From Halorussus caseinilyticus (GTDB lineage: Archaea; Halobacteriota; Halobacteria; Halobacteriales; Haladaptataceae), in contig NZ_CP119809.1 in the NCBI RefSeq assembly GCF_029338395.1, positions 1,302,001 through 1,366,000 on the forward strand: a stretch of 64,000 nt of DNA, written 5' to 3'. The notes under the pieces were generated by a model. The model was given only the letters and a program-made list of their open reading frames with translations. It was not told the origin of the DNA and ran no database searches. Positions 1 to 64,000 of this stretch are shown here, piece by piece. The position numbers were made by a program, and so were the translations under genes. How positions within the stretch are numbered: position 1 is the first letter of the stretch; each line of letters starts with the position of its first letter.

Positions 1-856
1 CGCCGTCGATGGTGGTCGTCACGACCGGCGCAATCCCCTCCACGAGGGCGCGCTCGGCGATTTCGACCGCCCGCCGGGGACCGCCAAGCGCCATCGGCTT
101 CAGGACGACCGCCTCGGGATTCGCGTCGAGGGCGTCCGCGAATCCGACCTCGGCGAGCGTCTCGTCCAGCGCGACCGGCCCGGAGAGCGCCGCCAACCCC
201 GCGATGTCGGTCGCTGGCAGTGGTTGCTCGACGTAGGCGAGTCGGTCGCCCGCGGCGTCGAAAAACTGCTGGGCCTGCTGGCGGGTCCACGCGGCGTTGG
301 CGTCGGCCCGGAGTTCGACTTCGGGGAGCGCCTCGCTCACGGCCTCGACTCGCTCGATGTCGGCCGACAGCGGACGCGCGCCGACCTTCAGCTTCAGGCA
401 CTCGAATCCGGCGTCGGCCGCGCACTCGGCCTCGGCGACCGTCTCGTCCGCTGGCGCGTCACCCACCGTCGCGTTGACCGGCACGCTCTCGACGCGCGTC
501 TCCGAACCGAGAAATCGGTAGAGCGGGACGCCCTCGCGCGAGGCGCGCAGGTCCGCGAGCGCGAGGTCGAGCGCGTGGCGCGCGGCCGGGGTCGAATCGA
601 GGTCGGCCAGCAGGTCGGCGACGACGGACTGGGGGTCGTCGGCCCGCTCGATTGCCGTGGTCGCGTCGGCGAGGACCGACTCGCACTCGTCGTAGTGTTC
701 GGTCCACCCCGGAAGCGGCGCGGCCTCGCCGACGCCGACCGCGCCCTCCTCGGTCTCCAGTCTGACCAGCACGCCGTCGCGGCGCTCGATGGTCCCTCGC
801 GCCGTGTCGAGGGGGTCGGCAAGCGGGAGCGAGAAGGGGCGGAGTTCGGCGTGCAT
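1..856 (-). CDS. menC: o-succinylbenzoate synthase MenC (3' end off the window)
   Basis: Enolase-superfamily dehydratase of menaquinone synthesis that makes o-succinylbenzoate. About 285 residues are present; the C-terminus runs off the left edge. Visible active-site features are the K-x-K pair in CLKLKVG, the metal-ligand segments ELRADANAAW and YVEQPL, the LDET segment, and a later lysine in VVLKPMALGG. The ATG at 856 lies two bases after the menA stop, so the two genes are almost certainly co-transcribed and translationally coupled. In other haloarchaea menE usually follows; it may lie beyond the window. Function is assigned with confidence from the motifs plus the pathway context. Confidence 0.92.
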   Translation of the reverse strand, partial: MHAELRPFSLPLADPLDTARGTIERRDGVLVRLETEEGAVGVGEAAPLPGWTEHYDECESVLADATTAIERADDPQSVVADLLADLDSTPAARHALDLALADLRASREGVPLYRFLGSETRVESVPVNATVGDAPADETVAEAECAADAGFECLKLKVGARPLSADIERVEAVSEALPEVELRADANAAWTRQQAQQFFDAAGDRLAYVEQPLPATDIAGLAALSGPVALDETLAEVGFADALDANPEAVVLKPMALGGPRRAVEIAERALVEGIAPVVTTTIDG

Positions 857-858
857 GA

Positions 859-1800
859 TTAGGCGAGCAACCCGAGGGCGAACAGCACCGAGTGGCCCGC
901 GAGCAGTTTTCCGGTTCGCTCCAGCGCGGGGTTCAGCGCCTCGCCGGAGGTGTCGGTCAGCATCGTCCGCCCGATGGAGGCGGCGTAGGGAAGCGTGAGC
1001 AGGGGCAAGAGGACCGCCGGGGAGAACCCTCGCGCGAGCCAGAACCAGACCGGCACGGCGTACGAGAGCGCCAGCAGGCCGACGAACTCGGCGCGACTGG
1101 CCGTGTACCCGACGAGGACCGCGAGGGTCTTCTTGCCCGCCTCGCGGTCAGTTTCGAGGTCCCGGACGTTGTTGACGACGAGGATGTCCGTGGAGATGGC
1201 CGCGACCGGAAGACTGGCGACGAACGCCGCGAACGTCACCGTCCCCTCGGGAATCCCCGTCGGGAAGGCCCCGGACAACACGCTGGCCGCCTGCACGTAG
1301 AAGGTGCCCGTGACCGCGACGACGCCGAAGAAGACGAAGACGAACAGGTCGCCGAGTCCGTGCGACCCGAGGGGGTAGGGACCCCCGGCGTAGGCGATGC
1401 CCGAGACGACGCTGGCGAGTCCGATGACGAGGATTGGCAGGCCACCGACCCAGACCAGATAGACCCCGACCAGTATCGCCAGCGCGAAGGTGGCGTACAT
1501 CGCGCGCTTGACCTCGTTCGGCGGGATGAGACCCGACTGGGTGACGCGGGTGAACCCCTCGCGCTCGTCGGTGTCGACGCCCTTCACGGCGTCGTAGTAG
1601 TCGTTGGCGAAGTTGGTGCCGATTTGGATGAGGGCCGCGCCGAGGAAGGCCGCCAGCGCCGGGAGCGGCGCGAACAGACCCTCGTGAACGGCGAGACCGA
1701 CCCCGACGACGACCGGCGCGGCGGCCGCCGGGAGCGTGTGGGGCCGGGCGGCCATCAGCCACGCCTCGCGTCGTGAGTGTTCGGTAGCCATGTCGCTCAT
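859..1800 (-). CDS. menA: 1,4-dihydroxy-2-naphthoate polyprenyltransferase MenA
   Basis: UbiA-family integral-membrane prenyltransferase that attaches the isoprenoid tail to DHNA to give demethylmenaquinone. The first Asp-rich motif is NFANDYYDAVKGVDTDE and the second is VRDLETDREAGKKT, both typical of UbiA/MenA. The rest is a series of hydrophobic helices. I chose the start MSDMATEH at 1800 because the longer reading frame adds 11 poorly conserved residues. It is the first gene of a minus-strand pair with menC. The protein is 313 residues, normal for the family. Confidence 0.93.
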   Translation of the reverse strand: MSDMATEHSRREAWLMAARPHTLPAAAAPVVVGVGLAVHEGLFAPLPALAAFLGAALIQIGTNFANDYYDAVKGVDTDEREGFTRVTQSGLIPPNEVKRAMYATFALAILVGVYLVWVGGLPILVIGLASVVSGIAYAGGPYPLGSHGLGDLFVFVFFGVVAVTGTFYVQAASVLSGAFPTGIPEGTVTFAAFVASLPVAAISTDILVVNNVRDLETDREAGKKTLAVLVGYTASRAEFVGLLALSYAVPVWFWLARGFSPAVLLPLLTLPYAASIGRTMLTDTSGEALNPALERTGKLLAGHSVLFALGLLA

Positions 1801-1949
1801 TAGTGGACGGTTACGACGAGCGAACAATAGCACCTACGGTTTTCGACGGGCCGGAGGCTGGCGGATAGAAACTCCCCGGAGAACCGCACCTCGCTCGTAT
1901 CTACTCCTTGTCGCGGGAATCACTTAAAGCCGGAGCGCGTCCGGGCGCG

Positions 1950-2987
1950 TCAGTCGTCGCCCGACGCCCGGAACTCGCGGGCCGCCTCGCGCAACTTCTC
2001 GGAGATTCCCGGCACCTCGTCGGGCGACACGTCGCCCTCGGTCTGGATTTCCTCGACGGACTTCGGAAACTCCCGGAGTCCGTAGTGGATGTCGATGCCC
2101 GCGTTCGCGCCCTCGCCCATCGCCACCGGAATCTGGTTGTGGCCGGGCGTGAGGTCGCCGACGGCGTAGACTCCGGCGACGCTGGTCTCGCCAGCGTCGC
2201 CGACCGCCACGGTGCCGTCGTCGTTTCGCTCGCACCCGAGTCGGTCAGCGAGTTCGGCGTTGTAGTTCGACCCGTACATCGGAAAGCCGCCGCGATACTT
2301 CCGGAACTGGCCGTCCTCGAACTCAAACCCGGCCAGCCACCCGTCGTCGTCTTTCTCCATCCCGACGATTCCCGCGTCCACGATTTCGACGGGGTGGGCG
2401 CGCAACTGGCGGTCGGTCTCGTCGCTCCACTCGTGGTCGCCCCCGCGGGTCAACAGGTCCACCTCGTCGGTGAAGTTGAGCATAATCATCGCGACGTGCG
2501 CGGCCGACTCGCCGGTCCCCATCACGTACACCGGTTCGTCCACGAACAGGTAGGCGTCGCAGTGGAGACACCAGTGGAGGCCCCGACCGGTCGGCGGCAG
2601 AGGGGGGTCGGGTCGCTCGTCGGTGAATCCGGTCGCAAGCACCACGCGCTCTGCGAGGAAATCGGGTACGTCACCGTCGCTCTCGTCCCCGGTCGAGAGG
2701 CGGAAACGACCGTCGTCGGTGCGCTCGGCCGACGACACGAATTCCCTGAGGTAGTCGGCCCCGTAGTGTCGAATCTGCTCGCGGGCGGTCCGGAGAAGTT
2801 CGTTTCCGGACACGTCTTCGGTGACGCCGATGACGTTGTGAGTCTCGGTCATCATGGCGGCCCGACCACCGCCGCGATTGACGACCACGGTGTCGTGACC
2901 CAACCGCGTCGTGTACAGCGCAGTCGTGAGACCGGCCGGTCCGCCCCCGACCACGGCCACCTCGTACTCCCGAACGTTGTCGGTCAT
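1950..2987 (-). CDS. thioredoxin-reductase-like FAD/NAD(P) oxidoreductase
   Basis: A 345-residue two-dinucleotide-binding flavoprotein. The N-terminal FAD site is VVGGGPAGL (residues 12-20). A redox CxxC (WCLHC, Cys140 and Cys143) is followed by a degenerate NAD(P) site (VMGTGESAA) and a C-terminal FAD segment (GVYAVGDLTPGHNQIPVAMGEG). This is the TrxR fold and order, but the CxxC context differs from the canonical CATC, so the physiological partner need not be thioredoxin. It stands alone, with menA-menC downstream on the same strand after a gap of about 150 bases. Other possibilities are ferredoxin-NADP reductase-like or a diglucosyl/geranylgeranyl reductase relative; TrxR-like is the best reading. 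Confidence 0.85.
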   Translation of the reverse strand: MTDNVREYEVAVVGGGPAGLTTALYTTRLGHDTVVVNRGGGRAAMMTETHNVIGVTEDVSGNELLRTAREQIRHYGADYLREFVSSAERTDDGRFRLSTGDESDGDVPDFLAERVVLATGFTDERPDPPLPPTGRGLHWCLHCDAYLFVDEPVYVMGTGESAAHVAMIMLNFTDEVDLLTRGGDHEWSDETDRQLRAHPVEIVDAGIVGMEKDDDGWLAGFEFEDGQFRKYRGGFPMYGSNYNAELADRLGCERNDDGTVAVGDAGETSVAGVYAVGDLTPGHNQIPVAMGEGANAGIDIHYGLREFPKSVEEIQTEGDVSPDEVPGISEKLREAAREFRASGDD

Positions 2988-3176
2988 CGTTCCGAGTTCG
3001 TCCCTGAGAGGCTTAAATCGGCGGGCGAAGGAAGCTGGAACGCCGAGAGGCGTACCCCGAGGTGGTCCCGGTCCGGTACGTAAACCTTCGGACGAGCGGA
3101 CGGAGAAGAATCCGAGAAGAGTAGCGAGTAAAGGAGTGCAGTGCGCCTCGTGGCGGCGGTCGAAGAGCGTCGGCGC

Positions 3177-3455
3177 TCAGATTTTCGACTCGGCGTCGTC
3201 GGCGAGTTCCTGCATGCGCTTGCCGATGCGCCCCGCCTCGCTGAACTCGTCGTCGCTCATCGCGGTGGCGAGGGCGTTCCCGAGGACGAAGACGGCGTGC
3301 TTGTGTTCGCTCTTGGACTTGTGGACGTGCGAGGGGTCCACGTCGAGTTCCTCGTAGGGGTCGAACAGGCCGTCGGTCACGCGCTCTTGGTCTTGGAAGT
3401 ACTCCATGATGAGTACCATCTCCTCGTGGAGTTCGAGAAGTTCGTCCTTGTGCAT
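3177..3455 (-). CDS. UPF0058 family small protein
   Basis: A 92-residue acidic, mostly helical protein starting MHKDELLELHEEMVLIM. The pattern of an N-terminal amphipathic helix with a conserved Leu-His-Glu segment, then a His-Lys-rich middle (SHVHKSKSEHKHAV), matches the archaeal UPF0058 family as I recall it. Function is unknown. A second, more divergent member lies at 17276-17524. It is monocistronic, with AT-rich DNA before the ATG that could hold a leaderless promoter. Confidence 0.75.
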   Translation of the reverse strand: MHKDELLELHEEMVLIMEYFQDQERVTDGLFDPYEELDVDPSHVHKSKSEHKHAVFVLGNALATAMSDDEFSEAGRIGKRMQELADDAESKI

Positions 3456-3524
3456 GTCCGTGGATAAGGAAGTATCTGATTTAAGGGTTTCTGAGAACGC
3501 TTCGCACGCTCCGAGAAGAGATGG

Positions 3525-3743
3525 TTAGAAGACGTACTCGTCCTCGTGGCCCATCATACCTTCGTCTTCGAGGCCGGGTTCGCGGTCATCGTCGTCCATC
3601 GGTCCACTCGTCTTGTAGGCCTTGAGACCCGTCGAGAGGAGGTCCTCGATGGCTTCCTCGCGGTTGACGAACTCGCCCTGTTCTACCATCTGGGCGATCT
3701 GCATTTCGAGATGTTCCGGAATAGTTATCTCTACCTTCGGCAT
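3525..3743 (-). CDS. ribbon-helix-helix (CopG-like) DNA-binding protein
   Basis: A 72-residue protein. Residues 1-45 (start MPKVEITIPEHLEMQIAQM, then REEAIEDLLSTGLKAY) fit a ribbon-helix-helix fold: a short beta strand followed by two helices. The C-terminal tail of about 25 residues is very acidic and probably disordered. RHH proteins bind DNA as dimers and often repress their own gene; no partner toxin gene is next to it, so a toxin-antitoxin role is not supported. Target genes are unknown. Confidence 0.75.
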   Translation of the reverse strand: MPKVEITIPEHLEMQIAQMVEQGEFVNREEAIEDLLSTGLKAYKTSGPMDDDDREPGLEDEGMMGHEDEYVF

Positions 3744-3940
3744 TGGAACATTGGTGGCTTCGGGAGGGGTGTTCTTAAGTCTGACGGGGACGAGAACGGG
3801 TCACGACGAACCATTTCGGTCGTAAGTGAAAGAAAGGTTGAGGGTATCGAAACGTATGCTCCATATTCCCGAATATATGTTGCTCTATTCGATACTCAAC
3901 CGTGGATTAGGAAAACCGAAAAATGGCGTCAGTCGCGGTT

Positions 3941-4228
3941 TCAGCGGTTGCCGAGCATCTGCTCGATGGAGTTGATGATGCGGTTCGGACCGAGCGCCGT
4001 GACCGCTTTCTCGATTCGCTTCTGGTTGTAGTAACTGGCGAAGGCCAGAATCGTCGGCGGCCAGAGACCGATGAACAGACCCTGCATCCGGTTACCTCGC
4101 ACGAAGAACTGGTGGAGTGCGAGTAGCGTCGAAGTCGCCGCCGCGAGGACCGTCACGTCGGTCGCGGTCTCCTCGGCGGTCTGTACGGTCTGGTCCTGAC
4201 CAGCCGTGCGTCGTTCTTTTGTTGCCAT
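3941..4228 (-). CDS. small membrane protein, unknown function
   Basis: 95 residues, starting MATKERRTAGQDQ at 4228. After a polar N-terminus of about 25 residues there is a hydrophobic stretch (VTVLAAATSTLLALHQFF), a short loop (RGNRMQ), a second hydrophobic stretch (GLFIGLWPPTILAFASY), then a basic/polar tail. This predicts two transmembrane helices in a hairpin. I do not recognise the family. The start was preferred over an upstream ATG because the extension lacks haloarchaeal coding character and overlaps the promoter region of the divergent gene at 4425. Confidence 0.7.
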   Translation of the reverse strand: MATKERRTAGQDQTVQTAEETATDVTVLAAATSTLLALHQFFVRGNRMQGLFIGLWPPTILAFASYYNQKRIEKAVTALGPNRIINSIEQMLGNR

Positions 4229-4424
4229 GCGGACTACGTTTTGGGACAGGCGGGCCTTTGTTATTGAGTCGATACTGCCGAACAGCACTGGCAACTCGAA
4301 ATAGGTCGGGCCTATACTGTAGAAACGTCGCGTTGGATTGGCGCGTTGCGGTCTCTGCGTCGGGGTCGGCTCTCGTCCGTACGTAGTCGATACATCTACC
4401 TGCGTCCGACGCCCAGTGGCCCAC

Positions 4425-5021
4425 ATGAGCGTCACGGACGTAACCGACCTCCACGAGGAGTTCGACGGCGAACGTCTCCCGCCGGGTCAGCGAAAGACGA
4501 GCAAGTTTCCGGTCCTCTCGAAGGGCGGAACGCCCGACTGGGACCCCGAGACGTGGGAGTTCACGGTCACGGGCGCAGTCGAAGAGGAACTGTCGTTTTC
4601 GTGGGACGAGTTTTGCGACCTGCCGACCGAGACGCAGAGTCAGGACTTCCACTGCGTGACCGGGTGGAGCAAGTTCGACTGCGAGTTCACGGGCGTCACG
4701 TTCCCGGCCCTCGCGGAGATGGCCGGTGTTCACGACGACGCGGTTCACGTCATGTTCTCGGCGATGGACGACTACACGACGAACCTACCGCTCGACGACT
4801 GCATGCGCGAGGAAGTCCTGTTCACCTACGAGTTCGACGGCGACCGACTGCCGCGCGAACACGGCGGTCCGCTCCGAGTCGTCACGCCCCACAAGTACGC
4901 CTACAAGGGCGCGAAGTGGGTGAACCGCGTCGAGTTCCTGACCGAACCCGAGCGAGGGTACTGGGAGAAACGCGGGTACTCGAACTCCGCGAACCCGTGG
5001 AACGAAGAGCGGTACAGCTAG
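4425..5021 (+). CDS. molybdopterin-dependent oxidoreductase (sulfite-oxidase/YedY fold)
   Basis: A 198-residue soluble protein corresponding to the Moco-binding domain of the sulfite oxidase family. The molybdenum-ligating cysteine is probably Cys77 in DFHCVTGWSK. The family-typical segments VTPHKYAYKGAKWV and FTYEFDGDRLPREHGGPLR near the C-terminus bind the pterin. There is no Tat or Sec signal, so it appears cytoplasmic, unlike bacterial MsrP. The ATG at 4425 is chosen because the upstream extension lacks coding character. The substrate is unknown; neighbours give no clue. Confidence 0.88.
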   Translation: MSVTDVTDLHEEFDGERLPPGQRKTSKFPVLSKGGTPDWDPETWEFTVTGAVEEELSFSWDEFCDLPTETQSQDFHCVTGWSKFDCEFTGVTFPALAEMAGVHDDAVHVMFSAMDDYTTNLPLDDCMREEVLFTYEFDGDRLPREHGGPLRVVTPHKYAYKGAKWVNRVEFLTEPERGYWEKRGYSNSANPWNEERYS

Positions 5022-5165
5022 AAACGGGGGATTCTCTTTCGTCGGAATAGACTGGTAGAGCGGGCTTTGAGAAATATTTTCCTTTCTATTAGAAATATAT
5101 AGGGTTCTTAAAGGGTTGTTCGTATTGTTCTCTCTCGGTGGTCGTCGCGTTTCGACCTCCCGCTC

Positions 5166-5459
5166 GCTACACGTCGTCTGAAACGGGAGTGAGACCGCAG
5201 AAACCCCGATGAAGAAGGTCTCGAAAGCCCCCGCCCGCTCGCGGTCGCTCAGTGACATCTCTCCGGTTCGCTTCGCTCACCTTCGAGAGGGGTCACTGAG
5301 ACGACCACGGCCTTCGGCCGCGAGCGGGCGGCCCCTTTATCCACCCGACGGCAGGTGGTCGGCCGGGCGCGTCGTGTGGTCTGGTCGGCCGGACGCGTCC
5401 CGTGGTTTGGTCGGCCGGGCGCGTCGTGTGGTCTGGTCGGCCGAGTGCGGGTATCGTCG
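5166..5459 (-). repeat. intergenic composite element, copy 1 (full length, minus orientation)
   Basis: This fills most of the 595-base gap between the molybdoenzyme gene and menF. Read on the minus strand it has 26-base direct repeats (5356-5459), a GGGTGGATAAAGGGG box, a long stem-loop (outer arms 5318-5331 and 5231-5244; inner arms 5292-5300 and 5248-5256), and a GGGGGCTTTC 3' module. A mini-ORF beginning MSLSDRERAGAF starts at 5258 on the minus strand. A degenerate second unit lies 75 bases after the first, near 5160-5170. Six more copies in the window share this plan (18.5, 22.8, 37.3, 39.0, 45.6 and 48.3 kb). Confidence 0.85.
5356..5459 (-). repeat. 26-base tandem direct repeats (about 3.5 units)
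   Basis: Units start at 5356, 5382, 5408 and 5434, an exact 26-base period. Each begins TGGTCGGCCG on the plus strand. On the minus strand they carry a version of the CGGCCGACCA core seen in the 5' module of the other element copies, where the period is also 26. Confidence 0.9.
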
Positions 5460-5617
5460 CTCCCTCGCTCCCTCCGGTCGCTCGGTCGCCGTCCGTTTCG
5501 CTCGTTCGTCGCTTCGCTCTCGCACGCGCAGAGAAACATAGTTATTTGTCGCCGGAACCGAACCCCTCACGAGCGATTCAGTTAGACTAAAGGCTCCCGC
5601 CTCCTGAGTTCGACTGA

Positions 5618-6955
5618 ATGGAGTCTCCGCCCCGCGACGGACAGGTGTCGGCCGAACCGACCGGCTCCGCCCTCGTGAGCCGGGCTTGCGAGCTATCGGA
5701 CTGCGACCCCCGACCGTTTCTCGCCGGGCGGGACGCACCCCGGACGTACTGGACCAGTCCCTACGGCCCGGAGTTCGCAGGCGGCGGCACCGCCGCCCGC
5801 GTCACGGCCAGTGGAACCGACCGGTTCGAGGAGGTCCGCGAGGACGCAGACGACCTCTTCGCCGAACTCGACTACAACGGACCCGACCGAGCGCGCCCCC
5901 GACTCTTCGGCGGGTTCTCGTTCCACGAGGACCACGACCCGTCCCCGCCGTGGCAGGGGTTCGGGGCCGCCGAGTTCGTCCTGCCGCGAACCCAGTTGAC
6001 CCGCGCGAACGGCGAGACGTGGCTGACGGTCTCGGACCGCGACACGACCCCGGAGGCGGTCGAGCGCGAACTCGCCGAGGTCCGCGAGACGCTGACCGAC
6101 GCGCCCGAGGGGACGAACTCCGACCCGCCGGGCGTCGTCGCCGCCGAACCCACCACGACCCGCGAGGAGTGGGCCGCGCAGGTCAGCGCCGCCGTCTCCC
6201 GCATCGAGGCGGGCGACCTGCGGAAGGTCACGCTGGCCCAAGCCCTCGCGGTCGAACTCGCCGACGAGGTGTCGGTGCCCGCGGCGCTGGCACGCCTCGG
6301 CGAGTCGTACCCCGACTGCTTCCGGTTCTGCTTCGAACCGACGACCGAAGGCGCGTTCTTCGGCGCGACCCCCGAGCGACTGGCGACTCTCCGGGGCCGA
6401 ACCGTCGAGACCGACGCCCTCGCGGGGTCGGTCGGCCGCGGCGACACCCCCGAAGAGGACGCCGAACTCGAAGCTAGCATCGAGAACAGCGAGAAGATGG
6501 CCCACGAACACGGTCTCGTGGTCGAGACCATCCGCGACCAGTTGTCGCCGGTCTCGGGCGAGGTCCGAGTCGCCGACCGCCGGGTCCGAAAGCTGGCGAC
6601 CATCCAGCACCTCTGGACCCCCATCGAGGCCGACCTGACCGACAGCGACCACGTTCTCTCCATCGTGGAGGCGCTCCACCCGACCCCTGCTGTCGGCGGT
6701 CTCCCGCCCGCGAAAGCCCTCACGACCATCCGCGAGACCGAGACGTTCGACCGCGGGTGGTACGCCGCTCCCGTCGGGTGGTTCGACGCGGAGGGCGACG
6801 GCACCTTCGCGGTCGGCATCCGGTCGGCCGTGACCGACGGCGACTCGGCGACCCTCTTCGCCGGAAACGGCATCGTCGGCGACAGCGACCCCGACGAGGA
6901 GTACGAGGAGGTCCAACTGAAGTACCGGCCGATTCTGGACGAACTCGAACGATGA
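5618..6955 (+). CDS. menF: isochorismate synthase MenF
   Basis: A 445-residue chorismate-binding enzyme converting chorismate to isochorismate, the first step of menaquinone synthesis. The C-terminal two thirds form the chorismate-binding domain, with KVTLAQAL, FFGATPERLA, ALAGSVGRG, the Mg-binding NSEKMAHEH region, and HPTPAVGG plus RGWYAAPVGW near the end, all standard for the family. The ATG at 5618 follows a possible TATA element (TTAGACTAAA, 5582-5591), which fits a leaderless or short-leader transcript. It overlaps menD by four bases (ATGA), so the two are coupled. Confidence 0.95.
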   Translation: MESPPRDGQVSAEPTGSALVSRACELSDCDPRPFLAGRDAPRTYWTSPYGPEFAGGGTAARVTASGTDRFEEVREDADDLFAELDYNGPDRARPRLFGGFSFHEDHDPSPPWQGFGAAEFVLPRTQLTRANGETWLTVSDRDTTPEAVERELAEVRETLTDAPEGTNSDPPGVVAAEPTTTREEWAAQVSAAVSRIEAGDLRKVTLAQALAVELADEVSVPAALARLGESYPDCFRFCFEPTTEGAFFGATPERLATLRGRTVETDALAGSVGRGDTPEEDAELEASIENSEKMAHEHGLVVETIRDQLSPVSGEVRVADRRVRKLATIQHLWTPIEADLTDSDHVLSIVEALHPTPAVGGLPPAKALTTIRETETFDRGWYAAPVGWFDAEGDGTFAVGIRSAVTDGDSATLFAGNGIVGDSDPDEEYEEVQLKYRPILDELER

Positions 6956-8811
6956 GCGACCGCGACGACTCGACCGACGCCCCGAACCGAAACACGCTCT
7001 GGGCGCGAACGCTCGTCGCGGAACTCGCCGCCGCCGGAATCGACGCCGCGTGTCTCGCGCCCGGCAGTCGCTCGACGCCCCTGACCGTCGCGTTCGCTCG
7101 CCACCCCGACATCGAGGTGTTCTCGCATCTGGACGAGCGGTCGGCGGCCTTCTTCGCGCTCGGCCGGGCCAAGCGAACCGGGAAACCGACGCCGCTGGTC
7201 TGCACCTCGGGCACTGCCGCCGCGAACTTCCACCCGGCGGTCATCGAAGCGAATCAGGCCCGCGTCCCGATGCTGGTCCTGACCGCCGACCGCCCGCCGG
7301 AACTCCGGGACTCGGGCGCGAACCAGACCATCGACCAGCAGAAGCTCTACGGCGACGCCGTGCGGTGGTACGCCGACCTGCCCGAACCCGAACCCGAGAC
7401 CCGAAAGCTCCGGTCCCTGCGGACGACGGCGGCCCGCGCAGTTGCCGAATCGACCGCCGTCCCGCCGGGTCCGGTCCATCTCAACGTCCCGTTCCGCAAG
7501 CCCCTCGAACCGGTCGAAGTCCCCGGCGACGTGCCCGAGGACTTCGCTGACGAGGCACCCCTCGCGGCCGAAGGTCGGGCAGGGAGCGACGGGAATCGGC
7601 CGTTCGTCCGGACCGCGCGGGGCCACCCGGAGTTGGCCGGGACCGACCTCCGGGAGGTCCGGCGAGCAGTCGAGGCGGCCGACCGGGGTCTGCTCGTCGT
7701 CGGTCCCGCGGACGCGCCCGCGACCGACTCCGGTCTCCCCGCGCCGGACCGCGATGCGCTCGCCGAACTCGCCGAGGCGACCGGGTTCCCGATTCTGGCC
7801 GACACGCTCTCTGGACACCGGTTCGGCCACGACGCCGCCCTCCTTGCGAGCGGCGAGCGACCGGTCGCCGACGGCGACCGGTCGCGGGCGCTCGTCGCGG
7901 GCGGGTACGACGGCTACCTCGGCGCGGTCGGCGACTCGTGGCCCGACCCCGAGGTGGTCGTGCGGTTCGGTGCCTCGCCCACCTCGAAGGTCCTCCGGCA
8001 GTATCTGGAGGCCGCCGACGCCCGCCAGTTCCTCGTGGACCCCGCGGGCGGGTGGCGCGAGGCGACCTTTACGGCCACCGACCTGCTCGCGGCCGACCCG
8101 ACGCGACTCGCCCGGAGACTGGCCGAAGCGGTCGGTTCGGAGGGTGACGAGGCGTGGCGCGACCGATTCGCGGACGCCGAGCGCGACTACTGGTCGCTGG
8201 TGGCCGACGCCCGCGACGAGCGACTCTTCGAGGGCGGCGTCCTCTCTGCGGTGGCCCAATACGCGCCCGACCCGGCCACCGTGATGGTCTCGAACAGCAT
8301 GCCGGTCCGAGATTTGGACCGGTTCGGCCAACCCCGACCGGCCGACCTCTCGGTCCTCGGGAACCGGGGCGCGAGCGGTATCGACGGCATCACCAGCACC
8401 GGACTCGGCGCGGGAAGTGCGACCGACGACCCCCTCGTCGTCGTCACGGGCGACTTGGCGTACTACCACGACCTGAACGGCTTGCTCGCAATCGCGCGGT
8501 GCGGGGTGGACGCGACCATCGTGGAAATCAACAACGACGGCGGCGGCATCTTCCACATGCTCCCCATCGAGGACTTCGACCCACCCTTTACCGAGCAGTT
8601 CCGGACGCCCCACGGTCTGGACTTCGAGGCGACGGGCGACCTCTACGACCTCGATTTCGAACGCGTCGAAACGCTCGGCGCGTTCCGGTCGGCGTTCCGC
8701 GAGTCGGTCGGGAGCGGGGGAACCCGAGTAATCGAGGTCACGACCGACGCCGAGGCGAGCCATCGGTTCCGCGAGACGCTGGAGGCGCGGGTCGCCGACC
8801 GCCTTCCCTGA
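6952..8811 (+). CDS. menD: SEPHCHC synthase MenD
   Basis: A 619-residue thiamine-diphosphate enzyme that condenses isochorismate with 2-oxoglutarate. The N-terminal Pyr domain contains ACLAPGSRSTPLTVAFA, typical of MenD, and CTSGTAAANFHPAVIEA. The C-terminal PP domain has the ThDP/Mg motif, running from GDLAYYHDLNG to NNDGGGIFHMLP. The ATG overlaps the menF stop by four bases. The stop at 8811 is followed by a 76-base gap with its own promoter, so the operon ends here. Confidence 0.96.
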   Translation: MSDRDDSTDAPNRNTLWARTLVAELAAAGIDAACLAPGSRSTPLTVAFARHPDIEVFSHLDERSAAFFALGRAKRTGKPTPLVCTSGTAAANFHPAVIEANQARVPMLVLTADRPPELRDSGANQTIDQQKLYGDAVRWYADLPEPEPETRKLRSLRTTAARAVAESTAVPPGPVHLNVPFRKPLEPVEVPGDVPEDFADEAPLAAEGRAGSDGNRPFVRTARGHPELAGTDLREVRRAVEAADRGLLVVGPADAPATDSGLPAPDRDALAELAEATGFPILADTLSGHRFGHDAALLASGERPVADGDRSRALVAGGYDGYLGAVGDSWPDPEVVVRFGASPTSKVLRQYLEAADARQFLVDPAGGWREATFTATDLLAADPTRLARRLAEAVGSEGDEAWRDRFADAERDYWSLVADARDERLFEGGVLSAVAQYAPDPATVMVSNSMPVRDLDRFGQPRPADLSVLGNRGASGIDGITSTGLGAGSATDDPLVVVTGDLAYYHDLNGLLAIARCGVDATIVEINNDGGGIFHMLPIEDFDPPFTEQFRTPHGLDFEATGDLYDLDFERVETLGAFRSAFRESVGSGGTRVIEVTTDAEASHRFRETLEARVADRLP

Positions 8812-8849
8812 ATCCCACGACGGATTCTACGTAGTGAAAACCGCGGCAA

Positions 8850-8862
8850 GATTAATACGACA
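8850..8862 (+). promoter_or_regulatory. TATA box for the gene at 8888
   Basis: The AT-rich stretch AGATTAATACG sits about 30-36 bases before the ATG at 8888. That is the spacing expected for a leaderless haloarchaeal transcript starting within a few bases of the start codon. Confidence 0.55.
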
Positions 8863-8887
8863 CAGCCTGTAATTTCGAGTGATTGGT

Positions 8888-9262
8888 ATGTCAGTGACCT
8901 CTTCCGAAGCCCTGACTGAGTTCCTGCGAAACCGCGTCGGCGACCACCTGCGGAGCGTCATCTACTACGACGACGACGGCGGCGAAGTGCTGTACGTCCG
9001 CGAAGACGTTGCCGACCAGTACACCGACGACGACATAGACCAAGTCGTCCGCGACGTTCGACTGGAGGCCGTCGAGAAACCGCATCAGGAGAGCCTCTAC
9101 GAACACGGCCCGCTCAACTGCACGGTCCGGTCGTTCGACGACGCCGTGGAGATGCACTTCCCTCACGACGAGACCAGCGGTACCGCAGTCGCACTCGACG
9201 GCGAGGTGTTCGCCATCCACGGCACCTTCATCGGCCAGTGCATGGACGCGATGGACGACTAA
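8888..9262 (+). CDS. conserved haloarchaeal protein (DUF7522-like)
   Basis: A 124-residue, very acidic protein without signal or membrane segments. The segment SVIYYDDDGGEVLYVREDV and the C-terminal FAIHGTFIGQCMDAM look like the small haloarchaeal family I remember as DUF7522, whose function is unknown. The start at MSVTSSEA (8888) is preferred over the ATG nine bases upstream because it agrees with the TATA spacing. The stop overlaps the stop of the convergent aminotransferase by three bases. Confidence 0.7.
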   Translation: MSVTSSEALTEFLRNRVGDHLRSVIYYDDDGGEVLYVREDVADQYTDDDIDQVVRDVRLEAVEKPHQESLYEHGPLNCTVRSFDDAVEMHFPHDETSGTAVALDGEVFAIHGTFIGQCMDAMDD

Positions 9263-10458
9263 CGCTCGTCCCGGACCATCCGCTCGATGCGGTCGAATCC
9301 CTCTTCGATGCGGTCGAGACTGTTGGCGAAACTCACCCGGACGTACCCCTCCCCGGCGTCACCGAACCCGTCGCCGGGGGCCGTGACGACGCCGTACTCC
9401 GAGAGGAGACGCTCGGCGACTTCGAAGCTCCCGCCGGATAAATCGCTCACGTCGAGGAAGGCGTAGAACGCGCCTTCCGGCCGGGGGCACGAGACCACCG
9501 GCATCTCGGCCACGCGCTCGACCACGTAGTCCCGGCGCTCCTCGAACGCCGCCTTCATCTCGGCGACTGGTTCCTGTGGCCCGGTCAGGGCGGCGAGCGC
9601 GGCCTGTTGGCTCACGCTCGACGGGCAGGCCGTGGTACTCTCGCCGACGCTGGTGACGGCATCGACCACCGGCTCGGGTCCCGCGAGCCATCCGAGTCGC
9701 CACCCCGTCATCGCGTAGGTCTTCGAACACGAGTCGATAGTCACGACGTTCTCGGGGTTCTCGACGTAGGACGCCGCGCCGCGGAACTCCCGGTCGTAGG
9801 TCAGGCGGCCGTACACCTCGTCTGCGACGAGGTAGGCGTCGTGGGCCGCGGCGACGGCCGCGACTTCCGCCACGGCGTCCTCGTCGTAGACCCGCCCGGT
9901 CGGGTTCGAGGGACTGGTCAGAATCACGGCCGCGGTGTCGTCGGTGATTTCGGCCGCGACTCGCTCGGGGTCGAGGTCGAATCCGGAGTCGGCAGACAGG
10001 GGAACCGTCACCGGGGTCGCGCCCGCCAACTGGACCTGATTCACGTAGTTGGGCCACGCCGGAGTCGGGACGACCACCTCGTCGCCGGGTCCCGCCAGCG
10101 CCAGCATCGAGAGCGAGAGGGCTTCCATCGCGCCGTTCTTGACCGTCACCTGCTCGGGCGCGTACTCGACGCCGCTCTCGCGGGCCATCGTGTCGGCGAT
10201 TGCCTCCCGGAGCGGCGGAATGCCCGCGTTCTCGGTGTAGTGGGTCGCGCCCTCGCGCGCGGCGTCGGCCGCGGAGCCGATAACGTGGTCTGGCGTGCCG
10301 AAGTCGGGTTCGCCGACTTCGAGGCGGACGAGTTCGCGGTCGGACTCGCGTCGGACCTCTTCGGCGAGTCCGAACATCACGCGAATCTTGGAGCGTTCGA
10401 GGCTCCGGGTCCGGTCGGCGAGTCGGGCGGCGGTCTCGCGCTCGCTGGCGTCGGTCAT
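9259..10458 (-). CDS. class I/II pyridoxal-phosphate aminotransferase (AspC-like)
   Basis: A 399-residue fold-type I PLP enzyme. Features are EVGEPDFGTPDH near the N-terminus, the substrate/PLP segment SPSNPTGRVYDE, the VADEVYGRL region, and the PLP-lysine motif SCSKTYAMTGWRLGWL. The C-terminal arginine that binds the substrate carboxylate is probably in YVRVSFANS. It is probably an aspartate or aromatic aminotransferase; the motifs alone do not fix the substrate. It is transcribed against the menD-side genes and separates them from menB. Confidence 0.9.
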   Translation of the reverse strand: MTDASERETAARLADRTRSLERSKIRVMFGLAEEVRRESDRELVRLEVGEPDFGTPDHVIGSAADAAREGATHYTENAGIPPLREAIADTMARESGVEYAPEQVTVKNGAMEALSLSMLALAGPGDEVVVPTPAWPNYVNQVQLAGATPVTVPLSADSGFDLDPERVAAEITDDTAAVILTSPSNPTGRVYDEDAVAEVAAVAAAHDAYLVADEVYGRLTYDREFRGAASYVENPENVVTIDSCSKTYAMTGWRLGWLAGPEPVVDAVTSVGESTTACPSSVSQQAALAALTGPQEPVAEMKAAFEERRDYVVERVAEMPVVSCPRPEGAFYAFLDVSDLSGGSFEVAERLLSEYGVVTAPGDGFGDAGEGYVRVSFANSLDRIEEGFDRIERMVRDER

Positions 10459-10515
10459 GACGGTAGGTCACGCGCCGGGCGTGAAGTAAGTTCGCTCCCC
10501 GGAAATCGAGAGACC

Positions 10516-11463
10516 TCAGTTCTCGATAATCGTCCCGCCAGCGCCGACCGCGATGTCGGTGCTACCGCGGACGACGCCCTTCAGGTTCGCGCCCGTCGGG
10601 GTGTCGTCTTGGGACCACGTTCCGCTGGTGAGGTCGAAGACCGCGCCGCCGTCACCGACCGCGTAGCCGTCTCCGTCGTCGGTCGTGACTTCGATGTCCC
10701 GGAGCGCGGGGTTGCCGAGACCGGTCGGGGTCCAGTTCGCGCCGTCGTAGTGGAACACCGTGCCGTTGCCGCCACAGACCCACACGTCGTCGAAGCCGTC
10801 GGAGTCCACGCCGTAGAAGGTGACGCCAGCGTCGTTGTTGCCGATAGCCTGCCACGACGCGCCGTCGGTGGTCTCGAACACCTTCTGGTTCGTGTCGATG
10901 GCGTGGCCGTCCTTCAGGTCGAAGAAGTCGATGGCCGGGAGCGCGGCACCGCTTCCGGGCGTGACCGAGTGCCACTTGCCCGCCGTCCCGTTGTCGAAGT
11001 TGTAGAAGATTTTGCCCGACTGGTCGGTTGCGAAGACGTTGGCCGACCCCGCGTTTCCGGTCACGGCGACATCGGAGAAGTTGTTACCCGAATCGAGGGG
11101 GTTCGAGCGGTCCGTGAGCGACCCGGTACTCACGTCGTACTCGCCGACTTCGCCGCTCTTGCCGACGAACCAGAGGCGTTCGCCGTCGTCGGTCACGTCC
11201 GAACCCAACAGGTCGTTGCCGCCGCCGCTGGCACCGCCGTCGAGTATCTTCTGCCATCCGTTGCTAGTTCGTTCGACCACGTCGCCGCCGCCGCCGACGG
11301 CGTACGCTCCGGTGTCGGCGTACTCCACGTCGTGGAGGGTCGTCTGGACGGGAGACGACGCGGAGGCCCATCCGCTCGCGGCGTTCACCGTGCCGGGAAC
11401 GGCCGCGAGTGCAATTGTCGAACCCATCACCTTCAGCGCGGAACGGCGGGTGCGTTCTGACAT
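10516..11463 (-). CDS. secreted beta-propeller protein with Tat-like signal (Ycf48/BNR-like)
   Basis: 315 residues. The N-terminus MSERTRRSALKVMGS followed by a hydrophobic stretch to VNAAS looks like a twin-arginine signal peptide. The mature part has at least five recurring blocks with small-residue turns such as GAYAVGGGGDVV, RLWFVGKSGEV, DVWVCGGNGTVF, DGYAVGDGGAVF and DIAVGAGGTII. These resemble Ycf48/BNR propeller blades. It is probably extracellular; a role is not evident. It diverges from menB. Confidence 0.75.
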   Translation of the reverse strand: MSERTRRSALKVMGSTIALAAVPGTVNAASGWASASSPVQTTLHDVEYADTGAYAVGGGGDVVERTSNGWQKILDGGASGGGNDLLGSDVTDDGERLWFVGKSGEVGEYDVSTGSLTDRSNPLDSGNNFSDVAVTGNAGSANVFATDQSGKIFYNFDNGTAGKWHSVTPGSGAALPAIDFFDLKDGHAIDTNQKVFETTDGASWQAIGNNDAGVTFYGVDSDGFDDVWVCGGNGTVFHYDGANWTPTGLGNPALRDIEVTTDDGDGYAVGDGGAVFDLTSGTWSQDDTPTGANLKGVVRGSTDIAVGAGGTIIEN

Positions 11464-11665
11464 GTTGCAACCGGACGTAATGGCCGGACTTCGGAAGAAA
11501 ATTTATAACGTCTGATGAAAATCAATTTAAACCTATATAACGAAAGCAGATGAAATTATTATCCGCCACCAAGACCCGACGTGGACGTTACCAGTTCTCA
11601 CTCTCGTCGTGCGGTCGGCGCGGAAACGAGGAACCTATTTGGGCGTCCCGGACCGACGCCGACAC
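11464..11665. promoter_or_regulatory. divergent AT-rich promoter region
   Basis: Between the propeller gene (minus) and menB (plus). The AT-rich part at about 11498-11550 contains several TATA-like stretches (AATTTATAAC, ATTTAAACCTATATAACG), close to the start of the minus-strand gene. The menB side, 11580-11665, is GC-rich, so menB either has a leader of roughly 100 bases or uses a weaker, nearer promoter. Confidence 0.45.
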
Positions 11666-12559
11666 ATGGTATCCGAGATTTTCGACCCCGAGGCGTGGGA
11701 GTCCGCGGGACCGGAGTTCGACGACATCACCTACCACCGCGCGGTCGATTCGGGCACGGTCCGCATCGCGTTCGACCGGCCGGAGGTCCGCAACGCCTTC
11801 CGACCCAAGACGGTGGACGAACTCTACGACGCGCTCGACCACGCGAAACGCCAGACCGACGTGGGGTGTGTCCTCCTGACGGGCAACGGGCCGTCGCCCA
11901 AGGACGGCGGGTGGGCGTTCTGTTCGGGCGGCGACCAGACGGTCCGCGGTGACGAGGGGTACGAATACCGGGGCGAGGACGGCCAAACGGACCAAGCCGC
12001 GAAGGGCGGCCGACTCCACATCCTCGAAGTCCAGCGCCTGATTCGCCACATTCCGAAACCCGTCCTCTGCGTCGTGCCCGGATGGGCCGTCGGCGGCGGC
12101 CACAGTCTCCACGTCGTCTGCGACATGACCATCGCCAGTGAGGAACACGCCCTGTTCAAGCAGACCGACCCCGACGTGGCGTCGTTCGACGGCGGGTTCG
12201 GGTCGGCGTACCTCGCCAAACAGGTCGGCCAGAAGAAGGCCCGCGAAGTCTTCTTCCTCGGGAAGAACTACGACGCCGAGGAAGCCGCGGAGATGGGCAT
12301 GGTCAACGAGGTGGTCCCCCACGACGAGTTGGAGGACGTGGCCTTGGACTGGGCCGAGACCATGAACGAGAAGAGTCCGACGGCAATGCGGATGCTCAAG
12401 TACGCGTTCAACGCCACCGACGACGGGATGGTCGGCCAACAGGTGTTCGCGGGCGAGGCGACCCGACTCGCCTACATGACCGACGAGGCGAAGGAGGGCC
12501 GGGACGCCTTCGTGGAGGGCCGCGACCCCGACTTCCACGAGTTCGACTGGCACTACTGA
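11666..12559 (+). CDS. menB: 1,4-dihydroxy-2-naphthoyl-CoA synthase MenB
   Basis: A 297-residue crotonase-family enzyme closing the second ring of the naphthoquinone. The oxyanion-hole segments are WAFCSGGDQTVRG and VVPGWAVGGGHSLHVVCD. FKQTDPDVASFDGG and the C-terminal EGRDPDFHEFDWHY are typical MenB. The ATG at 11666 fits the known N-terminus better than the upstream in-frame ATG at 11609. It is separated from menFD by two genes but belongs to the same pathway. Confidence 0.95.
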   Translation: MVSEIFDPEAWESAGPEFDDITYHRAVDSGTVRIAFDRPEVRNAFRPKTVDELYDALDHAKRQTDVGCVLLTGNGPSPKDGGWAFCSGGDQTVRGDEGYEYRGEDGQTDQAAKGGRLHILEVQRLIRHIPKPVLCVVPGWAVGGGHSLHVVCDMTIASEEHALFKQTDPDVASFDGGFGSAYLAKQVGQKKAREVFFLGKNYDAEEAAEMGMVNEVVPHDELEDVALDWAETMNEKSPTAMRMLKYAFNATDDGMVGQQVFAGEATRLAYMTDEAKEGRDAFVEGRDPDFHEFDWHY

Positions 12560-12838
12560 CGGCCGTTCGCCGGGTCTCGGCCGCCGGAGTCTCCGAAGGC
12601 CGACGACTCGAAAGAAATAGAAATACACGCTAAAACACTATTTATATTTCTCTGAGATAATTACGTATTGCTCTTTGCCGTCGAGTGTTGGCTCCGAGCG
12701 CCGTCGGTCGCCCGCGAGCGAGTCGCGCCAGCGACGAGCGAGAGCGCCTCGAACGGACGACGTTCCGGCGCTCGTGTCGCGTTCGCGGTAGAAGTCCGGG
12801 CCGCAAGATATTTGAGAGGCTTGTGGCTTCCTCGTAAT

Positions 12839-15176
12839 ATGGAAACGCGCACGGTCGAGCAGGTCGAAAGTTGGCAGACCCGTCCGTTCACGGACGGGTT
12901 CGCTGGCCTGCGCGAACTCTCCGACGGGGAGTTCTCGGGGGCAGTCAGGGCCGGTGGCGCGTGGCTATTCATGCTCAACGGCAGGATAATCGGCGTCTTC
13001 GAGGGGAGTCTCGACGACTTCGAGGACGCCGACGGCACCGCCTACGCCGCGCCTCACCCGTCGCTTCCGCTCGTGTTCAGCATGCAGGAGCGAGGCGGCC
13101 AGACGCAAGCAAAGTACTACACGAACGACACGCCGCTGTCGGAAGTCGATTCGACGCTCACCAGCGGGAAGTTCACGGGATACGTCGAACTCAGCGAGAA
13201 CGTCCTGAGCGGGGACTACTACGTGGCCTACTACGGCGGACGCTCGATGAGCGTGGCGTTCGTCGGCGCGAGCGAACAGGTCGTGACCGGCGACGACGCC
13301 TTCGAACGCGCCAACGACGAGGTGGGCATCTACGAAGTTCGGGACGTGGAAATCGAAGTCACCGACGTACCCGAACCCGAGGAACCGGACGAACCCGACG
13401 AGACGGAGGGCGCGGCGTCGGGCGGGACGGACGCGGCCACCGGTGGAACGGGCGCAGGTGCGCCGTCCGGCGGCGCGTCCGGGTCGAGCGGAACCGACGC
13501 GACTCCCGGCGGCGCTGGCCCTGCCGACTCACCGCCCGAGGCGGGGAGTCCCGGCGGGCGGGCCGACCAGTCTCCCGGCGGTCAGTCCGCGGCGACCCGG
13601 CCGCCCGCGGGCGAACGACCGGACGAGACCGACCGCGGCGACGCCGCGCCGAAGTCGGAATCCGACGCGCGAACGAGCGACGCGGGCGCGAGCGAGCGCA
13701 CGACTCCGAGCGCGGACGACCCCGCCCGCGCGGACGAGCGACGTAGCGGGGGCGCGAGCGCGGACTCCGGCGTTGACGCCGCGAGCGCAGGGGAGGGTGT
13801 CGAATCCACCGCGACTCCGCAGTCCGGGCCGAGCGTCGACGCGACCCCCGACTCGGCGTCCGACGGCGAGTCGGACGCCGACGGCGAGGGGTGGCCGACG
13901 AAGACGTGTTCGAGGACGAAGCGGAGTGGCGCGAAACCACGACTATCCCCTCGCTGGACCCCGACCGGAGCGAGGGACCGGCCGACGCGAACGGGACCGG
14001 AGCGTCCCAGAGCGGGAGTCCGCCGACGCCGCGGCGTCGGCGGACTCGACGGGTTCGGGTTCGGCCAGCGGGCAGTCCCGGACGGGGAGCAAGTCGCCTG
14101 CGACCGAGACGACGCCAGCGGGCGGACCTCGGTCGGACGACGGCGCGGACCGCACGTCGGCCGGGCGCACCGGGTCGTCCGGTCGGACGCCCGCCGAGTC
14201 GAAGGTCGGGTCGGGCGCGTCCGGTAGCGAACGGCAGTCGGGCGAGACCGGAGACGAAGCGCGCGAGCGCATCCAGAAACTCCGGTCGCAACTCGAACAG
14301 CGCAAACAGCAGGTCGAGCAACTCAAGAAGCGACTCTCGAACGTCGAGTCCGAGCGCAACGAGTACAAGCGCGAACGCGACGCCCTCCGCCAAGAGGTCG
14401 AACGACTCGAAGCCAAACTCGAACACACCGAGTCGCCAACCTCCGGAAGCGCGGGCCGCCAGCTCAGTCGGTCCCAAGCGTTCGACGGCACCAACCTGTT
14501 CGTGCGCTACGAGTCGAAGGGCAAAGCCACGTTAGACGAGGCCGCGGAAGGGAAAGTAGAGGCCGACGAGGTGAACGCCAACCTCCGACTCGAACATCAC
14601 ACTCAGTTCGAGACCGACGACGTTGAAGTCGAAGGCGCGGCGTTCGAGGAGTTTCTCACCGGGTCGTTCGAGTACCAGTTCGTCTCGTGGGTCGTGGAGG
14701 AACTCCTGTACGAAATCCGCGAGACCGGACATCGCGGGGGTCTGAAAGACCTCTACGAGTCGATTCCCAAAATCGACCGGGTGGACCTCCACGGGTCGGT
14801 CAGCGCTACCGGCACCGACGAGGACGACCGACAGGAGTCGTTCGACATCATCATGCGCGACCGGATGGGAAACCCCCTCGTCGTCGCCGACCTCAACGGG
14901 TCGCGCGACCCCACGACCGGCGATATGATGGGGTCGCTCGTGGACGCCTCGTCGGGCGTCGCCCACGCCCACGACGAACTCTCGGGGGCGTTCCAAGTCA
15001 CCGAGAGCTTCTTCGAACCGGAGGCCCTCGAAACCGCCGAGTCCGCGACTTCCGGCGGGTTCCTAAGCCGTGAAAAGAGAGAGAGCTTCGTAAAACTCTC
15101 CCGAAAGCGGGGATACCACCTCTGTCTCGTGGAGTCACGGAGCGGTGGCTTCCACCTGAACGTGCCGGAACTCTAG
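12839..15176 (+). pseudogene. DUF7527-like protein, interrupted by two apparent frameshifts
   Basis: One gene read in three successive frames. Frame 1 runs from the ATG at 12839 to about 13891, with a compact N-terminal domain of about 180 residues and then a Gly/Ser/Ala/Asp-rich disordered linker. The frame then shifts near the GGGG run at 13888-13891, continues as VADEDVFEDEAEWRETT, and shifts again near the GGG run at 14014-14016. Frame 3 holds more linker, a coiled coil (EARERIQKLRSQLEQRKQQV onward), and a C-terminal domain of about 230 residues containing SFDIIMRDRMGNPLVVADLN, loosely like a degenerate PD-(D/E)xK nuclease core. Adding one G at each run restores about 779 residues. An AGATATTTGAG TATA-like element lies about 30 bases before the ATG. 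It could be intact if the assembly lost two bases. Function is unknown. Confidence 0.75.
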
Positions 15177-15478
15177 TTCTCGGCTTCGGCGGTTTCGCTA
15201 ATTTTCATCTCTTCGAGCTTTTCCGAGATTTCGTCTATCTTGTCGTCGAGTTCGGCGACGAACTCCTCGGTTCGCTCGGTCGTGATAGCTCCCTGACTCG
15301 ACGGCTCGATGAGGTTCTCCTCTTCGAGGACGCGGAGGGAGTATCGAACTTTGTGGTGCGGGTAACCTGTCTCGTTCGACATCTTCACGATGCCGATGGG
15401 TTCGCTCTCGATGACCATCTTCAGAACCTGCAGATGGCGCTCCAACATATCGACTTCCTTCTCAAGTCTATCTATCAT
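15173..15478 (-). CDS. winged-helix transcriptional regulator
   Basis: 101 residues. An N-terminal coiled segment (MIDRLEKEVDMLERHLQVLK) precedes a winged helix (IGIVKMSNETGYPHHKVRYSLRVLEEENLIEPSSQGAITT), with a charged C-terminal helix. The fold matches small haloarchaeal predicted regulators; targets are unknown. Its stop overlaps the stop of the convergent DUF7527-like gene by four bases. It is divergent from purA across a 260-base gap, so control of purA or of itself is possible but unproven. Confidence 0.72.
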   Translation of the reverse strand: MIDRLEKEVDMLERHLQVLKMVIESEPIGIVKMSNETGYPHHKVRYSLRVLEEENLIEPSSQGAITTERTEEFVAELDDKIDEISEKLEEMKISETAEAEN

Positions 15479-15742
15479 GGCATGTGTTAACTTGTCTTAG
15501 AGACTTTTAAAAGTTGCTGTCCGACGGGGGGCCGACGGAGGACCAACCCGCCGCCGTTCGGTGCGAGTAGTTAACAGATGTGGCGTCGTCGCATATAGCA
15601 TTATCGGTCTGACAACGGGTACCTCATATCCTCGTTACTGTAGCTTTCCCGCTCCGAGTCGGCATATCTATTCACGTATATGCATCAAGTCGGCGAAAAG
15701 ACCGTAATCGGTTTAGGGAGTGCGCGAGAACCAATCCGCGTA

Positions 15743-17107
15743 ATGACCGTAACCATCGTCGGTTCGCAACTCGGCGACGAGGGAAAAGGTGGCGTCGTGG
15801 ACCTCTGGGGCGACGCCGCCGACGTGGTCGCCCGCTATCAGGGCGGGGACAACGCAGGCCACACCGTCGTCGAGGACGGCACGGAGTACAAGTTATCGCT
15901 GGTTCCCAGCGGCGCGGTCCGCGGGAAGGTCGGCGTCCTCGGCAACGGGTGCGTCGTCAATCCCTCGACGCTGTTCGAGGAGATAGACGACTTGCGCGAG
16001 CGCGGACTCGACCCCGACGTTCGGGTCGCCCGGCGCGCGCACGTCATCTTCCCGTACCACCGCGTGCTGGACGGCATCGAGGAGGAGGCCAAGAGCGACT
16101 CCGACAGCGAAGTCGGGACCACCGGCCGAGGCATCGGGCCGACCTACGAGGACAAGATGGGCCGACGGGGTATCCGCATCGGCGACCTGCTGGACCCCGA
16201 AGGTCTCCGCGAGAAACTGGAGTACGTCGTGCCTCAGAAACAGCAACTCGCCGAGGAGGTGTTCGGCGTCGAGACCGGCGAGGAGTTCGACATCGCAAGC
16301 CTCTACGACGAGTACAAAGGCTACGGCGAGCGACTCGCGGAGAACGACATGGCCGTCGATTCCGGGGAGTTCCTCGCCGAGCGTCTGGACGACGGCGACG
16401 AAGTGATGTTCGAGGGAGCGCAGGGCACTCTCATCGACATCGACCACGGCAACTACCCCTACGTCACCTCCTCGAATCCGACCGCGGGCGGGGCCGCCAC
16501 GGGAACCGGTCTCAGTCCCGGCGTCGTCGGCGGCGGCGAAATCGTCGGCATCGTGAAGGCCTACCTCACGCGCGTCGGGAGCGGCCCGCTCCCGACCGAA
16601 CTCGGCGGCGTCGAAGGTGACACGCCCGGATACGACGAGCAAGGCGAGGGCGAGAACGAAGAGTTGGCGACGTACATCCGCGAGGAGGGCGGCGAGTACG
16701 GCACCGTCACGGGTCGCCCGCGCCGGGTGGGATGGCTCGACGTGCCGATGCTCCGCCACTCCGCGCGGGCAAACGGCTTCACGGGTCTGGCCGTCAACCA
16801 CATCGACGTACTCGCGGGTCTCGACGAGGTGAAGGTGGGTCACAGCTACGACCTCGACGGCGAGGAACGATTCACCGTGCCCGCCACGACCGAGCGATGG
16901 GCCGACTGCGAACCCAACTACCGGACCTTCGACGGGTGGGACGACGTAGACTGGAGCACCGTCGCCGACGAGGGTTACGACGCTATCCCGGAGAACGCTC
17001 GGACCTACCTCGAATACCTCAGCGACGAACTCGACGCCGACCTCTACGCGGTCGGCGTCGGACCGGGCCGCGAGGAGACCGTCGTGCTGGAGAACCCGCT
17101 CGAATAG
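15743..17107 (+). CDS. purA: adenylosuccinate synthetase PurA
   Basis: A 454-residue GTP-dependent ligase joining IMP and aspartate on the route to AMP. The start VTIVGSQLGDEGKGG holds the catalytic Asp of the P-loop-like motif, and GGDNAGHTVV the catalytic His. GTTGRGIGPTYEDK, FEGAQGTLIDIDHGNYPYVTS and the C-terminal VGVGPGREETVVL complete the family signature. The bacterial QWGDEGKGK reads QLGDEGKGG here, which I believe is usual in haloarchaea. The ATG at 15743 was chosen over one 63 bases upstream because the family begins MTVTIVG. Confidence 0.96.
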   Translation: MTVTIVGSQLGDEGKGGVVDLWGDAADVVARYQGGDNAGHTVVEDGTEYKLSLVPSGAVRGKVGVLGNGCVVNPSTLFEEIDDLRERGLDPDVRVARRAHVIFPYHRVLDGIEEEAKSDSDSEVGTTGRGIGPTYEDKMGRRGIRIGDLLDPEGLREKLEYVVPQKQQLAEEVFGVETGEEFDIASLYDEYKGYGERLAENDMAVDSGEFLAERLDDGDEVMFEGAQGTLIDIDHGNYPYVTSSNPTAGGAATGTGLSPGVVGGGEIVGIVKAYLTRVGSGPLPTELGGVEGDTPGYDEQGEGENEELATYIREEGGEYGTVTGRPRRVGWLDVPMLRHSARANGFTGLAVNHIDVLAGLDEVKVGHSYDLDGEERFTVPATTERWADCEPNYRTFDGWDDVDWSTVADEGYDAIPENARTYLEYLSDELDADLYAVGVGPGREETVVLENPLE

Positions 17108-17275
17108 ACGGAACGAGCGCGCTTCTTTCTACTTCTAGATAGCTCTCGCGGCGTCGGCGGTTAGGCTTAAGACCGTGAGTGCGTACACTGGTACCGAAGG
17201 GCATTCCGGGGGATGTACGGACCCGACCGGAGAACTATCTCCGTCGAACTCGCCGGTTACGCCCGTCGCGCAACC

Positions 17276-17524
17276 ATGCGCAAAGTCGAACTCATCTACC
17301 TTCACGCACTGCTCGCACAGACCCACGAGTACCTCGCGGAGCGTCACGGCTTCCGGGAGCGGTTCGAGGCGTACGAGGCGGACGAAATCGGCCCGTACCA
17401 GATTCAGCGCCGGAAGGAAGAACACGAGGCGGCGACCCGACTGCTTGCGAAACGACTCGCCGAAGAAGTTACGGGGAACCGAACGGACGGAGAAGACCGA
17501 GAGGTCGAAGTTCCGGAGGCGTGA
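17276..17524 (+). CDS. UPF0058 family small protein (second copy)
   Basis: 82 residues from MRKVELIYLHALLAQTHEYL. The N-terminal helix with Glu-Leu-Ile-x-Leu-His and the later KEEHEAATRLLAKRLAEEV match UPF0058. It is a divergent paralogue of the gene at 3177-3455. An upstream in-frame ATG at 17213 would add 21 residues (103 in all), but the family normally starts as chosen here. Function is unknown. Confidence 0.72.
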   Translation: MRKVELIYLHALLAQTHEYLAERHGFRERFEAYEADEIGPYQIQRRKEEHEAATRLLAKRLAEEVTGNRTDGEDREVEVPEA

Positions 17525-17605
17525 CCGAGGAGTCGTCGGGAAGAGTCGCCGAGGTGTGCCACCGAACCCGTCACGCTTTTGCCCTACCCACCCACAGACA
17601 GTAGC

Positions 17606-17797
17606 ATGAAGAAGTCGCTGATGGACATCATCTGTTGTCCGCTGGACAAGCAGGAACTCGAACTCGACGCGACGGAGACCGACGGCGAAGAGGTCCTCGA
17701 CGGGACGCTGACCTGCACCGAGTGCGGCGAGACCTACCCCGTCGAGGACGGGATTCCGAACCTCCTGCCGCCGGACATGCGCGACGTGGAGGCGTAG
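17606..17797 (+). CDS. Trm112-like zinc-ribbon protein
   Basis: 63 residues. Two cysteine clusters are visible: DIICCPLDKQ near the N-terminus and LTCTECGETYPVEDGIPNLL in the second half. This is the Trm112/UPF0434 fold. Archaeal Trm112 activates several methyltransferases, including ones acting on tRNA and on translation termination factors, as an obligate small partner. No methyltransferase gene is adjacent. The gene ends just before a run of six T's. Confidence 0.85.
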   Translation: MKKSLMDIICCPLDKQELELDATETDGEEVLDGTLTCTECGETYPVEDGIPNLLPPDMRDVEA

Positions 17798-17803
17798 TTT
17801 TTT
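17798..17803 (+). terminator. T-run terminator
   Basis: Six consecutive T's directly after the Trm112-like stop codon. Oligo-T without a strong hairpin is the usual archaeal intrinsic termination signal. The next gene starts only 27 bases on, so termination may be partial. Confidence 0.5.
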
Positions 17804-17830
17804 CTACTCTCCGTTGGAGGTGCCGATAGC

Positions 17831-18406
17831 GTGCCAGCTAGTCTCCCCGTCAATCTCAACGACGACCGACTCCACGACATCCACACGCGGGCGTCGTTCG
17901 AGGCGACGGACTCGTTTCCGATACTGCTCCACAACGGCGACGCGCCGGTCCACGTCCACCTGCATCTGGACGACGAACTCTCGCGGGTGGCGTCCATCCC
18001 CGCGAACAACCACTTCGTGGACGCCGACTCGACCCGGCAGGTCAGCGTCGAAGTCGAGGACGGTCCCCGGCCAGTCGAGGGCCAACTCAAAATCGTGACC
18101 GGCCACGGCGCAGAGACCGACTACGTGGCCGTCTCGATAGTCGAACCCGAAGACAGCGACGACGCGGTGGATGTGGACGAGATGCTCGCCGCTCCGGTGG
18201 ACGACTCGTCCGCGGACTCGGAGGGCGGCGGCGTCGAACTCCCGGACCTCTCGCTCCGGGAGAACGCGCCGGTCGCCGCGCTCGGGGTCCTCGCGCTCGC
18301 AGTCGCCGCGGGGTCGGCCACGCTCTCGGACAGCGTGGCGGTCCTCGTCGGCGCGCTTGCGGTCCTCGGGAGCGTGGCGGCCGCGGGGTATCTACTGCTG
18401 GAGTAG
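17831..18406 (+). CDS. membrane-anchored haloarchaeal protein (DUF7524-like)
   Basis: 191 residues from a GTG start. The N-terminal 100 residues look like a beta-rich domain (FPILLHNGDAPVHVHLHLDD, TRQVSVEVEDGPRPVEGQL), followed by an acidic linker and two C-terminal hydrophobic helices (APVAALGVLALAVAAGSATL and VAVLVGALAVLGSVAAAGY). It is probably an outward- or inward-facing domain held by a helical hairpin. The family name is from memory, and function is unknown. Confidence 0.7.
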   Translation: MPASLPVNLNDDRLHDIHTRASFEATDSFPILLHNGDAPVHVHLHLDDELSRVASIPANNHFVDADSTRQVSVEVEDGPRPVEGQLKIVTGHGAETDYVAVSIVEPEDSDDAVDVDEMLAAPVDDSSADSEGGGVELPDLSLRENAPVAALGVLALAVAAGSATLSDSVAVLVGALAVLGSVAAAGYLLLE

Positions 18407-18496
18407 CGCGCTCGGAACGTTCGAGAAGTCTTTGGAAAACGAAATCCGTTTCTAAACATACCTATACAGTTCTCAAAGCAACGTGAATCTATGTCC

Positions 18497-18527
18497 CGGT
18501 GGCGCGCTCCGACGGAGCGCGCCACCG
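18497..18527. repeat. perfect 14-bp hairpin
   Basis: CGGTGGCGCGCTCC and its exact reverse complement are separated by GAC. It sits at the 5' border of element copy 2, 90 bases after the upstream stop codon, and could act as an RNA hairpin terminating or stabilising the upstream transcript. Confidence 0.85.
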
Positions 18528-18720
18528 GCCGACCGAACCGTGGGACGCGCCCGGCCGAACCAACCACCAGCGAACGCTCGGCCGACCACCCGCCGTCGGG
18601 TGGATAAGGGGCGGGGGCTTTCGAGGCGTTCTTCGCTACGACTCTTGCGGTCGCACTCACACGTCCACCGATGCGTAGCGAGTAGACGGAGGCTTTCGAG
18701 ACGTTCGTAGTTACGACTGT
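18497..18720 (+). repeat. composite element copy 2 (stem-loop deleted)
   Basis: This fills the gap of about 370 bases between the DUF7524-like and DUF7523-like genes. It has units of 26 and 27 bases with the CGGCCGACC core, then GGGTGGATAAGGGG running straight into CGGGGGCTTTCGAGG, so the long stem-loop of copies 1, 4 and 6 is missing. A second GCTTTC unit follows 75 bases after the first (18617 and 18692). The mini-ORF frame is open over the first unit but meets TAG before the second. The rest of the gap (18407-18496 and 18721-18776) shows nothing recognisable. Confidence 0.8.
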
Positions 18721-18776
18721 CTAGACTCCCCGAACGCACCACATCGCTTTTGCTCGTCGCCTCCGTCGCTTCGCGC

Positions 18777-19313
18777 ATGTCACTCGCCGAACAGACCCGT
18801 GAAGCGGCACGGCGTCGGCCCTTCCTCGTGGCCGCGCTCCGGGCGGGCGTCGTCAACTACACCGCGGCGGCGCGATTTCTCTCCGAGGAGGTCGAGGGCG
18901 ACACGGAGTCGATTGCCACCGCGCTCCGGCGGTTCGCCGAGTCGCTTCCCGACCGCGAAACCGACGCGCGGGACGCGCGGGTCTCGATGCGGAGCGGACT
19001 GGGAGAAGTGGCCGATGCGGACGGCGCGGAAGACGCGAACGACGCCGACCCCCTGCTCGCGGTCGGCGGGACCGCGCTCGCGCCCGGCGCGGGGTCGCTC
19101 ACGGGCGTCCTCGCGTCGGGCGACGTGGACGCGCTGACGCTCGCGCACGCGCTCGCTCGCCTGCACGCGGCGGGCGTGGAGGTCCGGGCGGCGGGGGTCG
19201 CCGACGGCGCGCTACTGGTCGCCGTAGAGCGCCGCGACGGACCGGACGCGGTTCGGGTCGTGGAGGACGCGGTAGAGCGGGTGCCCGAGACGGCCACTCC
19301 CGACGCCCGGTAA
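18777..19313 (+). CDS. conserved haloarchaeal protein upstream of cysS (DUF7523-like)
   Basis: 178 residues, starting MSLAEQTREAARRRPFLVAA at 18777 (an upstream ATG at 18750 is less likely). The N-terminal half looks like a helical wHTH-like region (LRAGVVNYTAAARFL...ALRRFAESL). The C-terminal half, with VEVRAAGVADGALLVAVERRDG, is like a small alpha/beta regulatory fold. It is on the same strand as cysS with a 58-base gap and may share its promoter. Function is unknown. Confidence 0.68.
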   Translation: MSLAEQTREAARRRPFLVAALRAGVVNYTAAARFLSEEVEGDTESIATALRRFAESLPDRETDARDARVSMRSGLGEVADADGAEDANDADPLLAVGGTALAPGAGSLTGVLASGDVDALTLAHALARLHAAGVEVRAAGVADGALLVAVERRDGPDAVRVVEDAVERVPETATPDAR

Positions 19314-19371
19314 TCGGCGCGTAGTGCGCCTACCGACGCTTTAAAACGGTCGCTCTGGCTACTAGTCGCCA

Positions 19372-20820
19372 ATGACGCTCCAAGTGACGAACACTCTCAC
19401 AGGTGAGCAGGAACCGTTCGAACCCCAAGACCCCGACTCCGTACTTCTCTACTACTGCGGACTGACGGTCTCGGACTTCGCGCACCTCGGGCACGCCCGG
19501 TCGTGGGTCCACGTGGACGTGATGCACCGATGGCTAGACCACCTCGGCTACGACGTGCGCCACGTCGAGAACTTCACCGACGTGAACGAGAAAATCGTCG
19601 CGCGCGTCGGCGAGGACGAACTCGGCGAGAGCGAAGACGAGGTGGCCCGCCACTTCGTCTCGGAGGTCATCGCGGACATGCGCTCGCTCAACCTCAAGCG
19701 CGCGGAGGTCTACCCCCGCGTGAGCGAACACGTCCCCGAAATCGTCGACCTCGTGGAGACGCTGGTCGAGAAGGGCTACGCCTACGAGTCCAACGGGTCG
19801 GTCTACTTCGACGTGACGGAGTTCGAGGACTACGGCAAACTCTCGAACCAGAAAGTCGAGGAGATGGAGGCCCAAGGCGAGGAAGACGAACGCTCGGAGA
19901 AGCGCAACCCCGCCGACTTCGCGCTCTGGAAGGCTGGCAAGGCCCACCCCGACGACGCCGAGTCGGGCGGCCAGACGTGGGAGTCGCCGTGGGGCGAGGG
20001 TCGTCCGGGATGGCACATCGAATGCTCGGCGATGAGCATGACCCACCTCGGCGAGACGCTGGACCTCCACGTCGGCGGGCAGGACCTCGTGTTCCCCCAC
20101 CACGAGAACGAAATCGCCCAGAGCGAGGCCGCCACCGGCGAGCAGTTCGTCAACTACTGGCTCCACGTCCGCCTGCTGGAGACCGGCGGCGAGAAGATGT
20201 CGTCCAGCCTCCAGAACTACTTCACGGTCCGGAACGCGGTCTCCGAGTTCGGTTCCGACGCAATCCGGATGTTCCTGCTCTCGACGGCGTACAACAACCG
20301 CCAGACCTACAGCGAGGAGACGCTGGCCGAGGCGGTCGAACGCTGGGAGCGACTGGAACGAGGCTACGACCGAGCGGTCGAAGCCGTGGACGGCACCGAG
20401 GCCCGAACGAAGGTCGAGGACGCCGACCTCCGGGAGGCGGTGGACGCGACCCGCGAGGAGTTCGAGACAGCGATGAACGACGACTTCAACACCCGCGAGG
20501 CCATCACCGCGCTCCTCGAACTCGTCAGCGCGGTCAACAAGCACGTCGGCGACCGCGAGGAGTACGACTACCGGGCGCTCCGGGAGGCCGTCGAGACCTT
20601 CGAGGACTTGGGCGAGGGCGTCCTCGGGTTCGCGCTGGCGGGCGACGGCGAGGGCAACGTCGAACTACTGGAGGAAGTAGTCGAACTCGTCCTCGGGGTG
20701 CGCGAACAGGAACGAGAGTCCGGCAACTACGAACGCGCCGACGAACTCCGCGACGACCTCGAAGCGCTGGGCGTCGAGGTCCAAGACACCGACTCGGGAG
20801 TCGAGTTCCGACTGGAGTGA
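19372..20820 (+). CDS. cysS: cysteinyl-tRNA synthetase
   Basis: 482 residues, class I synthetase charging tRNA-Cys. The HIGH motif appears as HLGHAR (in DFAHLGHARSW) and the KMSKS motif as KMSSS (EKMSSSLQNYFTV). The zinc ligands are expected at YYCGL, HIECSAMS and the HHENE segment. The C-terminal DALR-like helical part (residues about 330-482) is present, so the protein is full length. A CysS rather than a SepRS/SepCysS route to Cys-tRNA is expected. Confidence 0.97.
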   Translation: MTLQVTNTLTGEQEPFEPQDPDSVLLYYCGLTVSDFAHLGHARSWVHVDVMHRWLDHLGYDVRHVENFTDVNEKIVARVGEDELGESEDEVARHFVSEVIADMRSLNLKRAEVYPRVSEHVPEIVDLVETLVEKGYAYESNGSVYFDVTEFEDYGKLSNQKVEEMEAQGEEDERSEKRNPADFALWKAGKAHPDDAESGGQTWESPWGEGRPGWHIECSAMSMTHLGETLDLHVGGQDLVFPHHENEIAQSEAATGEQFVNYWLHVRLLETGGEKMSSSLQNYFTVRNAVSEFGSDAIRMFLLSTAYNNRQTYSEETLAEAVERWERLERGYDRAVEAVDGTEARTKVEDADLREAVDATREEFETAMNDDFNTREAITALLELVSAVNKHVGDREEYDYRALREAVETFEDLGEGVLGFALAGDGEGNVELLEEVVELVLGVREQERESGNYERADELRDDLEALGVEVQDTDSGVEFRLE

Positions 20821-20832
20821 GCGCCCGCCCGA

Positions 20833-21942
20833 CTACTCGTCGGTGGGTCGGCGGAATCGCAGGACGAACGCGGTCCCGCGCGGTTCGTTGTCCGCCACGG
20901 TCACGCTCCCGCCGTAGCGGTCCACGAGCGTCCCGACCAAGTGGAGACCCAACCCGTGGGTGCCTCGCTCGGTGGCTTCGAAGAGGTCTTCTCGCTCCTC
21001 GTCGGGGATGCCGGGTCCGTCGTCGGCGATGCGGACCCGAACCTCGCCTTCGCGGGTCTCGGCTTCGACGGTGACTTGCGGGGTCTCGGTGTCGTTGTGT
21101 TCGACGGCGTTGCTCAGCAGGTTCTCGAAGACGTTCGAGACGAGCGAGTCGGCCCGAATCCGGAGACCCTCCGGGACGGAGGCGTCGAACTCGGCGTCCG
21201 GGTGGGTCTGGCGGGCCGAGGCGAGTTCCTCTCGGAGTACCTCGGTGAGGTCCACGGGCGTCAACTCGGGTTCGGTCGTGCGGGCGTCGATGAGCAGTCC
21301 GACGTTCTCGACCAGTTCGATGATGGCTCGACTCCGGTTCTGAATCGTGTCGAGGTGTCGCGGTTCGGTCCCGTCGCCTTGGTCTTCGAGGAGTTGGGCG
21401 TAGCCGAGGATGACGTTCGCGCCGTTCAGCACGTCGTGGCGCAGGAGGTTGTTCAGAAACGAGAGGGTCTGGCGCTCTCGCTCGGCGGTCCGGGCGGCGG
21501 TCTTGGCGCGTTGGGCCTCCCGGACGTTCTCGATGAGGCGGGCGTCCCGGATGCCGAGCAACGCGCCGCCGATGCCCCCGACCGACGAGGCAAGACCGAA
21601 CGAGAAGAACCGCTCGCCGATTTCGATGCCGGGGTAGAGTATCAACAGGAGCGTCAGCAAGTCGAACGCGAGGACGCCGCTGATGGTGTGGCGAGCGACC
21701 AGCGGGTAGTGGTCCGAGGCGATGTCGCCCATGAGGACCGAGTAGCCGAGGTACGCGAGGACCGCCCCCGGAACAACCAACAGCACGAACCCGGACGGCG
21801 GGAGGTCCGACTCGACCGGACCCAACGCAACGAGAAGGAGGTAGGAACTCGGAATAGCGACGAGGACGACACCGACGAGGAAGACGACCCATCGGTACCG
21901 CGACTTCCGAAGAGAGACAGCAGATACTGACGGAAGGGGCAT
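20833..21942 (-). CDS. membrane-bound histidine kinase
   Basis: 369 residues from the ATG at 21942; a much longer open frame upstream is not coding. Residues 15-130 contain four hydrophobic helices with short loops and no large sensor domain. The H-box is NNLLRHDVLNG, with the phosphoacceptor probably His169. The N-box is NLLSNAVEHND and the ATP-lid motifs are IADDGPGIPDEE and HGLGLHLV. This is the common haloarchaeal orphan kinase design; no response regulator is adjacent. It is convergent with cysS (12-base gap). Confidence 0.88.
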   Translation of the reverse strand: MPLPSVSAVSLRKSRYRWVVFLVGVVLVAIPSSYLLLVALGPVESDLPPSGFVLLVVPGAVLAYLGYSVLMGDIASDHYPLVARHTISGVLAFDLLTLLLILYPGIEIGERFFSFGLASSVGGIGGALLGIRDARLIENVREAQRAKTAARTAERERQTLSFLNNLLRHDVLNGANVILGYAQLLEDQGDGTEPRHLDTIQNRSRAIIELVENVGLLIDARTTEPELTPVDLTEVLREELASARQTHPDAEFDASVPEGLRIRADSLVSNVFENLLSNAVEHNDTETPQVTVEAETREGEVRVRIADDGPGIPDEEREDLFEATERGTHGLGLHLVGTLVDRYGGSVTVADNEPRGTAFVLRFRRPTDE

Positions 21943-22089
21943 ATGCTGGATATGTAAAACCACTCGTATACCTCCACCGATTATATCAATTGATAATACT
22001 GTACGGTACTCGGCGGCACTCGCTCGGAGGACGGGACCGAGACGGAGCCACTGGGTTGATAATCTCGGACTGTCTACCCCGCCAGTACC

Positions 22090-22728
22090 ATGACACGCAG
22101 CGCAGTCGCTGGCGTCTTGGTCGCCGCGCTGGTTCTCGCCAGCGGATGTACCGGCGTTCTCTCGGGACCGGTCACGTTCGCCGCGTCCGAGGCGACGGTC
22201 GGCGACGCCGCCCTCCAAGAGACCGGATACGAACACAACAGCACCGAGAAGATGGAAGTCTCGCGGACCTTCTCGGCGGCCGGTCAGAGCAAGGAAGTCG
22301 AAGTGACCAACTGGATTTCGGAGTACCACCAGCGAGTCGGATTGCCGGGGGTCGGCGACCAGAAGGTCGCCGTCTTCGCTACCTTCGCCAGTCCGAAGGT
22401 GGAAGTCCTCGGAAAGTCGTTCAACCCTCTCGGGAAGTACGACAACCGGCAACTCGCCGAGCAGTTCACTTCGCAGTTGAAGAGCGTCGAGGACGTTCGG
22501 AAGGTGAGCACGCAGAACCGCACGATGCTCGGGAAGACGACCGAAGTGACGAAGTTTGAGGCGACGGTGACGACGGCCACCGGCATCCAGTTCGACGCCG
22601 CCGTCCACGTCACGAAGGTCGAACACGAGGGCGACTACGTAATCGCGCTCGCGGTCTACCCCCAGAAGCTCCCCGGACAGGAAGAGAAGGTTTATCGCCT
22701 CCTCCGCGGCGTCGAACACGGCGAGTAG
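22090..22728 (+). CDS. lipoprotein, DUF6517-like
   Basis: 212 residues with a lipoprotein signal: a hydrophobic N-terminus ending at VLASGCTG, with lipidation expected at Cys20. The mature domain is rich in beta strands (KEVEVTNWISEYHQ, VAVFATFASPKVEVLG, AAVHVTKVEHEGDYVIALA), as in the haloarchaeal DUF6517 family. It is on the outer face of the membrane; function is unknown. It is divergent from the histidine kinase, so shared control is possible. Confidence 0.8.
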   Translation: MTRSAVAGVLVAALVLASGCTGVLSGPVTFAASEATVGDAALQETGYEHNSTEKMEVSRTFSAAGQSKEVEVTNWISEYHQRVGLPGVGDQKVAVFATFASPKVEVLGKSFNPLGKYDNRQLAEQFTSQLKSVEDVRKVSTQNRTMLGKTTEVTKFEATVTTATGIQFDAAVHVTKVEHEGDYVIALAVYPQKLPGQEEKVYRLLRGVEHGE

Positions 22729-22771
22729 CGTGCTTCTAATCCGGATTTTCCGACGACGAGCATCTGACTTC

Positions 22772-22972
22772 GGAGACGGCGCTTGGCCGACCAACCCACC
22801 GGCGACGACTCTCGGCCGACCAACCCACCGGCGACGACCGGCCGACCAACCGACGGGTACGCCCGCTGAATCAACCGACAAGGCGGGGGATTTCGAGACG
22901 TTCGTCACAGTGGTTCCCGCAGTCGTCACGGCTCAGTAAATGGTGCAGAGCGAACGAGAAACGACTTTCTCC
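22772..22972 (+). repeat. composite element copy 3 (stem-loop deleted)
   Basis: It follows the lipoprotein gene by about 45 bases and makes up most of a gap of about 320 bases. Three CGGCCGACCAACC units (one with a 3-base insert) are followed by ACAAGGCGGGGGATTTCGAGACGTTCG. The stem-loop is missing, as in copies 2 and 5. A degenerate second unit (GCAGAGCGAACGAG...GACTTTC) ends near 22972. The mini-ORF frame closes at a TAA (22937-22939). Confidence 0.75.
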
Positions 22973-23047
22973 GACGAAATCCCCTCTCGAACACGACTTC
23001 GAACGTATCCGACAACGCTTTTCTCGGTCGGGCGTGTCACCGAATGT

Positions 23048-23209
23048 ATGGATACGGCGCTGGTCGCCGGAGGCGCGCTCACGGCCGCGGGACTGGTCGG
23101 CTACGTCGCCGGTCTCACGTCGCCGTACCCCGGCCGGGCGTTCTCCGTGACGGGCGTGATGGTCGGCATCACCCTGCTGGCAATCGGCTACGGAGGTGAG
23201 TCGGCGTGA
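23048..23209 (+). CDS. 53-residue membrane protein upstream of corA
   Basis: Two hydrophobic helices (TALVAGGALTAAGLVGYVAG and VTGVMVGITLLAIGY) joined by a short loop with SPYPGRAF. The start MDTALV at 23048 is preferred to an ATG 108 bases upstream, which lies in repeat DNA. It ends 15 bases before corA on the same strand, so it is probably co-transcribed. It could be a small partner of the Mg transporter, but that rests on position only. Confidence 0.6.
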   Translation: MDTALVAGGALTAAGLVGYVAGLTSPYPGRAFSVTGVMVGITLLAIGYGGESA

Positions 23210-23224
23210 CGGAGGCGATTCGAC

Positions 23225-24205
23225 GTGACGATTGAAGCAGTGACCTACACTCCCGAGAGAACGACGACGTTCGAGGACCTCGGGGCGGCGCGCGGGGCGG
23301 ACGGGACGACGTGGGTCCGGGTGTCGGACGCGAGCGCCGCGGAGATGGAACAGGTCGCGGCGGCGTTCGACATCCACGCGCTCTCGGTCGAGGACGTTCG
23401 CAACGGCGTCCGACCCAAGACCGAGGAGTTCGAAGACCACACGTTCGTCCTGCTGAAGACGGCCGCACTGAGCCGCGGCGAGACCACGTTTCGGGAGGAG
23501 ATTCGAAAGCAGTCGGTCGGCTTCTTCGTCGGCGACGACTGGTTGGTCACGATGTCACCAGAGTCCGTCGAGGCGGTCGAACGCGTCTGGGAGATGGTCG
23601 TGCGCGAAGAGGGCCGCATCCTCCGACAGGGACCGGACTTCGCTACCTACCGAGTCACCGACGGTATCGTGGACGCCTACTTCGACGTGCTGGACCGCAT
23701 CGAAGACCAGATAGAACAGGTCGAAGAGGACGTGACGACCGCCACCGACATCGAGACGCTGGAGACCATCAACAACGTCCGGCGGGAGTTGCTCTCCTTT
23801 CGGAAACTGCTGTGGCCTTCGCGGGAGGCCATCGGCTACCTCGCGCGCGGCGACCCCGACCAGATTCGGGAGACGACCGAAAAGTACTATCGGGACGTGT
23901 ACGACCACCTCGTCCAACTCGTGGACCTGACCGAGACCTACCGCGATTTGGCGGGCGGCGCGCGCGACATCTACCTCAACTCGCTGTCGCTCTCGACCAA
24001 CGAAGTGATGAAGAAACTGACCGTCGTGGCGACCATCGTCCTGCCGCTGACGTTCGTCGTGGGCGTCTACGGCATGAACTTCTCGGGCGGGCCGTACAAC
24101 ATGCCGGAACTCGGGTGGACCTACGGCTACCCGGCGGTGATGGTCGGAATGCTCGCGGTGACGGTGGTTCTCGTCGCGTACTTCCGGGAGTCGGGATACG
24201 TCTGA
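23225..24205 (+). CDS. corA: CorA-type magnesium transporter
   Basis: 326 residues from a GTG start. The N-terminal cytoplasmic domain (1-230) and long helix are followed by two C-terminal membrane helices; the first ends in the YGMNF signature that defines the CorA selectivity filter. The final helix (AVMVGMLAVTVVLVAYF) is followed by a short tail, RESGYV. It functions as a homopentameric channel for Mg and possibly Co or Ni. Confidence 0.93.
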   Translation: MTIEAVTYTPERTTTFEDLGAARGADGTTWVRVSDASAAEMEQVAAAFDIHALSVEDVRNGVRPKTEEFEDHTFVLLKTAALSRGETTFREEIRKQSVGFFVGDDWLVTMSPESVEAVERVWEMVVREEGRILRQGPDFATYRVTDGIVDAYFDVLDRIEDQIEQVEEDVTTATDIETLETINNVRRELLSFRKLLWPSREAIGYLARGDPDQIRETTEKYYRDVYDHLVQLVDLTETYRDLAGGARDIYLNSLSLSTNEVMKKLTVVATIVLPLTFVVGVYGMNFSGGPYNMPELGWTYGYPAVMVGMLAVTVVLVAYFRESGYV

Positions 24206-24380
24206 AGGACGAAAGCGACACGTCTCTATGTTTGTTTCAAAAACAATTTCAATTGCTTTGGTTGTATACTGGCTCCTTTAGAAAAGATATATATTTCTAT
24301 CAGGAACCGAGAGAACAGCGGTGAGATGGCGACGACGGTGAACAGAGATGAACAACGACGGGAGTCCGAGTGACGGTAAA
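24206..24380. other. intergenic, AT-rich segment after corA
   Basis: It contains TTGTTTCAAAAACAA (a small inverted repeat at about 24232-24246) and an AT-rich region to about 24305, probably the end of the corA transcript. Otherwise nothing is recognisable. Confidence 0.4.
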
Positions 24381-24534
24381 GCTAGCTACGGGCTTGAGCC
24401 AACCAGAACCGCACGGCACCGCGCCGCGACCGCGGACCACACGCCTCCCCAACCGATTCGCTCACTCGCTCCGCTCCCGACGACCTCGCGCGAATGGGCG
24501 CGACACGCAAGCGGTCGCGCCCGCACGCGCCGGG
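24381..24534 (+). repeat. second intergenic repeat family, copy A
   Basis: It begins GCTAGCTACGGGCTTGAGCCAA and ends CGCACGCGCCGGG. It shares long identical blocks with 27292-27517 (GGGCTTGAGCCAA, CAGAACCGCAC, CCACACGCCTCCCCAACCGA, CGACGACCTCGCGCG). Near its 3' end a stem GGGCGCGAC / GTCGCGCCC can form. It lies between convergent genes (corA and an EamA transporter). The rest of the gap to 24710 holds nothing clear. Confidence 0.8.
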
Positions 24535-24710
24535 ACTGAAAGTTCGGAGAAGCACCGGACCAGAAGGGTCGGCGAAGCGCCGGTCACGAACGTTTAAACC
24601 AGAAGGCGGGACCAACTCGTCGCGGGCGTTTCGCGCGGTCGCTCGCGGGCCGGAGCGGACCGCCAGCCCGACTACCCGGAAACGGCTGAGCCAAGGCGTA
24701 CAGCCGAGAG

Positions 24711-25574
24711 TCACGACTCCGCACCGGTCTGGACCAACAGGACCCCGCCGAGGACGAGCGCACCCCCGACGACCGTCGCGGCCGTAATCGGTTCCCCCAG
24801 CACCGCCGCGCCGAGCAACAGCGTCACCACCGGTTCGACGGTACTCACGATGCTGGCCTCGCTCGCGCCGATTCGCCGGAGTCCGGCGAAGAACGCGAAG
24901 ATGGGGACCGCCGTAGCGACGACGGCGATAGCGGCGACTATCCCCCACTCGTAGCCGGTCGCTGGGGTCGAGAGCCGACCCGTCGCGGTGCCGAACACGA
25001 AAAACGACACCGCGGCGGCGGGGAGAACGTGGGCCGTGAGGACCTGCGGGTCCACCGTCGCCAGCGTCATCCGACTCGCGGTGATGTAGGCGGCGTACAC
25101 CACCGCGGCGGCGAGGACCACCGCGACCCCGCGCGGGTCCGCCCCGGCCGGGTCCGCGCCCGTCACGAGCGCCACGCCCGCGAGCGCGCCCCCGAGCGAC
25201 GCCACCGTCCGGCGGGTCACCGGTTCGCCGAGTCGCACCGCCGCCGCGCCGACGACGAACACCGGGTAGGTGTAGAGGACGATACCGACGAGTCCCGCGG
25301 TCATGAACGTCAGGCCCCAGAAGAAGAGACCGCTCATCGCCGCGTATCCCACCGCGCCGAGCGCGATTCCGGCCGCCAACGCGCGACCCCGAAGGGGGCG
25401 AAGGTCGCCGCGCGCGCCGAGGACGAGCCACACGACCAGCGTGGCGAGCAGGAACCGGAACGCCAGCACGGTCGGAATCGACAGTCCCGCGGCCGCGGCT
25501 AACTCCCCGAGTACCCCGAGCGTTCCGAATCCGGCGGCCGACACCAACACCAGCGCGAGACCGACGCGGTCCAT
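24711..25574 (-). CDS. EamA/DMT-family transporter
   Basis: 287 residues with ten hydrophobic helices arranged as two EamA repeats. The second repeat contains the typical end ASEASIVSTVEPVVTLLLGAAVLGEPITA. These carriers export or import small metabolites such as amino acids or nucleosides; the substrate cannot be read from the sequence. It is divergent from a second EamA gene with a 67-base gap, so the pair probably shares a control region. Confidence 0.88.
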   Translation of the reverse strand: MDRVGLALVLVSAAGFGTLGVLGELAAAAGLSIPTVLAFRFLLATLVVWLVLGARGDLRPLRGRALAAGIALGAVGYAAMSGLFFWGLTFMTAGLVGIVLYTYPVFVVGAAAVRLGEPVTRRTVASLGGALAGVALVTGADPAGADPRGVAVVLAAAVVYAAYITASRMTLATVDPQVLTAHVLPAAAVSFFVFGTATGRLSTPATGYEWGIVAAIAVVATAVPIFAFFAGLRRIGASEASIVSTVEPVVTLLLGAAVLGEPITAATVVGGALVLGGVLLVQTGAES

Positions 25575-25641
25575 GCGTCGGCTTTGGAGAGCGCACGTAA
25601 AACCGGTCCGACTAAACAGTCACCGTCCGACTTCCGGCACG

Positions 25642-26556
25642 ATGACGTGGTTGGTTACGCTCGAAGAGCGAATTCCCCCGATGGCCGCACTCATGGTCTC
25701 CGTCGTCGCCATCAGCACCAGCGCCATCCTCGTCCGGTTCAGCGACGCCCCGAGCGTCGTCAAGGCGCTGTATCGCGTGGTCTTCACCACGCTCCTGCTC
25801 GCGCCGTTCGCGGTCACGCGCTACCGCGAGGACCTCCGGATGCTGTCGGCCCGCGACGCCCTCGTCGCCGTCGTGACCGGGGTCGCGCTCGCGGCCCACT
25901 TCGCCACGTGGTTCGAGAGTCTGGAGTGGACCACCGTCGCCGCCAGCGTGACGCTCGTCCAGTCCCAACCGCTGTTCGTCGCGCTGGGCGCGGCGGTCCT
26001 GCTCGACGAGACCATCACCCGGCGGATGGTCGGCGGCATCCTCGTCGCCGTCGCGGGAATCGCGTTCATGTCGTTGGGCGGGTTCGTCTCGGGGGCCGTA
26101 CTCGCCGGAGCGCGCCCGCTCTACGGGAACGCCCTCGCGCTCGTCGGCGCGGTGATGGCCGCGGGCTACGTGCTTGCCGGTCGGTCGCTCCGCCAGCGAG
26201 TCGCGCTCGTCCCCTACGTCACCGTCGTCTACTCGGTGTGCGCAGTCGTCCTGCTCGGGGTCGCACTCGCCGACGGGACTACCGTCGCGCTCACGGCCTA
26301 CCCCCTCGAAGAGTGGCTACTCTTCGTCGGCATGGCGGTCGGTCCGGGAATCTTCGGTCACACGGTCATCAACTGGGCGCTGAAGTACGTCGAGTCGAGC
26401 GTCGTCAGCGTCACCTTGCTGGGCGAACCGGTCGGTTCGACCCTGCTGGCACTCGTCTTCCTCGCCGAGATACCCGACGCGTTCACCGTCGCTGGCGGCG
26501 CAGTCGTCCTCGCGGGTATCTACGTCACCGCGACGGGACGGCCGGGCGGCGCGTAG
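25642..26556 (+). CDS. EamA/DMT-family transporter
   Basis: 304 residues, ten helices in two EamA repeats. Typical segments are IVRFSDAPSVVKALYR-like at the first repeat (read as ILVRFSDAPSVVKALYR), LEWTTVAASVTLVQSQPLFVA, and ALKYVESSVVSVTLLGEPVG near the C-terminus. The ATG at 25642 follows the intergenic region shared with the divergent transporter. The two proteins differ enough that this is not a recent duplication. Confidence 0.88.
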   Translation: MTWLVTLEERIPPMAALMVSVVAISTSAILVRFSDAPSVVKALYRVVFTTLLLAPFAVTRYREDLRMLSARDALVAVVTGVALAAHFATWFESLEWTTVAASVTLVQSQPLFVALGAAVLLDETITRRMVGGILVAVAGIAFMSLGGFVSGAVLAGARPLYGNALALVGAVMAAGYVLAGRSLRQRVALVPYVTVVYSVCAVVLLGVALADGTTVALTAYPLEEWLLFVGMAVGPGIFGHTVINWALKYVESSVVSVTLLGEPVGSTLLALVFLAEIPDAFTVAGGAVVLAGIYVTATGRPGGA

Positions 26557-26625
26557 GGGCGCTTGCCGTCACAGTCTCCGGATAGACGACACGGTATTAT
26601 CACGATTCGGTCCGTCGCGGCCGGT

Positions 26626-27108
26626 ATGGGAAAAATCAACGAGGAATCACTCGATTGGTCAACCACCGAACGAGGCGAGGCGGAGTTTCGGCGAAAGCAG
26701 TTGGGGGACGCCGCGGGCGGCGAGGAACTCGGGTGCAGTCTGTACGAGATTCCGCCGGGCCGACGCTCGTGGCCGTACCACTACCACACCGGGAACGAGG
26801 AAGCGATGTACGTTCTCGCGGGCGAGGGAACGCTCCGACTCGGCGGCGAGACGACGACGCTGACCGAGGGCGACTACGTGGCGCTCCCCGCCGACGAGAG
26901 CAGTGCCCACCGCGTCGTCAACGACGGCGACGACACCCTGCGCTACCTGATGGTCTCCACGATGGACGACCCGGACGTGACCGTCTACCCCGACTCGGGG
27001 AAAGTCGGCGTGTTCGCCGGGTCGCCGCCGGGCGGACGCGGGCGTCGGAGCGTCCACGGCTACTACGACATCGACGACGACGTGGACTACTGGCGCGGAG
27101 AGGAATAG
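26626..27108 (+). CDS. cupin-domain protein
   Basis: 160 residues with one cupin barrel. The first cupin motif is WPYHYHTGNEEAMYVLAGEG (two His and a Glu as metal ligands) and the second is EGDYVALPADESSAHRVVND. The C-terminal part (KVGVFAGSPPGG...VHGYYDIDDDVDYWRG) matches a known cupin family with a carbohydrate-binding-like or regulatory role. A TATA-like GGTATTATC lies about 30 bases before the ATG. The metabolite or reaction is unknown. Confidence 0.85.
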   Translation: MGKINEESLDWSTTERGEAEFRRKQLGDAAGGEELGCSLYEIPPGRRSWPYHYHTGNEEAMYVLAGEGTLRLGGETTTLTEGDYVALPADESSAHRVVNDGDDTLRYLMVSTMDDPDVTVYPDSGKVGVFAGSPPGGRGRRSVHGYYDIDDDVDYWRGEE

Positions 27109-27291
27109 CTATCAAATTCTTAGAGAAACGTTTTCACGTCTTTCGCAACGGTCTGTAATTGTCACGTCCGCGTCGTGGTGACAGTCCGGAGCGGGGAATA
27201 GCTCGTCGTGATGGGGGTTTCCGGAACGCGAACGACTTTTCGGGGGCTTCGGTCGAGACGATACGTTACTGTGGACCGGGAAATCGAGAGA
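27109..27291. other. intergenic, after the cupin gene
   Basis: A short AT-rich stretch follows the stop (27113-27135, AAATTCTTAGAGAAACG), then unremarkable sequence up to repeat copy B. No gene or stable hairpin is evident. Confidence 0.4.
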
Positions 27292-27517
27292 GCTAGCTTC
27301 GGGCTTGAGCCAATCAGAACCGCACCGCACCGCGACCGCAGGCCACACGCCTCCCCAACCGATTGCGCGTCTCGGTCGTCACTCCCTTCGGTCGTTCCTC
27401 TCTGCGATGCTCATCCACCGGCAGACAACCCGCGTCTGCCGAGCAGTCGGCGCACAGCGCCGACGACCTCGCGCGGGTGGGCGCGGCCACTCGCGGGCCG
27501 CGCCCGCACGCGCCGGG
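27292..27517 (+). repeat. second intergenic repeat family, copy B
   Basis: Same ends and shared blocks as 24381-24534, but 72 bases longer because of an insertion in the middle (about 27366-27463). Its 3' stem is GGGCGCGGCC / GGCCGCGCCC, against GGGCGCGAC / GTCGCGCCC in copy A: an A-T pair replaced by G-C. Like copy A it lies between convergent genes, here the cupin gene and DNA ligase. Confidence 0.8.
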
Positions 27518-27558
27518 GTCGTTGTCCGACTCGGCGCGCGTTCACGCTGAAAACCCGG

Positions 27559-29289
27559 TCACTGCTCGTCGGCCAGTCGCTCCACGCGCGCCAGCGAGTC
27601 CGCGCTCTCGGGAGTTTTGTCCTCGCGGACGCCGACGAACCGCGGGAAGCGCAGGGCGTACCCCGACGAGTAGGTCGGCGACGCCTGAATTTCCTCGTAG
27701 CCAACCTCGAAGACGACTTCGGGCGCGATTTCGACGGTTTGGCCGTCCTGCTTGCGAACGTGCGGTTCCAGCAGGTCCGTCAGGTCCGCGAGTTCCTCGT
27801 CGGTGATGCCCGTCGCCACTTTGCCGAGCGTCTCGAAGGACTCGCCCGAGTCGTCGGCGCGCGCCGACAGCAGGAAGGTGCCGAGGAAACTCGCCCGGCG
27901 GCCCTCGCCCCACTCCGCGCCCGTGACCACGAGGTCCAGCGTCTCCACGTCGGGCTTGCGCTTGAGCCAGTTCTTCCCCCGGCGTCCGGGCGAGTAGGTC
28001 GAAGCGGGATTCTTGAGCATGATTCCCTCGTGGCCCGCCTCCAGCGCCTCGGTCTCCACGTCGGCGATTTCCTCGGGGTCGTCCGTGACCCACAGCGACG
28101 AGACGCCCGCGTCGAGGACCGATTCGAGGCGGTCGTGGCGCTCCGCGAGGGGTTCCCGGAGCAGGTCGTCGCCCGCCGCGTGGAGGCAGTCGAACGCGAA
28201 CAGGTCCAGCGCCACCTCCTCGCGGGCGCGCTCCACGTCGTGCTTCCGGCGGAACCGCCGCAGGACCTCCTGAAACGGGAGTGGGTCGCCGTCCTCGGTG
28301 GCGACGACTTCGCCGTCCAGAATCGCGGGCGAGTCCAGATTCGCCTCGACGTGTTCGACGACTTCCGGGAGCGCGTCGGTCACGTCCTCCATGTTCCGCG
28401 AGAAGATGGCGACCGCTCTCGACTCCGCGCTTTCGCCCTCGCCCGCCCAGTCGAGACCCGCGGGGTCGTGGTGAATCTGGACGCGAGCGCCGTCGTACTT
28501 CCACTCCACCGCGGTCTCGTCCCAGTCGTCTACGGCGTCTCCGACGGTCCCGGCTTGTGCGAGCATCGCCTGCACCGGGCGGCCGAGTTCGAGGTCCATC
28601 GCCGCGAGTCCCGACTCGCCGTCCTCGCGGGCGACCCGCGCCACCTCGCCGTAGTCGTTCGAGACCTGCAAGGCGCGTTCGACGGCTTCCACGGGCACCT
28701 CGAACGCCCGCGCGGTGGCGTCCCGGACCGTGCCCTCGCCGACACCGATGCGCATCTCCGAGAGGACGAGGCGAGCGAGGTACCGGGCTTCCTCGGCGCT
28801 CGCGCGGTTGAACAGGCCGAACAGGATGTCTATCTTCTTGTCTCGGCTCCCCGACCCCTCGGCGGCGGCGAGGGCGTCCAGTTCCGCGGCGACTTCCGCG
28901 ACGGTCAGGTCGTCGCCCGACCCGTCTGCTCGCCCGCCGGAGGTGAAGGCTCCGAGACCCTGCTGGCCGCCGAAGTCGTAACTCGCGGCCACCTCGCCGA
29001 TGTCGCCCACGTCGGCGAGTCGCGCCTCCACGTCGTCGGCCGAGACGTTGGTCCCGGCGGCCCGCGCGACGGCCTCGTAGCAGTAGTTCGGGCCGATGTC
29101 GAGGGTTCGGGACGACCACGCCGGGAAGACCCGCCCCTGCACGAACCGGGCCAACACGGGGAGGTCGCCGTCGCTCGCGGATTCTCCTCCGGCGCTCCCG
29201 AAAAGGGCCGTCACTCGCTCGGCGATGTCGGTGTCGGCGCTCAACGCTTCGATTTCCGCGGCCGTGTCTGCGAACTCCCCGAACTCCAT
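27559..29289 (-). CDS. lig: ATP-dependent DNA ligase
   Basis: 576 residues, the normal size for archaeal replicative ligase LigI. The N-terminal DNA-binding domain occupies about 1-230 (RVFPAWSSRTLDIGPNY; DFGGQQGLG). The nucleotidyltransferase motif I is EWKYDGARVQIH with the AMP-accepting Lys264. Later motifs are ILDGEVVA, LFAFDCLHA, EGIMLKNPAS and KNWLKRKPD, then the OB domain (LVVTGAEWGEGRR...) to the end. It joins Okazaki fragments; haloarchaea may also carry an NAD-dependent LigN. Confidence 0.96.
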   Translation of the reverse strand: MEFGEFADTAAEIEALSADTDIAERVTALFGSAGGESASDGDLPVLARFVQGRVFPAWSSRTLDIGPNYCYEAVARAAGTNVSADDVEARLADVGDIGEVAASYDFGGQQGLGAFTSGGRADGSGDDLTVAEVAAELDALAAAEGSGSRDKKIDILFGLFNRASAEEARYLARLVLSEMRIGVGEGTVRDATARAFEVPVEAVERALQVSNDYGEVARVAREDGESGLAAMDLELGRPVQAMLAQAGTVGDAVDDWDETAVEWKYDGARVQIHHDPAGLDWAGEGESAESRAVAIFSRNMEDVTDALPEVVEHVEANLDSPAILDGEVVATEDGDPLPFQEVLRRFRRKHDVERAREEVALDLFAFDCLHAAGDDLLREPLAERHDRLESVLDAGVSSLWVTDDPEEIADVETEALEAGHEGIMLKNPASTYSPGRRGKNWLKRKPDVETLDLVVTGAEWGEGRRASFLGTFLLSARADDSGESFETLGKVATGITDEELADLTDLLEPHVRKQDGQTVEIAPEVVFEVGYEEIQASPTYSSGYALRFPRFVGVREDKTPESADSLARVERLADEQ

Positions 29290-29404
29290 CGCCCGAAGCT
29301 AGTCGGCACCTCGGATTAAACGGTTCGACTCTCGGCGTCGGACGGGTTCGACGCTCCGGGCCGGGGACAACACTTTTCGCGCCTGCGTGTGCCAGTCACG
29401 GGCG

Positions 29405-29467
29405 ATGCCCTCCACCACCGACGCCACGGGACGGTCCACCCCCGAGACCCCGCAGGGGGAACGCTAG
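29405..29467 (+). CDS. possible 20-codon upstream ORF
   Basis: ATG at 29405 (MPSTTDATGR...) to a TAG at 29465-29467 that directly abuts the ATG of the next gene. The spacing suggests translational coupling if it is translated. It is short and of low complexity, so it may be chance. Confidence 0.25.
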   Translation: MPSTTDATGRSTPETPQGER

Positions 29468-29932
29468 ATGCTACCAGTCCGCACGCTCCACGTCCTCGGC
29501 ATGGCGTTCGCCCTCGGCGGCGCGACCCTGACGTGGTGGCTGTTCCGACGCGACGACGTATCGAGTTCGGCCGCGGCGGGAACCGCCGCGGCCTACGAAC
29601 GAGGCTTCTGGGCCGCGACGGGCGTCCTCGTGATGACCGGCGTCGGCAACCTCGGGAGTCTCGCACCCTACGTCCCCTCCGCGGGGACGCGCTGGGGGAC
29701 GATTTTCGCGGCGAAGCTACTGCTCCTGATAGGCGTGCTGGCGCTCTCGCTGGTCCGGACGCTCGTCGTCCGGCGGTGTCTCCCCACCGAACCGACCGCC
29801 ATCCCCGCCGACGCGACCACGGCGTCGGGTCCGGAGACGGACCCGACGCGGACGCTCCGGGTCGCCTACGCCGGAACCGCGGTGTCGCTCGCCGTCCTCG
29901 TCGCGCTGGCGGAGGTGCTGGCGCATGGGTGA
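29468..29932 (+). CDS. CopD-like small membrane protein
   Basis: 154 residues with four predicted helices: LHVLGMAFALGGATLTWWLF, ATGVLVMTGVGNLGSLAPYV, FAAKLLLLIGVLALSLVR and VAYAGTAVSLAVLVALAEVL. The N-terminal His in RTLHVLGMA and the Gly-Asn-Leu-Gly segment resemble the CopD/DUF2269-type membrane family linked with copper or heme oxidase assembly. The substrate is not provable here. It overlaps the next gene by eight bases, so they form one operon. Confidence 0.7.
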   Translation: MLPVRTLHVLGMAFALGGATLTWWLFRRDDVSSSAAAGTAAAYERGFWAATGVLVMTGVGNLGSLAPYVPSAGTRWGTIFAAKLLLLIGVLALSLVRTLVVRRCLPTEPTAIPADATTASGPETDPTRTLRVAYAGTAVSLAVLVALAEVLAHG

Positions 29933-30467
29933 AGGGACCCCAGTCGGGACCGATTCGGACCCGTTCACCGACGACCCCCTCGTGGTCTGGGCGCTCGCGT
30001 CGTTCCACACCGCGGCGCTGGTCGCCGTCCTCGTCGCGGCCCTCTACCTCGCCGGACCGCTCGGCGACCTGCTCGGGGGTCTGGACACCCTCGTCGGTCT
30101 CGCGCTCTACCTCGCGCTCTGGGCGAGTACGTGGTGGACGACTCGGCGGGCCCTCCGGGAAGTGGCCGACGACACCGACGCCTCGGCGTTCACCGTCGTC
30201 GGGGTCGGCGGAAAGTGGGGCGGCGTCAACGGCGTCCTCTTCCTCTGGGCGCTGTTGGTCGTCGTCGCGGTTCCGGTGGCCGACCCGACTCTCGGAGCAG
30301 TCTTCTACTTCCTCGTCTTCGCCGGAATCGGGTCGCTTCTCGCGCTCGGCGTCGGCGGCATCGTCGGCGTGGCGTTCGTCGCCTTCGACCTCGCGCTGTT
30401 CCGGGTCGCGAGCAGTCTCTCGCCGGGTGCCGCGCCGGGACGCCGAGAGACGGACGAGACGCCCTGA
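29925..30467 (+). CDS. four-helix membrane protein, unknown (DUF7965-like)
   Basis: 180 residues. Hydrophobic segments lie at about 25-45 (WALASFHTAALVAVLVAAL), 55-75 (TLVGLALYLALWASTWW), 105-125 (VNGVLFLWALLVVVAVPVA) and 130-165 (VFYFLVFAGIGSLLALGVGG...). The ends are polar. The gene starts inside the last codons of the CopD-like gene, so the two proteins are probably made together. The family name is from memory. Confidence 0.7.
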   Translation: MGEGTPVGTDSDPFTDDPLVVWALASFHTAALVAVLVAALYLAGPLGDLLGGLDTLVGLALYLALWASTWWTTRRALREVADDTDASAFTVVGVGGKWGGVNGVLFLWALLVVVAVPVADPTLGAVFYFLVFAGIGSLLALGVGGIVGVAFVAFDLALFRVASSLSPGAAPGRRETDETP

Positions 30468-30516
30468 CGGACCGATGGCCCGTGGATTCAAGGGAACCCC
30501 GTGAGACCTATCGGGT

Positions 30517-32064
30517 ATGCCCGAGTCCGACCTCGCGGTGCAGGTCGAAGACGTGCTTTCCGTGGACCCCGACGAGTTTCAATCGCAGGTCGAAGCAGAA
30601 GCCGACGTAATCGTCGAGGAAATCGACGACGGGACCTTCGACAACCCGCAGGCAATCATCGGTTTCGAGTACGAATTCTACGCGGTAGACGACGAGACGA
30701 CGGCGTTGAAGCGCGTTCCCCGGCGACTCCTCGAACTCATCGGCTTCGAGAAGGAGTTGGGCCTGCACAACGCCGAGATGTCCACCAGTCCCCAACCGCT
30801 GAACCAGCACGGGTTGGCGGCCCAAGAAGCCGAGGTGAAAGCCCGACTCTCGGCCGCCGAGGAGCGAACCGGTGCCGAGGGGATGCGACTGGTCAGTGAT
30901 GCCATGTGGACCATCCCGCCCGAAGGCGAGACCGCTCGGGAGTATCTGACCGATAGCGTGGCCGACCGCGGCATCCGAATCGCCTCGAACATGAGCGACT
31001 CGGTGCGCTACCACGCGATGGCGAACTCCGACGCGCAGGCCGGGATGAAACTGGAGGCTCCCCACATCGACCTCGAAGCCGACACCGTGATGCCCGAGAG
31101 CCTCATCACTTCGATTCAGCCTCACTATCAGGTGCCCCACGCGCGGGACCTGCCGACCTACTTCCAGTACGCGATTCGCATCGCGGGTCCCCTGCTGGCG
31201 CTCGGGGTCAACTCGCCGTTCTTCCCGCCGGACCTCTACGCCGACGACGCCGACCCCGAGGAGATTCTGGCCGACGGGTGGGACGAACACCGCATCAGCG
31301 TCTTCGAGACGGTCCTGAACCGGGACGGCGACGACGCCGACAAGGTGCGATTTCCCCGCGACGTGGCGAGCGTCGAGGAGGCCGTAGAGCGAATCGCCGC
31401 CGACCGCACCATCGTCCCGATGCCGGTCGAGACGAGCGACCGCTTCGACGACGAGTTCGCCCACTTCAGGCTCAAACACGGCACGTACTGGCGATGGGTC
31501 CGACCCGTCTTCGGCGGGGCCACCCGGTCGGACGCCAACGCGCGCATCGAGTTCCGACCCATCGCGGCCCAACCGACGGTCCGGGACTCCATCGCGTTTC
31601 AGGCCGCGTTCGCCGGACTCGTGGAGTCGATGTTCCGGCGCGAACACCCGGTCCGGCACCTCGACTGGGTGGTCGCCAAGGACAACTTCTACGACGCGAT
31701 GCGCGAGGGACTCGACGCCGACCTCTACTGGATTACGAACGCGGGCGAGGAGACCACCGACCACGAGGCGGTGTACGAGGACATCTTCGCCCACGCGAAA
31801 GACGGACTCCAGTCCCGCGGTCTCAGCGACGAGCAAGCCGCCAAGTATCTCTATCCGCTCCGCCAGCGCGCCCGCCACCGGTTGACTCCCGCGAGTTGGA
31901 AGCGCGAACGCGTCCGGGACCGACTCGACGGCGGCGAGAGCTTCGAGGAGGCGGTGTACGGGATGCAACGCGAGTACGTCGAACAGCAGGCCGAGACGCT
32001 CATCGACGGCACGTTCGCCGACTGGGTGGGCCGGGGCGACACCGAGATGAAACGCGAGGAGTGA
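30517..32064 (+). CDS. glutamate-cysteine ligase-like (GCS2/carboxylate-amine ligase) protein
   Basis: 515 residues. IIGFEYEFYAV near residue 50 is the GCS2-type N-terminal Glu-x-Glu metal/ATP site. LHNAEMSTSPQPL, EAPHIDLEAD, LGVNSPFFPPDLY and RIEFRPIAAQPTVRDSIAFQ fit the same fold. Haloarchaea use gamma-glutamylcysteine as a main thiol, but the characterised haloarchaeal GshA is, from memory, shorter (about 350 residues). This may therefore be a related ligase with another substrate. No partner gene is nearby. Confidence 0.7.
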   Translation: MPESDLAVQVEDVLSVDPDEFQSQVEAEADVIVEEIDDGTFDNPQAIIGFEYEFYAVDDETTALKRVPRRLLELIGFEKELGLHNAEMSTSPQPLNQHGLAAQEAEVKARLSAAEERTGAEGMRLVSDAMWTIPPEGETAREYLTDSVADRGIRIASNMSDSVRYHAMANSDAQAGMKLEAPHIDLEADTVMPESLITSIQPHYQVPHARDLPTYFQYAIRIAGPLLALGVNSPFFPPDLYADDADPEEILADGWDEHRISVFETVLNRDGDDADKVRFPRDVASVEEAVERIAADRTIVPMPVETSDRFDDEFAHFRLKHGTYWRWVRPVFGGATRSDANARIEFRPIAAQPTVRDSIAFQAAFAGLVESMFRREHPVRHLDWVVAKDNFYDAMREGLDADLYWITNAGEETTDHEAVYEDIFAHAKDGLQSRGLSDEQAAKYLYPLRQRARHRLTPASWKRERVRDRLDGGESFEEAVYGMQREYVEQQAETLIDGTFADWVGRGDTEMKREE

Positions 32065-32124
32065 GGCTCGCCTCGTCCGGTGATTCTTCCGAAAGAGGTA
32101 ATAGAGTTGATGAATACGTCCCGG

Positions 32125-32139
32125 ACTTATATAATGAAT
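32125..32139 (+). promoter_or_regulatory. TATA box upstream of the AhpD-like gene
   Basis: CGGACTTATATAATGAATAATT lies 60-70 bases before the ATG at 32197. It is a strong TATA match, implying transcription start near 32160 and a leader of about 35 bases. Confidence 0.5.
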
Positions 32140-32196
32140 AATTATGTTGTTCTGGGTCGTGGTTCGAGACGCACCGGCACCGAGAGGTAACTGAAG

Positions 32197-32607
32197 ATGG
32201 CAACGAACACGACATACGCGGAAATACAGGAGGAAATCGAAGCGACGCTCGGGACGATGCCGGGGTTCTTCGAGGGGATACCGGACGAGACTCTCGTCGC
32301 CGAGTGGCCGACCTTCAAGCGGTACACCCTCGACGAGAGCGTGATTCCCGCCAAGTACCGGGAGCTAATCGGCTTGGCAGTGGCGTCGAACATCAAATGC
32401 CCGTACTGCGTCCATTTCCACCGGGCCGCGGCCAAACTCCACGGCGCGACCGACGAAGAACTCGAAGAACTCGTCGCGCTGTCGAGTATGACCTCCCGGT
32501 GGAGCGCGATGATTCACGCCCAAGAGTACGACCTCGACACGTTCAAGGCCGAGACCGAACGGATTGGCGAACACCTGCAGTCGCAGATGGAGTCCCCGAC
32601 GGACTGA
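32197..32607 (+). CDS. carboxymuconolactone decarboxylase / AhpD-like protein
   Basis: 136 residues, all helical. The redox motif is KCPYCVHFHRAAA (CxxC followed by His), as in AhpD-type alkylhydroperoxidases. VIPAKYRELIGLAVASN precedes it as in the family. It is likely a thiol-dependent peroxidase or related stress protein. It follows the GCS-like gene on the same strand but has its own promoter. Confidence 0.88.
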   Translation: MATNTTYAEIQEEIEATLGTMPGFFEGIPDETLVAEWPTFKRYTLDESVIPAKYRELIGLAVASNIKCPYCVHFHRAAAKLHGATDEELEELVALSSMTSRWSAMIHAQEYDLDTFKAETERIGEHLQSQMESPTD

Positions 32608-32687
32608 AATCGTCCGCTTCTTTCGACACCGAACGCGAACGACCGAGCGAATCGGCGTCGAGCGCGTATCGGAGACCGAAAACCGCT

Positions 32688-33416
32688 CTACAGCGGTGCG
32701 TCGTAGTCGTCGTAGCTCGAAATCTCGACGCCTTCCGTGTCGATTTCGGCGAGCCACATACCGTTACCGGAGGCCACGTCGCGTTCGACGGCGCTCTTGA
32801 GACCGCGGATGGCGATGTCGCGGGCCTCGTCCTGACTGACTCCCTCCTCGTAGTCCTGTTCGAGGACGCCGAGCGCGAACTGGGACCCAGACCCGGAGAC
32901 GGCGTAGGTCTCTTCGGTCACGCCGCCGAGGGCGTCGTAGGAGTAGATGTGACCGCCATCTTCGTCCACGCCGCCGAGGACCGGGACCGTGATGAGGAAT
33001 CCGCCCGAGCGCAGGAGGTTGCCCGTCAGCGTCGAGAGGGCTTCCATGCTCATGTTCTCGCCGCGGCGGGTCTCGTAGAGGTTGTTCTCGACTTCGAGCG
33101 TCCGGATGAGCGACTGGGCCGCCGAGACGGACCCGGAGATGGTGAGCGCGCCGGTCGGGTGGACTTCCTCGACCTTCTGGGCGGTCTTCGAGGAGACCAT
33201 GTTCCCCATGCTCGCTCGCTTGTCCGTGACCATCACCACGCCGTCGGCAGTCGTCAGGCCGATGGTCGTGGTGCCGGTCTTCAGTTCTTTGATGTCTTCG
33301 GGGTCGACCGAGCGGTTCGGGAGGGAGCCGAGTTCCGGCTCGTACGGGTTGGTGCTGTCGGCTTCGAAACGCGCGGCGTTCTGGGAGAATTCGGAACCGT
33401 GCATTGGGCTACGCAT
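32688..33416 (-). CDS. psmB: archaeal proteasome beta subunit PsmB
   Basis: 242 residues. A propeptide of 48 residues is expected to be cut before Thr49 in LKTG-TTTIGL, which becomes the catalytic N-terminal threonine. VMVTDKRASMG and the LGGVDEDGGHIYSYDALG and SGSGSQFALGVLE segments are standard beta-subunit features. The start MRSPMHGSEF (33416) gives a propeptide like other haloarchaea. It forms the inner rings of the 20S core; the unfoldase PAN is encoded 1.2 kb away. Confidence 0.96.
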   Translation of the reverse strand: MRSPMHGSEFSQNAARFEADSTNPYEPELGSLPNRSVDPEDIKELKTGTTTIGLTTADGVVMVTDKRASMGNMVSSKTAQKVEEVHPTGALTISGSVSAAQSLIRTLEVENNLYETRRGENMSMEALSTLTGNLLRSGGFLITVPVLGGVDEDGGHIYSYDALGGVTEETYAVSGSGSQFALGVLEQDYEEGVSQDEARDIAIRGLKSAVERDVASGNGMWLAEIDTEGVEISSYDDYDAPL

Positions 33417-33546
33417 TGCCGGTGTGTAGTTCGCCAGCACTGATAAAACCCACTCTTCGGGCGAACTGGGAGTGGCGGCGAGATTCCGGCCGGAATCTCC
33501 GGAGCCACGGCTCTTCGGCGAGTTCGGTCCCCGGAAAACTACGTTC

Positions 33547-33714
33547 TCACGTCGTCATGTCGTAGGCCTGTTCGAGTCGGCTCACGACCCGGTGGGCGGG
33601 AAGCGTGAAGCCGACCTGTCTGGTGGCGATTGCCAGCGGCAACAGTAGGATGCTGGCGGCGACGCTCAACTGGTACAGGGCGAACAGGGTCGCACGGTAA
33701 ATCCGTGTGGGCAT
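33547..33714 (-). CDS. 55-residue membrane-associated protein
   Basis: The frame from the ATG at 33714 to the TGA at 33547-33549 reads MPTRIYRATLFALYQL, then a hydrophobic run (SVAASILLLPLAIAT) and a basic/polar tail (RQVGFTLPAHRVVSRLEQAY). This predicts one membrane helix. A good TATA element (CTTATATAC on the minus strand, about 33750-33758) lies about 40 bases upstream, which supports a real gene. Similar tiny proteins occur in other haloarchaea as far as I recall; function is unknown. Confidence 0.65.
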   Translation of the reverse strand: MPTRIYRATLFALYQLSVAASILLLPLAIATRQVGFTLPAHRVVSRLEQAYDMTT

Positions 33715-34016
33715 CGGAGTTCGTACCTCAGGCGAGGGTGGGCCAACTGAGTATATAAGAGTTACTGAAAAATGAATTATATAATGAACTATATTTTTGT
33801 TCTACCTCGCCGCCCTCTTGCGATTCAACTCAGGTTGCGTTACGTCCAACGCGACCGAGATACCGAAGCGCGCGGCCGTAGGCACCGACTTGGCGACGTT
33901 GGGAGTACGCATAACTTATGAGAATTATCCGGTTCACGTGCGCAGTCGCGCGCCTCTCGGCCCACGACGCCGCGCGAAACCGAAAGACACGAACCATCAC
34001 GGAACGACCCCCAGAT

Positions 34017-34394
34017 ATGAGCAACTATCTCGTTGCGATGGAGGCGGCATGGTTGGTACGCGACGTAGAGGACATAGACGACGCTATCGGCGTCGCGGTC
34101 AGCGAGTCCGGAAAGCGACTGAACGACCAAGAGATGGACTACGTGGAAGTCGAAGTCGGCGCGACGACCTGTCCCGCGTGCGCCGAACCGTTCGACTCGG
34201 CGTTCATCGCGGCGGGTACCGCGCTCGTGGGTCTCCTGTTGGAGATGAAGGTGTTCAACGCCGACAGCGAGGAACACGCCCAGCGCATCGCCAAGAGCGA
34301 AATCGGCGGTGCGCTCCGAGACGTGCCCCTCGAAATCGTGGAGACTATCGAGTACGACGAGGACGAGGACATCGAACTCGGCACCGACGAGTAG
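34017..34394 (+). CDS. DUF555 / UPF0212 family protein
   Basis: 125 residues, very close to the archaeal DUF555 consensus: SNYLVAMEAAWLVRDVEDID, then a CPAC zinc-ribbon-like pair in GATTCPACAEPFDSAF, and EIGGALRDVPLEIVE. It is soluble, with an acidic tail. The ATG at 34017 is the family start; a longer frame upstream is spurious. Function is unknown; the family is widely conserved in Euryarchaeota. Confidence 0.9.
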   Translation: MSNYLVAMEAAWLVRDVEDIDDAIGVAVSESGKRLNDQEMDYVEVEVGATTCPACAEPFDSAFIAAGTALVGLLLEMKVFNADSEEHAQRIAKSEIGGALRDVPLEIVETIEYDEDEDIELGTDE

Positions 34395-34440
34395 ACTACT
34401 CGGGGACCGAACGGGGGCGTCTCTTTTCGTCGTCTCGGCA

Positions 34441-34484
34441 CGCCCGATTTCGCGCGCGTAGTTCTACGCGCGCGAAATCGGGCG
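34441..34484. repeat. 44-bp near-perfect palindrome between convergent genes
   Basis: Two exact 21-base arms (CGCCCGATTTCGCGCGCGTAG and its complement) are separated by TT. It lies between DUF555 (plus) and pan (minus). A CTTTTC run precedes it. It could be a bidirectional terminator or a cruciform; the CGCGCGCG centre of each arm is prone to unusual structure. Confidence 0.9.
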
Positions 34485-34596
34485 GAATCGTTCGCCAGTG
34501 AACGGCTAGATGCGTCCGGGGCGATAGCTCTCGCGGGGCGTCCGAAAAGCGAACGAAAGAGAAGACGACGAGTCGCGTCCCAGAAACGAGGCCGAG

Positions 34597-35811
34597 TCAG
34601 GCGAAGGTCTTCGAGATTTCTTCCTCTTCGTCCTCGGCGTCGATTTTGGCCTTGGCGTCCTCGAAGTCCTGCATCCGGATTTCGGTCCGGTCGTCGCGGA
34701 TGGCGAACATCCCGGCCTCGGTACAGATGGCCTTGATGTCAGCACCCGAAGCGTCCTCGGCGTTCTTGGCGAGTTTCTCGAAGTCCACGTCGTCGCTGAC
34801 GTTCATGTCGCGGGTGTGGATGCGGAAAATCTTCTCGCGGCCTTCGAGGTTGGGCTTGGGCACTTCGATGAGGCGGTCGAACCGGCCGGGACGGAGGATG
34901 GCGCGGTCCAACATGTCGAAGCGGTTGGTCGCGGCGATGATGCGGATTTCGCCGCGCTCTTCGAAGCCGTCCATCTCGCTGAGCAGTTGCATCATCGTGC
35001 GCTGGACCTCGGCGTCGCCGGAGGTCTTCGAGTCGGTGCGCTTGGCCGCGATGGCGTCGATTTCGTCGATGAACAGCACGGCGGGTTCGTGCTGGCGAGC
35101 GACCTCGAAGAGGTCGCGGACGAGCTTCGCGCCCTCGCCGATGAACTTGTGGACGAGTTCCGACCCGGCCATCTTGATGAAGGTGGCGTCGGTCTGGTTG
35201 GCGACGGCCTTCGCCAGCATCGTCTTGCCGGTTCCGGGCGGGCCGTAGAGCAGGACGCCGCTCGGGGGTTCGATGCCGACCTCGCCGAACATCTCGGGGC
35301 TTTCGAGGGGCATCTCGACCGTCTCGCGCACTTCGTTCATCTGCTCTTCGAGACCCCCGATGTCCTCGTAGGTGACCTCGGGACTCTCCTCGACCTGCAT
35401 GACGCGGGCGCGAACGTCGGTCTCGTTCTCCAGCGTCTTCACGATAGATAGCGAGTTGTTGACGGCCACTCGGTCGTCGGGTTCGAGGTCCTCGCGCATC
35501 TCGTCGGTGACCTCGGTGACGGCCTCCTGATTGTTGCCGTGTTGCTTGATAATCACGCCGTCGTCGGTGAGTTCCTGCACGGTGGCGACGAAAAGCGGCG
35601 ACTGCTTGAGCTTCTTGTTCTCGTGAGTCAGGCGTTCGAGCTTCTGCTGGTACTTGTTGTTCTCGGCGTTTGCGTCCAGAAGCTTGTCACGCATCTCCTC
35701 GTTTTGCGACTCCAGAACCTCCAACCGCTCTTGAAGGGCCTCTATCTTGTCCTGCTGGGACGCGCTCTCCTCGTCGTAGGGGAGGTCAACGTCTTCCACA
35801 GTGTCGGTCAT
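34597..35811 (-). CDS. pan: proteasome-activating nucleotidase PAN
   Basis: 404 residues. An N-terminal coiled coil (about 15-70, with [20 protein letters not shown]) is followed by an OB domain and then the AAA+ module: Walker A GPPGTGKT, Walker [10 protein letters not shown], and the second region of homology [18 protein letters not shown]. It unfolds substrates for the 20S proteasome. The ATG at 35811 is preferred to a GTG one codon upstream. The C-terminus ends Lys-Thr-Phe-Ala, with Phe at the Tyr position of the HbYX docking motif. Confidence 0.96.
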
Positions 35812-35985
35812 CACGACGCTCTAGGTCCCACCCTCATAAGAGGCTTCGGGTAGGTGTGATGTATGTCAAACAACCACATGCTTATCTGACGTGACGGCAG
35901 TCACTCCCCGGACAAGACGGATGTTTCACAGTAATATATTAGAAGGAGAAATATTATTATCCTGTATCCGAAAGTGGCGTATAGC

Positions 35986-36261
35986 ATGAGTGCGTCAGAA
36001 ACTGCTCGACCGGAGGAGAGTCGGCTGACGGGGGAGAACGCGACGGAGGAGATACGGGACCTGCCGCCGAGCGCTAAACTCGTCGCCAAGGTGCTTGAGT
36101 ACAACGACACGATGACTCAGAGCCAAATCGCCGAGGAGTCGCTCCTTCCGGACCGCACGGTCCGGTACGCGCTGAGTCGGTTGGACGACGAGGGAATCGT
36201 GGACTCTCGGTTCTCCTTCTCGGACGCTCGCAAGCGTCTCTACACGCTTGACCTCGACTGA
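35986..36261 (+). CDS. winged-helix DNA-binding protein
   Basis: 91 residues from MSASETARPEES. The first 30 residues are acidic and likely flexible. The rest is a winged helix (SAKLVAKVLEYNDTMTQSQI, then RTVRYALSRLDDEGIVDSRF and a wing RKRLYTLDLD) of the MarR/TrmB-like small type common in haloarchaea. It is divergent from pan across about 170 bases, so a role in proteasome gene control is possible but only inferred. An AT-rich stretch at 35935-35965 can serve both promoters. Confidence 0.8.
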   Translation: MSASETARPEESRLTGENATEEIRDLPPSAKLVAKVLEYNDTMTQSQIAEESLLPDRTVRYALSRLDDEGIVDSRFSFSDARKRLYTLDLD

Positions 36262-36332
36262 AGGTCTCGACCGGGTTCGGGAGCCTCTTTCTGCGACTCG
36301 GAAATCGGGCGCTATCGGTCGTTATCAGGCGT

Positions 36333-36800
36333 CTACCGGTCCTCATCGAGGTACGGCCCGTACCAGACGACGGCCCAGTCCGCGGGACTCGGGAGACCGC
36401 ACCCCGTCAGCGCGACCAGCGCGACAGTCGCCACGTCGTCGTTGGCCGCGACGGGATTCGGAAGGACACCGATTGCGACCAGCGCCAGCGGGAGGGCTAA
36501 CGCGAGCGGTAGGAGCGCCGCCACGCGGAGAACCCAGTCGGGCGTGGACGGCGGGGCGCGGGTGACTTCGACCCGGACGAGTCCGCCGGAGAAGGCGTGC
36601 TGGAGCGTCGCCCGAGCGGTCCGCGAAGCGAAGTCCTCGGACGGGAGGACGGTGACGGTGTACTCGGCGTCGGCGAGGCGGAGCGGGACGACGTGGAGGA
36701 GTTCGTGGACGCAGACGCCGACGACGAGGGTGACGAGCAGGACGACACCGAGCGCGAACAGGTCGAGCGCGGGAGCGAACCAGTCGGGGGCGGGATGCAT
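36333..36800 (-). CDS. DUF3267-like membrane metalloprotease
   Basis: 155 residues from MHPAPDWFAPALD. The first helix carries a zinc-binding HELLH motif (VCVHELLHVVPLRLADA). A second hydrophobic region lies at about 95-130 (LRVAALLPLALALPLALVAIGVL) and a third near the C-terminus. DUF3267 proteins are putative intramembrane zincins. The longer frame that starts upstream at 36905 is not supported by haloarchaeal coding bias. Confidence 0.78.
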   Translation of the reverse strand: MHPAPDWFAPALDLFALGVVLLVTLVVGVCVHELLHVVPLRLADAEYTVTVLPSEDFASRTARATLQHAFSGGLVRVEVTRAPPSTPDWVLRVAALLPLALALPLALVAIGVLPNPVAANDDVATVALVALTGCGLPSPADWAVVWYGPYLDEDR

Positions 36801-36958
36801 CGGCGTTGACGGCGGTGTCCGTCGGAACGACTCAACTGTTACGGAATCCGTCGCGCGCATCGGCGACCCGACGCCGGTCGGTCCGACGCCGGTCGCTACT
36901 CGCACGCCCGGACCGTGCCCGAAGTTTTGAGGGGCGGCGGAACCAACTTCGAGCCACC

Positions 36959-37255
36959 GTGACGACCGACCAGCTTCAGCCGAACGACCTCGAAGAGGGA
37001 CGACGCGTCCGCGTCGAGTGGTCGCCCCGCGGTGGGCGGGGCCGCGGCGACGACGCCGAAGGCGAAGTCACTCGCGTCTGGCGACCGGACGACGACGTGC
37101 AGGGGTTCACGGTCGAACTCGGCGACGACGCCATCAACGTCTACACCGACTACCGAAAGCCGGTGGTCGAACGCGTCGAGGGCGGACTCGACGACGGCGA
37201 CGACCCCGAGACCCAGACGGTGGGTCGCCTCGACCGCATCGCAGTCCCCGAGTGA
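36959..37255 (+). CDS. small acidic protein, unknown function
   Basis: 98 residues from a GTG start (TTDQLQPNDLEEGRRVRVEW). A beta-rich core is suggested by RVRVEWSPRGGRGRG...EVTRVWRP...FTVELGDDAINVYTDYRKPVV; it could be an SH3- or Tudor-like barrel. I do not recognise the family. An upstream ATG frame exists, but its residues lie over a region with an opposing gene and are not credible. Confidence 0.6.
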   Translation: MTTDQLQPNDLEEGRRVRVEWSPRGGRGRGDDAEGEVTRVWRPDDDVQGFTVELGDDAINVYTDYRKPVVERVEGGLDDGDDPETQTVGRLDRIAVPE

Positions 37256-37310
37256 CGGCGGAGCGCGACGCTCTTTTTCCGGGCGAACGACAGCGTTCGG
37301 ACCACGGGAT

Positions 37311-37680
37311 GCACTCGACCGACCAACCGACAGCGAACGCTCGACCGACCAACCGCCGGGGCGGGATAAAGGGGCCGCGCGCTCGCGGGCCGTAGGCCCG
37401 TGGTCGCCTCAGCGACCCCTATCCGAGCGAACGCAGTGAGCGAGGATATGTCGCTGAGCGACCGCGAGCGCGCGGGGGCTTTCTGGGCGTTCGTTACGAC
37501 GGTTCTTGCGGTCGCATTCACCGTCCTGACGACGCATAGCGAGCGCGCGGGGGCTTTCTGGGCATTCTTCGCCACGATTCTGGCGGTTGCGGTGCGGTTG
37601 CGGAGCGAGCGGACGGGGGTTTCGAAGCGTTCATCGACGTGGTTTCGATGGCGAGAGAGTCAGCGACCGCGAGAGAGCTA
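37311..37680 (+). repeat. composite element copy 4 (full length, three units)
   Basis: It follows the 98-residue gene by 55 bases. The 26-base direct repeats lead to GGGCGGGATAAAGGGG and then a stem-loop: outer arms 37375-37388 and 37462-37475 (CCGCGCGCTCGCGG and complement), inner arms 37408-37416 and 37450-37458, with TATCC/GGATA above. Outer and inner pairs differ from copy 1 by compensatory changes. Units start 75 and then 65 bases apart. The mini-ORF from the ATG at 37448 is open for two units. The rest of the gap to 37996 is AT-rich (37850-37905) apart from the hairpin at 37754. Confidence 0.85.
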
Positions 37681-37753
37681 GTCACCGCAATCACGGGGCA
37701 TGACGGCCTTCAATCGCTTTGACCTTCAGTCGCTTTGACAGACCTCTCGCGTA

Positions 37754-37781
37754 CGGGCGCGGCGCGTGTGCGCCGCGCCCG
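37754..37781. repeat. 12-bp GC hairpin
   Basis: CGGGCGCGGCGC and its exact complement are separated by GTGT, downstream of element copy 4 and before bolA. Possible transcription terminator or recombination-prone site. Confidence 0.8.
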
Positions 37782-37996
37782 CCTGCCGGAGTATCTGTAT
37801 CGAGTCTCGTCGCCAGTGTTGGATTGAAGTGGCGCACTGAGTTCGGGACAATTACATACAATTTTTAAAGACGTATTTTTATTTTCTTTAGCATTATCTG
37901 GAATCGTTAGAGCGACGACGCCGACGACCGACGGACCCGACACTCCCGGTAGCGGCTATCCACACGCATTTCACCGCCGGATGCGTACGCCCGTCC

Positions 37997-38251
37997 ATGA
38001 ACGCCGACGACGTAGCCGACCTCATCGAACGTAACCTCGAAGACGCCGACGCGACGGTCACGCACCCGCGCGGTCCCGACGACGAGGACCACCTCGCGGC
38101 CACCGTCGTCTCGCCCGCGTTCGAGGGCGAGAGCCTCGTAGACCAGCACCAGATGGTGTACGACGCGCTCGGCGACCACATGACCGAGGACATCCACGCG
38201 CTGGAACTGAAGACCTACGCGCCCGACGAGTACGCCGAACACGGCGAGTAG
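37997..38251 (+). CDS. BolA-like protein
   Basis: 84 residues. LIERNLEDADATVTHPRGPDD, AATVVSPAFEGESLVDQHQMVYDAL and IHALELKTYAPDEY match the BolA/IbaG fold, including the LVDQHQMVY-type helix. BolA proteins cooperate with monothiol glutaredoxins in Fe-S handling or act in transcription; no glutaredoxin gene is adjacent. A 60-base gap from the AT-rich DNA upstream could hold its promoter. Confidence 0.88.
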   Translation: MNADDVADLIERNLEDADATVTHPRGPDDEDHLAATVVSPAFEGESLVDQHQMVYDALGDHMTEDIHALELKTYAPDEYAEHGE

Positions 38252-38396
38252 CGCGCCGGGCACACCGGACCGGGACGGACCGGGCCGAGACGAAGCGTCC
38301 GGGCCGAGAGACGTGCGGCGACCCGAGAGACCAAGGGTCCGGGCCGACGTAACTTCGGTATGGTACTCAGAACGACCGAACCCTCCACCACTGCCC

Positions 38397-38945
38397 ATGC
38401 CGACGTTCGTTGAAGAGATTCAGACGGTCGAGGACGGCAACGCCGCCGCGTTCGTCCGGCGACTGGCCGACCGCATCGAGACGCTGGGCGAAGCGCTGGG
38501 CTTGCTCGAACAGTGGACCGAAGCGAGCCAAGAGACCCGCGCGGAACTCTCCTCGAAGTACGACACGGCCAAGACCCTCGCCAGAAACGAGATTCGCGGC
38601 GCGAACGACGACGCGGACGGCGACAACCTCGCGGCCGAGGACCTGCTCGACCACCCCGACGTGAACGACCAGACGAAACAGCGCCTCCGGGAGTACAGCA
38701 CCAAACTCTTCGTCTACTTGGAGGAAGAGCAGTCCTACGGCGAGGCCCGAACCGAACTCGCCCGGTCGCTCGACGCCGAACTCGACCTCTACAAGCACCT
38801 CCTGCCGGAACTCGAACGCGGCGAGACCACCGTCGCCGACGCCCAACAGCGGATAGCGAGATTCGCGCGCGAGGAATCGGTCGGCCCGCCGGACCGGACC
38901 GCCGCCGACGTACTGCTCGAATCGGCCGTCGAAAACGAGGAGTGA
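38397..38945 (+). CDS. conserved haloarchaeal coiled-coil protein, unknown
   Basis: 182 residues starting MPTFVEEIQTVEDG at 38397. The whole protein is predicted helical (RLADRIETLGEALGLLEQW, SKYDTAKTLARNEIRGAN, QRLREYSTKLFVYLEEEQSY) and very acidic. Lengths and composition suggest a haloarchaeal family of unknown role; I cannot name it. It is 145 bases after bolA on the same strand, probably a separate transcript. Confidence 0.6.
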   Translation: MPTFVEEIQTVEDGNAAAFVRRLADRIETLGEALGLLEQWTEASQETRAELSSKYDTAKTLARNEIRGANDDADGDNLAAEDLLDHPDVNDQTKQRLREYSTKLFVYLEEEQSYGEARTELARSLDAELDLYKHLLPELERGETTVADAQQRIARFAREESVGPPDRTAADVLLESAVENEE

Positions 38946-38987
38946 GTCGTCGCGTTCGTTCGGTCTTCCCGGTTCGAAATCGGAAGT

Positions 38988-39077
38988 CGTCGTGACGAAC
39001 GCCCGGAAAGCCCCCGCCCCGGCGGTTGGTCGGCCGAGCGTTGGCTGTCGGTTGGTCGGCCGAGCGCCGCGACGAGA
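38988..39077 (-). repeat. composite element copy 5 (stem-loop deleted, minus orientation)
   Basis: Between the convergent 38397 gene and the sugar ABC ATPase. On the minus strand it reads CGGCCGACCAACCGACAGCC...CGGCCGACCAACCGCCGGGG (26-base period), then CGGGGGCTTTCCGGGCGTTCG, with no stem-loop between. Confidence 0.8.
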
Positions 39078-39136
39078 AAGAAGCGACGAAAGCAGAAAAC
39101 GACGAGAAGAGTGCGTCAGAACGCACGCCGAACCGC

Positions 39137-40300
39137 TCAGAGATTCGGCTGTGCGACTTCGCTCCGGTCCAACTCGCGGTTGTGCAGGGCCTCGCCGGTG
39201 TCCCGGTCGAAGACGTGAATCGCTTTCTCCGGGATGCGAGCGACGACTTCCTGTCCGCTCTCGACGCTCCGCATGCCCGAGACGGTGGCGACGAACGTCT
39301 CGGCGTCGTCGCCCGACGCCTCGGCGCTCCCCGCGCCCGAGAACGTCAGGTAGACGTTGTTCTCGTCGCCCATCGGCTCCACCACGTCCACGCGCGTCCG
39401 GAAGTCGTGGGGGTCGTCGCCCTCCGCGACGAGTTCGATGTCCTCCGGCCGGATGCCGAGGACGAGTCGGTCGTGGCCCTCCACGTCGGCCAGCACGTCG
39501 TCCGAGAGCGGATACTCGAACTCGTCGGCGACGAGGGTGTCTCGCTCCAACGTCGCGTCGAAGAAGTTCATCGAGGGTTCGCCGATGAACCCCGCGACGA
39601 AGACGTTTCGCGGTTCGTGGTAGCACTCCAGCGGCGTGCCGACCTGCTGGAGTTCCCCGTCGTTCAGGATGGCGATGCGGTCGCCCATCGTCATCGCCTC
39701 GGTCTGGTCGTGGGTGACGTACATCGTCGTCACGTCCAGTTCCTCCTGCAATCGCTGGAGTTCGGTCCGCATCTGCGAGCGCAGTTTCGCGTCGAGGTTC
39801 GACAGCGGTTCGTCCATCAGGAACACCTCGGGGTCGCGCACGATGGCGCGCCCGAGGGCGACCCGCTGTTGCTGACCGCCGGACAGCTCGCCGGGTTTGC
39901 GGTCCAGCAGGTCCGCGATGCCCATCATCCCGGCGGTCTGCTCTACCTGCGCGGCGATTTCGTCGTCGGGCATGTCGGTCGATTCCTCCAACCCGAAGCT
40001 CATGTTCTCCCGCACGGTCATGTGGGGGTAGAGCGCGTACGACTGGAACACCATGGCGATGTCCCGCGTCGTCGGCGGTTCGTCGGTGATGGAGTGACCA
40101 CCGAGCCGAATGTCGCCCTGCGAGACGGTTTCGAGTCCGGCGACCATCCGGAGCGTGGTGGACTTCCCGCACCCCGAGGGACCGACCAGCACGAGGAACT
40201 CGCCGTCCTCGATTTCGACGGTGGCGTCGTCTACCGCGACGATGCGGTCGCCGTCGTCGTCGAACCACTTCGTTAGCCCGTCTAGGGTCAGTTCGGCCAT
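39137..40300 (-). CDS. sugar ABC transporter ATP-binding protein (UgpC/MalK type)
   Basis: 387 residues. Walker A is GPSGCGKST, the Q-loop is FQSYALYPHMT, the signature LSGGQQQRVALGRAI, and Walker B VFLMDEPLSNLD. A C-terminal TOBE-type domain (about 240-380, GIRPEDIELV...) is present as in MalK/UgpC. It powers the importer encoded upstream. It is last in the operon binding protein-permease-permease-ATPase; the ATG at 40300 lies 50 bases after the permease stop. Confidence 0.94.
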   Translation of the reverse strand: MAELTLDGLTKWFDDDGDRIVAVDDATVEIEDGEFLVLVGPSGCGKSTTLRMVAGLETVSQGDIRLGGHSITDEPPTTRDIAMVFQSYALYPHMTVRENMSFGLEESTDMPDDEIAAQVEQTAGMMGIADLLDRKPGELSGGQQQRVALGRAIVRDPEVFLMDEPLSNLDAKLRSQMRTELQRLQEELDVTTMYVTHDQTEAMTMGDRIAILNDGELQQVGTPLECYHEPRNVFVAGFIGEPSMNFFDATLERDTLVADEFEYPLSDDVLADVEGHDRLVLGIRPEDIELVAEGDDPHDFRTRVDVVEPMGDENNVYLTFSGAGSAEASGDDAETFVATVSGMRSVESGQEVVARIPEKAIHVFDRDTGEALHNRELDRSEVAQPNL

Positions 40301-40349
40301 CGTGCTGTCCTCCGTCGTAGAGTAGTGTAAACCTTTGTCACGTACATCG

Positions 40350-41291
40350 TCATGCTTCTCCAGCGACTCCTTTTGCGAACTGTTCGCCGAACAGGACGTA
40401 CACCAACAGGGTGGGCAGGGCCGCGACGAACGCGCCCGCCATCTGGGTGTTGAACGATTCGACGATTCCGCCAGTCAGACTGTTGAGCGCAATCGTCACC
40501 GGTGCGGCCGCACCGCCCCCGGCGGGCAGGATGACCAGCGCGAACAGCAGGTCGTTCCAGATTTGGGTGAACTGGTAGATGAGCGTCACCGCGAACATCG
40601 GTTTCGACAGCGGCAGGACGATGTTCCGGTAGATGCTGAACACGCTCGCGCCGTCGAGTCGCGCGGCCTCTATCATCTCGTCGGAGAACGACTGATAGTA
40701 CGCCCGGAACAGCAGGAACGTGATGGGAATCCCGTACGCGACGTGTGTCACGACGAGATTGACGATACTCGCGTAGTGTTCGTGCATCAGCGGAAGTCCC
40801 CAGAGCGCCGACAGCAGTTCCTGCGTGTTGACGATGGCGAACAACCGCGAGAGCGGCACCAGCACCGCCTGATACGGGATGAAGATGCCCGCGACGAACA
40901 GCGCGACGATGGGCATCTGGTACTTCCAGTCGATGGTCGTCAGTCCGTAGGCCGCGATGGAACCGAGACCCGCCGACAGAATCGTGGCCGGAACCGCGAG
41001 CAGGAGGCTGTTTATCAGCGCGTTCGACATCGCGTCGAACGCGATTTGCCACGGCTCGAAGGTGAACCCGCCGCCGAACGGCGGGAGGAACGGAACCGTC
41101 TCGTTGAACGCCTCGGTCGTCTTGAACGCGGTCATCAGGCCCGCTTCGAGCGGCGCGAGATAGAAACCGACCAGACCCGCGAGAACGGCGTACAGCGCCA
41201 CCCGGCGGCCGTCGGCGTCTCGGACCGCTCGTTCGATTCGCTCCCTTCGCGTGTGGTCTTCCGGCGTCGGACTAGCTGGCGGACTGCTCAT
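40350..41291 (-). CDS. sugar ABC transporter permease (MalG type)
   Basis: 313 residues, six helices. The EAA loop that contacts the ATPase is EMIEAARLDGASVFSIYRNIVLPLS. It starts by overlapping the stop of the MalF-type gene by four bases (40350-41291 and 41288-42313), so the two permeases are coupled. Family CUT1 is probable; the sugar is unknown. Confidence 0.94.
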   Translation of the reverse strand: MSSPPASPTPEDHTRRERIERAVRDADGRRVALYAVLAGLVGFYLAPLEAGLMTAFKTTEAFNETVPFLPPFGGGFTFEPWQIAFDAMSNALINSLLLAVPATILSAGLGSIAAYGLTTIDWKYQMPIVALFVAGIFIPYQAVLVPLSRLFAIVNTQELLSALWGLPLMHEHYASIVNLVVTHVAYGIPITFLLFRAYYQSFSDEMIEAARLDGASVFSIYRNIVLPLSKPMFAVTLIYQFTQIWNDLLFALVILPAGGGAAAPVTIALNSLTGGIVESFNTQMAGAFVAALPTLLVYVLFGEQFAKGVAGEA

Positions 41292-42313
41292 AGTTCACCT
41301 CGTCGGTATTCGCTGTAGAGGTACGGTGCGACAACCGCCAGCGCCATGCCGAACAGCACGATGGCGATGGCCGACCCGTACGCCCAGTTGTTCGACCCGA
41401 ACGCCTCGCGGAACATCATCGTCGCGAGGATGTCGGCGGCCGGGCCGGGGTTGTTGCCGAACATCACGTAGAGGAAGTCGAAGGCCTTCAGCGCGAACAC
41501 CATCAGCACCACCGCGGCGCTCATGGTCGAGGCCCGGAGTTGGGGCAGGATGACCCGCCAGTACATCTTGATGGTACTCGCGCCGTCAACCTTCGCCGCC
41601 TCGTAGTGAGAGGTCGGAATCGCTCGGAGTCCCGCGAGGTAGACCACCATCGCGTACCCCGAGAACTGCCAGATGAGCGCGAAGATGACCGCCGCCAGTT
41701 TGGTGTCGGGGTTCGAAATCCACTGGAGCGTCAGGAAGTCCAGCCCAAACTGGCGGAGCGTGACGTTTATCATCCCGATTTGGGGGTTGTACATCCACGC
41801 CCAGAACTTCGCGGTCACGACGAACGAGAGGCTCATCGGCAGGAGGTAGACGGTTCGGAAGGTGTTCTCGAACCGAATCTCTTGGTCCACCAGAATTGCC
41901 AACAGCAGGCCAAAGAGCAGGCAGACCGCGGTGAACGCCACCAACAGGACCAGCGTGTTCTGGGCCGCCGTCCAGAACGACGGGTCCGAGAACGCCTGCC
42001 GGTACATCTCCAAGTCGAACTCGGAAATCTCGTACTCCGGCAGGATGAGTCCGCTGAAGTCGGTCAGCGAGATGACGAGGTTCCACCCGATGGCCCCGTA
42101 GACGAAAAAGCCCATCAGCAGGAACGGCGGCAACCAGAACGGCATCGACTGAACGAAGTCGCTAGACAGGAGCGACCGGCCGGTTCCGGTCTCGGATTCG
42201 GTGCGTTCGCCGGTTACGGTCGTTCCGCCGTCGGCTCGAACCTCCCCGCTGTCGTCCCCGCTATCGCCTCGTCCGGGGGTTAATCGTCGGAACGCGTCTT
42301 TGAGTGATTGCAT
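41288..42313 (-). CDS. sugar ABC transporter permease (MalF type)
   Basis: 341 residues. A polar N-terminus of about 60 residues precedes the first helix (FWLPPFLLMGFFVYGAIGW). The EAA loop reads HYEAAKVDGASTIKMYWRVILPQL. Helices cover the remaining length. It pairs with the MalG-type permease to form the channel. Confidence 0.94.
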   Translation of the reverse strand: MQSLKDAFRRLTPGRGDSGDDSGEVRADGGTTVTGERTESETGTGRSLLSSDFVQSMPFWLPPFLLMGFFVYGAIGWNLVISLTDFSGLILPEYEISEFDLEMYRQAFSDPSFWTAAQNTLVLLVAFTAVCLLFGLLLAILVDQEIRFENTFRTVYLLPMSLSFVVTAKFWAWMYNPQIGMINVTLRQFGLDFLTLQWISNPDTKLAAVIFALIWQFSGYAMVVYLAGLRAIPTSHYEAAKVDGASTIKMYWRVILPQLRASTMSAAVVLMVFALKAFDFLYVMFGNNPGPAADILATMMFREAFGSNNWAYGSAIAIVLFGMALAVVAPYLYSEYRRGEL

Positions 42314-42340
42314 GTGAAAAAGGAACAGTCGGAACCGTCT

Positions 42341-43726
42341 TCAGTTGAACGCCTGTTTCAGTTGCTTGTAGGTCTTGTCTACGTTCCAACCCGACGTGAA
42401 CGTGGACATCGCCTCGCCGAAGTTGCTCTTGGCTTCCGGCGGGATGGCGAGTCCGTGCTGGATGGATTTGACCTGCGCGTCGGAGTTGGCGAAGTCGTCC
42501 ATCTGTCTGCTGAGGAACGGCCCGAACTCGTCTTTGGGAACGTCGGTCCGCGGCGGGATGGACCCCTTCTTGGGGTTGAATCGCTCTTGGGCGTCCACCG
42601 AACCGCAGTACTGGAGGAACTTCTTGGCCGCCTCGGGCGAGGGGTTGTTCTTCGGCATGGGGAACGAGTCCATGTTCAGCGCGTAGATGCCACCCGTGCC
42701 GGGGAACGGCACCTGACCCCACTCGGACTCGAACTCGAAGCCGTCCTGTCCGCGGTACATGCCCGCGGCCCAGTCGCCCTGATGGAAGAAGGCGGCTTCG
42801 CCGTTGATGATTTTCTTGTTCGCCTCGGTCCACGAGATGGACCCGGCGTCGTCGTTGAAGTAGTTCTTGTACTTCTTGACGATGCTGAGCGAGTCCTTGA
42901 TGGCCTCTTTGTTCGCTTCGACCTTCCCCTCGGTGAAGGCCACGTAGGTCTCCTTGCCGTACTCGCCGAGGAGGACCTGCGCCCAGAGTTGGGCCGTGGA
43001 CCACGCCGACTTGGTTTGGTTCGCCATACCGACCGCGTCGGTCTCCTCTTCGACAGTCTTCATCGCCGACACGAGGTCGCTCGGTTTCGAGATGGAAGAG
43101 GGGTCAACGCCCGCGTTCTCGACGACCGTCTTGTTGTAGAAGAGGTTGTTGAGGCGGTGGATGTTGATGGGTACCGTGACGAACTTTCCGCCGGGCTTGG
43201 CGGCGTCTTTTGGACCCTGAAGGTAGGCGTCTTTCATGCCGTTTTCCGCCCACACCGAGTCACCGATGTCTTGGAGTTTGTCGGCGTTCACGAACGGTTG
43301 GAGGTGCGCGCCCGGCCACGCCTGCCACGTACTCGGCGGGTTGTTGTTCAGCACGCGCTTCTTGATGACGGTCTTGAGGTTCTGGCCCGCACCGCCCGCG
43401 ACGGGGTTCTGGTTGACCTCGATGTCGGGATACTTCTCCGCGAAGCCCTCGAACAGCGCAGTCACGGCCTTGTTGCCGTCGCCGCCGGTCCACCAGTGCT
43501 GGACCTCCAGCGTCTCGTAGTCGGTCGAGGACTCGCCTTCGGTCGTCGTCTCCTCGCCGCCCGCGTTCCCGCTTTCGGTCGTCCCTTCGCTCGCGGTCGT
43601 CGTCTCCTCGTCGTCACCGCCGCCGCCCATACAACCAGCCAGTCCGGTGACGCCGATAGTGCCTGCACCGGCTACTTTGAGATAGTCGCGCCGAGAAACG
43701 TCGGTACCTTCGTTGGCATCTGTCAT
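42341..43726 (-). CDS. extracellular solute-binding lipoprotein for sugars
   Basis: 461 residues. A Tat-type lipoprotein signal is clear: SRRDYLKVAGAGTIGVTGLAGC, with lipidation expected at Cys31-32, then a Gly/Asp/Thr-rich tether. The mature part is a type 1 sugar-binding protein (QHWWTGGDGNKAVTALFEGF, FFHQGDWAAGMYRGQDG). A TATA-like TTTAAGTG lies about 30 bases upstream of the ATG. It is first in the operon, so abundant relative to the others as usual. Confidence 0.93.
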   Translation of the reverse strand: MTDANEGTDVSRRDYLKVAGAGTIGVTGLAGCMGGGGDDEETTTASEGTTESGNAGGEETTTEGESSTDYETLEVQHWWTGGDGNKAVTALFEGFAEKYPDIEVNQNPVAGGAGQNLKTVIKKRVLNNNPPSTWQAWPGAHLQPFVNADKLQDIGDSVWAENGMKDAYLQGPKDAAKPGGKFVTVPINIHRLNNLFYNKTVVENAGVDPSSISKPSDLVSAMKTVEEETDAVGMANQTKSAWSTAQLWAQVLLGEYGKETYVAFTEGKVEANKEAIKDSLSIVKKYKNYFNDDAGSISWTEANKKIINGEAAFFHQGDWAAGMYRGQDGFEFESEWGQVPFPGTGGIYALNMDSFPMPKNNPSPEAAKKFLQYCGSVDAQERFNPKKGSIPPRTDVPKDEFGPFLSRQMDDFANSDAQVKSIQHGLAIPPEAKSNFGEAMSTFTSGWNVDKTYKQLKQAFN

Positions 43727-44057
43727 GACCTAAGAAAGGGAATCACACACCAGCCACTTAAACGTTGTTGAAATTAATGTAAGACCGAGTAAATTGTTAG
43801 ATTGTGTCACCCGGCCCCGCTATCGGCCGCTGTCGTCGCTCTATCGGGTATCGAGTCCGAAGCCAGATAAAATTCAACAATCGAAACACCGGAAGAGTTT
43901 CGCGTCGCGTCGGCGGACCGCCGACGCGACGGCGATTCCGAGACCCTTAGGCGTTCGGTCGGTCGGGACGATTCGTATCACCCGACTCCCCGCTCGGTCC
44001 GTGCCCCGACGCCGAGTGCGCACGATATTTATCTGCGGGAAGTAGACTTTCGAACGG
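43727..44057. other. divergent promoter gap between sugar operon and fumC
   Basis: The first 70 bases (43730-43795) are AT-rich and hold the TATA element of the binding-protein gene, with a TTGTTGAAATTAATG stretch that could carry an operator. The rest (43800-44020) is unremarkable up to GATATTTATCT (44026-44036), about 25 bases before the fumC ATG. Confidence 0.5.
44026..44036 (+). promoter_or_regulatory. TATA box of fumC
   Basis: GATATTTATCT, 22-32 bases before the ATG at 44058, as expected for a leaderless transcript. Confidence 0.6.
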
Positions 44058-45473
44058 ATGACTGACGACGAGGACTTCCGGACAGAGGAGGACAGTCTCG
44101 GAGAGATGCAGGTACCGGCCGACGCCTACTGGGGCGCACAGACCCAGCGCGCGCTCCAGAACTTCCCCGTCTCGGGTATCACGTTCGGGCGGCGGTTCGT
44201 GCGCGCACTCGGCGTCGTGAAGAAGGCCGCGGCGGAGGCCAACCGGGACCTCGAACTGATTCCCGAGGACAAGGCCGACGCCATCGTGGAGGCCGCAGAC
44301 GAGGTTATCGCGGGCGAACACGACGACCAGTTCCCAGTGGACGTGTTCCAGACCGGTTCGGGCACGTCCTCGAACATGAACGCCAACGAGGTCATCGCCA
44401 ACCGCGCCACGGAAATCTACGGCGGGGAACTCGGCACGCGCGAGATTCACCCCAACGACCACGTGAACTTCGGCCAGTCGAGCAACGACGTGATTCCGAC
44501 CGCGATGCACGTCGCGTCGCTCGAAGCCGTCGAGAAGGACCTCCTGCCCGCGCTCGACTCGCTCCGCGAGGCGCTGGAGGCCAAGGAATCCGAGTTCGAC
44601 AACGTGGTCAAGACCGGCCGCACCCACCTGCAAGACGCCACGCCCATCCGCCTCGGACAGGAGTTCGGCGGCTACCGGACGCAGGTCGAGAAGGGTCTCG
44701 CGCGCCTCGACCAAGTTCGCGACCACCTCTCGGAGTTGGCGCTCGGCGGGACCGCGGTCGGGACGGGCCTGAACACCCACCCCGAGTTCCCCGAGAAGGC
44801 GGCCGAGTACATCTCCGAGGAGACAGGCGTCGAGTTCCGCGAGGCCGACAACCACTTCGAAGCGCAGGCCGCCCACGACGCGATGTCGGAGGCCCACGGC
44901 GCGCTTCGGACCATCGCGGGGTCGCTCAACAAAATCGCCAACGACCTCCGACTGCTGGCCTCGGGTCCGCGAAACGGTCTCGGCGAACTCGAACAGCCCG
45001 AGAACCAGCCCGGTAGCTCCATCATGCCCGGCAAAATCAACCCCGTCGTCGCCGAGGCGGTCAATCAGGTCCACAAGCAGGTCGTGGGCAACGACGCCGC
45101 GGTGAGCGCGGGCGCGGCGGAGGGCCAAATCGACCTCAACCTCTACAAGCCGGTCCTCGCGCACAACTTCCTCCAGTCGGCGGAGATGCTCGCCAACGCC
45201 TCGGAAGTCTTCGGCGAGAAGTTCGTCCGGAAACTGGAGGCAAACGAGGAACACTGCGAACGGCAGGTCGAACAGAGCATGGCGCTCGCCACGGCGCTCA
45301 ACCCCCACATCGGCTACGACAAGGCCAGCGACGCCGCCAAGACCGCCCTGAAGGAGGGCAAGACGGTCAAGGAAGTCGTCGTGGAGAAGGGCTACCTCAG
45401 CGAGGAGGAGGCCGAGGAAGTCATCGACCCCGAGAAGATGACCCACCGCGGAATCCTCGGCAGCGACGACTGA
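44058..45473 (+). CDS. fumC: class II fumarate hydratase
   Basis: 471 residues, TCA-cycle hydration of fumarate to malate. Landmarks are FQTGSGTSSNMNANEV, GRTHLQDATPIRLGQEF and the family signature GSSIMPGKINPVVAEA. No membrane segment or signal is present. The size is normal and the gene intact. It is leaderless from the promoter at 44026 and is followed by a T run and element copy 6. Confidence 0.96.
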   Translation: MTDDEDFRTEEDSLGEMQVPADAYWGAQTQRALQNFPVSGITFGRRFVRALGVVKKAAAEANRDLELIPEDKADAIVEAADEVIAGEHDDQFPVDVFQTGSGTSSNMNANEVIANRATEIYGGELGTREIHPNDHVNFGQSSNDVIPTAMHVASLEAVEKDLLPALDSLREALEAKESEFDNVVKTGRTHLQDATPIRLGQEFGGYRTQVEKGLARLDQVRDHLSELALGGTAVGTGLNTHPEFPEKAAEYISEETGVEFREADNHFEAQAAHDAMSEAHGALRTIAGSLNKIANDLRLLASGPRNGLGELEQPENQPGSSIMPGKINPVVAEAVNQVHKQVVGNDAAVSAGAAEGQIDLNLYKPVLAHNFLQSAEMLANASEVFGEKFVRKLEANEEHCERQVEQSMALATALNPHIGYDKASDAAKTALKEGKTVKEVVVEKGYLSEEEAEEVIDPEKMTHRGILGSDD

Positions 45474-45496
45474 GGACGCCGACCCGCGGATTCCCG

Positions 45497-45501
45497 TTTT
45501 T
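45497..45501 (+). terminator. T-run terminator after fumC
   Basis: Five T's 24 bases after the fumC stop, before composite element copy 6. Confidence 0.45.
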
Positions 45502-45540
45502 CTGCCCCGAATCGTACCGGTGGCGGTCCCACCAGTTGCG

Positions 45541-45810
45541 CTCGGTGACACAACCGCCAGCGAACGCTCGGCCGACCAACCGACAGCGAACGCCCGACTG
45601 ACCAACCGAAGGGGTGGATAAAGGGGCCGCCCGCTCGCGTCCACTTCAGTCGTCTCAGCGACCCCTATCCGAGCGAGCGAAGCGAGCGAGGATATGTCGC
45701 TGAGCGACCGCGAGCGGGCGGGGGCTTTCGAGGACTTCTTCGCTACGGTTTTCGCGGTCACAACACTGTTGCAGAGCGAGCGGGCGGGGGCTTTCTGGGC
45801 GTTCTCTCCG
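45541..45810 (+). repeat. composite element copy 6 (full length)
   Basis: It begins about 65 bases after fumC. 26-base repeats (CGGCCGACCAACCGACAGCG...) lead to GGGGTGGATAAAGGGG. The stem-loop has outer arms 45627-45639 and 45709-45721 and inner arms 45654-45662 and 45696-45704 with an apical GAGCGAGCGAAGCGAGCGA. The mini-ORF MSLSDRERAGAFEDFFATVF starts at the ATG at 45694. A second unit begins 66 bases after the first. The frame then runs into Thr/Pro-rich sequence up to 46053, overlapping the next gene, so that tail is probably not coding. Confidence 0.85.
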
Positions 45811-46019
45811 ACTCCGACGACCGCAGAATCAACAGTGACGACTCTGACTCCGACGACCGAGACCGCAGGAACCGCGGAAACAGCAACTTCAACACCGACG
45901 ACAACCACGACGACTCCGACGACCGCAAAAACGTACACTACCACAGAGACGAACCCAGCACGAAAACCCACCCGAATCGCCCACCAACAGTTTCAGACTG
46001 GCTACCGTCCGACTAGTCC

Positions 46020-46415
46020 ATGTCCGACCGAGACACCGCCACCTTCGAGATGACGCGCAACGAGGCGCGGGTCGTCATCGCCGCGCTGTCCGGCGAGGAG
46101 ATGACCGCTTCCGACGACCGGGGGATGCGCATCCAGAACGTCCAAGACCACCTCGCGGCCGAGTTCGACTTCGACGAGCATCGCGGCGTCGAGAAGGGTG
46201 AGATGGCCGCAGGCGACGACACGGGATGGCTCGACAACGACTCCATCTTCGGCGGCAACGACCCCGACGACACCGAGACCATCGAACTCTCGCGCGCCGA
46301 GGCGAACGCCGTGACCGACGCGCTCGCCAGTTTCGAGTTGGGCGAGAGCCACGAGAACGCCGGGACCGCCGAGAACGTGCGCGAGCGAATCGCCAACTCG
46401 TTCGGGAACGGGTAG
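46020..46415 (+). CDS. acidic protein with an internal duplication, unknown function
   Basis: 131 residues. Two halves resemble each other: TFEMTRNEARVVIAALSGEE...MRIQNVQDHLAAEF (about 8-50) and TIELSRAEANAVTDALASFE...TAENVRERIANSF (about 85-128), each a helix starting (S/T)R-x-E-A followed by a second helix. This suggests a tandem of one helical domain. I do not know the family. Its 3' end is close to the convergent GDT1-like gene. Confidence 0.65.
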   Translation: MSDRDTATFEMTRNEARVVIAALSGEEMTASDDRGMRIQNVQDHLAAEFDFDEHRGVEKGEMAAGDDTGWLDNDSIFGGNDPDDTETIELSRAEANAVTDALASFELGESHENAGTAENVRERIANSFGNG

Positions 46416-46428
46416 AAGCCACCGGCGT

Positions 46429-47130
46429 TCAGACCGGAATCGCGGCGGTAATCGCACCGGCGACGGTGCCGACGATGGTCTCCCACACCGAGAACCCGGT
46501 GACGATTGCCAGCACGGTGTCGAGACCGAAAAAGAGGAACAACACCGCGCCAGCGTAGTGGGCCTTCCGCACGTCGAAGGCGTGGGAGAACTTGTGGAAG
46601 AAGAAGGCGTTAGCGATGCTGACGGGGATGATGGCCAGCATCTCGCCCGCCCAGATTGCCGGGTTCGCGCCGTACTGAACCGCGAGTCCGATAGTGACCA
46701 GTTGGGTCTTGTCGCCGAACTCACCGGCCGCCATCATAGCGAAGATGGGCAGAAAGCCCCCGAGAGCGTTCGGGACCTCGCGGCCGAACACCGACACGTC
46801 GAGTTCGCCCGCGCCCATGACGCCGCCGTCGGTTTCGGCGAGACCCTCGCCGGGGTCCGGTGCCGACCGGACGAGCAGAACCGCGAAGACGAGGAAGAGG
46901 ACGGCGGTGAACGAGTCGAGGTAGACCGGCGGGAGCGCGCCCTTCAGCGCGCTTCCGAACCAGATTTCGAGCGCGGTCCACCCGGCGAACGCGCTTCCGG
47001 CGGCGGCGACGACGACCCACGGGTTGTACCGAGTCGAGAGTCCGGCGATGATGAACTGGACCTTCTCGCCGGGGAGGACGGCCAACTGCGCAGTCGCCGC
47101 GACGACGAGGATTTCGAGCCAACCAGTCAT
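46429..47130 (-). CDS. GDT1/UPF0016 (TMEM165-like) cation transporter
   Basis: 233 residues in two three-helix halves. The second half carries the signature AAGEFGDKTQLVTI; the first half has a degenerate version, LAVLPGEKVQFIIAGL, in place of E-x-G-D-K-T. Members exchange Mn and Ca against H; in bacteria they export Mn. A strong Shine-Dalgarno (GGAGGTG, 47139-47145) lies 8 bases before the ATG at 47130, unusual for leaderless-prone haloarchaea. An operator at 47208-47227 suggests metal control. Confidence 0.87.
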   Translation of the reverse strand: MTGWLEILVVAATAQLAVLPGEKVQFIIAGLSTRYNPWVVVAAAGSAFAGWTALEIWFGSALKGALPPVYLDSFTAVLFLVFAVLLVRSAPDPGEGLAETDGGVMGAGELDVSVFGREVPNALGGFLPIFAMMAAGEFGDKTQLVTIGLAVQYGANPAIWAGEMLAIIPVSIANAFFFHKFSHAFDVRKAHYAGAVLFLFFGLDTVLAIVTGFSVWETIVGTVAGAITAAIPV

Positions 47131-47207
47131 AGAGACGACACCTCCGCGGAAGGTCCGGACGGGCGTCCGCCCGAAACGACCGTGGTTTCAGATAGCATCG
47201 TTACCAG

Positions 47208-47227
47208 AGTTTAGACGAGTCTAAACT
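47208..47227 (-). promoter_or_regulatory. DtxR/SirR-like operator overlapping the promoter
   Basis: The sequence AGTTTAGACGAGTCTAAACT has two exact 9-base arms (AGTTTAGAC and GTCTAAACT) around GA. On the minus strand it follows CAACTTTTTT, so it sits on the TATA region of the transporter gene. Its shape matches metal-dependent DtxR-family repressor sites (SirR in haloarchaea). It lies 78-97 bases upstream of the ATG. Confidence 0.7.
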
Positions 47228-47337
47228 AAAAAAGTTGTTCTCCTAAAGTAGTGACTCGTCCCGTTCGTTATTGGAGACTGATATGTTTACGTCGCTCTCG
47301 GAGGGTCGCTACCGACGCCGAAAATCCCCGACGCGGG

Positions 47338-48174
47338 TCACTGATTGCGGCTACTTTCGAGGTAGAGGTGGCCGAGCGCGAGACCGAACAGCGGGAACAT
47401 CGCGGTTCCGACGATGGCCGTCGCCGCGGCGCTGACCACGCTGTACGGGCCGCCGATTGCGCCCGAGACGACGCCGGACGCAACCCCGACGCCGACGTAG
47501 ACCAGTCCGACGCCGAAAATCTTCGTCACGGTTCCCCCGGCAATCCGCCAACTCGTCGTCAGACTGGCGACCGGTCCGGTGCCGTCGATGACGCAGGCCG
47601 GGAATGCCACCACGAGACGGTGGAAGAGGTAGACGCCCGGCAGGACCAGCACGGCGAGTCCGGCGACGACGAGCGGAATCAGCAACAGCGCGGTGGCGAC
47701 CAGCGCGGGGACGCGCTTCGCGGCGGTCACGACTCGCTCGCGGAGGGGTCGCGGACGCTCGGCCACGGCGTCGGCCGCGGTCAGGTAGAAGACGCCGCCC
47801 GCGACGACGGTGACGACCAACTGGAGGAGATACGTCGGCAGGACCCACCCGGCGAACTCCGGGGTCGCGGACGGGTCGGGCCACGAGACGCCCGACGCGG
47901 CCACGACTGCCGGGAGGTGGGCCGCGAGTGCGACACCGACGAGGTTCCGGTGTTCGCGCAGGACGTGCCACGACCACCGGAGGGTGTCCACCACGTCGAG
48001 CCGCCGGACGTGGACGCGGCCGGAGTCTGCACCGTCGTCGGTATCTGCGCTGTCGTCGGTATCTGCGCTGTCGCCGAACTCGCCACGCTCGCTGGAGTCG
48101 CCGCGGCCGGTGGGTTCGTCCCGTGCGCGGTCGGTCGGTTCACCTCCCTCGGGTCCTCCGCGCTGGCTTTCCAT
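47338..48174 (-). CDS. multi-pass membrane protein (DUF7847/GDPD-membrane-like)
   Basis: 278 residues from the ATG at 48174. A disordered acidic N-terminus (about 1-55) is followed by LRWSWHVLREHRNLVGVALA and about six helices. A TTTATATC TATA element lies about 25 bases upstream (48195-48202), which supports this start; the long upstream open frame is not coding. The central AERPRPLRERVVTAAKRVPAL is a cytoplasmic loop. The family is a guess based on topology. Function is unknown. Confidence 0.65.
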   Translation of the reverse strand: MESQRGGPEGGEPTDRARDEPTGRGDSSERGEFGDSADTDDSADTDDGADSGRVHVRRLDVVDTLRWSWHVLREHRNLVGVALAAHLPAVVAASGVSWPDPSATPEFAGWVLPTYLLQLVVTVVAGGVFYLTAADAVAERPRPLRERVVTAAKRVPALVATALLLIPLVVAGLAVLVLPGVYLFHRLVVAFPACVIDGTGPVASLTTSWRIAGGTVTKIFGVGLVYVGVGVASGVVSGAIGGPYSVVSAAATAIVGTAMFPLFGLALGHLYLESSRNQ

Positions 48175-48240
48175 GCGCGGCCTTTCACAAACGGTTGATA
48201 TAAATCTCGGGGAGGCGAGTCGGCCGGGAGAGCGTAGGGG

Positions 48241-48354
48241 TCGGGAAGCGCGACAGACCAACCAGACCACGGGGCGGGATAAAGGGGCCGCCCGCTCGCG
48301 GCTGGGGGCTTTCGAGGACCTCTTTCTGGCGATTTCGGCGGTCGCAGTGCTGTG
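48241..48354 (+). repeat. composite element copy 7 (partial stem)
   Basis: One short 5' unit (GACCAACCAGACCACGGGGCGGG), then GATAAAGGGGCCGCCCGCTCGCGGC running directly into TGGGGGCTTTCGAGG: only the first arm of the stem is kept. The frame in the 3' module (GAFEDLFLAISAVAVL) ends with TGA at 48353-48355. It lies upstream of the membrane protein gene on the opposite strand. Confidence 0.75.
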
Positions 48355-48378
48355 ACGTAGCGGAGGAGAACGACCTGA

Positions 48379-48603
48379 ACTATCTACTCCGACGACTTCG
48401 GAAACGCGGAGGCCGACCGCAGAAACAGTAACCACAACCACCACGACGACCGCACGTTCGGCGACCGGTACCGTCTCCCGGCCGACCAGTCGTCCGAGTG
48501 CTACAGCGTCGAGGCCGCGATTCGTGACGGGGACCTGAACGGTCCCGTCGTCCACCGCTGGAACGACGACGCGAACGACGCTTGCGCAGACCCGTCGGCG
48601 TAG
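48379..48603 (+). pseudogene. possible decayed coding remnant
   Basis: An open frame of about 75 codons between TGA (48376-48378) and TAG (48601-48603) with typical haloarchaeal codon use (acidic, GC-rich third positions). It reads ...RYRLPADQSSECYSVEAA...NGPVVHRWNDDANDACADPSA, but there is no ATG or GTG start. It may be the tail of a gene whose 5' part was lost, possibly during insertion of element copy 7. I cannot name the family. Confidence 0.35.
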
Positions 48604-48767
48604 CTCAGCAAGAAATGTAACGTCTAAATATATGTATGAGTTGCTTTAAAGATGGTATTTATTGCTGAGAGCCGCCTCGGGGGCGCACGCTCGTCGCTGA
48701 CGCGACTCGCTCGCCGGACGCTTGCCGGTGCGCAGTCTTCGGACGCTCGACGGGTCGCGGACTTCGC
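48604..48767. other. intergenic region before the zinc-finger gene
   Basis: The region 48615-48660 is AT-rich (CTAAATATATG). A plus-strand open frame from 48652 to 48879 is not convincing. No stable hairpin or other gene is seen. Confidence 0.35.
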
Positions 48768-48944
48768 TCACGGCCACTCGTCGCCGTTCGTGAGGGGGTC
48801 GGCGACCACGCCGTCCTGTCGCACCAGCACGCGGGCGTGGCCCGCGCACACCTCGCGGTTCTCGGCCCACGGAACGTGAAGTCTGACTGTCGCCGACTCC
48901 GAACATCCCGACTCGGCGCACTCCATCGTCGGCACGTACGCCAT
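48768..48944 (-). CDS. 58-residue putative zinc-binding protein
   Basis: From the ATG at 48944: MAYVPTMECAESGCSESATV, then RLHVPWAENREVCAGHARVLV and a short tail to a TGA at 48768-48770. Four ligands can be seen: Cys9, Cys14, a Cys in EVCAGH and its His, giving C-x4-C...C-x2-H. The C-terminal NGDEWP is acidic. Similar tiny proteins are common in haloarchaea as far as I recall. It is a good coding frame despite its length; role unknown. Confidence 0.65.
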   Translation of the reverse strand: MAYVPTMECAESGCSESATVRLHVPWAENREVCAGHARVLVRQDGVVADPLTNGDEWP

Positions 48945-49027
48945 TCAGTCACATGGTTCTGGCGCTGGTAAAAGGGTCCTCACTAATCAAGCCGATAGCT
49001 CACACCGCTACGGGCCGTAAATAATCC

Positions 49028-49324
49028 ATGGACGACGGAGCATTCTGTCCGAACGACGCCACCGAGAAGCGTCACGTCGGCGACAGCGCCCCGAGCGAAG
49101 CGGTCGTTCGAACCGTGGCCGAGGCCCGCGACTGCGAACCCACCGACCTCCCGCCGCTGAACGGCACGATAGACCCCGACGCACTCGACGACCTGTTCGA
49201 CGACACGATGTCCGGGGGTCGCCGCGAAGGGGGCCACGCCGTCTTCGACTACTGCGACTGTACGGTGGCGCTGTTGGGTCCCGACGACGTGGTAGTGGAG
49301 GTGACCCCCGACGCGGACGACTGA
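49028..49324 (+). CDS. HalOD1 output-domain protein
   Basis: 98 residues. AVVRTVAEARDCEPTDLPPLNGTIDPDALDDLFDD followed by AVFDYCDCTVALLGPDDVVVEV is the haloarchaeal HalOD1 fold, often the output of two-component systems or stand-alone. It is small and acidic, without other domains. A short AT-rich element lies before the ATG. Function is unknown; possibly transcriptional regulation. Confidence 0.88.
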   Translation: MDDGAFCPNDATEKRHVGDSAPSEAVVRTVAEARDCEPTDLPPLNGTIDPDALDDLFDDTMSGGRREGGHAVFDYCDCTVALLGPDDVVVEVTPDADD

Positions 49325-49381
49325 CATCGGCGTTCGGAACGGTCCGCGGTCAGGTGCGCGTCGTCCGCCCGGAGTCGCGGT

Positions 49382-51744
49382 TCACTCGCCGTATCGCCGC
49401 TTCTCTTCTTCGGCCGCCTCGTCGCCGTAGCGGTCCACTAGCGGTTCGTAGGCGTCACCGAGCGCACGCATGCACTGGCCCGCCGAGTGGAAGCCGAGTT
49501 CGTCGGCCACGTCGGGCCACGGGTGACCCTGTAGGACCTTCCGGACCAGTATCCGCTCCTCGCGGGCCGAGAGCGGACCGGCGTCTTCCGGTTCGCTCCC
49601 CGGTCCCCGACCGCTCTCGGGGTCCACGAAGTGCTTGAGCGCCACCCGGCGGAAGGGTCGGGGCGCGGCGTCGTACAGGCCCGGCCCGTACGCGCTCGAC
49701 ACGACGGTCCGCCAGTCCCACGCCGAGAGGTCCAGCGAAACCGGGGCTTCGACCGACCGGAGGAGCGCCCGCACCACGTCGGGGTCGGCGTCCCGCAGGG
49801 GGTCGGCCAGCATCGACCCGACGCGGGAAGCGAACCACCGGGCGTGCCGGTCGTGGAGGTCCCGACCCGCCTCCGAGAGCGGGTCGAGCATGAGCGCCGA
49901 GTACTCCCCGCTGGTGTCGTTTCGCGTGGTCGAGAGTTGGACCGCGCGATAGCCGTTCTCGCGCCAGAACCGGAGGAGTTGCGGGGTCGCGCCGTATCCG
50001 ACCCCGAGCCAGTCGAGTTCGCCGTCGAACTCCGCCCGCACGTCCCCGAGCAGGCGCGACCCGAGTCCGCGCGAGCGCACGGCGTGGTGGGTGGCGATGC
50101 GCATCACTCGCATCCCGACCGGGGTTCCGGCATGCTCGTCCCGGATTTGGGAGGTCAGCACGTCCGGGAGCATGTTGCCCCGCACGCGCCCGCCTTCGTA
50201 CATGTGTTCGCGCACGTCCGCGGGGAGATTCCCCTCGCGGGCCAGCAGTGCGACCCCGACGACGTGGCCCTCGTGACGGAGCGCCCGAACCGTCAGGTTC
50301 GGCGCGTCCAACAGGCGCGCGAGGTCGTCGGGTTCGGTCCGGTAGTGAGCCAACACCAGCAGGCCGAACACCTCCCGGAGCAGGTTCCCGTCGGCCAGCA
50401 ACTCCTCGGGGGAGAACTCGCGGTACTCGACGGACTCGGGGTCGGCGTCCCGGACCACCTCATCGACCGGCGGCCGAGCGTCCAGCAGAAGCGCGTCGAA
50501 GGCCCACACCTCCACGGGGTCGCCCGCCGCGTACCGGATTGGTTCGTCGAGTCGAGTTTCGACTACCTCGTGGTCGCCGTCGGCGAGTCGGTCGCGGAAC
50601 CGGACCGAAAAGCCCCGGCCCGCGCCCTCGTAGCCGTGAATCGTCGTCGTGAACGCGACCCGCGGCGCGGCTAGCAACCGTTCGAGCAACCGGACCGAGA
50701 GCGCCGCGGCCTCGTCCACGAAGACGGCATCGGGAGCGTCGGCGGCCCCCTCGCCTACCGACTCTGCGGCCTCCGTCGGCGTCTCGAACCGAACGCTCCC
50801 CGCGCCCCGAATTCGAATCTCGCGCGGCGGGTCGCGGTCGGTCTCGAACTCCCGGCCGAGCGCCTCCAACAGCGCCGCGGCCCGGACGAACACCTCGCGG
50901 GCGCTCCGGCACTCGGGGGCCGTCACCAGCACGTCTGCGCCCTCCGCGGCCAGACTCCCGGCCGCGAGACCCGCGGCGCTGGACTTGCCCCGGCCCCGGT
51001 CGGCCTCCACGACGACGGCGGTTTCCTCCGAGCCGTCGTCGGCCCGAAGCGCCTCCAGTTGCCGGACGACCGTCATCTGGTCGGCCGTGAGACAGGCGTC
51101 GTAGGCCGCCTCGGGGAAGGTGCGCCCTTCGGGGCGGTCGGGGATTCGTCACCGGTCGAAAGCCGCGGTGCCGGGTTCGTCAGGCCGTCGCGCTCGACGC
51201 GGACGCCGATTTCGGCGTCCGCGTCGGACCGCTCGTCGGGACTTCCGTCGGACCGCTCGTCGGCGTCAACGTCGAGGACCGCGACCCCCGGATGGGCGCG
51301 CAGGGTCTCGGCGAACCGCCGCCGGAAGCGGCCCGTCACGTCGTCGGCGTCGGCGGGCGGCACCGCCAAGGTCCGGTCGAAGTCGGTCCGGCGGTCGGGC
51401 CACCCGTCGAGGTCCGGCGCCAGCAGGACGAACAGGCCGCCGCCGTCCACCGCACCCACGACTCGGCCGACCGCGTTCGGCCGGAAGTCGGCGTGGCAGT
51501 CCAACACCACGCAGTCGCGGGTCGTCCCGAGCAGTCGGTCGGCGCGCTTCGGGCCGACGCGCTCACACCCCAGTCTCCCGGTTCCGACGAGAGTGGTCGC
51601 CTCGCGGTCGATTTCGGCCGCGTCGAGCGTCCGGTCGGCGGCCGCGTAGCAGGCGTCTCGCTCGCCAGCGAGGACGAGCAGTCGGCGCTCGTTGGTCGCC
51701 TCGGCCTCCTCGCGGAGCGCAGAGACGACCTCGGCGAGTGTCAT
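49382..51744 (-). pseudogene. tmcA: tRNA(Met) cytidine acetyltransferase TmcA, one apparent frameshift
   Basis: Acetylates the wobble cytidine of elongator tRNA-Met using acetyl-CoA and ATP/GTP. The gene reads from the ATG at 51744 (MTLAEVVSALREEAEAT...) to about 51127, where one C seems missing in a short run (CCC at 51125-51127), then continues in another frame from GRTFPEAAYDACLTADQM. With one added base the length is about 787 residues, normal for a haloarchaeal TmcA. Visible are the helicase part with Walker A GRGKSS and the DEAA box (FVDEAAALSV), the acetyltransferase (RIATHHAVRSRGLGSRLLG) and the C-terminal tail. Base missing from the assembly versus real mutation is unresolved. Confidence 0.85.
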
Positions 51745-51911
51745 GCCCGCCCCTTGGCGGGAGTCGGACAAGGGGCTTTCCTTCGTCTTTCCGAAACGAT
51801 TCGGCCCGGCGCTCCGTCGCTTCGGGCACGCCCGGACCCGTCTACCACGTCGAGTCGTGGCTCCGCGCCCGTGCGCCGGTTTCGCAAGCCGCCGTAGCAT
51901 TTGAAAGCGCT

Positions 51912-51917
51912 TTTAAG
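51912..51917 (+). promoter_or_regulatory. TATA box of the rpl7ae operon
   Basis: TTTTAA, 25-35 bases before the first stem of the leader at 51945. The transcript therefore probably begins close to 51940 and carries a leader of about 90 bases, unlike many leaderless haloarchaeal genes. Confidence 0.6.
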
Positions 51918-51944
51918 GGGGGACGAACTACGCAAGGGTACGAC

Positions 51945-52022
51945 CTGCGCGCGGTTGATGATGCTCCTAGCCGCACAGGATTACTCCGGCAGGGGAGCCT
52001 GAGCCGACGTGCAGGGAGGTGA
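51945..52022 (+). ncRNA. kink-turn in the 5' leader of rpl7ae (cis-regulatory)
   Basis: Stem I is CCTGCGCGCGG (51945-51955) with CCGACGTGCAGG (52005-52016), one bulge and one G-U. It is followed by a C-box-like UGAUGA (51957-51962) paired across with a D-box-like CUGA (52000-52003), as in box C/D kink-turns. Stem II is GCTCC / GGAGC (51964-51968 with 51995-51999), topped by GCCG / CGGC. The 3' strand of stem I abuts the Shine-Dalgarno GGGAGGTG (52015-52022), so L7Ae binding would block translation. Autoregulation of L7Ae through a leader kink-turn is known from other archaea; here it is inferred from the fold. Confidence 0.75.
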
Positions 52023-52029
52023 ACAACCT

Positions 52030-52392
52030 ATGCCAGTGTACGTAAACTTCGACGTTCCGGCCGACCTCCAAGACCGCGCTGTCGAGGCGCTCGAGGTCGC
52101 CCGAGACACAGGTACCGTCAAGAAAGGAACCAACGAGACGACCAAAGCAGTCGAGCGCGGCAACGCCGACCTCGTCTACATCGCCGAGGACGTTCAGCCG
52201 GAAGAAATCGTCATGCACCTTCCGGAACTCGCCGACGAGAAGGGCATCCCCTTCATCTTCGTCGAGACGCAGGACGACATCGGTCACGCCGCCGGTCTGG
52301 AAGTCGGCAGTGCGGCCGCGGCCGTCACCGACTCCGGCGAGGCCGAAGACGACGTAGAGGACATCGCCGACAAGCTCGAGGAACTTCGCTGA
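52030..52392 (+). CDS. rpl7ae: ribosomal protein L7Ae
   Basis: 120 residues, close to the archaeal L7Ae consensus: [25 protein letters not shown] and the kink-turn-binding loop (about residues 30-45 and 85-95). It binds K-turns in 23S rRNA, box C/D and H/ACA RNAs, and RNase P. The start MPVYVNFDV (52030) fits the family; an in-frame ATG 21 bases upstream lies in the leader structure and is unlikely. First gene of a four-gene operon. Confidence 0.96.
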
Positions 52393-52404
52393 GGTGGTTG
52401 AGTC

Positions 52405-52632
52405 ATGAGTGCAGAGGAAACTGAAGAAGAAAGCTCCACGCCCGCCGAAGTGATAGAAATCGTCGGCAAGACGGGGATGCACGGCGAGGCCATGCAGGTC
52501 AAGTGCCGCATCCGAGAGGGCGAGAATCAGGGCCGCATCATCACGCGGAACTGCCTCGGTCCCGTCCGAGAGGGCGACGTGTTGCAACTGCGCGAGACTG
52601 CCCGCGAAGCCGACTCCATCGGAGGTCAGTAA
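52405..52632 (+). CDS. rps28e: ribosomal protein eS28
   Basis: 75 residues with [20 protein letters not shown] and [18 protein letters not shown], the eS28 OB fold. An acidic N-terminal extension (ETEEESS) is typical of haloarchaea. It follows rpl7ae by 12 bases. Confidence 0.96.
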
Positions 52633-52635
52633 CCA

Positions 52636-52827
52636 ATGCCCCAGTCCCGAGTCTGTGACTTCTGCGGCGACGACATCGAACCCGGCACGGGCACGATGTT
52701 CGTCCGCACCGACGGCAGTACGGTCCACTTCTGCTCGGCGAAGTGCGAGAAGAACGCCGACCTCGGCCGCGAACCCCGAGACCTCGAATGGACCGAGGAC
52801 GGCAGTTCCGAGCAGGGTGAACAATGA
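52636..52827 (+). CDS. rpl24e: ribosomal protein eL24
   Basis: 63 residues. The four-cysteine zinc ribbon is [19 protein letters not shown]...[11 protein letters not shown]. It begins 3 bases after rps28e and overlaps ndk by four bases (ATGA). Confidence 0.96.
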
Positions 52828-53288
52828 GCGAGACCGAGCGCACGTTCGTCATGGTCAAGCCCGACGGCGTCCAGCGCGGTCTCATCGGGGAAATCGTCTC
52901 CCGCTTCGAGGAACGCGGCCTGAAGATGGTCGCCGGGAAGTTCATGCAGATAGACGAGGACCTCGCACACGAACACTACGGCGAACACGAGGGCAAGCCC
53001 TTCTTCGAGGGTCTCGTGGACTTCATCACGTCCGGTCCCGTCTTCGCTATGGTGTGGGAAGGTCAGGACGCGACCCGTCAGGTCCGCAAGATGATGGGCC
53101 AGACCGACCCCGCCGAGTCCGCGCCCGGCACCATCCGCGGCGACTTCGGTCTCGACCTCGGTCGCAACGTCATCCACGGGTCCGACCACGAGGACGAAGG
53201 CGCGAACGAGCGCGAAATCGACCTGTTCTTCGACGAGGAGGAACTGGTCGATTACGAGCGCATCGACGAGACGTGGCTCTACGAGTAA
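52824..53288 (+). CDS. ndk: nucleoside diphosphate kinase
   Basis: 154 residues. [19 protein letters not shown] is the Ndk start, and the phosphohistidine motif is [11 protein letters not shown]. It balances NTP pools. Its place after rpl7ae-rps28e-rpl24e is common in haloarchaea and places it under the L7Ae leader control. Confidence 0.97.
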
Positions 53289-53302
53289 CGTAGCGCCCGG
53301 CG

Positions 53303-53320
53303 GTTTTGCGTTTCTTTTTT
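53303..53320 (+). terminator. double T-run terminator after ndk
   Basis: TTTT (53303-53306) and a six-T run (53315-53320) shortly after the ndk stop mark the end of the ribosomal-ndk operon. Confidence 0.6.
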
Positions 53321-53400
53321 GCGAACGACGGTCCGAGAGCGTCGAGGCTCGAATTCGGTATCAGATTAGAGACTCGAATTAGATAGTATTCTGTTTCGTG

Positions 53401-53436
53401 CGCGCTGGCGCGGCGTACGTACGCCGCGCCAGCGCG
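53401..53436. repeat. 36-bp perfect palindrome between convergent genes
   Basis: CGCGCTGGCGCGGCGTAC joined directly to its exact complement, with no spacer. It lies between ndk (plus) and the DUF4349 gene (minus). Possible bidirectional terminator, cruciform or protein-binding site. Confidence 0.92.
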
Positions 53437-53477
53437 TGCCGGACCGGAAGGGTCGGAAAGTCGGTACTGGCTCCCGG

Positions 53478-54431
53478 TCAGTCGTCGTCTCCGGACTCGT
53501 CGGCCGGTTCGGGAGCGTCGGAACGGTCCGCGCCCGCCGGGTCGCCCGAGCGTCGCCGCCGCCAGAGGGCGACCCCGCCGACCACCGGGACGCCGAGCGC
53601 GAGGGCGTACGGGAGCGCGTAGGCCGCGCCCACCGCGAGACCACGGGCGACGACCACGACGCCGTGGGCCGACGAGACGAACGCCGCCAGCAAGCCCGTC
53701 TCGTACCACGCGCTCGGGCCGTCGTCGGTCGCGGGGTCAGGCGGTCGCTCGTGCAGGCGGACCGTCAGCGTCGAGTATGCGACCTGCCGCTTCAGCGACT
53801 TGCGCTGGGCTTCGAGTCGCTCGATTTCCGACTGGACTTCCGAGAGTCGCTCCTGTACGTCGAGTATCGTCTCGGTGTCGTTGGCCTCCTCGTAGAGGGT
53901 CCGGAGTTTCTCGCGCTGGGCCTTCAGGTTCTTCAGCCGGGCCTCTATGTCCACCAGTTTCTTCGTCACGTCCTTCGTGCCGGTGCTTGCCTCCCGTACT
54001 TCCCCGGCCCGCTTCGCGCGCGAGACCAGCGCCGAGAAGTTGCCCTTCGGAACCCGGAGGACGAGTTTTCCGGAGGTCCACGACCGATTACCCCGCGTGT
54101 GGACCTGCTCGGACGAGTCGCTGACGAACCCGCCGAATCGCCGGGTCGCCCCCGAGAGGTTGCGCCGGGCGGCGTCGTAGTCGTCCACCTCGACTTCGAC
54201 CGCCCCGGTGCGAATCAGCGCGCGTTGGCGCGCCTGAAAGGTCGCGCTTCCGGAATCGGCGTTCGGCCCGCTCGCGGACGCCGTTTGCTTTCCGCCCCGC
54301 TCGGAACTCGCTCCCTCGTCGCCCGCGGTGGCGCTCAGGGCGTCGCCGCTACCGCCGCCGGAACACCCGGCCAGAACGAGGAGAACCGTGAGCGCTACGG
54401 GGACCAGCCACCGCCGTACTTCGCGTGCCAT
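53478..54431 (-). CDS. DUF4349-like membrane lipoprotein
   Basis: 317 residues from the ATG at 54431. The N-terminal signal LTVLLVLAGCSGGGSG gives lipidation at Cys23, followed by a Ser/Gly/Asp-rich linker. DUF4349-like beta domain at about 65-150 (ALIRTGAVEVEVDDYDAARRN), a long coiled coil (KKLVDIEARLKNLKAQREKL...LSEVQSEIERLEAQRKSL), then a C-terminal helix near the membrane. It is probably a cell-surface protein; function is unknown. Confidence 0.85.
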   Translation of the reverse strand: MAREVRRWLVPVALTVLLVLAGCSGGGSGDALSATAGDEGASSERGGKQTASASGPNADSGSATFQARQRALIRTGAVEVEVDDYDAARRNLSGATRRFGGFVSDSSEQVHTRGNRSWTSGKLVLRVPKGNFSALVSRAKRAGEVREASTGTKDVTKKLVDIEARLKNLKAQREKLRTLYEEANDTETILDVQERLSEVQSEIERLEAQRKSLKRQVAYSTLTVRLHERPPDPATDDGPSAWYETGLLAAFVSSAHGVVVVARGLAVGAAYALPYALALGVPVVGGVALWRRRRSGDPAGADRSDAPEPADESGDDD

Positions 54432-54692
54432 GTACCCTACACGAAACTCGACTGACGTAAAACTGCGGATGAGTGAAACCGGTGTTTGAGCCACGCCGAA
54501 TCGAGAGACCCAACCTTCAGTTGAACCCGTGTTTGCGCGCGACGACGTGCCGACGTTCCGCCGAACCGTGATGGTCGGGTCCCGAAGTCGGTTGCCGACC
54601 GCGTTTGGGACCGCCCCGAAGTCGATTTCTACAGCGATTTCGAGGGGAGTTACACAAGGCTTACTTTGCCACTCTAAAAATATAGGACACTG

Positions 54693-56081
54693 ATGATGTC
54701 ATCAGTACTCACAGCAACAGCTGAGGCCGGTATCACGTTATATACTGTGCCGGTCGTCGGTATCGAACTGGGGCAAATGGAAGTTACCGTGGTCGGCATC
54801 TTCCTGATTCTGTTGCTCCTCACGGGGTCGGGGTTCTTCTCGTCGTCGGAAATTGCCATGTTCTCTCTATCTCCGCACCAGATAGACGCGATGATTGAGA
54901 AGGGCGAGCGTGGCGCGCGCGCAGTCAAATCGCTTAAAGACGACCCCCACCGCTTGCTCGTGACGATTCTCGTGGGGAACAATATGGTCAACATCACGAT
55001 GTCCTCTATCTCGACTACCATCGTCGGCTTCTACTTCGACGCGGGAACGGCAGTACTCGTATCGTCGTTCGGTATCACGTCGATGGTCCTGCTGTTCGGC
55101 GAGAGCGCGCCCAAGTCCTACGCCGTCGAGAACACCGAATTGCACGCACGGCGCGTCGCCCGAGGGCTGAGGATAGTCGAGAAAGTGCTGTGGCCGCTCA
55201 TCACCCTGTTCTACTATCTAACGAGCGCCATTAACAAGGTCACCGGCGGCGACTCGTCCATCGAGTCGTCGTACGTCTCTCGTGACGAGATTCGGAACAT
55301 GATAAAGACGGGCGAGCGCGAGGGAATCCTCGACGAGGAGGAGCGCCAGATGCTCCAGCGTACCCTTCGATTCACCGACGCTACCGCCAAGGAGGTGATG
55401 ACTCCCCGACTCGACATGGCGGCCATCTCCAAAGACGCGACCGTTGAGGAGGCCATCCAAGAATGTATGCAGGCGGGGCACGCCCGCCTGCCGGTTTACG
55501 CCGGGTCGCTGGACAACGTAATCGGCGTCTTCGACATCCGTGAACTGGAGAGTTCCGACTACGGCACCTTCGCCGACCTCGAGGTGGGGGACGTTATCAA
55601 CCCGACGCTTCACGTCCCGGAGTCCAAGAACGTGGACGACCTCCTCTCGGAGATGCGCGAGAACCGGATGCACATGGTCATCGTCATCGACGAGTTCGGC
55701 GCTACCGAGGGTCTCATCACGATGGAGGACCTGCTCGAGGAAATCGTCGGCGAGATACTGGTTGGTGACGAGGAACACCCGGTTGAGTTCGTCGACGACA
55801 CGGAGGTGCTGGTCCGCGGCGATGTCAACGTCGACGAGGTCAACGACACCCTCGAAATCGACCTCCCCGAGGGCGAGGAATTCGAGACCATCGCCGGGTT
55901 CCTCTTCAACCGTGCGGGTCGCCTCGTCGAGCAAGGCGAGGAATTCGTCTACGAGAACGTGATGATGCGAGCCGAACAGGTGGAAAACACCCGCATTCAG
56001 AAGGTCCGAGTGACCGTCGACCGCGACACCGCCAATCCGGTCGAAGAGCAGTCGCCGGGCGACGGGGACGAAATCCAGTAA
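54693..56081 (+). CDS. CNNM/HlyC-CorC family protein (DUF21-CBS-CorC)
   Basis: 462 residues. DUF21 membrane domain at about 30-200 (SSSEIAMFSLSP, LLVTILVGNNMVNITM), a pair of CBS domains at about 215-340 (MTPRLDMAAISKDATVEEA...GVFDIREL; IVIDEFGATEGLITMEDLL) and a CorC_HlyC domain to the end. Members affect Mg or Co efflux. A start at the ATG at 54693 places a TATA-like AAAAATATAG only 10-20 bases upstream, so a shorter start at 54777 (MEVTVVG) is possible. Confidence 0.92.
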   Translation: MMSSVLTATAEAGITLYTVPVVGIELGQMEVTVVGIFLILLLLTGSGFFSSSEIAMFSLSPHQIDAMIEKGERGARAVKSLKDDPHRLLVTILVGNNMVNITMSSISTTIVGFYFDAGTAVLVSSFGITSMVLLFGESAPKSYAVENTELHARRVARGLRIVEKVLWPLITLFYYLTSAINKVTGGDSSIESSYVSRDEIRNMIKTGEREGILDEEERQMLQRTLRFTDATAKEVMTPRLDMAAISKDATVEEAIQECMQAGHARLPVYAGSLDNVIGVFDIRELESSDYGTFADLEVGDVINPTLHVPESKNVDDLLSEMRENRMHMVIVIDEFGATEGLITMEDLLEEIVGEILVGDEEHPVEFVDDTEVLVRGDVNVDEVNDTLEIDLPEGEEFETIAGFLFNRAGRLVEQGEEFVYENVMMRAEQVENTRIQKVRVTVDRDTANPVEEQSPGDGDEIQ

Positions 56082-56153
56082 CTCGTCTCCTCTCTCGTGA
56101 GACAGGTGAAAACCATTAGAAGGCCAGCAAACGTAGTCCGTCTTATCGAGGTC

Positions 56154-57023
56154 ATGTACGAGAACATTCTCCTCCCATTCGACGGTAGCGAGGGTGCCGC
56201 CGAGGTACTCCATCATGCCAGCGAAATCGCACATTGGGCCGACGCGACAATCCACCTGCTCTACGTTGCCGACACGACGCGCGACAGCGTTACGGTCGTT
56301 GAGGGCCAGACTGTCGATGCGCTCGTACAACAGGGTGAGGACATCGTTGAGGAAGCAACGAAAACGCTGGACACTCTGGGTGTTTCGTACGAGACCGAAA
56401 TCGTTCAGGGTAATCCGGCCCAGACAATCGTCGAGTACGCCGAGAAGTACGGTCAGGATTTGGTCGTGATGCCGACCCACGGCCGCGAAGGGGTCTCACG
56501 ATACCTCATCGGAAGCGTCTCCGAGAAGGTCGTCCGTCTCTCGTCGGTTCCCGTACTCACTGTCCGCATGCAACCCGACGAGTCGCTGGTATTCCCTTAC
56601 GAGAACATCCTCATCCCGACCGACGGGAGTACTGCTTCGACGCACGCGGCCAGTCATCTCGTCGAGTTTGCGGCGGCGCTGGACGCGACCGTCCACGTCT
56701 TGTCTGTCGTGGACGACACCGCACTCGGGATGGATGTCAGGTCCACGACATCCGGAAAGGAGAGTGAAGGGGCCGCGACCGACGCTGTCGAGACTGTCGT
56801 CTCGGAGGCCGAGTCACGTGGGGTTACGAGTACTGTCCGCCACATCGAACACGGAACGCCCGTCGAGGAGATTCTCGACTGCATCGACTCGAACGACATC
56901 CACGTCGTCGGTATGGGAACGACGGGGAGACGTGGCACGGACCGTATCCTGCTCGGTAGTGTCGCTGAAAAGACCGTGCGCTCGGCACCAGTCCCCGTCC
57001 TGACTGTCGCGCAACCGGAGTGA
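56154..57023 (+). CDS. tandem universal stress protein
   Basis: 289 residues with two UspA domains. Each has the ATP-binding G-x2-G-x9-G-S pattern (THGREGVSRYLIGSVSEK and TGRRGTDRILLGSVAEK) and VPVLTV at the end. The ATG at 56154 (MYENILLPFDGSEG) is the family start. Codon use is less GC-biased than most neighbours. It lies close downstream of the CNNM gene and may be co-transcribed. Confidence 0.93.
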   Translation: MYENILLPFDGSEGAAEVLHHASEIAHWADATIHLLYVADTTRDSVTVVEGQTVDALVQQGEDIVEEATKTLDTLGVSYETEIVQGNPAQTIVEYAEKYGQDLVVMPTHGREGVSRYLIGSVSEKVVRLSSVPVLTVRMQPDESLVFPYENILIPTDGSTASTHAASHLVEFAAALDATVHVLSVVDDTALGMDVRSTTSGKESEGAATDAVETVVSEAESRGVTSTVRHIEHGTPVEEILDCIDSNDIHVVGMGTTGRRGTDRILLGSVAEKTVRSAPVPVLTVAQPE

Positions 57024-57053
57024 GGGCGGACGGGACCTCGACCGAGGTCGCGT

Positions 57054-57923
57054 TCACCGGAATTCGGGCAGAATCTCGCTCTCGTAGAAGTCCAAGAAGT
57101 CGTCCTGATTCGGACCGACTTGGTGGACGTACACGTGGTCGTAGTCCGCGTCCACGAACTCTCGGATACTCTCGACGTGGGCCTGCGGGTCGGGGTCGGT
57201 CACGATGCTGTCGGTCTCGCGCACGTCTTCTTTCTCGACCATCTGGCAGGCCTGCTCGAAGAACTCGGGGATGCCGAGTTCGGTGGCGAGTTGGCCCGGC
57301 AGGAGACCGTTCGGTCAGTACTCGTGAGCAGTCTCGACTGCTTCGTCCTCGTCGTCGGCGTAGCAGACAGTCAACTGACTGAGTTTCGGTCCCTCGCCGC
57401 CCTCGTCCTCGAAGGTCTCCACTACGTCCTGCGGGCCGACCGACCAGAACCCGTCGCCGAAGTCGGCGGCGCGGGCGGCGGTCCGGTCGCCGTAGGCCGA
57501 GACGCAGACCGGCGGGTTCTCCTCGGGGTGCGTGAACAGTTTCGCGTTCTCGACGGTGTAGTGGTCGCCGTAGTGGTTGACCATCTCGCCGGTCCAGAGC
57601 TTCCGAATCACCTCGACGGCCTCTTCGAGCATGTCGAGGCGGACGTTGTGGGAGGGCCATCGCTCGCCGGTGACGTGTTCGTTCAGGTTCTCGCCGGTGC
57701 CGACGCCGAAGGAGAACTGTTGGCCCGAGTCCTCAACCATCGCGGCGACCCCGCCGAGCGTGGACTAGACGTAGGGCGCGTTCCCCTGCTGGTCAATCCA
57801 CGGGTGGAAGTGGTCCGAAATCGACGCGAAGTCGAAGCCGACCTCCTCGGCGCGGACGGCGTGGTTCACGAGGTCCGACGGGCCGTGTTCCTCACTGGAG
57901 AGGGTGTAACCGAGTTCGACCAT
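57054..57923 (-). pseudogene. broken F420-dependent LLM-class oxidoreductase
   Basis: One frame holds three parts: MVELGYTLSSEEHGPSDLV... to a TAG at 57765-57767, a middle part from STLGGVAAMVEDSG containing FSFGVGTGENLNEHV to a TGA at 57315-57317, and a C-terminal part (PNGLLPGQLATELG...). Compared with intact F420-type LLM enzymes (as I recall them), both stops sit at conserved Trp codons (TGG to TAG and TGG to TGA). About 35 residues are also missing between the first stop and GVGTGENL, where a V-T-C-P-x-x-R-x-H segment normally lies. It was probably an F420-dependent glucose-6-phosphate or alcohol-type dehydrogenase relative, now inactive. Confidence 0.85.
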
Positions 57924-57981
57924 GGAGGTGGGACGGTAGTGGTCGGTAAGGTGGTTGTGGCCCGGAAGCGAAGGTAGTTCT

Positions 57982-58836
57982 TCAGAAGAGACCGTCGTCG
58001 CCTTTTTCGATGCGAAGCGAGTCGAGAGTGTACTTCGCACCGATTCGAGGTCCGTACGGTGGATACGGACCCTCCCGCGATTCGAGACCGAAACTGACGC
58101 ACGGCGTGAAGAACACGTCGTAGGTCTCTCCTGCTCTCGCCGAAAAGGTCGCTTTGATATTACGTCCCTCTAACGGCTCTATCCAGAACTCTTTGCTACG
58201 GAGCAACTGGAGGTTCGGTTCGAAGGCGTACATCAAAAACGTAGCAATGAGTACACCGACAAACCCGAAATAGACACTGATGAGTCGTTTTGCGAGGAAA
58301 CCGACGACTCGTTCGAAGGCCTCCTCCGACCGGGGGTCCAGTGCGCTTCCGAGGTGGACCTGTGTCTGTTTCCCGACGACGGATTCTTGCGAATTCACGA
58401 CCGCGAGGTTGACTTCCCCGGTGCCAGCCGTGTCGATGTCGAGTTCCCAAGGGTCGCTGGCTCCCGGAAAGTACGAACCGTTACCCCAGTAGTTCGCCGT
58501 GAGTGTATACTCGCCGGACTCTGGGGCTTCCCAAGTCGTTCCAAACGTCGTCGCTCCGGCCATCCCGACCGTCCCGGTACCGTAACAGAATGCCTCCAGC
58601 TCGAACTGTGAAACACCGTTCGAGTTACCGAAAACTTCGTTCCGCTTTATTTCTCTATCTTCCCCTTCCCCGGTAAATCCGTACGATTCGACAGGAGCCT
58701 TCCGCTCTTTCACCTCTTCGATTGGAAGGTTCCACAGACGTTGCTGTCGTTTTCGTACCGACCCGAAAATCTCCGTCCCTGTCAGGATAGGAAACGCTCC
58801 CCCGGACCGCTTCAAGAACGTACGTCGTCTGACCAT
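57982..58836 (-). CDS. Tat-exported haloarchaeal protein, unknown function
   Basis: 284 residues from the ATG at 58836. MVRRRTFLKRSGGAFPILTG is a twin-arginine signal. The mature region has an Ig-like or beta-sandwich part (SGEYTLTANYWGNGSYFPGA, GTGEVNLAVVNSQ) and one helix at about 195-210 (ISVYFGFVGVLIATFLMYAF), which would anchor it. Codon use is visibly less GC-rich than its neighbours, which suggests transfer or low expression. I do not recognise a family. Confidence 0.7.
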   Translation of the reverse strand: MVRRRTFLKRSGGAFPILTGTEIFGSVRKRQQRLWNLPIEEVKERKAPVESYGFTGEGEDREIKRNEVFGNSNGVSQFELEAFCYGTGTVGMAGATTFGTTWEAPESGEYTLTANYWGNGSYFPGASDPWELDIDTAGTGEVNLAVVNSQESVVGKQTQVHLGSALDPRSEEAFERVVGFLAKRLISVYFGFVGVLIATFLMYAFEPNLQLLRSKEFWIEPLEGRNIKATFSARAGETYDVFFTPCVSFGLESREGPYPPYGPRIGAKYTLDSLRIEKGDDGLF

Positions 58837-59025
58837 GCGTTCTCCCTCTCCGAAAGTTACCTCGACAAACAAGAGCAGATGACAAGTATCTCTGGACTCT
58901 GGACTGGAGTCGGAGCAATGTATTTAATTTTTTAATAAATATTTTCCATTCTATTCCGAATGTTTTTCTTGCAATCGGAACGCTGATGCGGCGAGCCAAA
59001 GAAGTTCAGACGGAGAACGCGGAAC

Positions 59026-60705
59026 TCATCTGTCCACCGACCCCAGCACGATGTCCAGACTGCCGAGCGCCGCCACTAGGTCGGGCACGTACTCGCCCTC
59101 GGCCATCGCCCCGAGCGCGTGCAGGTTGTTGAAGCACGGACTCCGAATCTTGAACCGTGCTGGCTTCGAGGTGCCGTCGGACCGGATGTAGACGCCCATC
59201 TCGCCTTTCGCGGCCTCGACCGCTTTGTAGACTTCCGTGTCGGGGTCGGGTTTGAGCGTCCGCGGGACGTTCGACTGGATGTTGCGCTCGTCTTCGGGCC
59301 AGTCCTCCAGAATATCAACGCACTGACCGATGATTTTGGCCGACTCCTCGACTTCCTGCAGTCGGACCAACACTCGCGAGTAGTTGTCGCCGTGGGGTTC
59401 GGTGACGACGTTCCAGTCGAGTTCGTCGTAGTAGCCGTAGGGGTCGTCCCGGCGCAGGTCGTAGTCGACGCCCGACCCGCGAGCGACCGGTCCCGTACAG
59501 CCGTACTGCTTTGCGGTCTCCGCGCTGATGACCCCGGTGTCCACCGTCCGCTTCTGGAAGATTTCGTTGCCGGTCAGCATGTCGTGGTACTCGTCGACGT
59601 GGCGTGGCAGGCCGTCGAGGAAGTCCCGAATCTTCTCGAAGAACTCCTCGCGGGGTTCGGGCAGGTCCCAGACGACCCCGCCGAGTCGGAAGTAGTTGAA
59701 CATCATCCGCTGGCCCGTCAGGTCTTCTAAGATGTTCTGGACGATTTCTCGGTCCCGGACCGCGTACATGAAGATGGCCGTGAAGTCGCCGTACACGTCG
59801 AGCGCGAACGTCCCGACCGCGAGCATGTGGCCCATGATGCGCCCGAGTTCCGTCGCCATCGTCCGGATGACCTGCGCGTACTCGGGCACGTCGATGTCGG
59901 CCAGCGTCTCGGCGGTGCGGGCGTACGCCCACTCGTTGGGCATGTTCGCGGTGTAGTCCCACCGGTCGGGGTACGGCATAATCTGGTAGCGGTAGTTGTC
60001 CTGCTGGCACATCTGCTCCTCGCACCGGTGGAGATAGCCGATGTCTGGTTCCACGTCGGCGACCTGCTCGCCGTCCAGCACCGTCTTGAGGTGGAGGACG
60101 CCGTGAGTCGCGGGGTGGTGTGGCCCGATGTTGAGGAACATCGTGTCAGATTCCGAGTCGGTTCCCTTCCGACTCTCCGCGATGGGATTGACGTGTTCGC
60201 GCAGGGCGACCATCTGGGGCTTGTTCTGGTCGTAGTCGAGCGCGAGCGGGTGGCCCTGCCACGTCTCGGGCAGGAGAATTCGCCGGAGGTCCGGATGGCC
60301 CCTGTACTCGATACCCACTAAGTCGTAGGCTTCGCGCTCGTGCCACTCGGCGGTCTTGTAGACCGACGCCGCCGACTCGTTCCACGGGTCGTCCGAGTCC
60401 GTCGGGACGACGACGCTGACCGCTTGGGTCGGGTCGTCGTACTTCTTGAGGTGATAGATGCTCTCGTAGCGGTCCTCGTACTGCTGGGCGGTCAACAGCG
60501 AGAGGTGGTCGAACCCCGCTTCGTGGCGGAGCGTCCGGAGGACCGACTCCACCTCGTCGGGTCGGACGACGAATCCCTCGGCGTCGAGATGCGTCTCGCG
60601 CCCGAGTACTCGGTCGCCGAGCAGTGTTTCGAGTTCGTCGTAATCGACCGCTCCCCGTTGGTCCGACGCCGCCACGTCGGGGTCGGTCTCAGGTGCGTCG
60701 CTCAT
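59026..60705 (-). CDS. nuoCD: NADH dehydrogenase-like subunit NuoCD (fused), orphan
   Basis: 559 residues. The N-terminal NuoC part (residues about 30-190: YDELETLLGDRVLG, AEWHEREAYDLVGIEYRGHPDLRRILLPE) is fused to NuoD (NIGPHHPATHGVLHLKTVLDGE, GYLHRCEEQM, IRSPCFNNLHALGAMAEG and the LGSLDIVLGSVDR end). This is complex I-like electron transfer at the quinone site; archaeal complexes use F420 or ferredoxin. No other nuo gene is nearby. The start MSDAPETD (60705) is the family start; upstream frame extension is not coding. Confidence 0.93.
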   Translation of the reverse strand: MSDAPETDPDVAASDQRGAVDYDELETLLGDRVLGRETHLDAEGFVVRPDEVESVLRTLRHEAGFDHLSLLTAQQYEDRYESIYHLKKYDDPTQAVSVVVPTDSDDPWNESAASVYKTAEWHEREAYDLVGIEYRGHPDLRRILLPETWQGHPLALDYDQNKPQMVALREHVNPIAESRKGTDSESDTMFLNIGPHHPATHGVLHLKTVLDGEQVADVEPDIGYLHRCEEQMCQQDNYRYQIMPYPDRWDYTANMPNEWAYARTAETLADIDVPEYAQVIRTMATELGRIMGHMLAVGTFALDVYGDFTAIFMYAVRDREIVQNILEDLTGQRMMFNYFRLGGVVWDLPEPREEFFEKIRDFLDGLPRHVDEYHDMLTGNEIFQKRTVDTGVISAETAKQYGCTGPVARGSGVDYDLRRDDPYGYYDELDWNVVTEPHGDNYSRVLVRLQEVEESAKIIGQCVDILEDWPEDERNIQSNVPRTLKPDPDTEVYKAVEAAKGEMGVYIRSDGTSKPARFKIRSPCFNNLHALGAMAEGEYVPDLVAALGSLDIVLGSVDR

Positions 60706-60855
60706 CGTCTCCCCCGTGATGACGGACCGGACTGTCCGTAGCGAGTAGTGCAAACATTCCCATTCCCCCACCGAATCTCGGCACCGAACGGCAATAGTGC
60801 TAACGTCTCTCACCGTCGGCGATTTCCGGAAAAAAAGCGCGTTCGTGCGACCGAC

Positions 60856-61608
60856 TCAGTACTGCAGGCGTCGGTGGCGTTCCTCGCTACGACTGCCGTG
60901 GCGCTCGGTCTCGCCGCTTCGACTCTGGGACGACTGGCTCTGGGACGACTGACTGCCGTACTTGCGCTGGCTCTGGCGGCCGTGGTGTTCCTGCCCGCGC
61001 ATCATGGTCTGTTGGGCCGGACTGAATCCGCTCTCGGAGCTACCGCCGTACTGGTTCTGGCCCTGCTCCTGTCGGCCGTGTTGTCCGGTCTGCTGGTGGC
61101 CGCCTGTTTGCTGGTGGCCGCCGGACTGCTGTCCAGTCGGTTGGTCGTTCCCGAACTGCTGGTGCTGGCTGGTCGTCTGCCCGCCGTGCTGTTGACCCGT
61201 CTGGTGCTGGCCGGGCACGTTCTGCTGGCCGGATTGCTGGTGCTGTCCACCTTGCTGGCGACTGCTTCCATATCGCTTCTGCTGTCGACCGGACTGCTGT
61301 TGTCCTGTCTGCTGTTGTCCTGTCTGCTCTCGTTCGGCCTGCTGGTGCTGTCCACCTTGCTGGCGACTGCTCCCGTATCGCTTCTGCTGTCGGCCGGACT
61401 GCTGTTCTCGGCCCGACTGATGGCCCGGTCCGGTCTGATGCTGGCCGGGTAGGTTCTGGCGTCCGGACTGTCGGTGGCCGGACTGCTGTTCTCGGCCGCC
61501 CGAGGAGTATCGGCCGCCTCGGGTGTCACCTTCACCCTGTTCGCTACGTTGCTGACGACTCGATTCCGGTTTGTCTCTCCCCCAGCGGTTGCGGTTTTCT
61601 CGTGCCAT
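60856..61608 (-). CDS. Gln/Gly/Ser/His-rich low-complexity repeat protein
   Basis: 250 residues with a normal start (MARENRNRWGRDKPES). Most of it consists of imperfect repeats such as SGRQQKRYGSSRQQGGQHQQ (twice, about 45 residues apart), and of QQTGQQQSG-type units. No hydrophobic core is predicted, so it is intrinsically disordered. It is unusual for a haloarchaeon because it is rich in Gln and Arg rather than acidic. The opposite-strand Leu-rich frame is an artefact of the same repeats. Function is unknown; an RNA- or biofilm-related role is speculative. Confidence 0.7.
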   Translation of the reverse strand: MARENRNRWGRDKPESSRQQRSEQGEGDTRGGRYSSGGREQQSGHRQSGRQNLPGQHQTGPGHQSGREQQSGRQQKRYGSSRQQGGQHQQAEREQTGQQQTGQQQSGRQQKRYGSSRQQGGQHQQSGQQNVPGQHQTGQQHGGQTTSQHQQFGNDQPTGQQSGGHQQTGGHQQTGQHGRQEQGQNQYGGSSESGFSPAQQTMMRGQEHHGRQSQRKYGSQSSQSQSSQSRSGETERHGSRSEERHRRLQY

Positions 61609-61790
61609 GATGAATCCCCCGTAGAGAGAGTACGCAGGACTTTCCTTATGTATACTGGGCGGATACTGACAGAAGTGCGGCCGGGCGTCGGGACGGAGAG
61701 CCGAGACCCGCCGGAGTTTCGACCCCTTCAGGCAGTCGTCGTCCCTCCGGCGCGCCTCTCAGACGCCGACGCGCTACCGAGGTAAGCACT

Positions 61791-61796
61791 CTTAAG
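61791..61796 (+). promoter_or_regulatory. TATA-like element of hisC
   Basis: CTTAAG, about 25-30 bases before the ATG at 61821. Confidence 0.45.
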
Positions 61797-61820
61797 ACGG
61801 GTCGCCCACACCTCTCTCAC

Positions 61821-62894
61821 ATGGAACCACGGGACCTCTCCGCGCACACGGTGTATCAGGCCGGACGGGGCATCGAAGAGGTCGCTCGCGACCTCGGGTT
61901 GGACCCCGACGACCTCGTGAAACTCGCCTCGAACGAGAACCCCTTCGGCCCGAGTCCTGCCGCGGTCGAAGCCATCCGGGAGGCGGCCGCTACCGCCAGT
62001 TCGTACCCCAAGGCCTCCCACGCCGACCTCACCGAGAAGTTGGCCGACGAGTGGGGCGTCTCGCCCGGCCAAATTTGGCTCGGCAACGGCGGCGACGGCG
62101 TACTCGATTACCTCGCGCGCGCGATGCTCGAACCCGGCGACACCGTTCTCGTCCCCGAACCGGGGTTCGCCTACTACGGGATGAGCGCCCGCTTTCACCA
62201 CGGCGAGGTCGAACGCTACCACCTCTCGAAGGCCGACGACTTCGCGCTGACCGCCGAGACGGTCCTCTCGGACTACGACGACGAGCGAGTCGTCTACCTC
62301 ACGAGTCCCCACAACCCGACCGGCGGGCGGTTCGACCTCGAAGCGGTCGAGACGGTCGCCGACGAGACCGGCGAGGATACGCTGGTCGTCGTTGACGAGG
62401 CCTACGGCGAGTTCGCGGAGGGGCCGAGTGCGGTCGAGCTCGTGGACTCGCGCGACGACGTGGCGGTCCTCCGGACGTTCTCGAAGGTGTACGGACTCGC
62501 GGGCGTCCGACTCGGCTACGGCGTCGTGCCCGAGACGTGGGCCGACGCCTACGCCCGCGTCAACACGCCCTTCGCCGCGAGCGAAGTCGCGTGCCGGGCC
62601 GGACTCGCCGCGCTGGACGACGACGACCACGCCGAGAAGACCGTCGAGACCGCGGCGTGGGCGCGCGAGTACGTCTACGAGCGTCTGGACGCGCCCACGT
62701 GGGAGAGCCACGCGAACTTCGTCCTCGCAGAAGTCGGCGACGCCGCTGGCGTCGCAGACGTTCTCCAGCGCCGGGGGGTCATCGTCCGGGACTGCACGAG
62801 CTTCGGCCTGCCCGAGTGCGTCCGCATCACCTGCGGGACGAAAGACGAGACCCGACGCGCGGTGTCGGAACTCAACGAGGTGCTGTCGTCGTGA
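61821..62894 (+). CDS. hisC: histidinol-phosphate aminotransferase
   Basis: 357 residues, PLP enzyme of histidine synthesis. LASNENPFGPSPAAVEAI, LSSYP-like substrate region (ASSYPKASHADL), SPHNPTGGRFD and the PLP-lysine motif TFSKVYGLAGVRLGYG are present. It overlaps the next gene by four bases (GTGA). Leaderless from the TATA at 61791. Confidence 0.95.
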   Translation: MEPRDLSAHTVYQAGRGIEEVARDLGLDPDDLVKLASNENPFGPSPAAVEAIREAAATASSYPKASHADLTEKLADEWGVSPGQIWLGNGGDGVLDYLARAMLEPGDTVLVPEPGFAYYGMSARFHHGEVERYHLSKADDFALTAETVLSDYDDERVVYLTSPHNPTGGRFDLEAVETVADETGEDTLVVVDEAYGEFAEGPSAVELVDSRDDVAVLRTFSKVYGLAGVRLGYGVVPETWADAYARVNTPFAASEVACRAGLAALDDDDHAEKTVETAAWAREYVYERLDAPTWESHANFVLAEVGDAAGVADVLQRRGVIVRDCTSFGLPECVRITCGTKDETRRAVSELNEVLSS

Positions 62895-63418
62895 GGGTCG
62901 CCGTCACCGGCACGCCCGGAACGGGCAAGACTTCGGCGGTCGAAGCCCTCGAAGACGAGACCGGATTCGGAGAATCCGGTCTCGAAGTCGTCCACCTCAA
63001 CGACCTGATTCGAGACGAAGACCTCTGGGACGAACGCGACGAAGCGCGCGATAGTCTCGTCGCGGACCTCGACGCGGTGGCCGAGCGACTGGCCGACCGC
63101 GAGGAGTTGCTGGTCGAGTCTCATCTCGCTCACCACCTCGACGCCGACAGGGTGGTCGTCCTGCGGTGTCACCCCGAGGAGTTAGAGCGCCGCCTCACCG
63201 AGCGTGGGGAGTCCGACGCGAAAGCCGCCGAAAACGCCGAGAGCGAGGCTCTCGACGTTATTCTGTCCGAGACCGTGAACCGCCACGGCGTCGAGAACGT
63301 CTACGAGGTCGAGACCACCGACCGGTCGCCCGACGAGGTGGCCGCCGCAATCGCGGCAGTCGTCGCGGGCGACCGAGAACCGAGCGCCGGAACCGTCTCG
63401 TACATCGACTACCTATGA
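62891..63418 (+). CDS. adenylate kinase family protein (AK6/Fap7-like)
   Basis: 175 residues from a GTG start overlapping the hisC stop. The P-loop is VTGTPGTGKTSAVEAL; HLNDLIRDEDL and VVVLRCHPEELERRL fit the AK6/Fap7 group. In eukaryotes Fap7 acts in small-subunit maturation, and the archaeal form binds the uS11 protein. It overlaps the next gene by four bases (ATGA), so all three genes are coupled. Confidence 0.88.
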   Translation: MRVAVTGTPGTGKTSAVEALEDETGFGESGLEVVHLNDLIRDEDLWDERDEARDSLVADLDAVAERLADREELLVESHLAHHLDADRVVVLRCHPEELERRLTERGESDAKAAENAESEALDVILSETVNRHGVENVYEVETTDRSPDEVAAAIAAVVAGDREPSAGTVSYIDYL

Positions 63419-64000
63419 CCCTCGACCAGTTCCGACACGTCGCCGACCGGATACTCGACCCGCTGGTGTCGGTCTCGACCAGACTCGGCCTGACCCCCGA
63501 CGCGGTTAGCGTCGTCGCCTTCGTGCTGGCGGGCGGTGCTGGCGGCGCGTTCTACTTGGGCGAGCAGGCACCCGTCTGGTACCTCGCGGGCGCGGTCCTC
63601 GTCTTCCTGAACGGGTGGTTGGACCTGTTAGACGGCGCGCTGGCGCGGGAACTCGGCACCGACTCGAAGGCGGGCGACCTGCTGGACCACGTGCTGGACC
63701 GCTACGCCGACCTCGTGATGATTGCGGGTCTGGCGGCCGGAATCAGCAGGTACGCGCTCGGTCTCGCCGCGGTGACGGGCGTGCTGATGACATCCTACCT
63801 CGGGACGCAGGCCCAAGCGGTCGGACTCGACCGGGTGTACGGCGGACTGCTCGGGCGCGCGGACCGACTCGCGCTCATCGGCGTGACGGGTGTCCTCGCC
63901 GCCGCGGTGTCGGGGACCGTCGCCGGTCTGACAGTCGTCGGGTGGCTCTTGGTCGTGTTCGCCGTCGTGGGCCACGTCACGGCGCTTCAGCGGTTTTACT
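63415..64000 (+). CDS. CDP-alcohol phosphatidyltransferase (3' end off the window)
   Basis: 195 residues are visible. The signature D-G-x2-A-R-x8-G-x3-D-x3-D is clear in LLDGALARELGTDSKAGDLLDHVLDRYAD. Membrane helices cover about 25-190. It probably makes a phospholipid headgroup, perhaps archaetidylinositol phosphate, but the substrate is not provable. Last gene of the hisC operon in the window; the 3' end runs off the right edge. Confidence 0.9.
   Translation, partial: MTLDQFRHVADRILDPLVSVSTRLGLTPDAVSVVAFVLAGGAGGAFYLGEQAPVWYLAGAVLVFLNGWLDLLDGALARELGTDSKAGDLLDHVLDRYADLVMIAGLAAGISRYALGLAAVTGVLMTSYLGTQAQAVGLDRVYGGLLGRADRLALIGVTGVLAAAVSGTVAGLTVVGWLLVVFAVVGHVTALQRFY

Follow-up and report, generated by a model that had tools for sequence, protein, structure and literature searches.

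Two related blocks between convergent genes

The window analyzed here is the whole stretch of 64,000 nucleotides from the genome of Halorussus caseinilyticus (G000 below). Two blocks in it, at 24381-24534 (copy 1) and 27292-27517 (copy 2), are members of one dispersed family of non-coding repeats. Copy 1 lies between CorA-like and EamA-like genes and copy 2 between cupin-like and ATP-dependent DNA ligase-like genes (names from reading the translations). The flanking genes are convergent in both cases, and the sense gene upstream of the copies lies at 42 and 178 nt. An earlier note, made from the letters of the window, had reported the two blocks as related. Its coordinates were right and the similarity is far above chance: when copy 1 was used as a query against its own genome, 46 further places were found at E ≤ 1, most of them below 1e-15. 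The copies are 154 and 226 bp long and have in common blocks of 44 nt at 93% and 46 nt at 91% identity. Their features are as follows.

24381-24534, minus strand: element copy 1, 154 nt, a shortened derivative (covariance-model match of 143.4 bits and comparison with insert-bearing copies)
24496-24522, minus strand: P2 hairpin of copy 1, GGGCGCGAC/GTCGCGCCC, 9 bp (sequence; covarying helix 2)
24487-24492, minus strand: P1 3' strand of copy 1, partner 24524-24529 (helix 1 in 111 copies; 36 cross-genus copies)
24455-24483, minus strand: remnant of the P3 hairpin of copy 1 (sequence comparison)
24444-24454, minus strand: GGTTGGGGAGG block of copy 1, the most conserved unpaired stretch (alignment A2 and 36 cross-genus copies)
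24381-24400, minus strand: Halorussus 3' module of copy 1, GGCTCAAGCCCGTAGCTAGC (genome copies of TCAAGCCTGAAGCTAGC)
27292-27517, minus strand: full-length element copy 2 of 226 nt, which carries two additional hairpins
27479-27505, minus strand: P2 hairpin of copy 2, GGGCGCGGCC/GGCCGCGCCC, 10 bp (sequence; helix 2)
27471-27476, minus strand: P1 3' strand of copy 2, partner 27507-27512 (helix 1; cross-genus copies)
27417-27467, minus strand: two-hairpin insert of copy 2, absent from copy 1 (hairpins 27420-27440 and 27446-27464)
27361-27416, minus strand: P3 hairpin of copy 2 in extended form, G.A-stepped and closed by a GAA loop (fold and family pattern)
27350-27360, minus strand: GGTTGGGGAGG block of copy 2 (alignment A2 and 36 cross-genus copies)
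27292-27311, minus strand: Halorussus 3' module of copy 2, GGCTCAAGCCCGAAGCTAGC (genome copies of the module)

The 72-bp difference in length, which had been described as an insertion, is real, but these bases were probably lost from copy 1 rather than gained by copy 2, to judge from the sequence comparison. Copy 1 lacks both extra hairpins as well as the 5' half of P3 but retains the left edge of the insert, GAGGTCGTCGG, and the same two hairpins are present in other copies (L011, L023, L026, and C1:792255).

Size and spread of the family

The repeats are about 90-230 bases long, their hosts are salt-loving archaea, and a single genome carries up to about 150 copies or more. A covariance model (R1) built on 20 copies gave at least 149 matches in the H. 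caseinilyticus genome, 131 on C1 and 18 on C2, the chromosome and a plasmid both carrying the family. At least 42 copies were found in each of the genomes G000, G001, G002, G009, G010, and G016, and 72 in H. pelagicus (G004). The family was matched in 28 of 40 relatives, and among the sampled Halobacteria in 54 of 145 genomes and 22 of 58 genera. The congener G008 yielded no copy in the search of the 40 relatives, and copy number within the genus Halorussus thus ranges from 0 to at least 149. Within the H. caseinilyticus genome, the closest copies agree at about 90-96% of aligned positions, so there is no sign of a very recent burst.

Rfam gave no meaningful match at the gathering score or at E ≤ 5. 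The phage collections contained no family match and the viral collections no match to the full P3 pattern; six viral matches to a short pattern were discarded as chance, the fold and the tail being missing. Neither the motif string nor a description of the family was found among open-licence PMC papers, and the family is apparently undescribed so far; given that scope, an earlier description elsewhere is possible.

Folded strand and covariation

Across the family, the letters vary freely, and one strand retains a common, unusual fold. The folded strand is the minus strand of the window. Read on the window strand, 20 aligned copies folded weakly (-25 kcal/mol), as against -41 on the opposite strand, which forms G-U pairs at the cells where the window strand gives A-C; the wobble cells of P1 and P2 amounted to 65 G-U vs. 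5 A-C. The core of about 90-110 nt consists, in order, of P1 enclosing P2, then P3, and then a GGYTGGGGAGG.GTGTGG tail. The sequence of P2 differs genus by genus, with the hairpin retained, and pairing is kept at orthologous positions despite sequence turnover.

The paired change that had been noticed in the 3' stem of the window copies, GGGCGCGAC/GTCGCGCCC vs. GGGCGCGGCC/GGCCGCGCCC, is as stated and is one of many in the family. In 111 copies, which were aligned to the model and therefore lean toward its structure, 95.7% of the cells were paired (89.6% after shuffling) and covariation was 0.221 (0.131 after shuffling), a score reached by none of 500 shuffles; sliding the partners by 1-3 columns left 22-53% paired. 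Both sides had changed in 27 of the 35 pairs, so the objection that the earlier note had raised against its own proposal, that further copies might show no paired changes, fails. When nearest copies were compared, 104 stem differences were double and still paired, vs. 42 that were single and pair-breaking. Helix 1 (P1) was paired in 97.8% of the cells in the 111 copies and in 100% of those in 36 copies from several genera. In the latter set, P1 and P3 kept 15 pairs, Watson-Crick or wobble, in all cases, with covariation of 0.510 vs. 0.254 after shuffling and never above 0.144 in slid versions, and the GGTTGGGGAGG columns were invariant or nearly so here and in alignment A2.

The G.A-step hairpin P3

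From P1/P2 to GGTTGGGG, the core almost always forms a hairpin, in several architectures, and this mostly consists of repeated two-base-pair steps and tandem G.A, capped by a GNA triloop. The commonest form has 34 nt: GAY-GA-NN-GA-NN-GA-NN-GNA-NN-GA-NN-GA-NN-GA-RTC. Among 68 distinct 34-nt segments picked by their flanking anchors and length alone, the GNA loop was present in 60, each step had G.A in at least 54, and about a dozen were in another register with A.A and G.A/GCA loops. The 36 cross-genus copies had 215 of 216 G.A pairs, some of these positions being required by the selection of the copies. In 66 distinct sequences from 12 genomes and seven genera, selected only by the G.A scaffold and GNA loop, the free positions were 97.4% paired (64.3% after shuffling).

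With RNA energies, the P3 z-score was -1.65 for the minus strand vs. -0.96, and the minus strand had the lower energy in 80% of the copies; with DNA energies, the values were -0.45 vs. -0.47 and the strands were not separated. This leans toward RNA. Tandem sheared G.A pairs, like C(GNA)G triloops, have great stability in DNA, whereas RNAs usually prefer GNRA tetraloops. The G.A-step hairpin is an unusual motif that poses the question of RNA or DNA.

Genomic position and orientation

Genes were called with a codon-usage caller, which reproduces the expected open reading frames around the window copies, and 108 copies were placed. No called gene overlapped 107 of them; the remaining one belongs to a duplicated pair on a plasmid, and the call that overlaps it continues up to the end of the stretch. 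Both neighbors were called for 102 copies, of which 26 were in convergent, 30 in divergent, and 46 in co-directional settings (orientation classes 30/26/25/21). The convergent genes pointed out in the earlier note are thus true of both window copies but not of the family, and their setting is coincidental. The gene on the 5' side was sense in 47 cases and antisense in 57, and stem integrity did not differ between the two (0.975 vs. 0.972; Mann-Whitney p = 0.93). A replication-strand bias was also sought, and no orientation trend was seen along the chromosome. The copies with a usable context are therefore intergenic and randomly oriented, and neither where they lie nor which way they point is related to the transcription of genes.

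Random orientation and equal intactness whatever the transcription of the neighbors argue against a terminator, a riboswitch, or an element of an mRNA. Because the stems are equally intact with or without possible transcription from a neighbor, they do not establish the RNA of the earlier note's "structured RNA or mobile non-coding element," and a single DNA strand could function in the same fold; the structure itself is strongly supported by the paired changes.

The flanks showed only two signals: T is enriched in a patch that precedes the 5' end by about 6-13 nt, and the stretch that follows GCTAGC is rich in pyrimidines. Many copies in the H. caseinilyticus genome also have, some 25-35 nt before the 5' end, a second partial GGCGCGYGC and sequence resembling TTTTCCACC (e.g., C1:2106523, C1:2533506, and C1:3364061). 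Neighboring copies less than 2.7 kb apart in this genome were facing (+,-) in 12 cases, on the same strand in five, and (-,+) in none, usually around one short gene (e.g., L040, L054, L102, and L143); those in H. pelagicus pointed in the same direction, 2 vs. 0. Facing pairs were considered as one composite transposon, and this was rejected because the enclosed genes differ.

Ends and modular structure

The family has no terminal inverted repeats: in alignments of 20-108 copies, the ends were GCTAGC... and CCGGCGCG..., which are mutually unrelated. P1/P2 begins within a few nucleotides of one end, and a short palindrome, TTCA-TGAA, lies near the other. In Halorussus, the core is followed by a lineage-specific 3' module, made up of GCGGT repeats and then TTCAAGCCTGAAGCTAGC, and by a pyrimidine-rich tail; in other genera, it is followed by unrelated sequence. 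The module TCAAGCCTGAAGCTAGC has 84 copies in the genome at ≤ 1 mismatch. It also occurs alone or in tandem with a spacing of 36-79 bp (e.g., 163803/163874, 884550/884621, and 3364025/3364061 on C1 of G000), and the element is thus modular in Halorussus. In G111 and G028/G103 (L294-L329), further dispersed repeats, such as GGGACTGAAAGGGGACGTG and TTTTTAGTCCAGGTTTTTGC, lie 3' of the core.

Filled and empty sites and candidate enzymes

The presence or absence of copies differs between species at the same junctions, which fits a mobile non-coding element. The CorA-EamA junction carries the element in G000, G004, and G006 and is empty in G007 and G009, and the junction downstream of the DNA ligase carries it in G000, G006, G013, and G014 and is empty in G007, G009, G011, and G016. 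At the ligase junction, comparison of G013 with G009, with boundaries drawn by eye, showed flanks conserved on both sides and an insert of about 165 bp, about 30 nt of it beyond GCTAGC, with a repeat of at most GCT at both edges; this was the only filled/empty pair with good flanks, and a deletion in G009 is possible. Together with the copy number, random orientation, intergenic positions, and presence on chromosome and plasmid, these sites support mobility, and the family is likely a mobile non-coding element, as the earlier note had suggested.

Movement does not appear recent everywhere. In G003 and G014, which are 93% identical, three of the four sites in 400 kb have a copy in both genomes. 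They differ at the fourth alone, where G003 retains no more than the 3' end of the copy, and movement was therefore not recent there. At the site A307614/B316103 (L240 and L260) of these genomes, the part from P1 to P3 has been replaced as a block, with an identical 3' module; the intergenic flanks and the 5' half of the element are unalike there, and its 3' end is identical.

No consistent transposase partner was found. A Y1 transposase (PF01797) is absent from G000, G001, G002, G009, G010, and G016, and such an enzyme was therefore rejected as the current mobilizer in G000. A model search of nine TnpB-family loci of the H. caseinilyticus genome and 10 Y1 loci of relatives gave one true match, which was a neighboring copy. 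The element never forms the end of the TnpB or Y1 loci examined, and it adjoins tnpB at one locus only.

Comparison with known systems

REP/BIME sequences, which are served by RAYT (Y1) transposases, are intergenic hairpins whose structure is recognized on one strand. The present family likewise forms intergenic hairpins, but it is much larger, multi-hairpin, and of other sequence, and its richest genome has no Y1 transposase. It resembles the omega RNAs of IS200/IS605 (sotRNA, RF02656/RF02657), which are linked to mobile elements, in being structured and haloarchaeal; however, it did not match RF02656/RF02657 (gathering score, E ≤ 5) and is not at the 3' end of tnpB. The palindrome-associated transposable elements (PATEs) of Haloquadratum walsbyi derive from the ends of IS605-type transposons (PMC3119063). 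Like PATEs, the family is small, non-coding, haloarchaeal, and heterogeneous among copies, with near-terminal palindromes and without terminal inverted repeats or a clear target duplication (PMC3119063). Unlike them, it has a conserved multi-hairpin core and the G.A-step hairpin, and the core showed no similarity to the examined TnpB or Y1 loci. With haloarchaeal MITEs and SMRs it has in common the lack of a transposase, intergenic location, and many copies, but these have terminal inverted repeats (PMC3119063), whereas the family ends, GCTAGC and CCGGCGCG, are unrelated. MITEs share their terminal inverted repeats with a full transposon; in an unsystematic look, no full transposon with the family ends was seen.

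Possible mode of spread and retention

How the copies spread and are retained can only be inferred. The reading that we favor, at about an even chance, is a non-autonomous interspersed haloarchaeal element that is kept by structure-specific recognition of one folded strand. Copies would spread and persist because a putative factor recognizes the shape of the folded single strand more than its sequence. The recognized form would most likely be single-stranded DNA during replication or transposition, and less likely a transcript. Recognition may depend on the series of tandem G.A steps, on the GNA triloop, and on the G-rich tail, which is fixed, with the P2 sequence free to vary provided that pairing holds. 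If this is right, much of the intergenic space in many haloarchaea carries one structured family that seemingly has no name, Rfam model, or known enzyme. It would also be a warning that covariation, though often read as proving a functional RNA, can come from a dispersed element whose orientation is indifferent to transcription. Only tentatively, we go further and suggest a new class of archaeal mobile nucleic-acid element, recognized purely by the three-dimensional shape of a single strand and served by a putative enzyme. The key would be the G.A-step hairpin with its GNA triloop, in which nearly all Watson-Crick letters are free and the G.A scaffold is fixed.

A structured non-coding RNA in many copies is a possible but rather doubtful alternative. 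Here, transcription would yield the minus strand, whose fold would bind a protein or act in trans, and dispersal would be secondary as with SINEs. The covariation is strong, like that of known structured RNAs, the RNA energies favor the minus strand for P3, and RNA typically has tandem G.A steps and G-U pairs, the former also suiting archaeal RNA-binding proteins. However, no TATA-like box was seen at a constant spacing before the 5' end in the 108 copies, orientation is random, the stems are intact even where neighbors do not transcribe that strand, and the P3 loops are GNA triloops, not GNRA tetraloops. Additionally, the reverse transcriptase domain RVT_1 (PF00078) was found in none of 18 Halorussus genomes, and SINE-like retroposition was rejected on this ground.

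It is unlikely that the family is a fixed DNA element of the chromosome that does housekeeping work in the nucleoid, in supercoiling, or in insulation, with REP-like effects and selection at each site. This would suit the old copies common to several species, the pairing kept at orthologous positions, and the non-random arrangement of copies within 2.7 kb, but the family is absent from G008 and most sampled genera and its copy number varies widely within one genus. Still less probable are neutral leftover repeats whose hairpins were perfected by mutation alone, through template switching or gene conversion, with the fold unselected. Palindrome correction yields double changes without selection, and the block replacement at A307614/B316103 would agree with it; however, template switching would convert the G.A mismatches of P3 to complements, and the strict G.A scaffold therefore argues against it, as do the strongly one-stranded wobble pairs. 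Cis-regulation of neighboring genes by a 3' UTR element, terminator, or attenuator, which the window copies 3' of a sense gene and the pyrimidine-rich tail might suggest, is largely refuted by random orientation, with no consistent position or strand relative to a gene, 30 divergent contexts, and neighbor genes that vary between copies where looked at, and is hardly credible.

Other conserved intergenic sequences in the window

A separate conserved block resembling an RNA gene lies at 24587-24720 on the plus strand, between the CorA-like and EamA-like genes, with a TATA-like GTTTAAA followed by GGGACCAACTC...GACCGCCAGTCCGACTACCCCGAGAGGGCTGAGCC. It is kept in many Halorussus species and occurs elsewhere in their genomes too. 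A further family of intergenic repeats, in which GGGCGGGGGCTTTCGAGGCGTTC is accompanied by GACCAACCG and GGATAAAGGGGCCGC blocks, is found in the window on both strands, at 5156-5459, 18510-18730, 22806-22927, 37311-37607, 38981-39069, 45538-45828, and 48256-48362.
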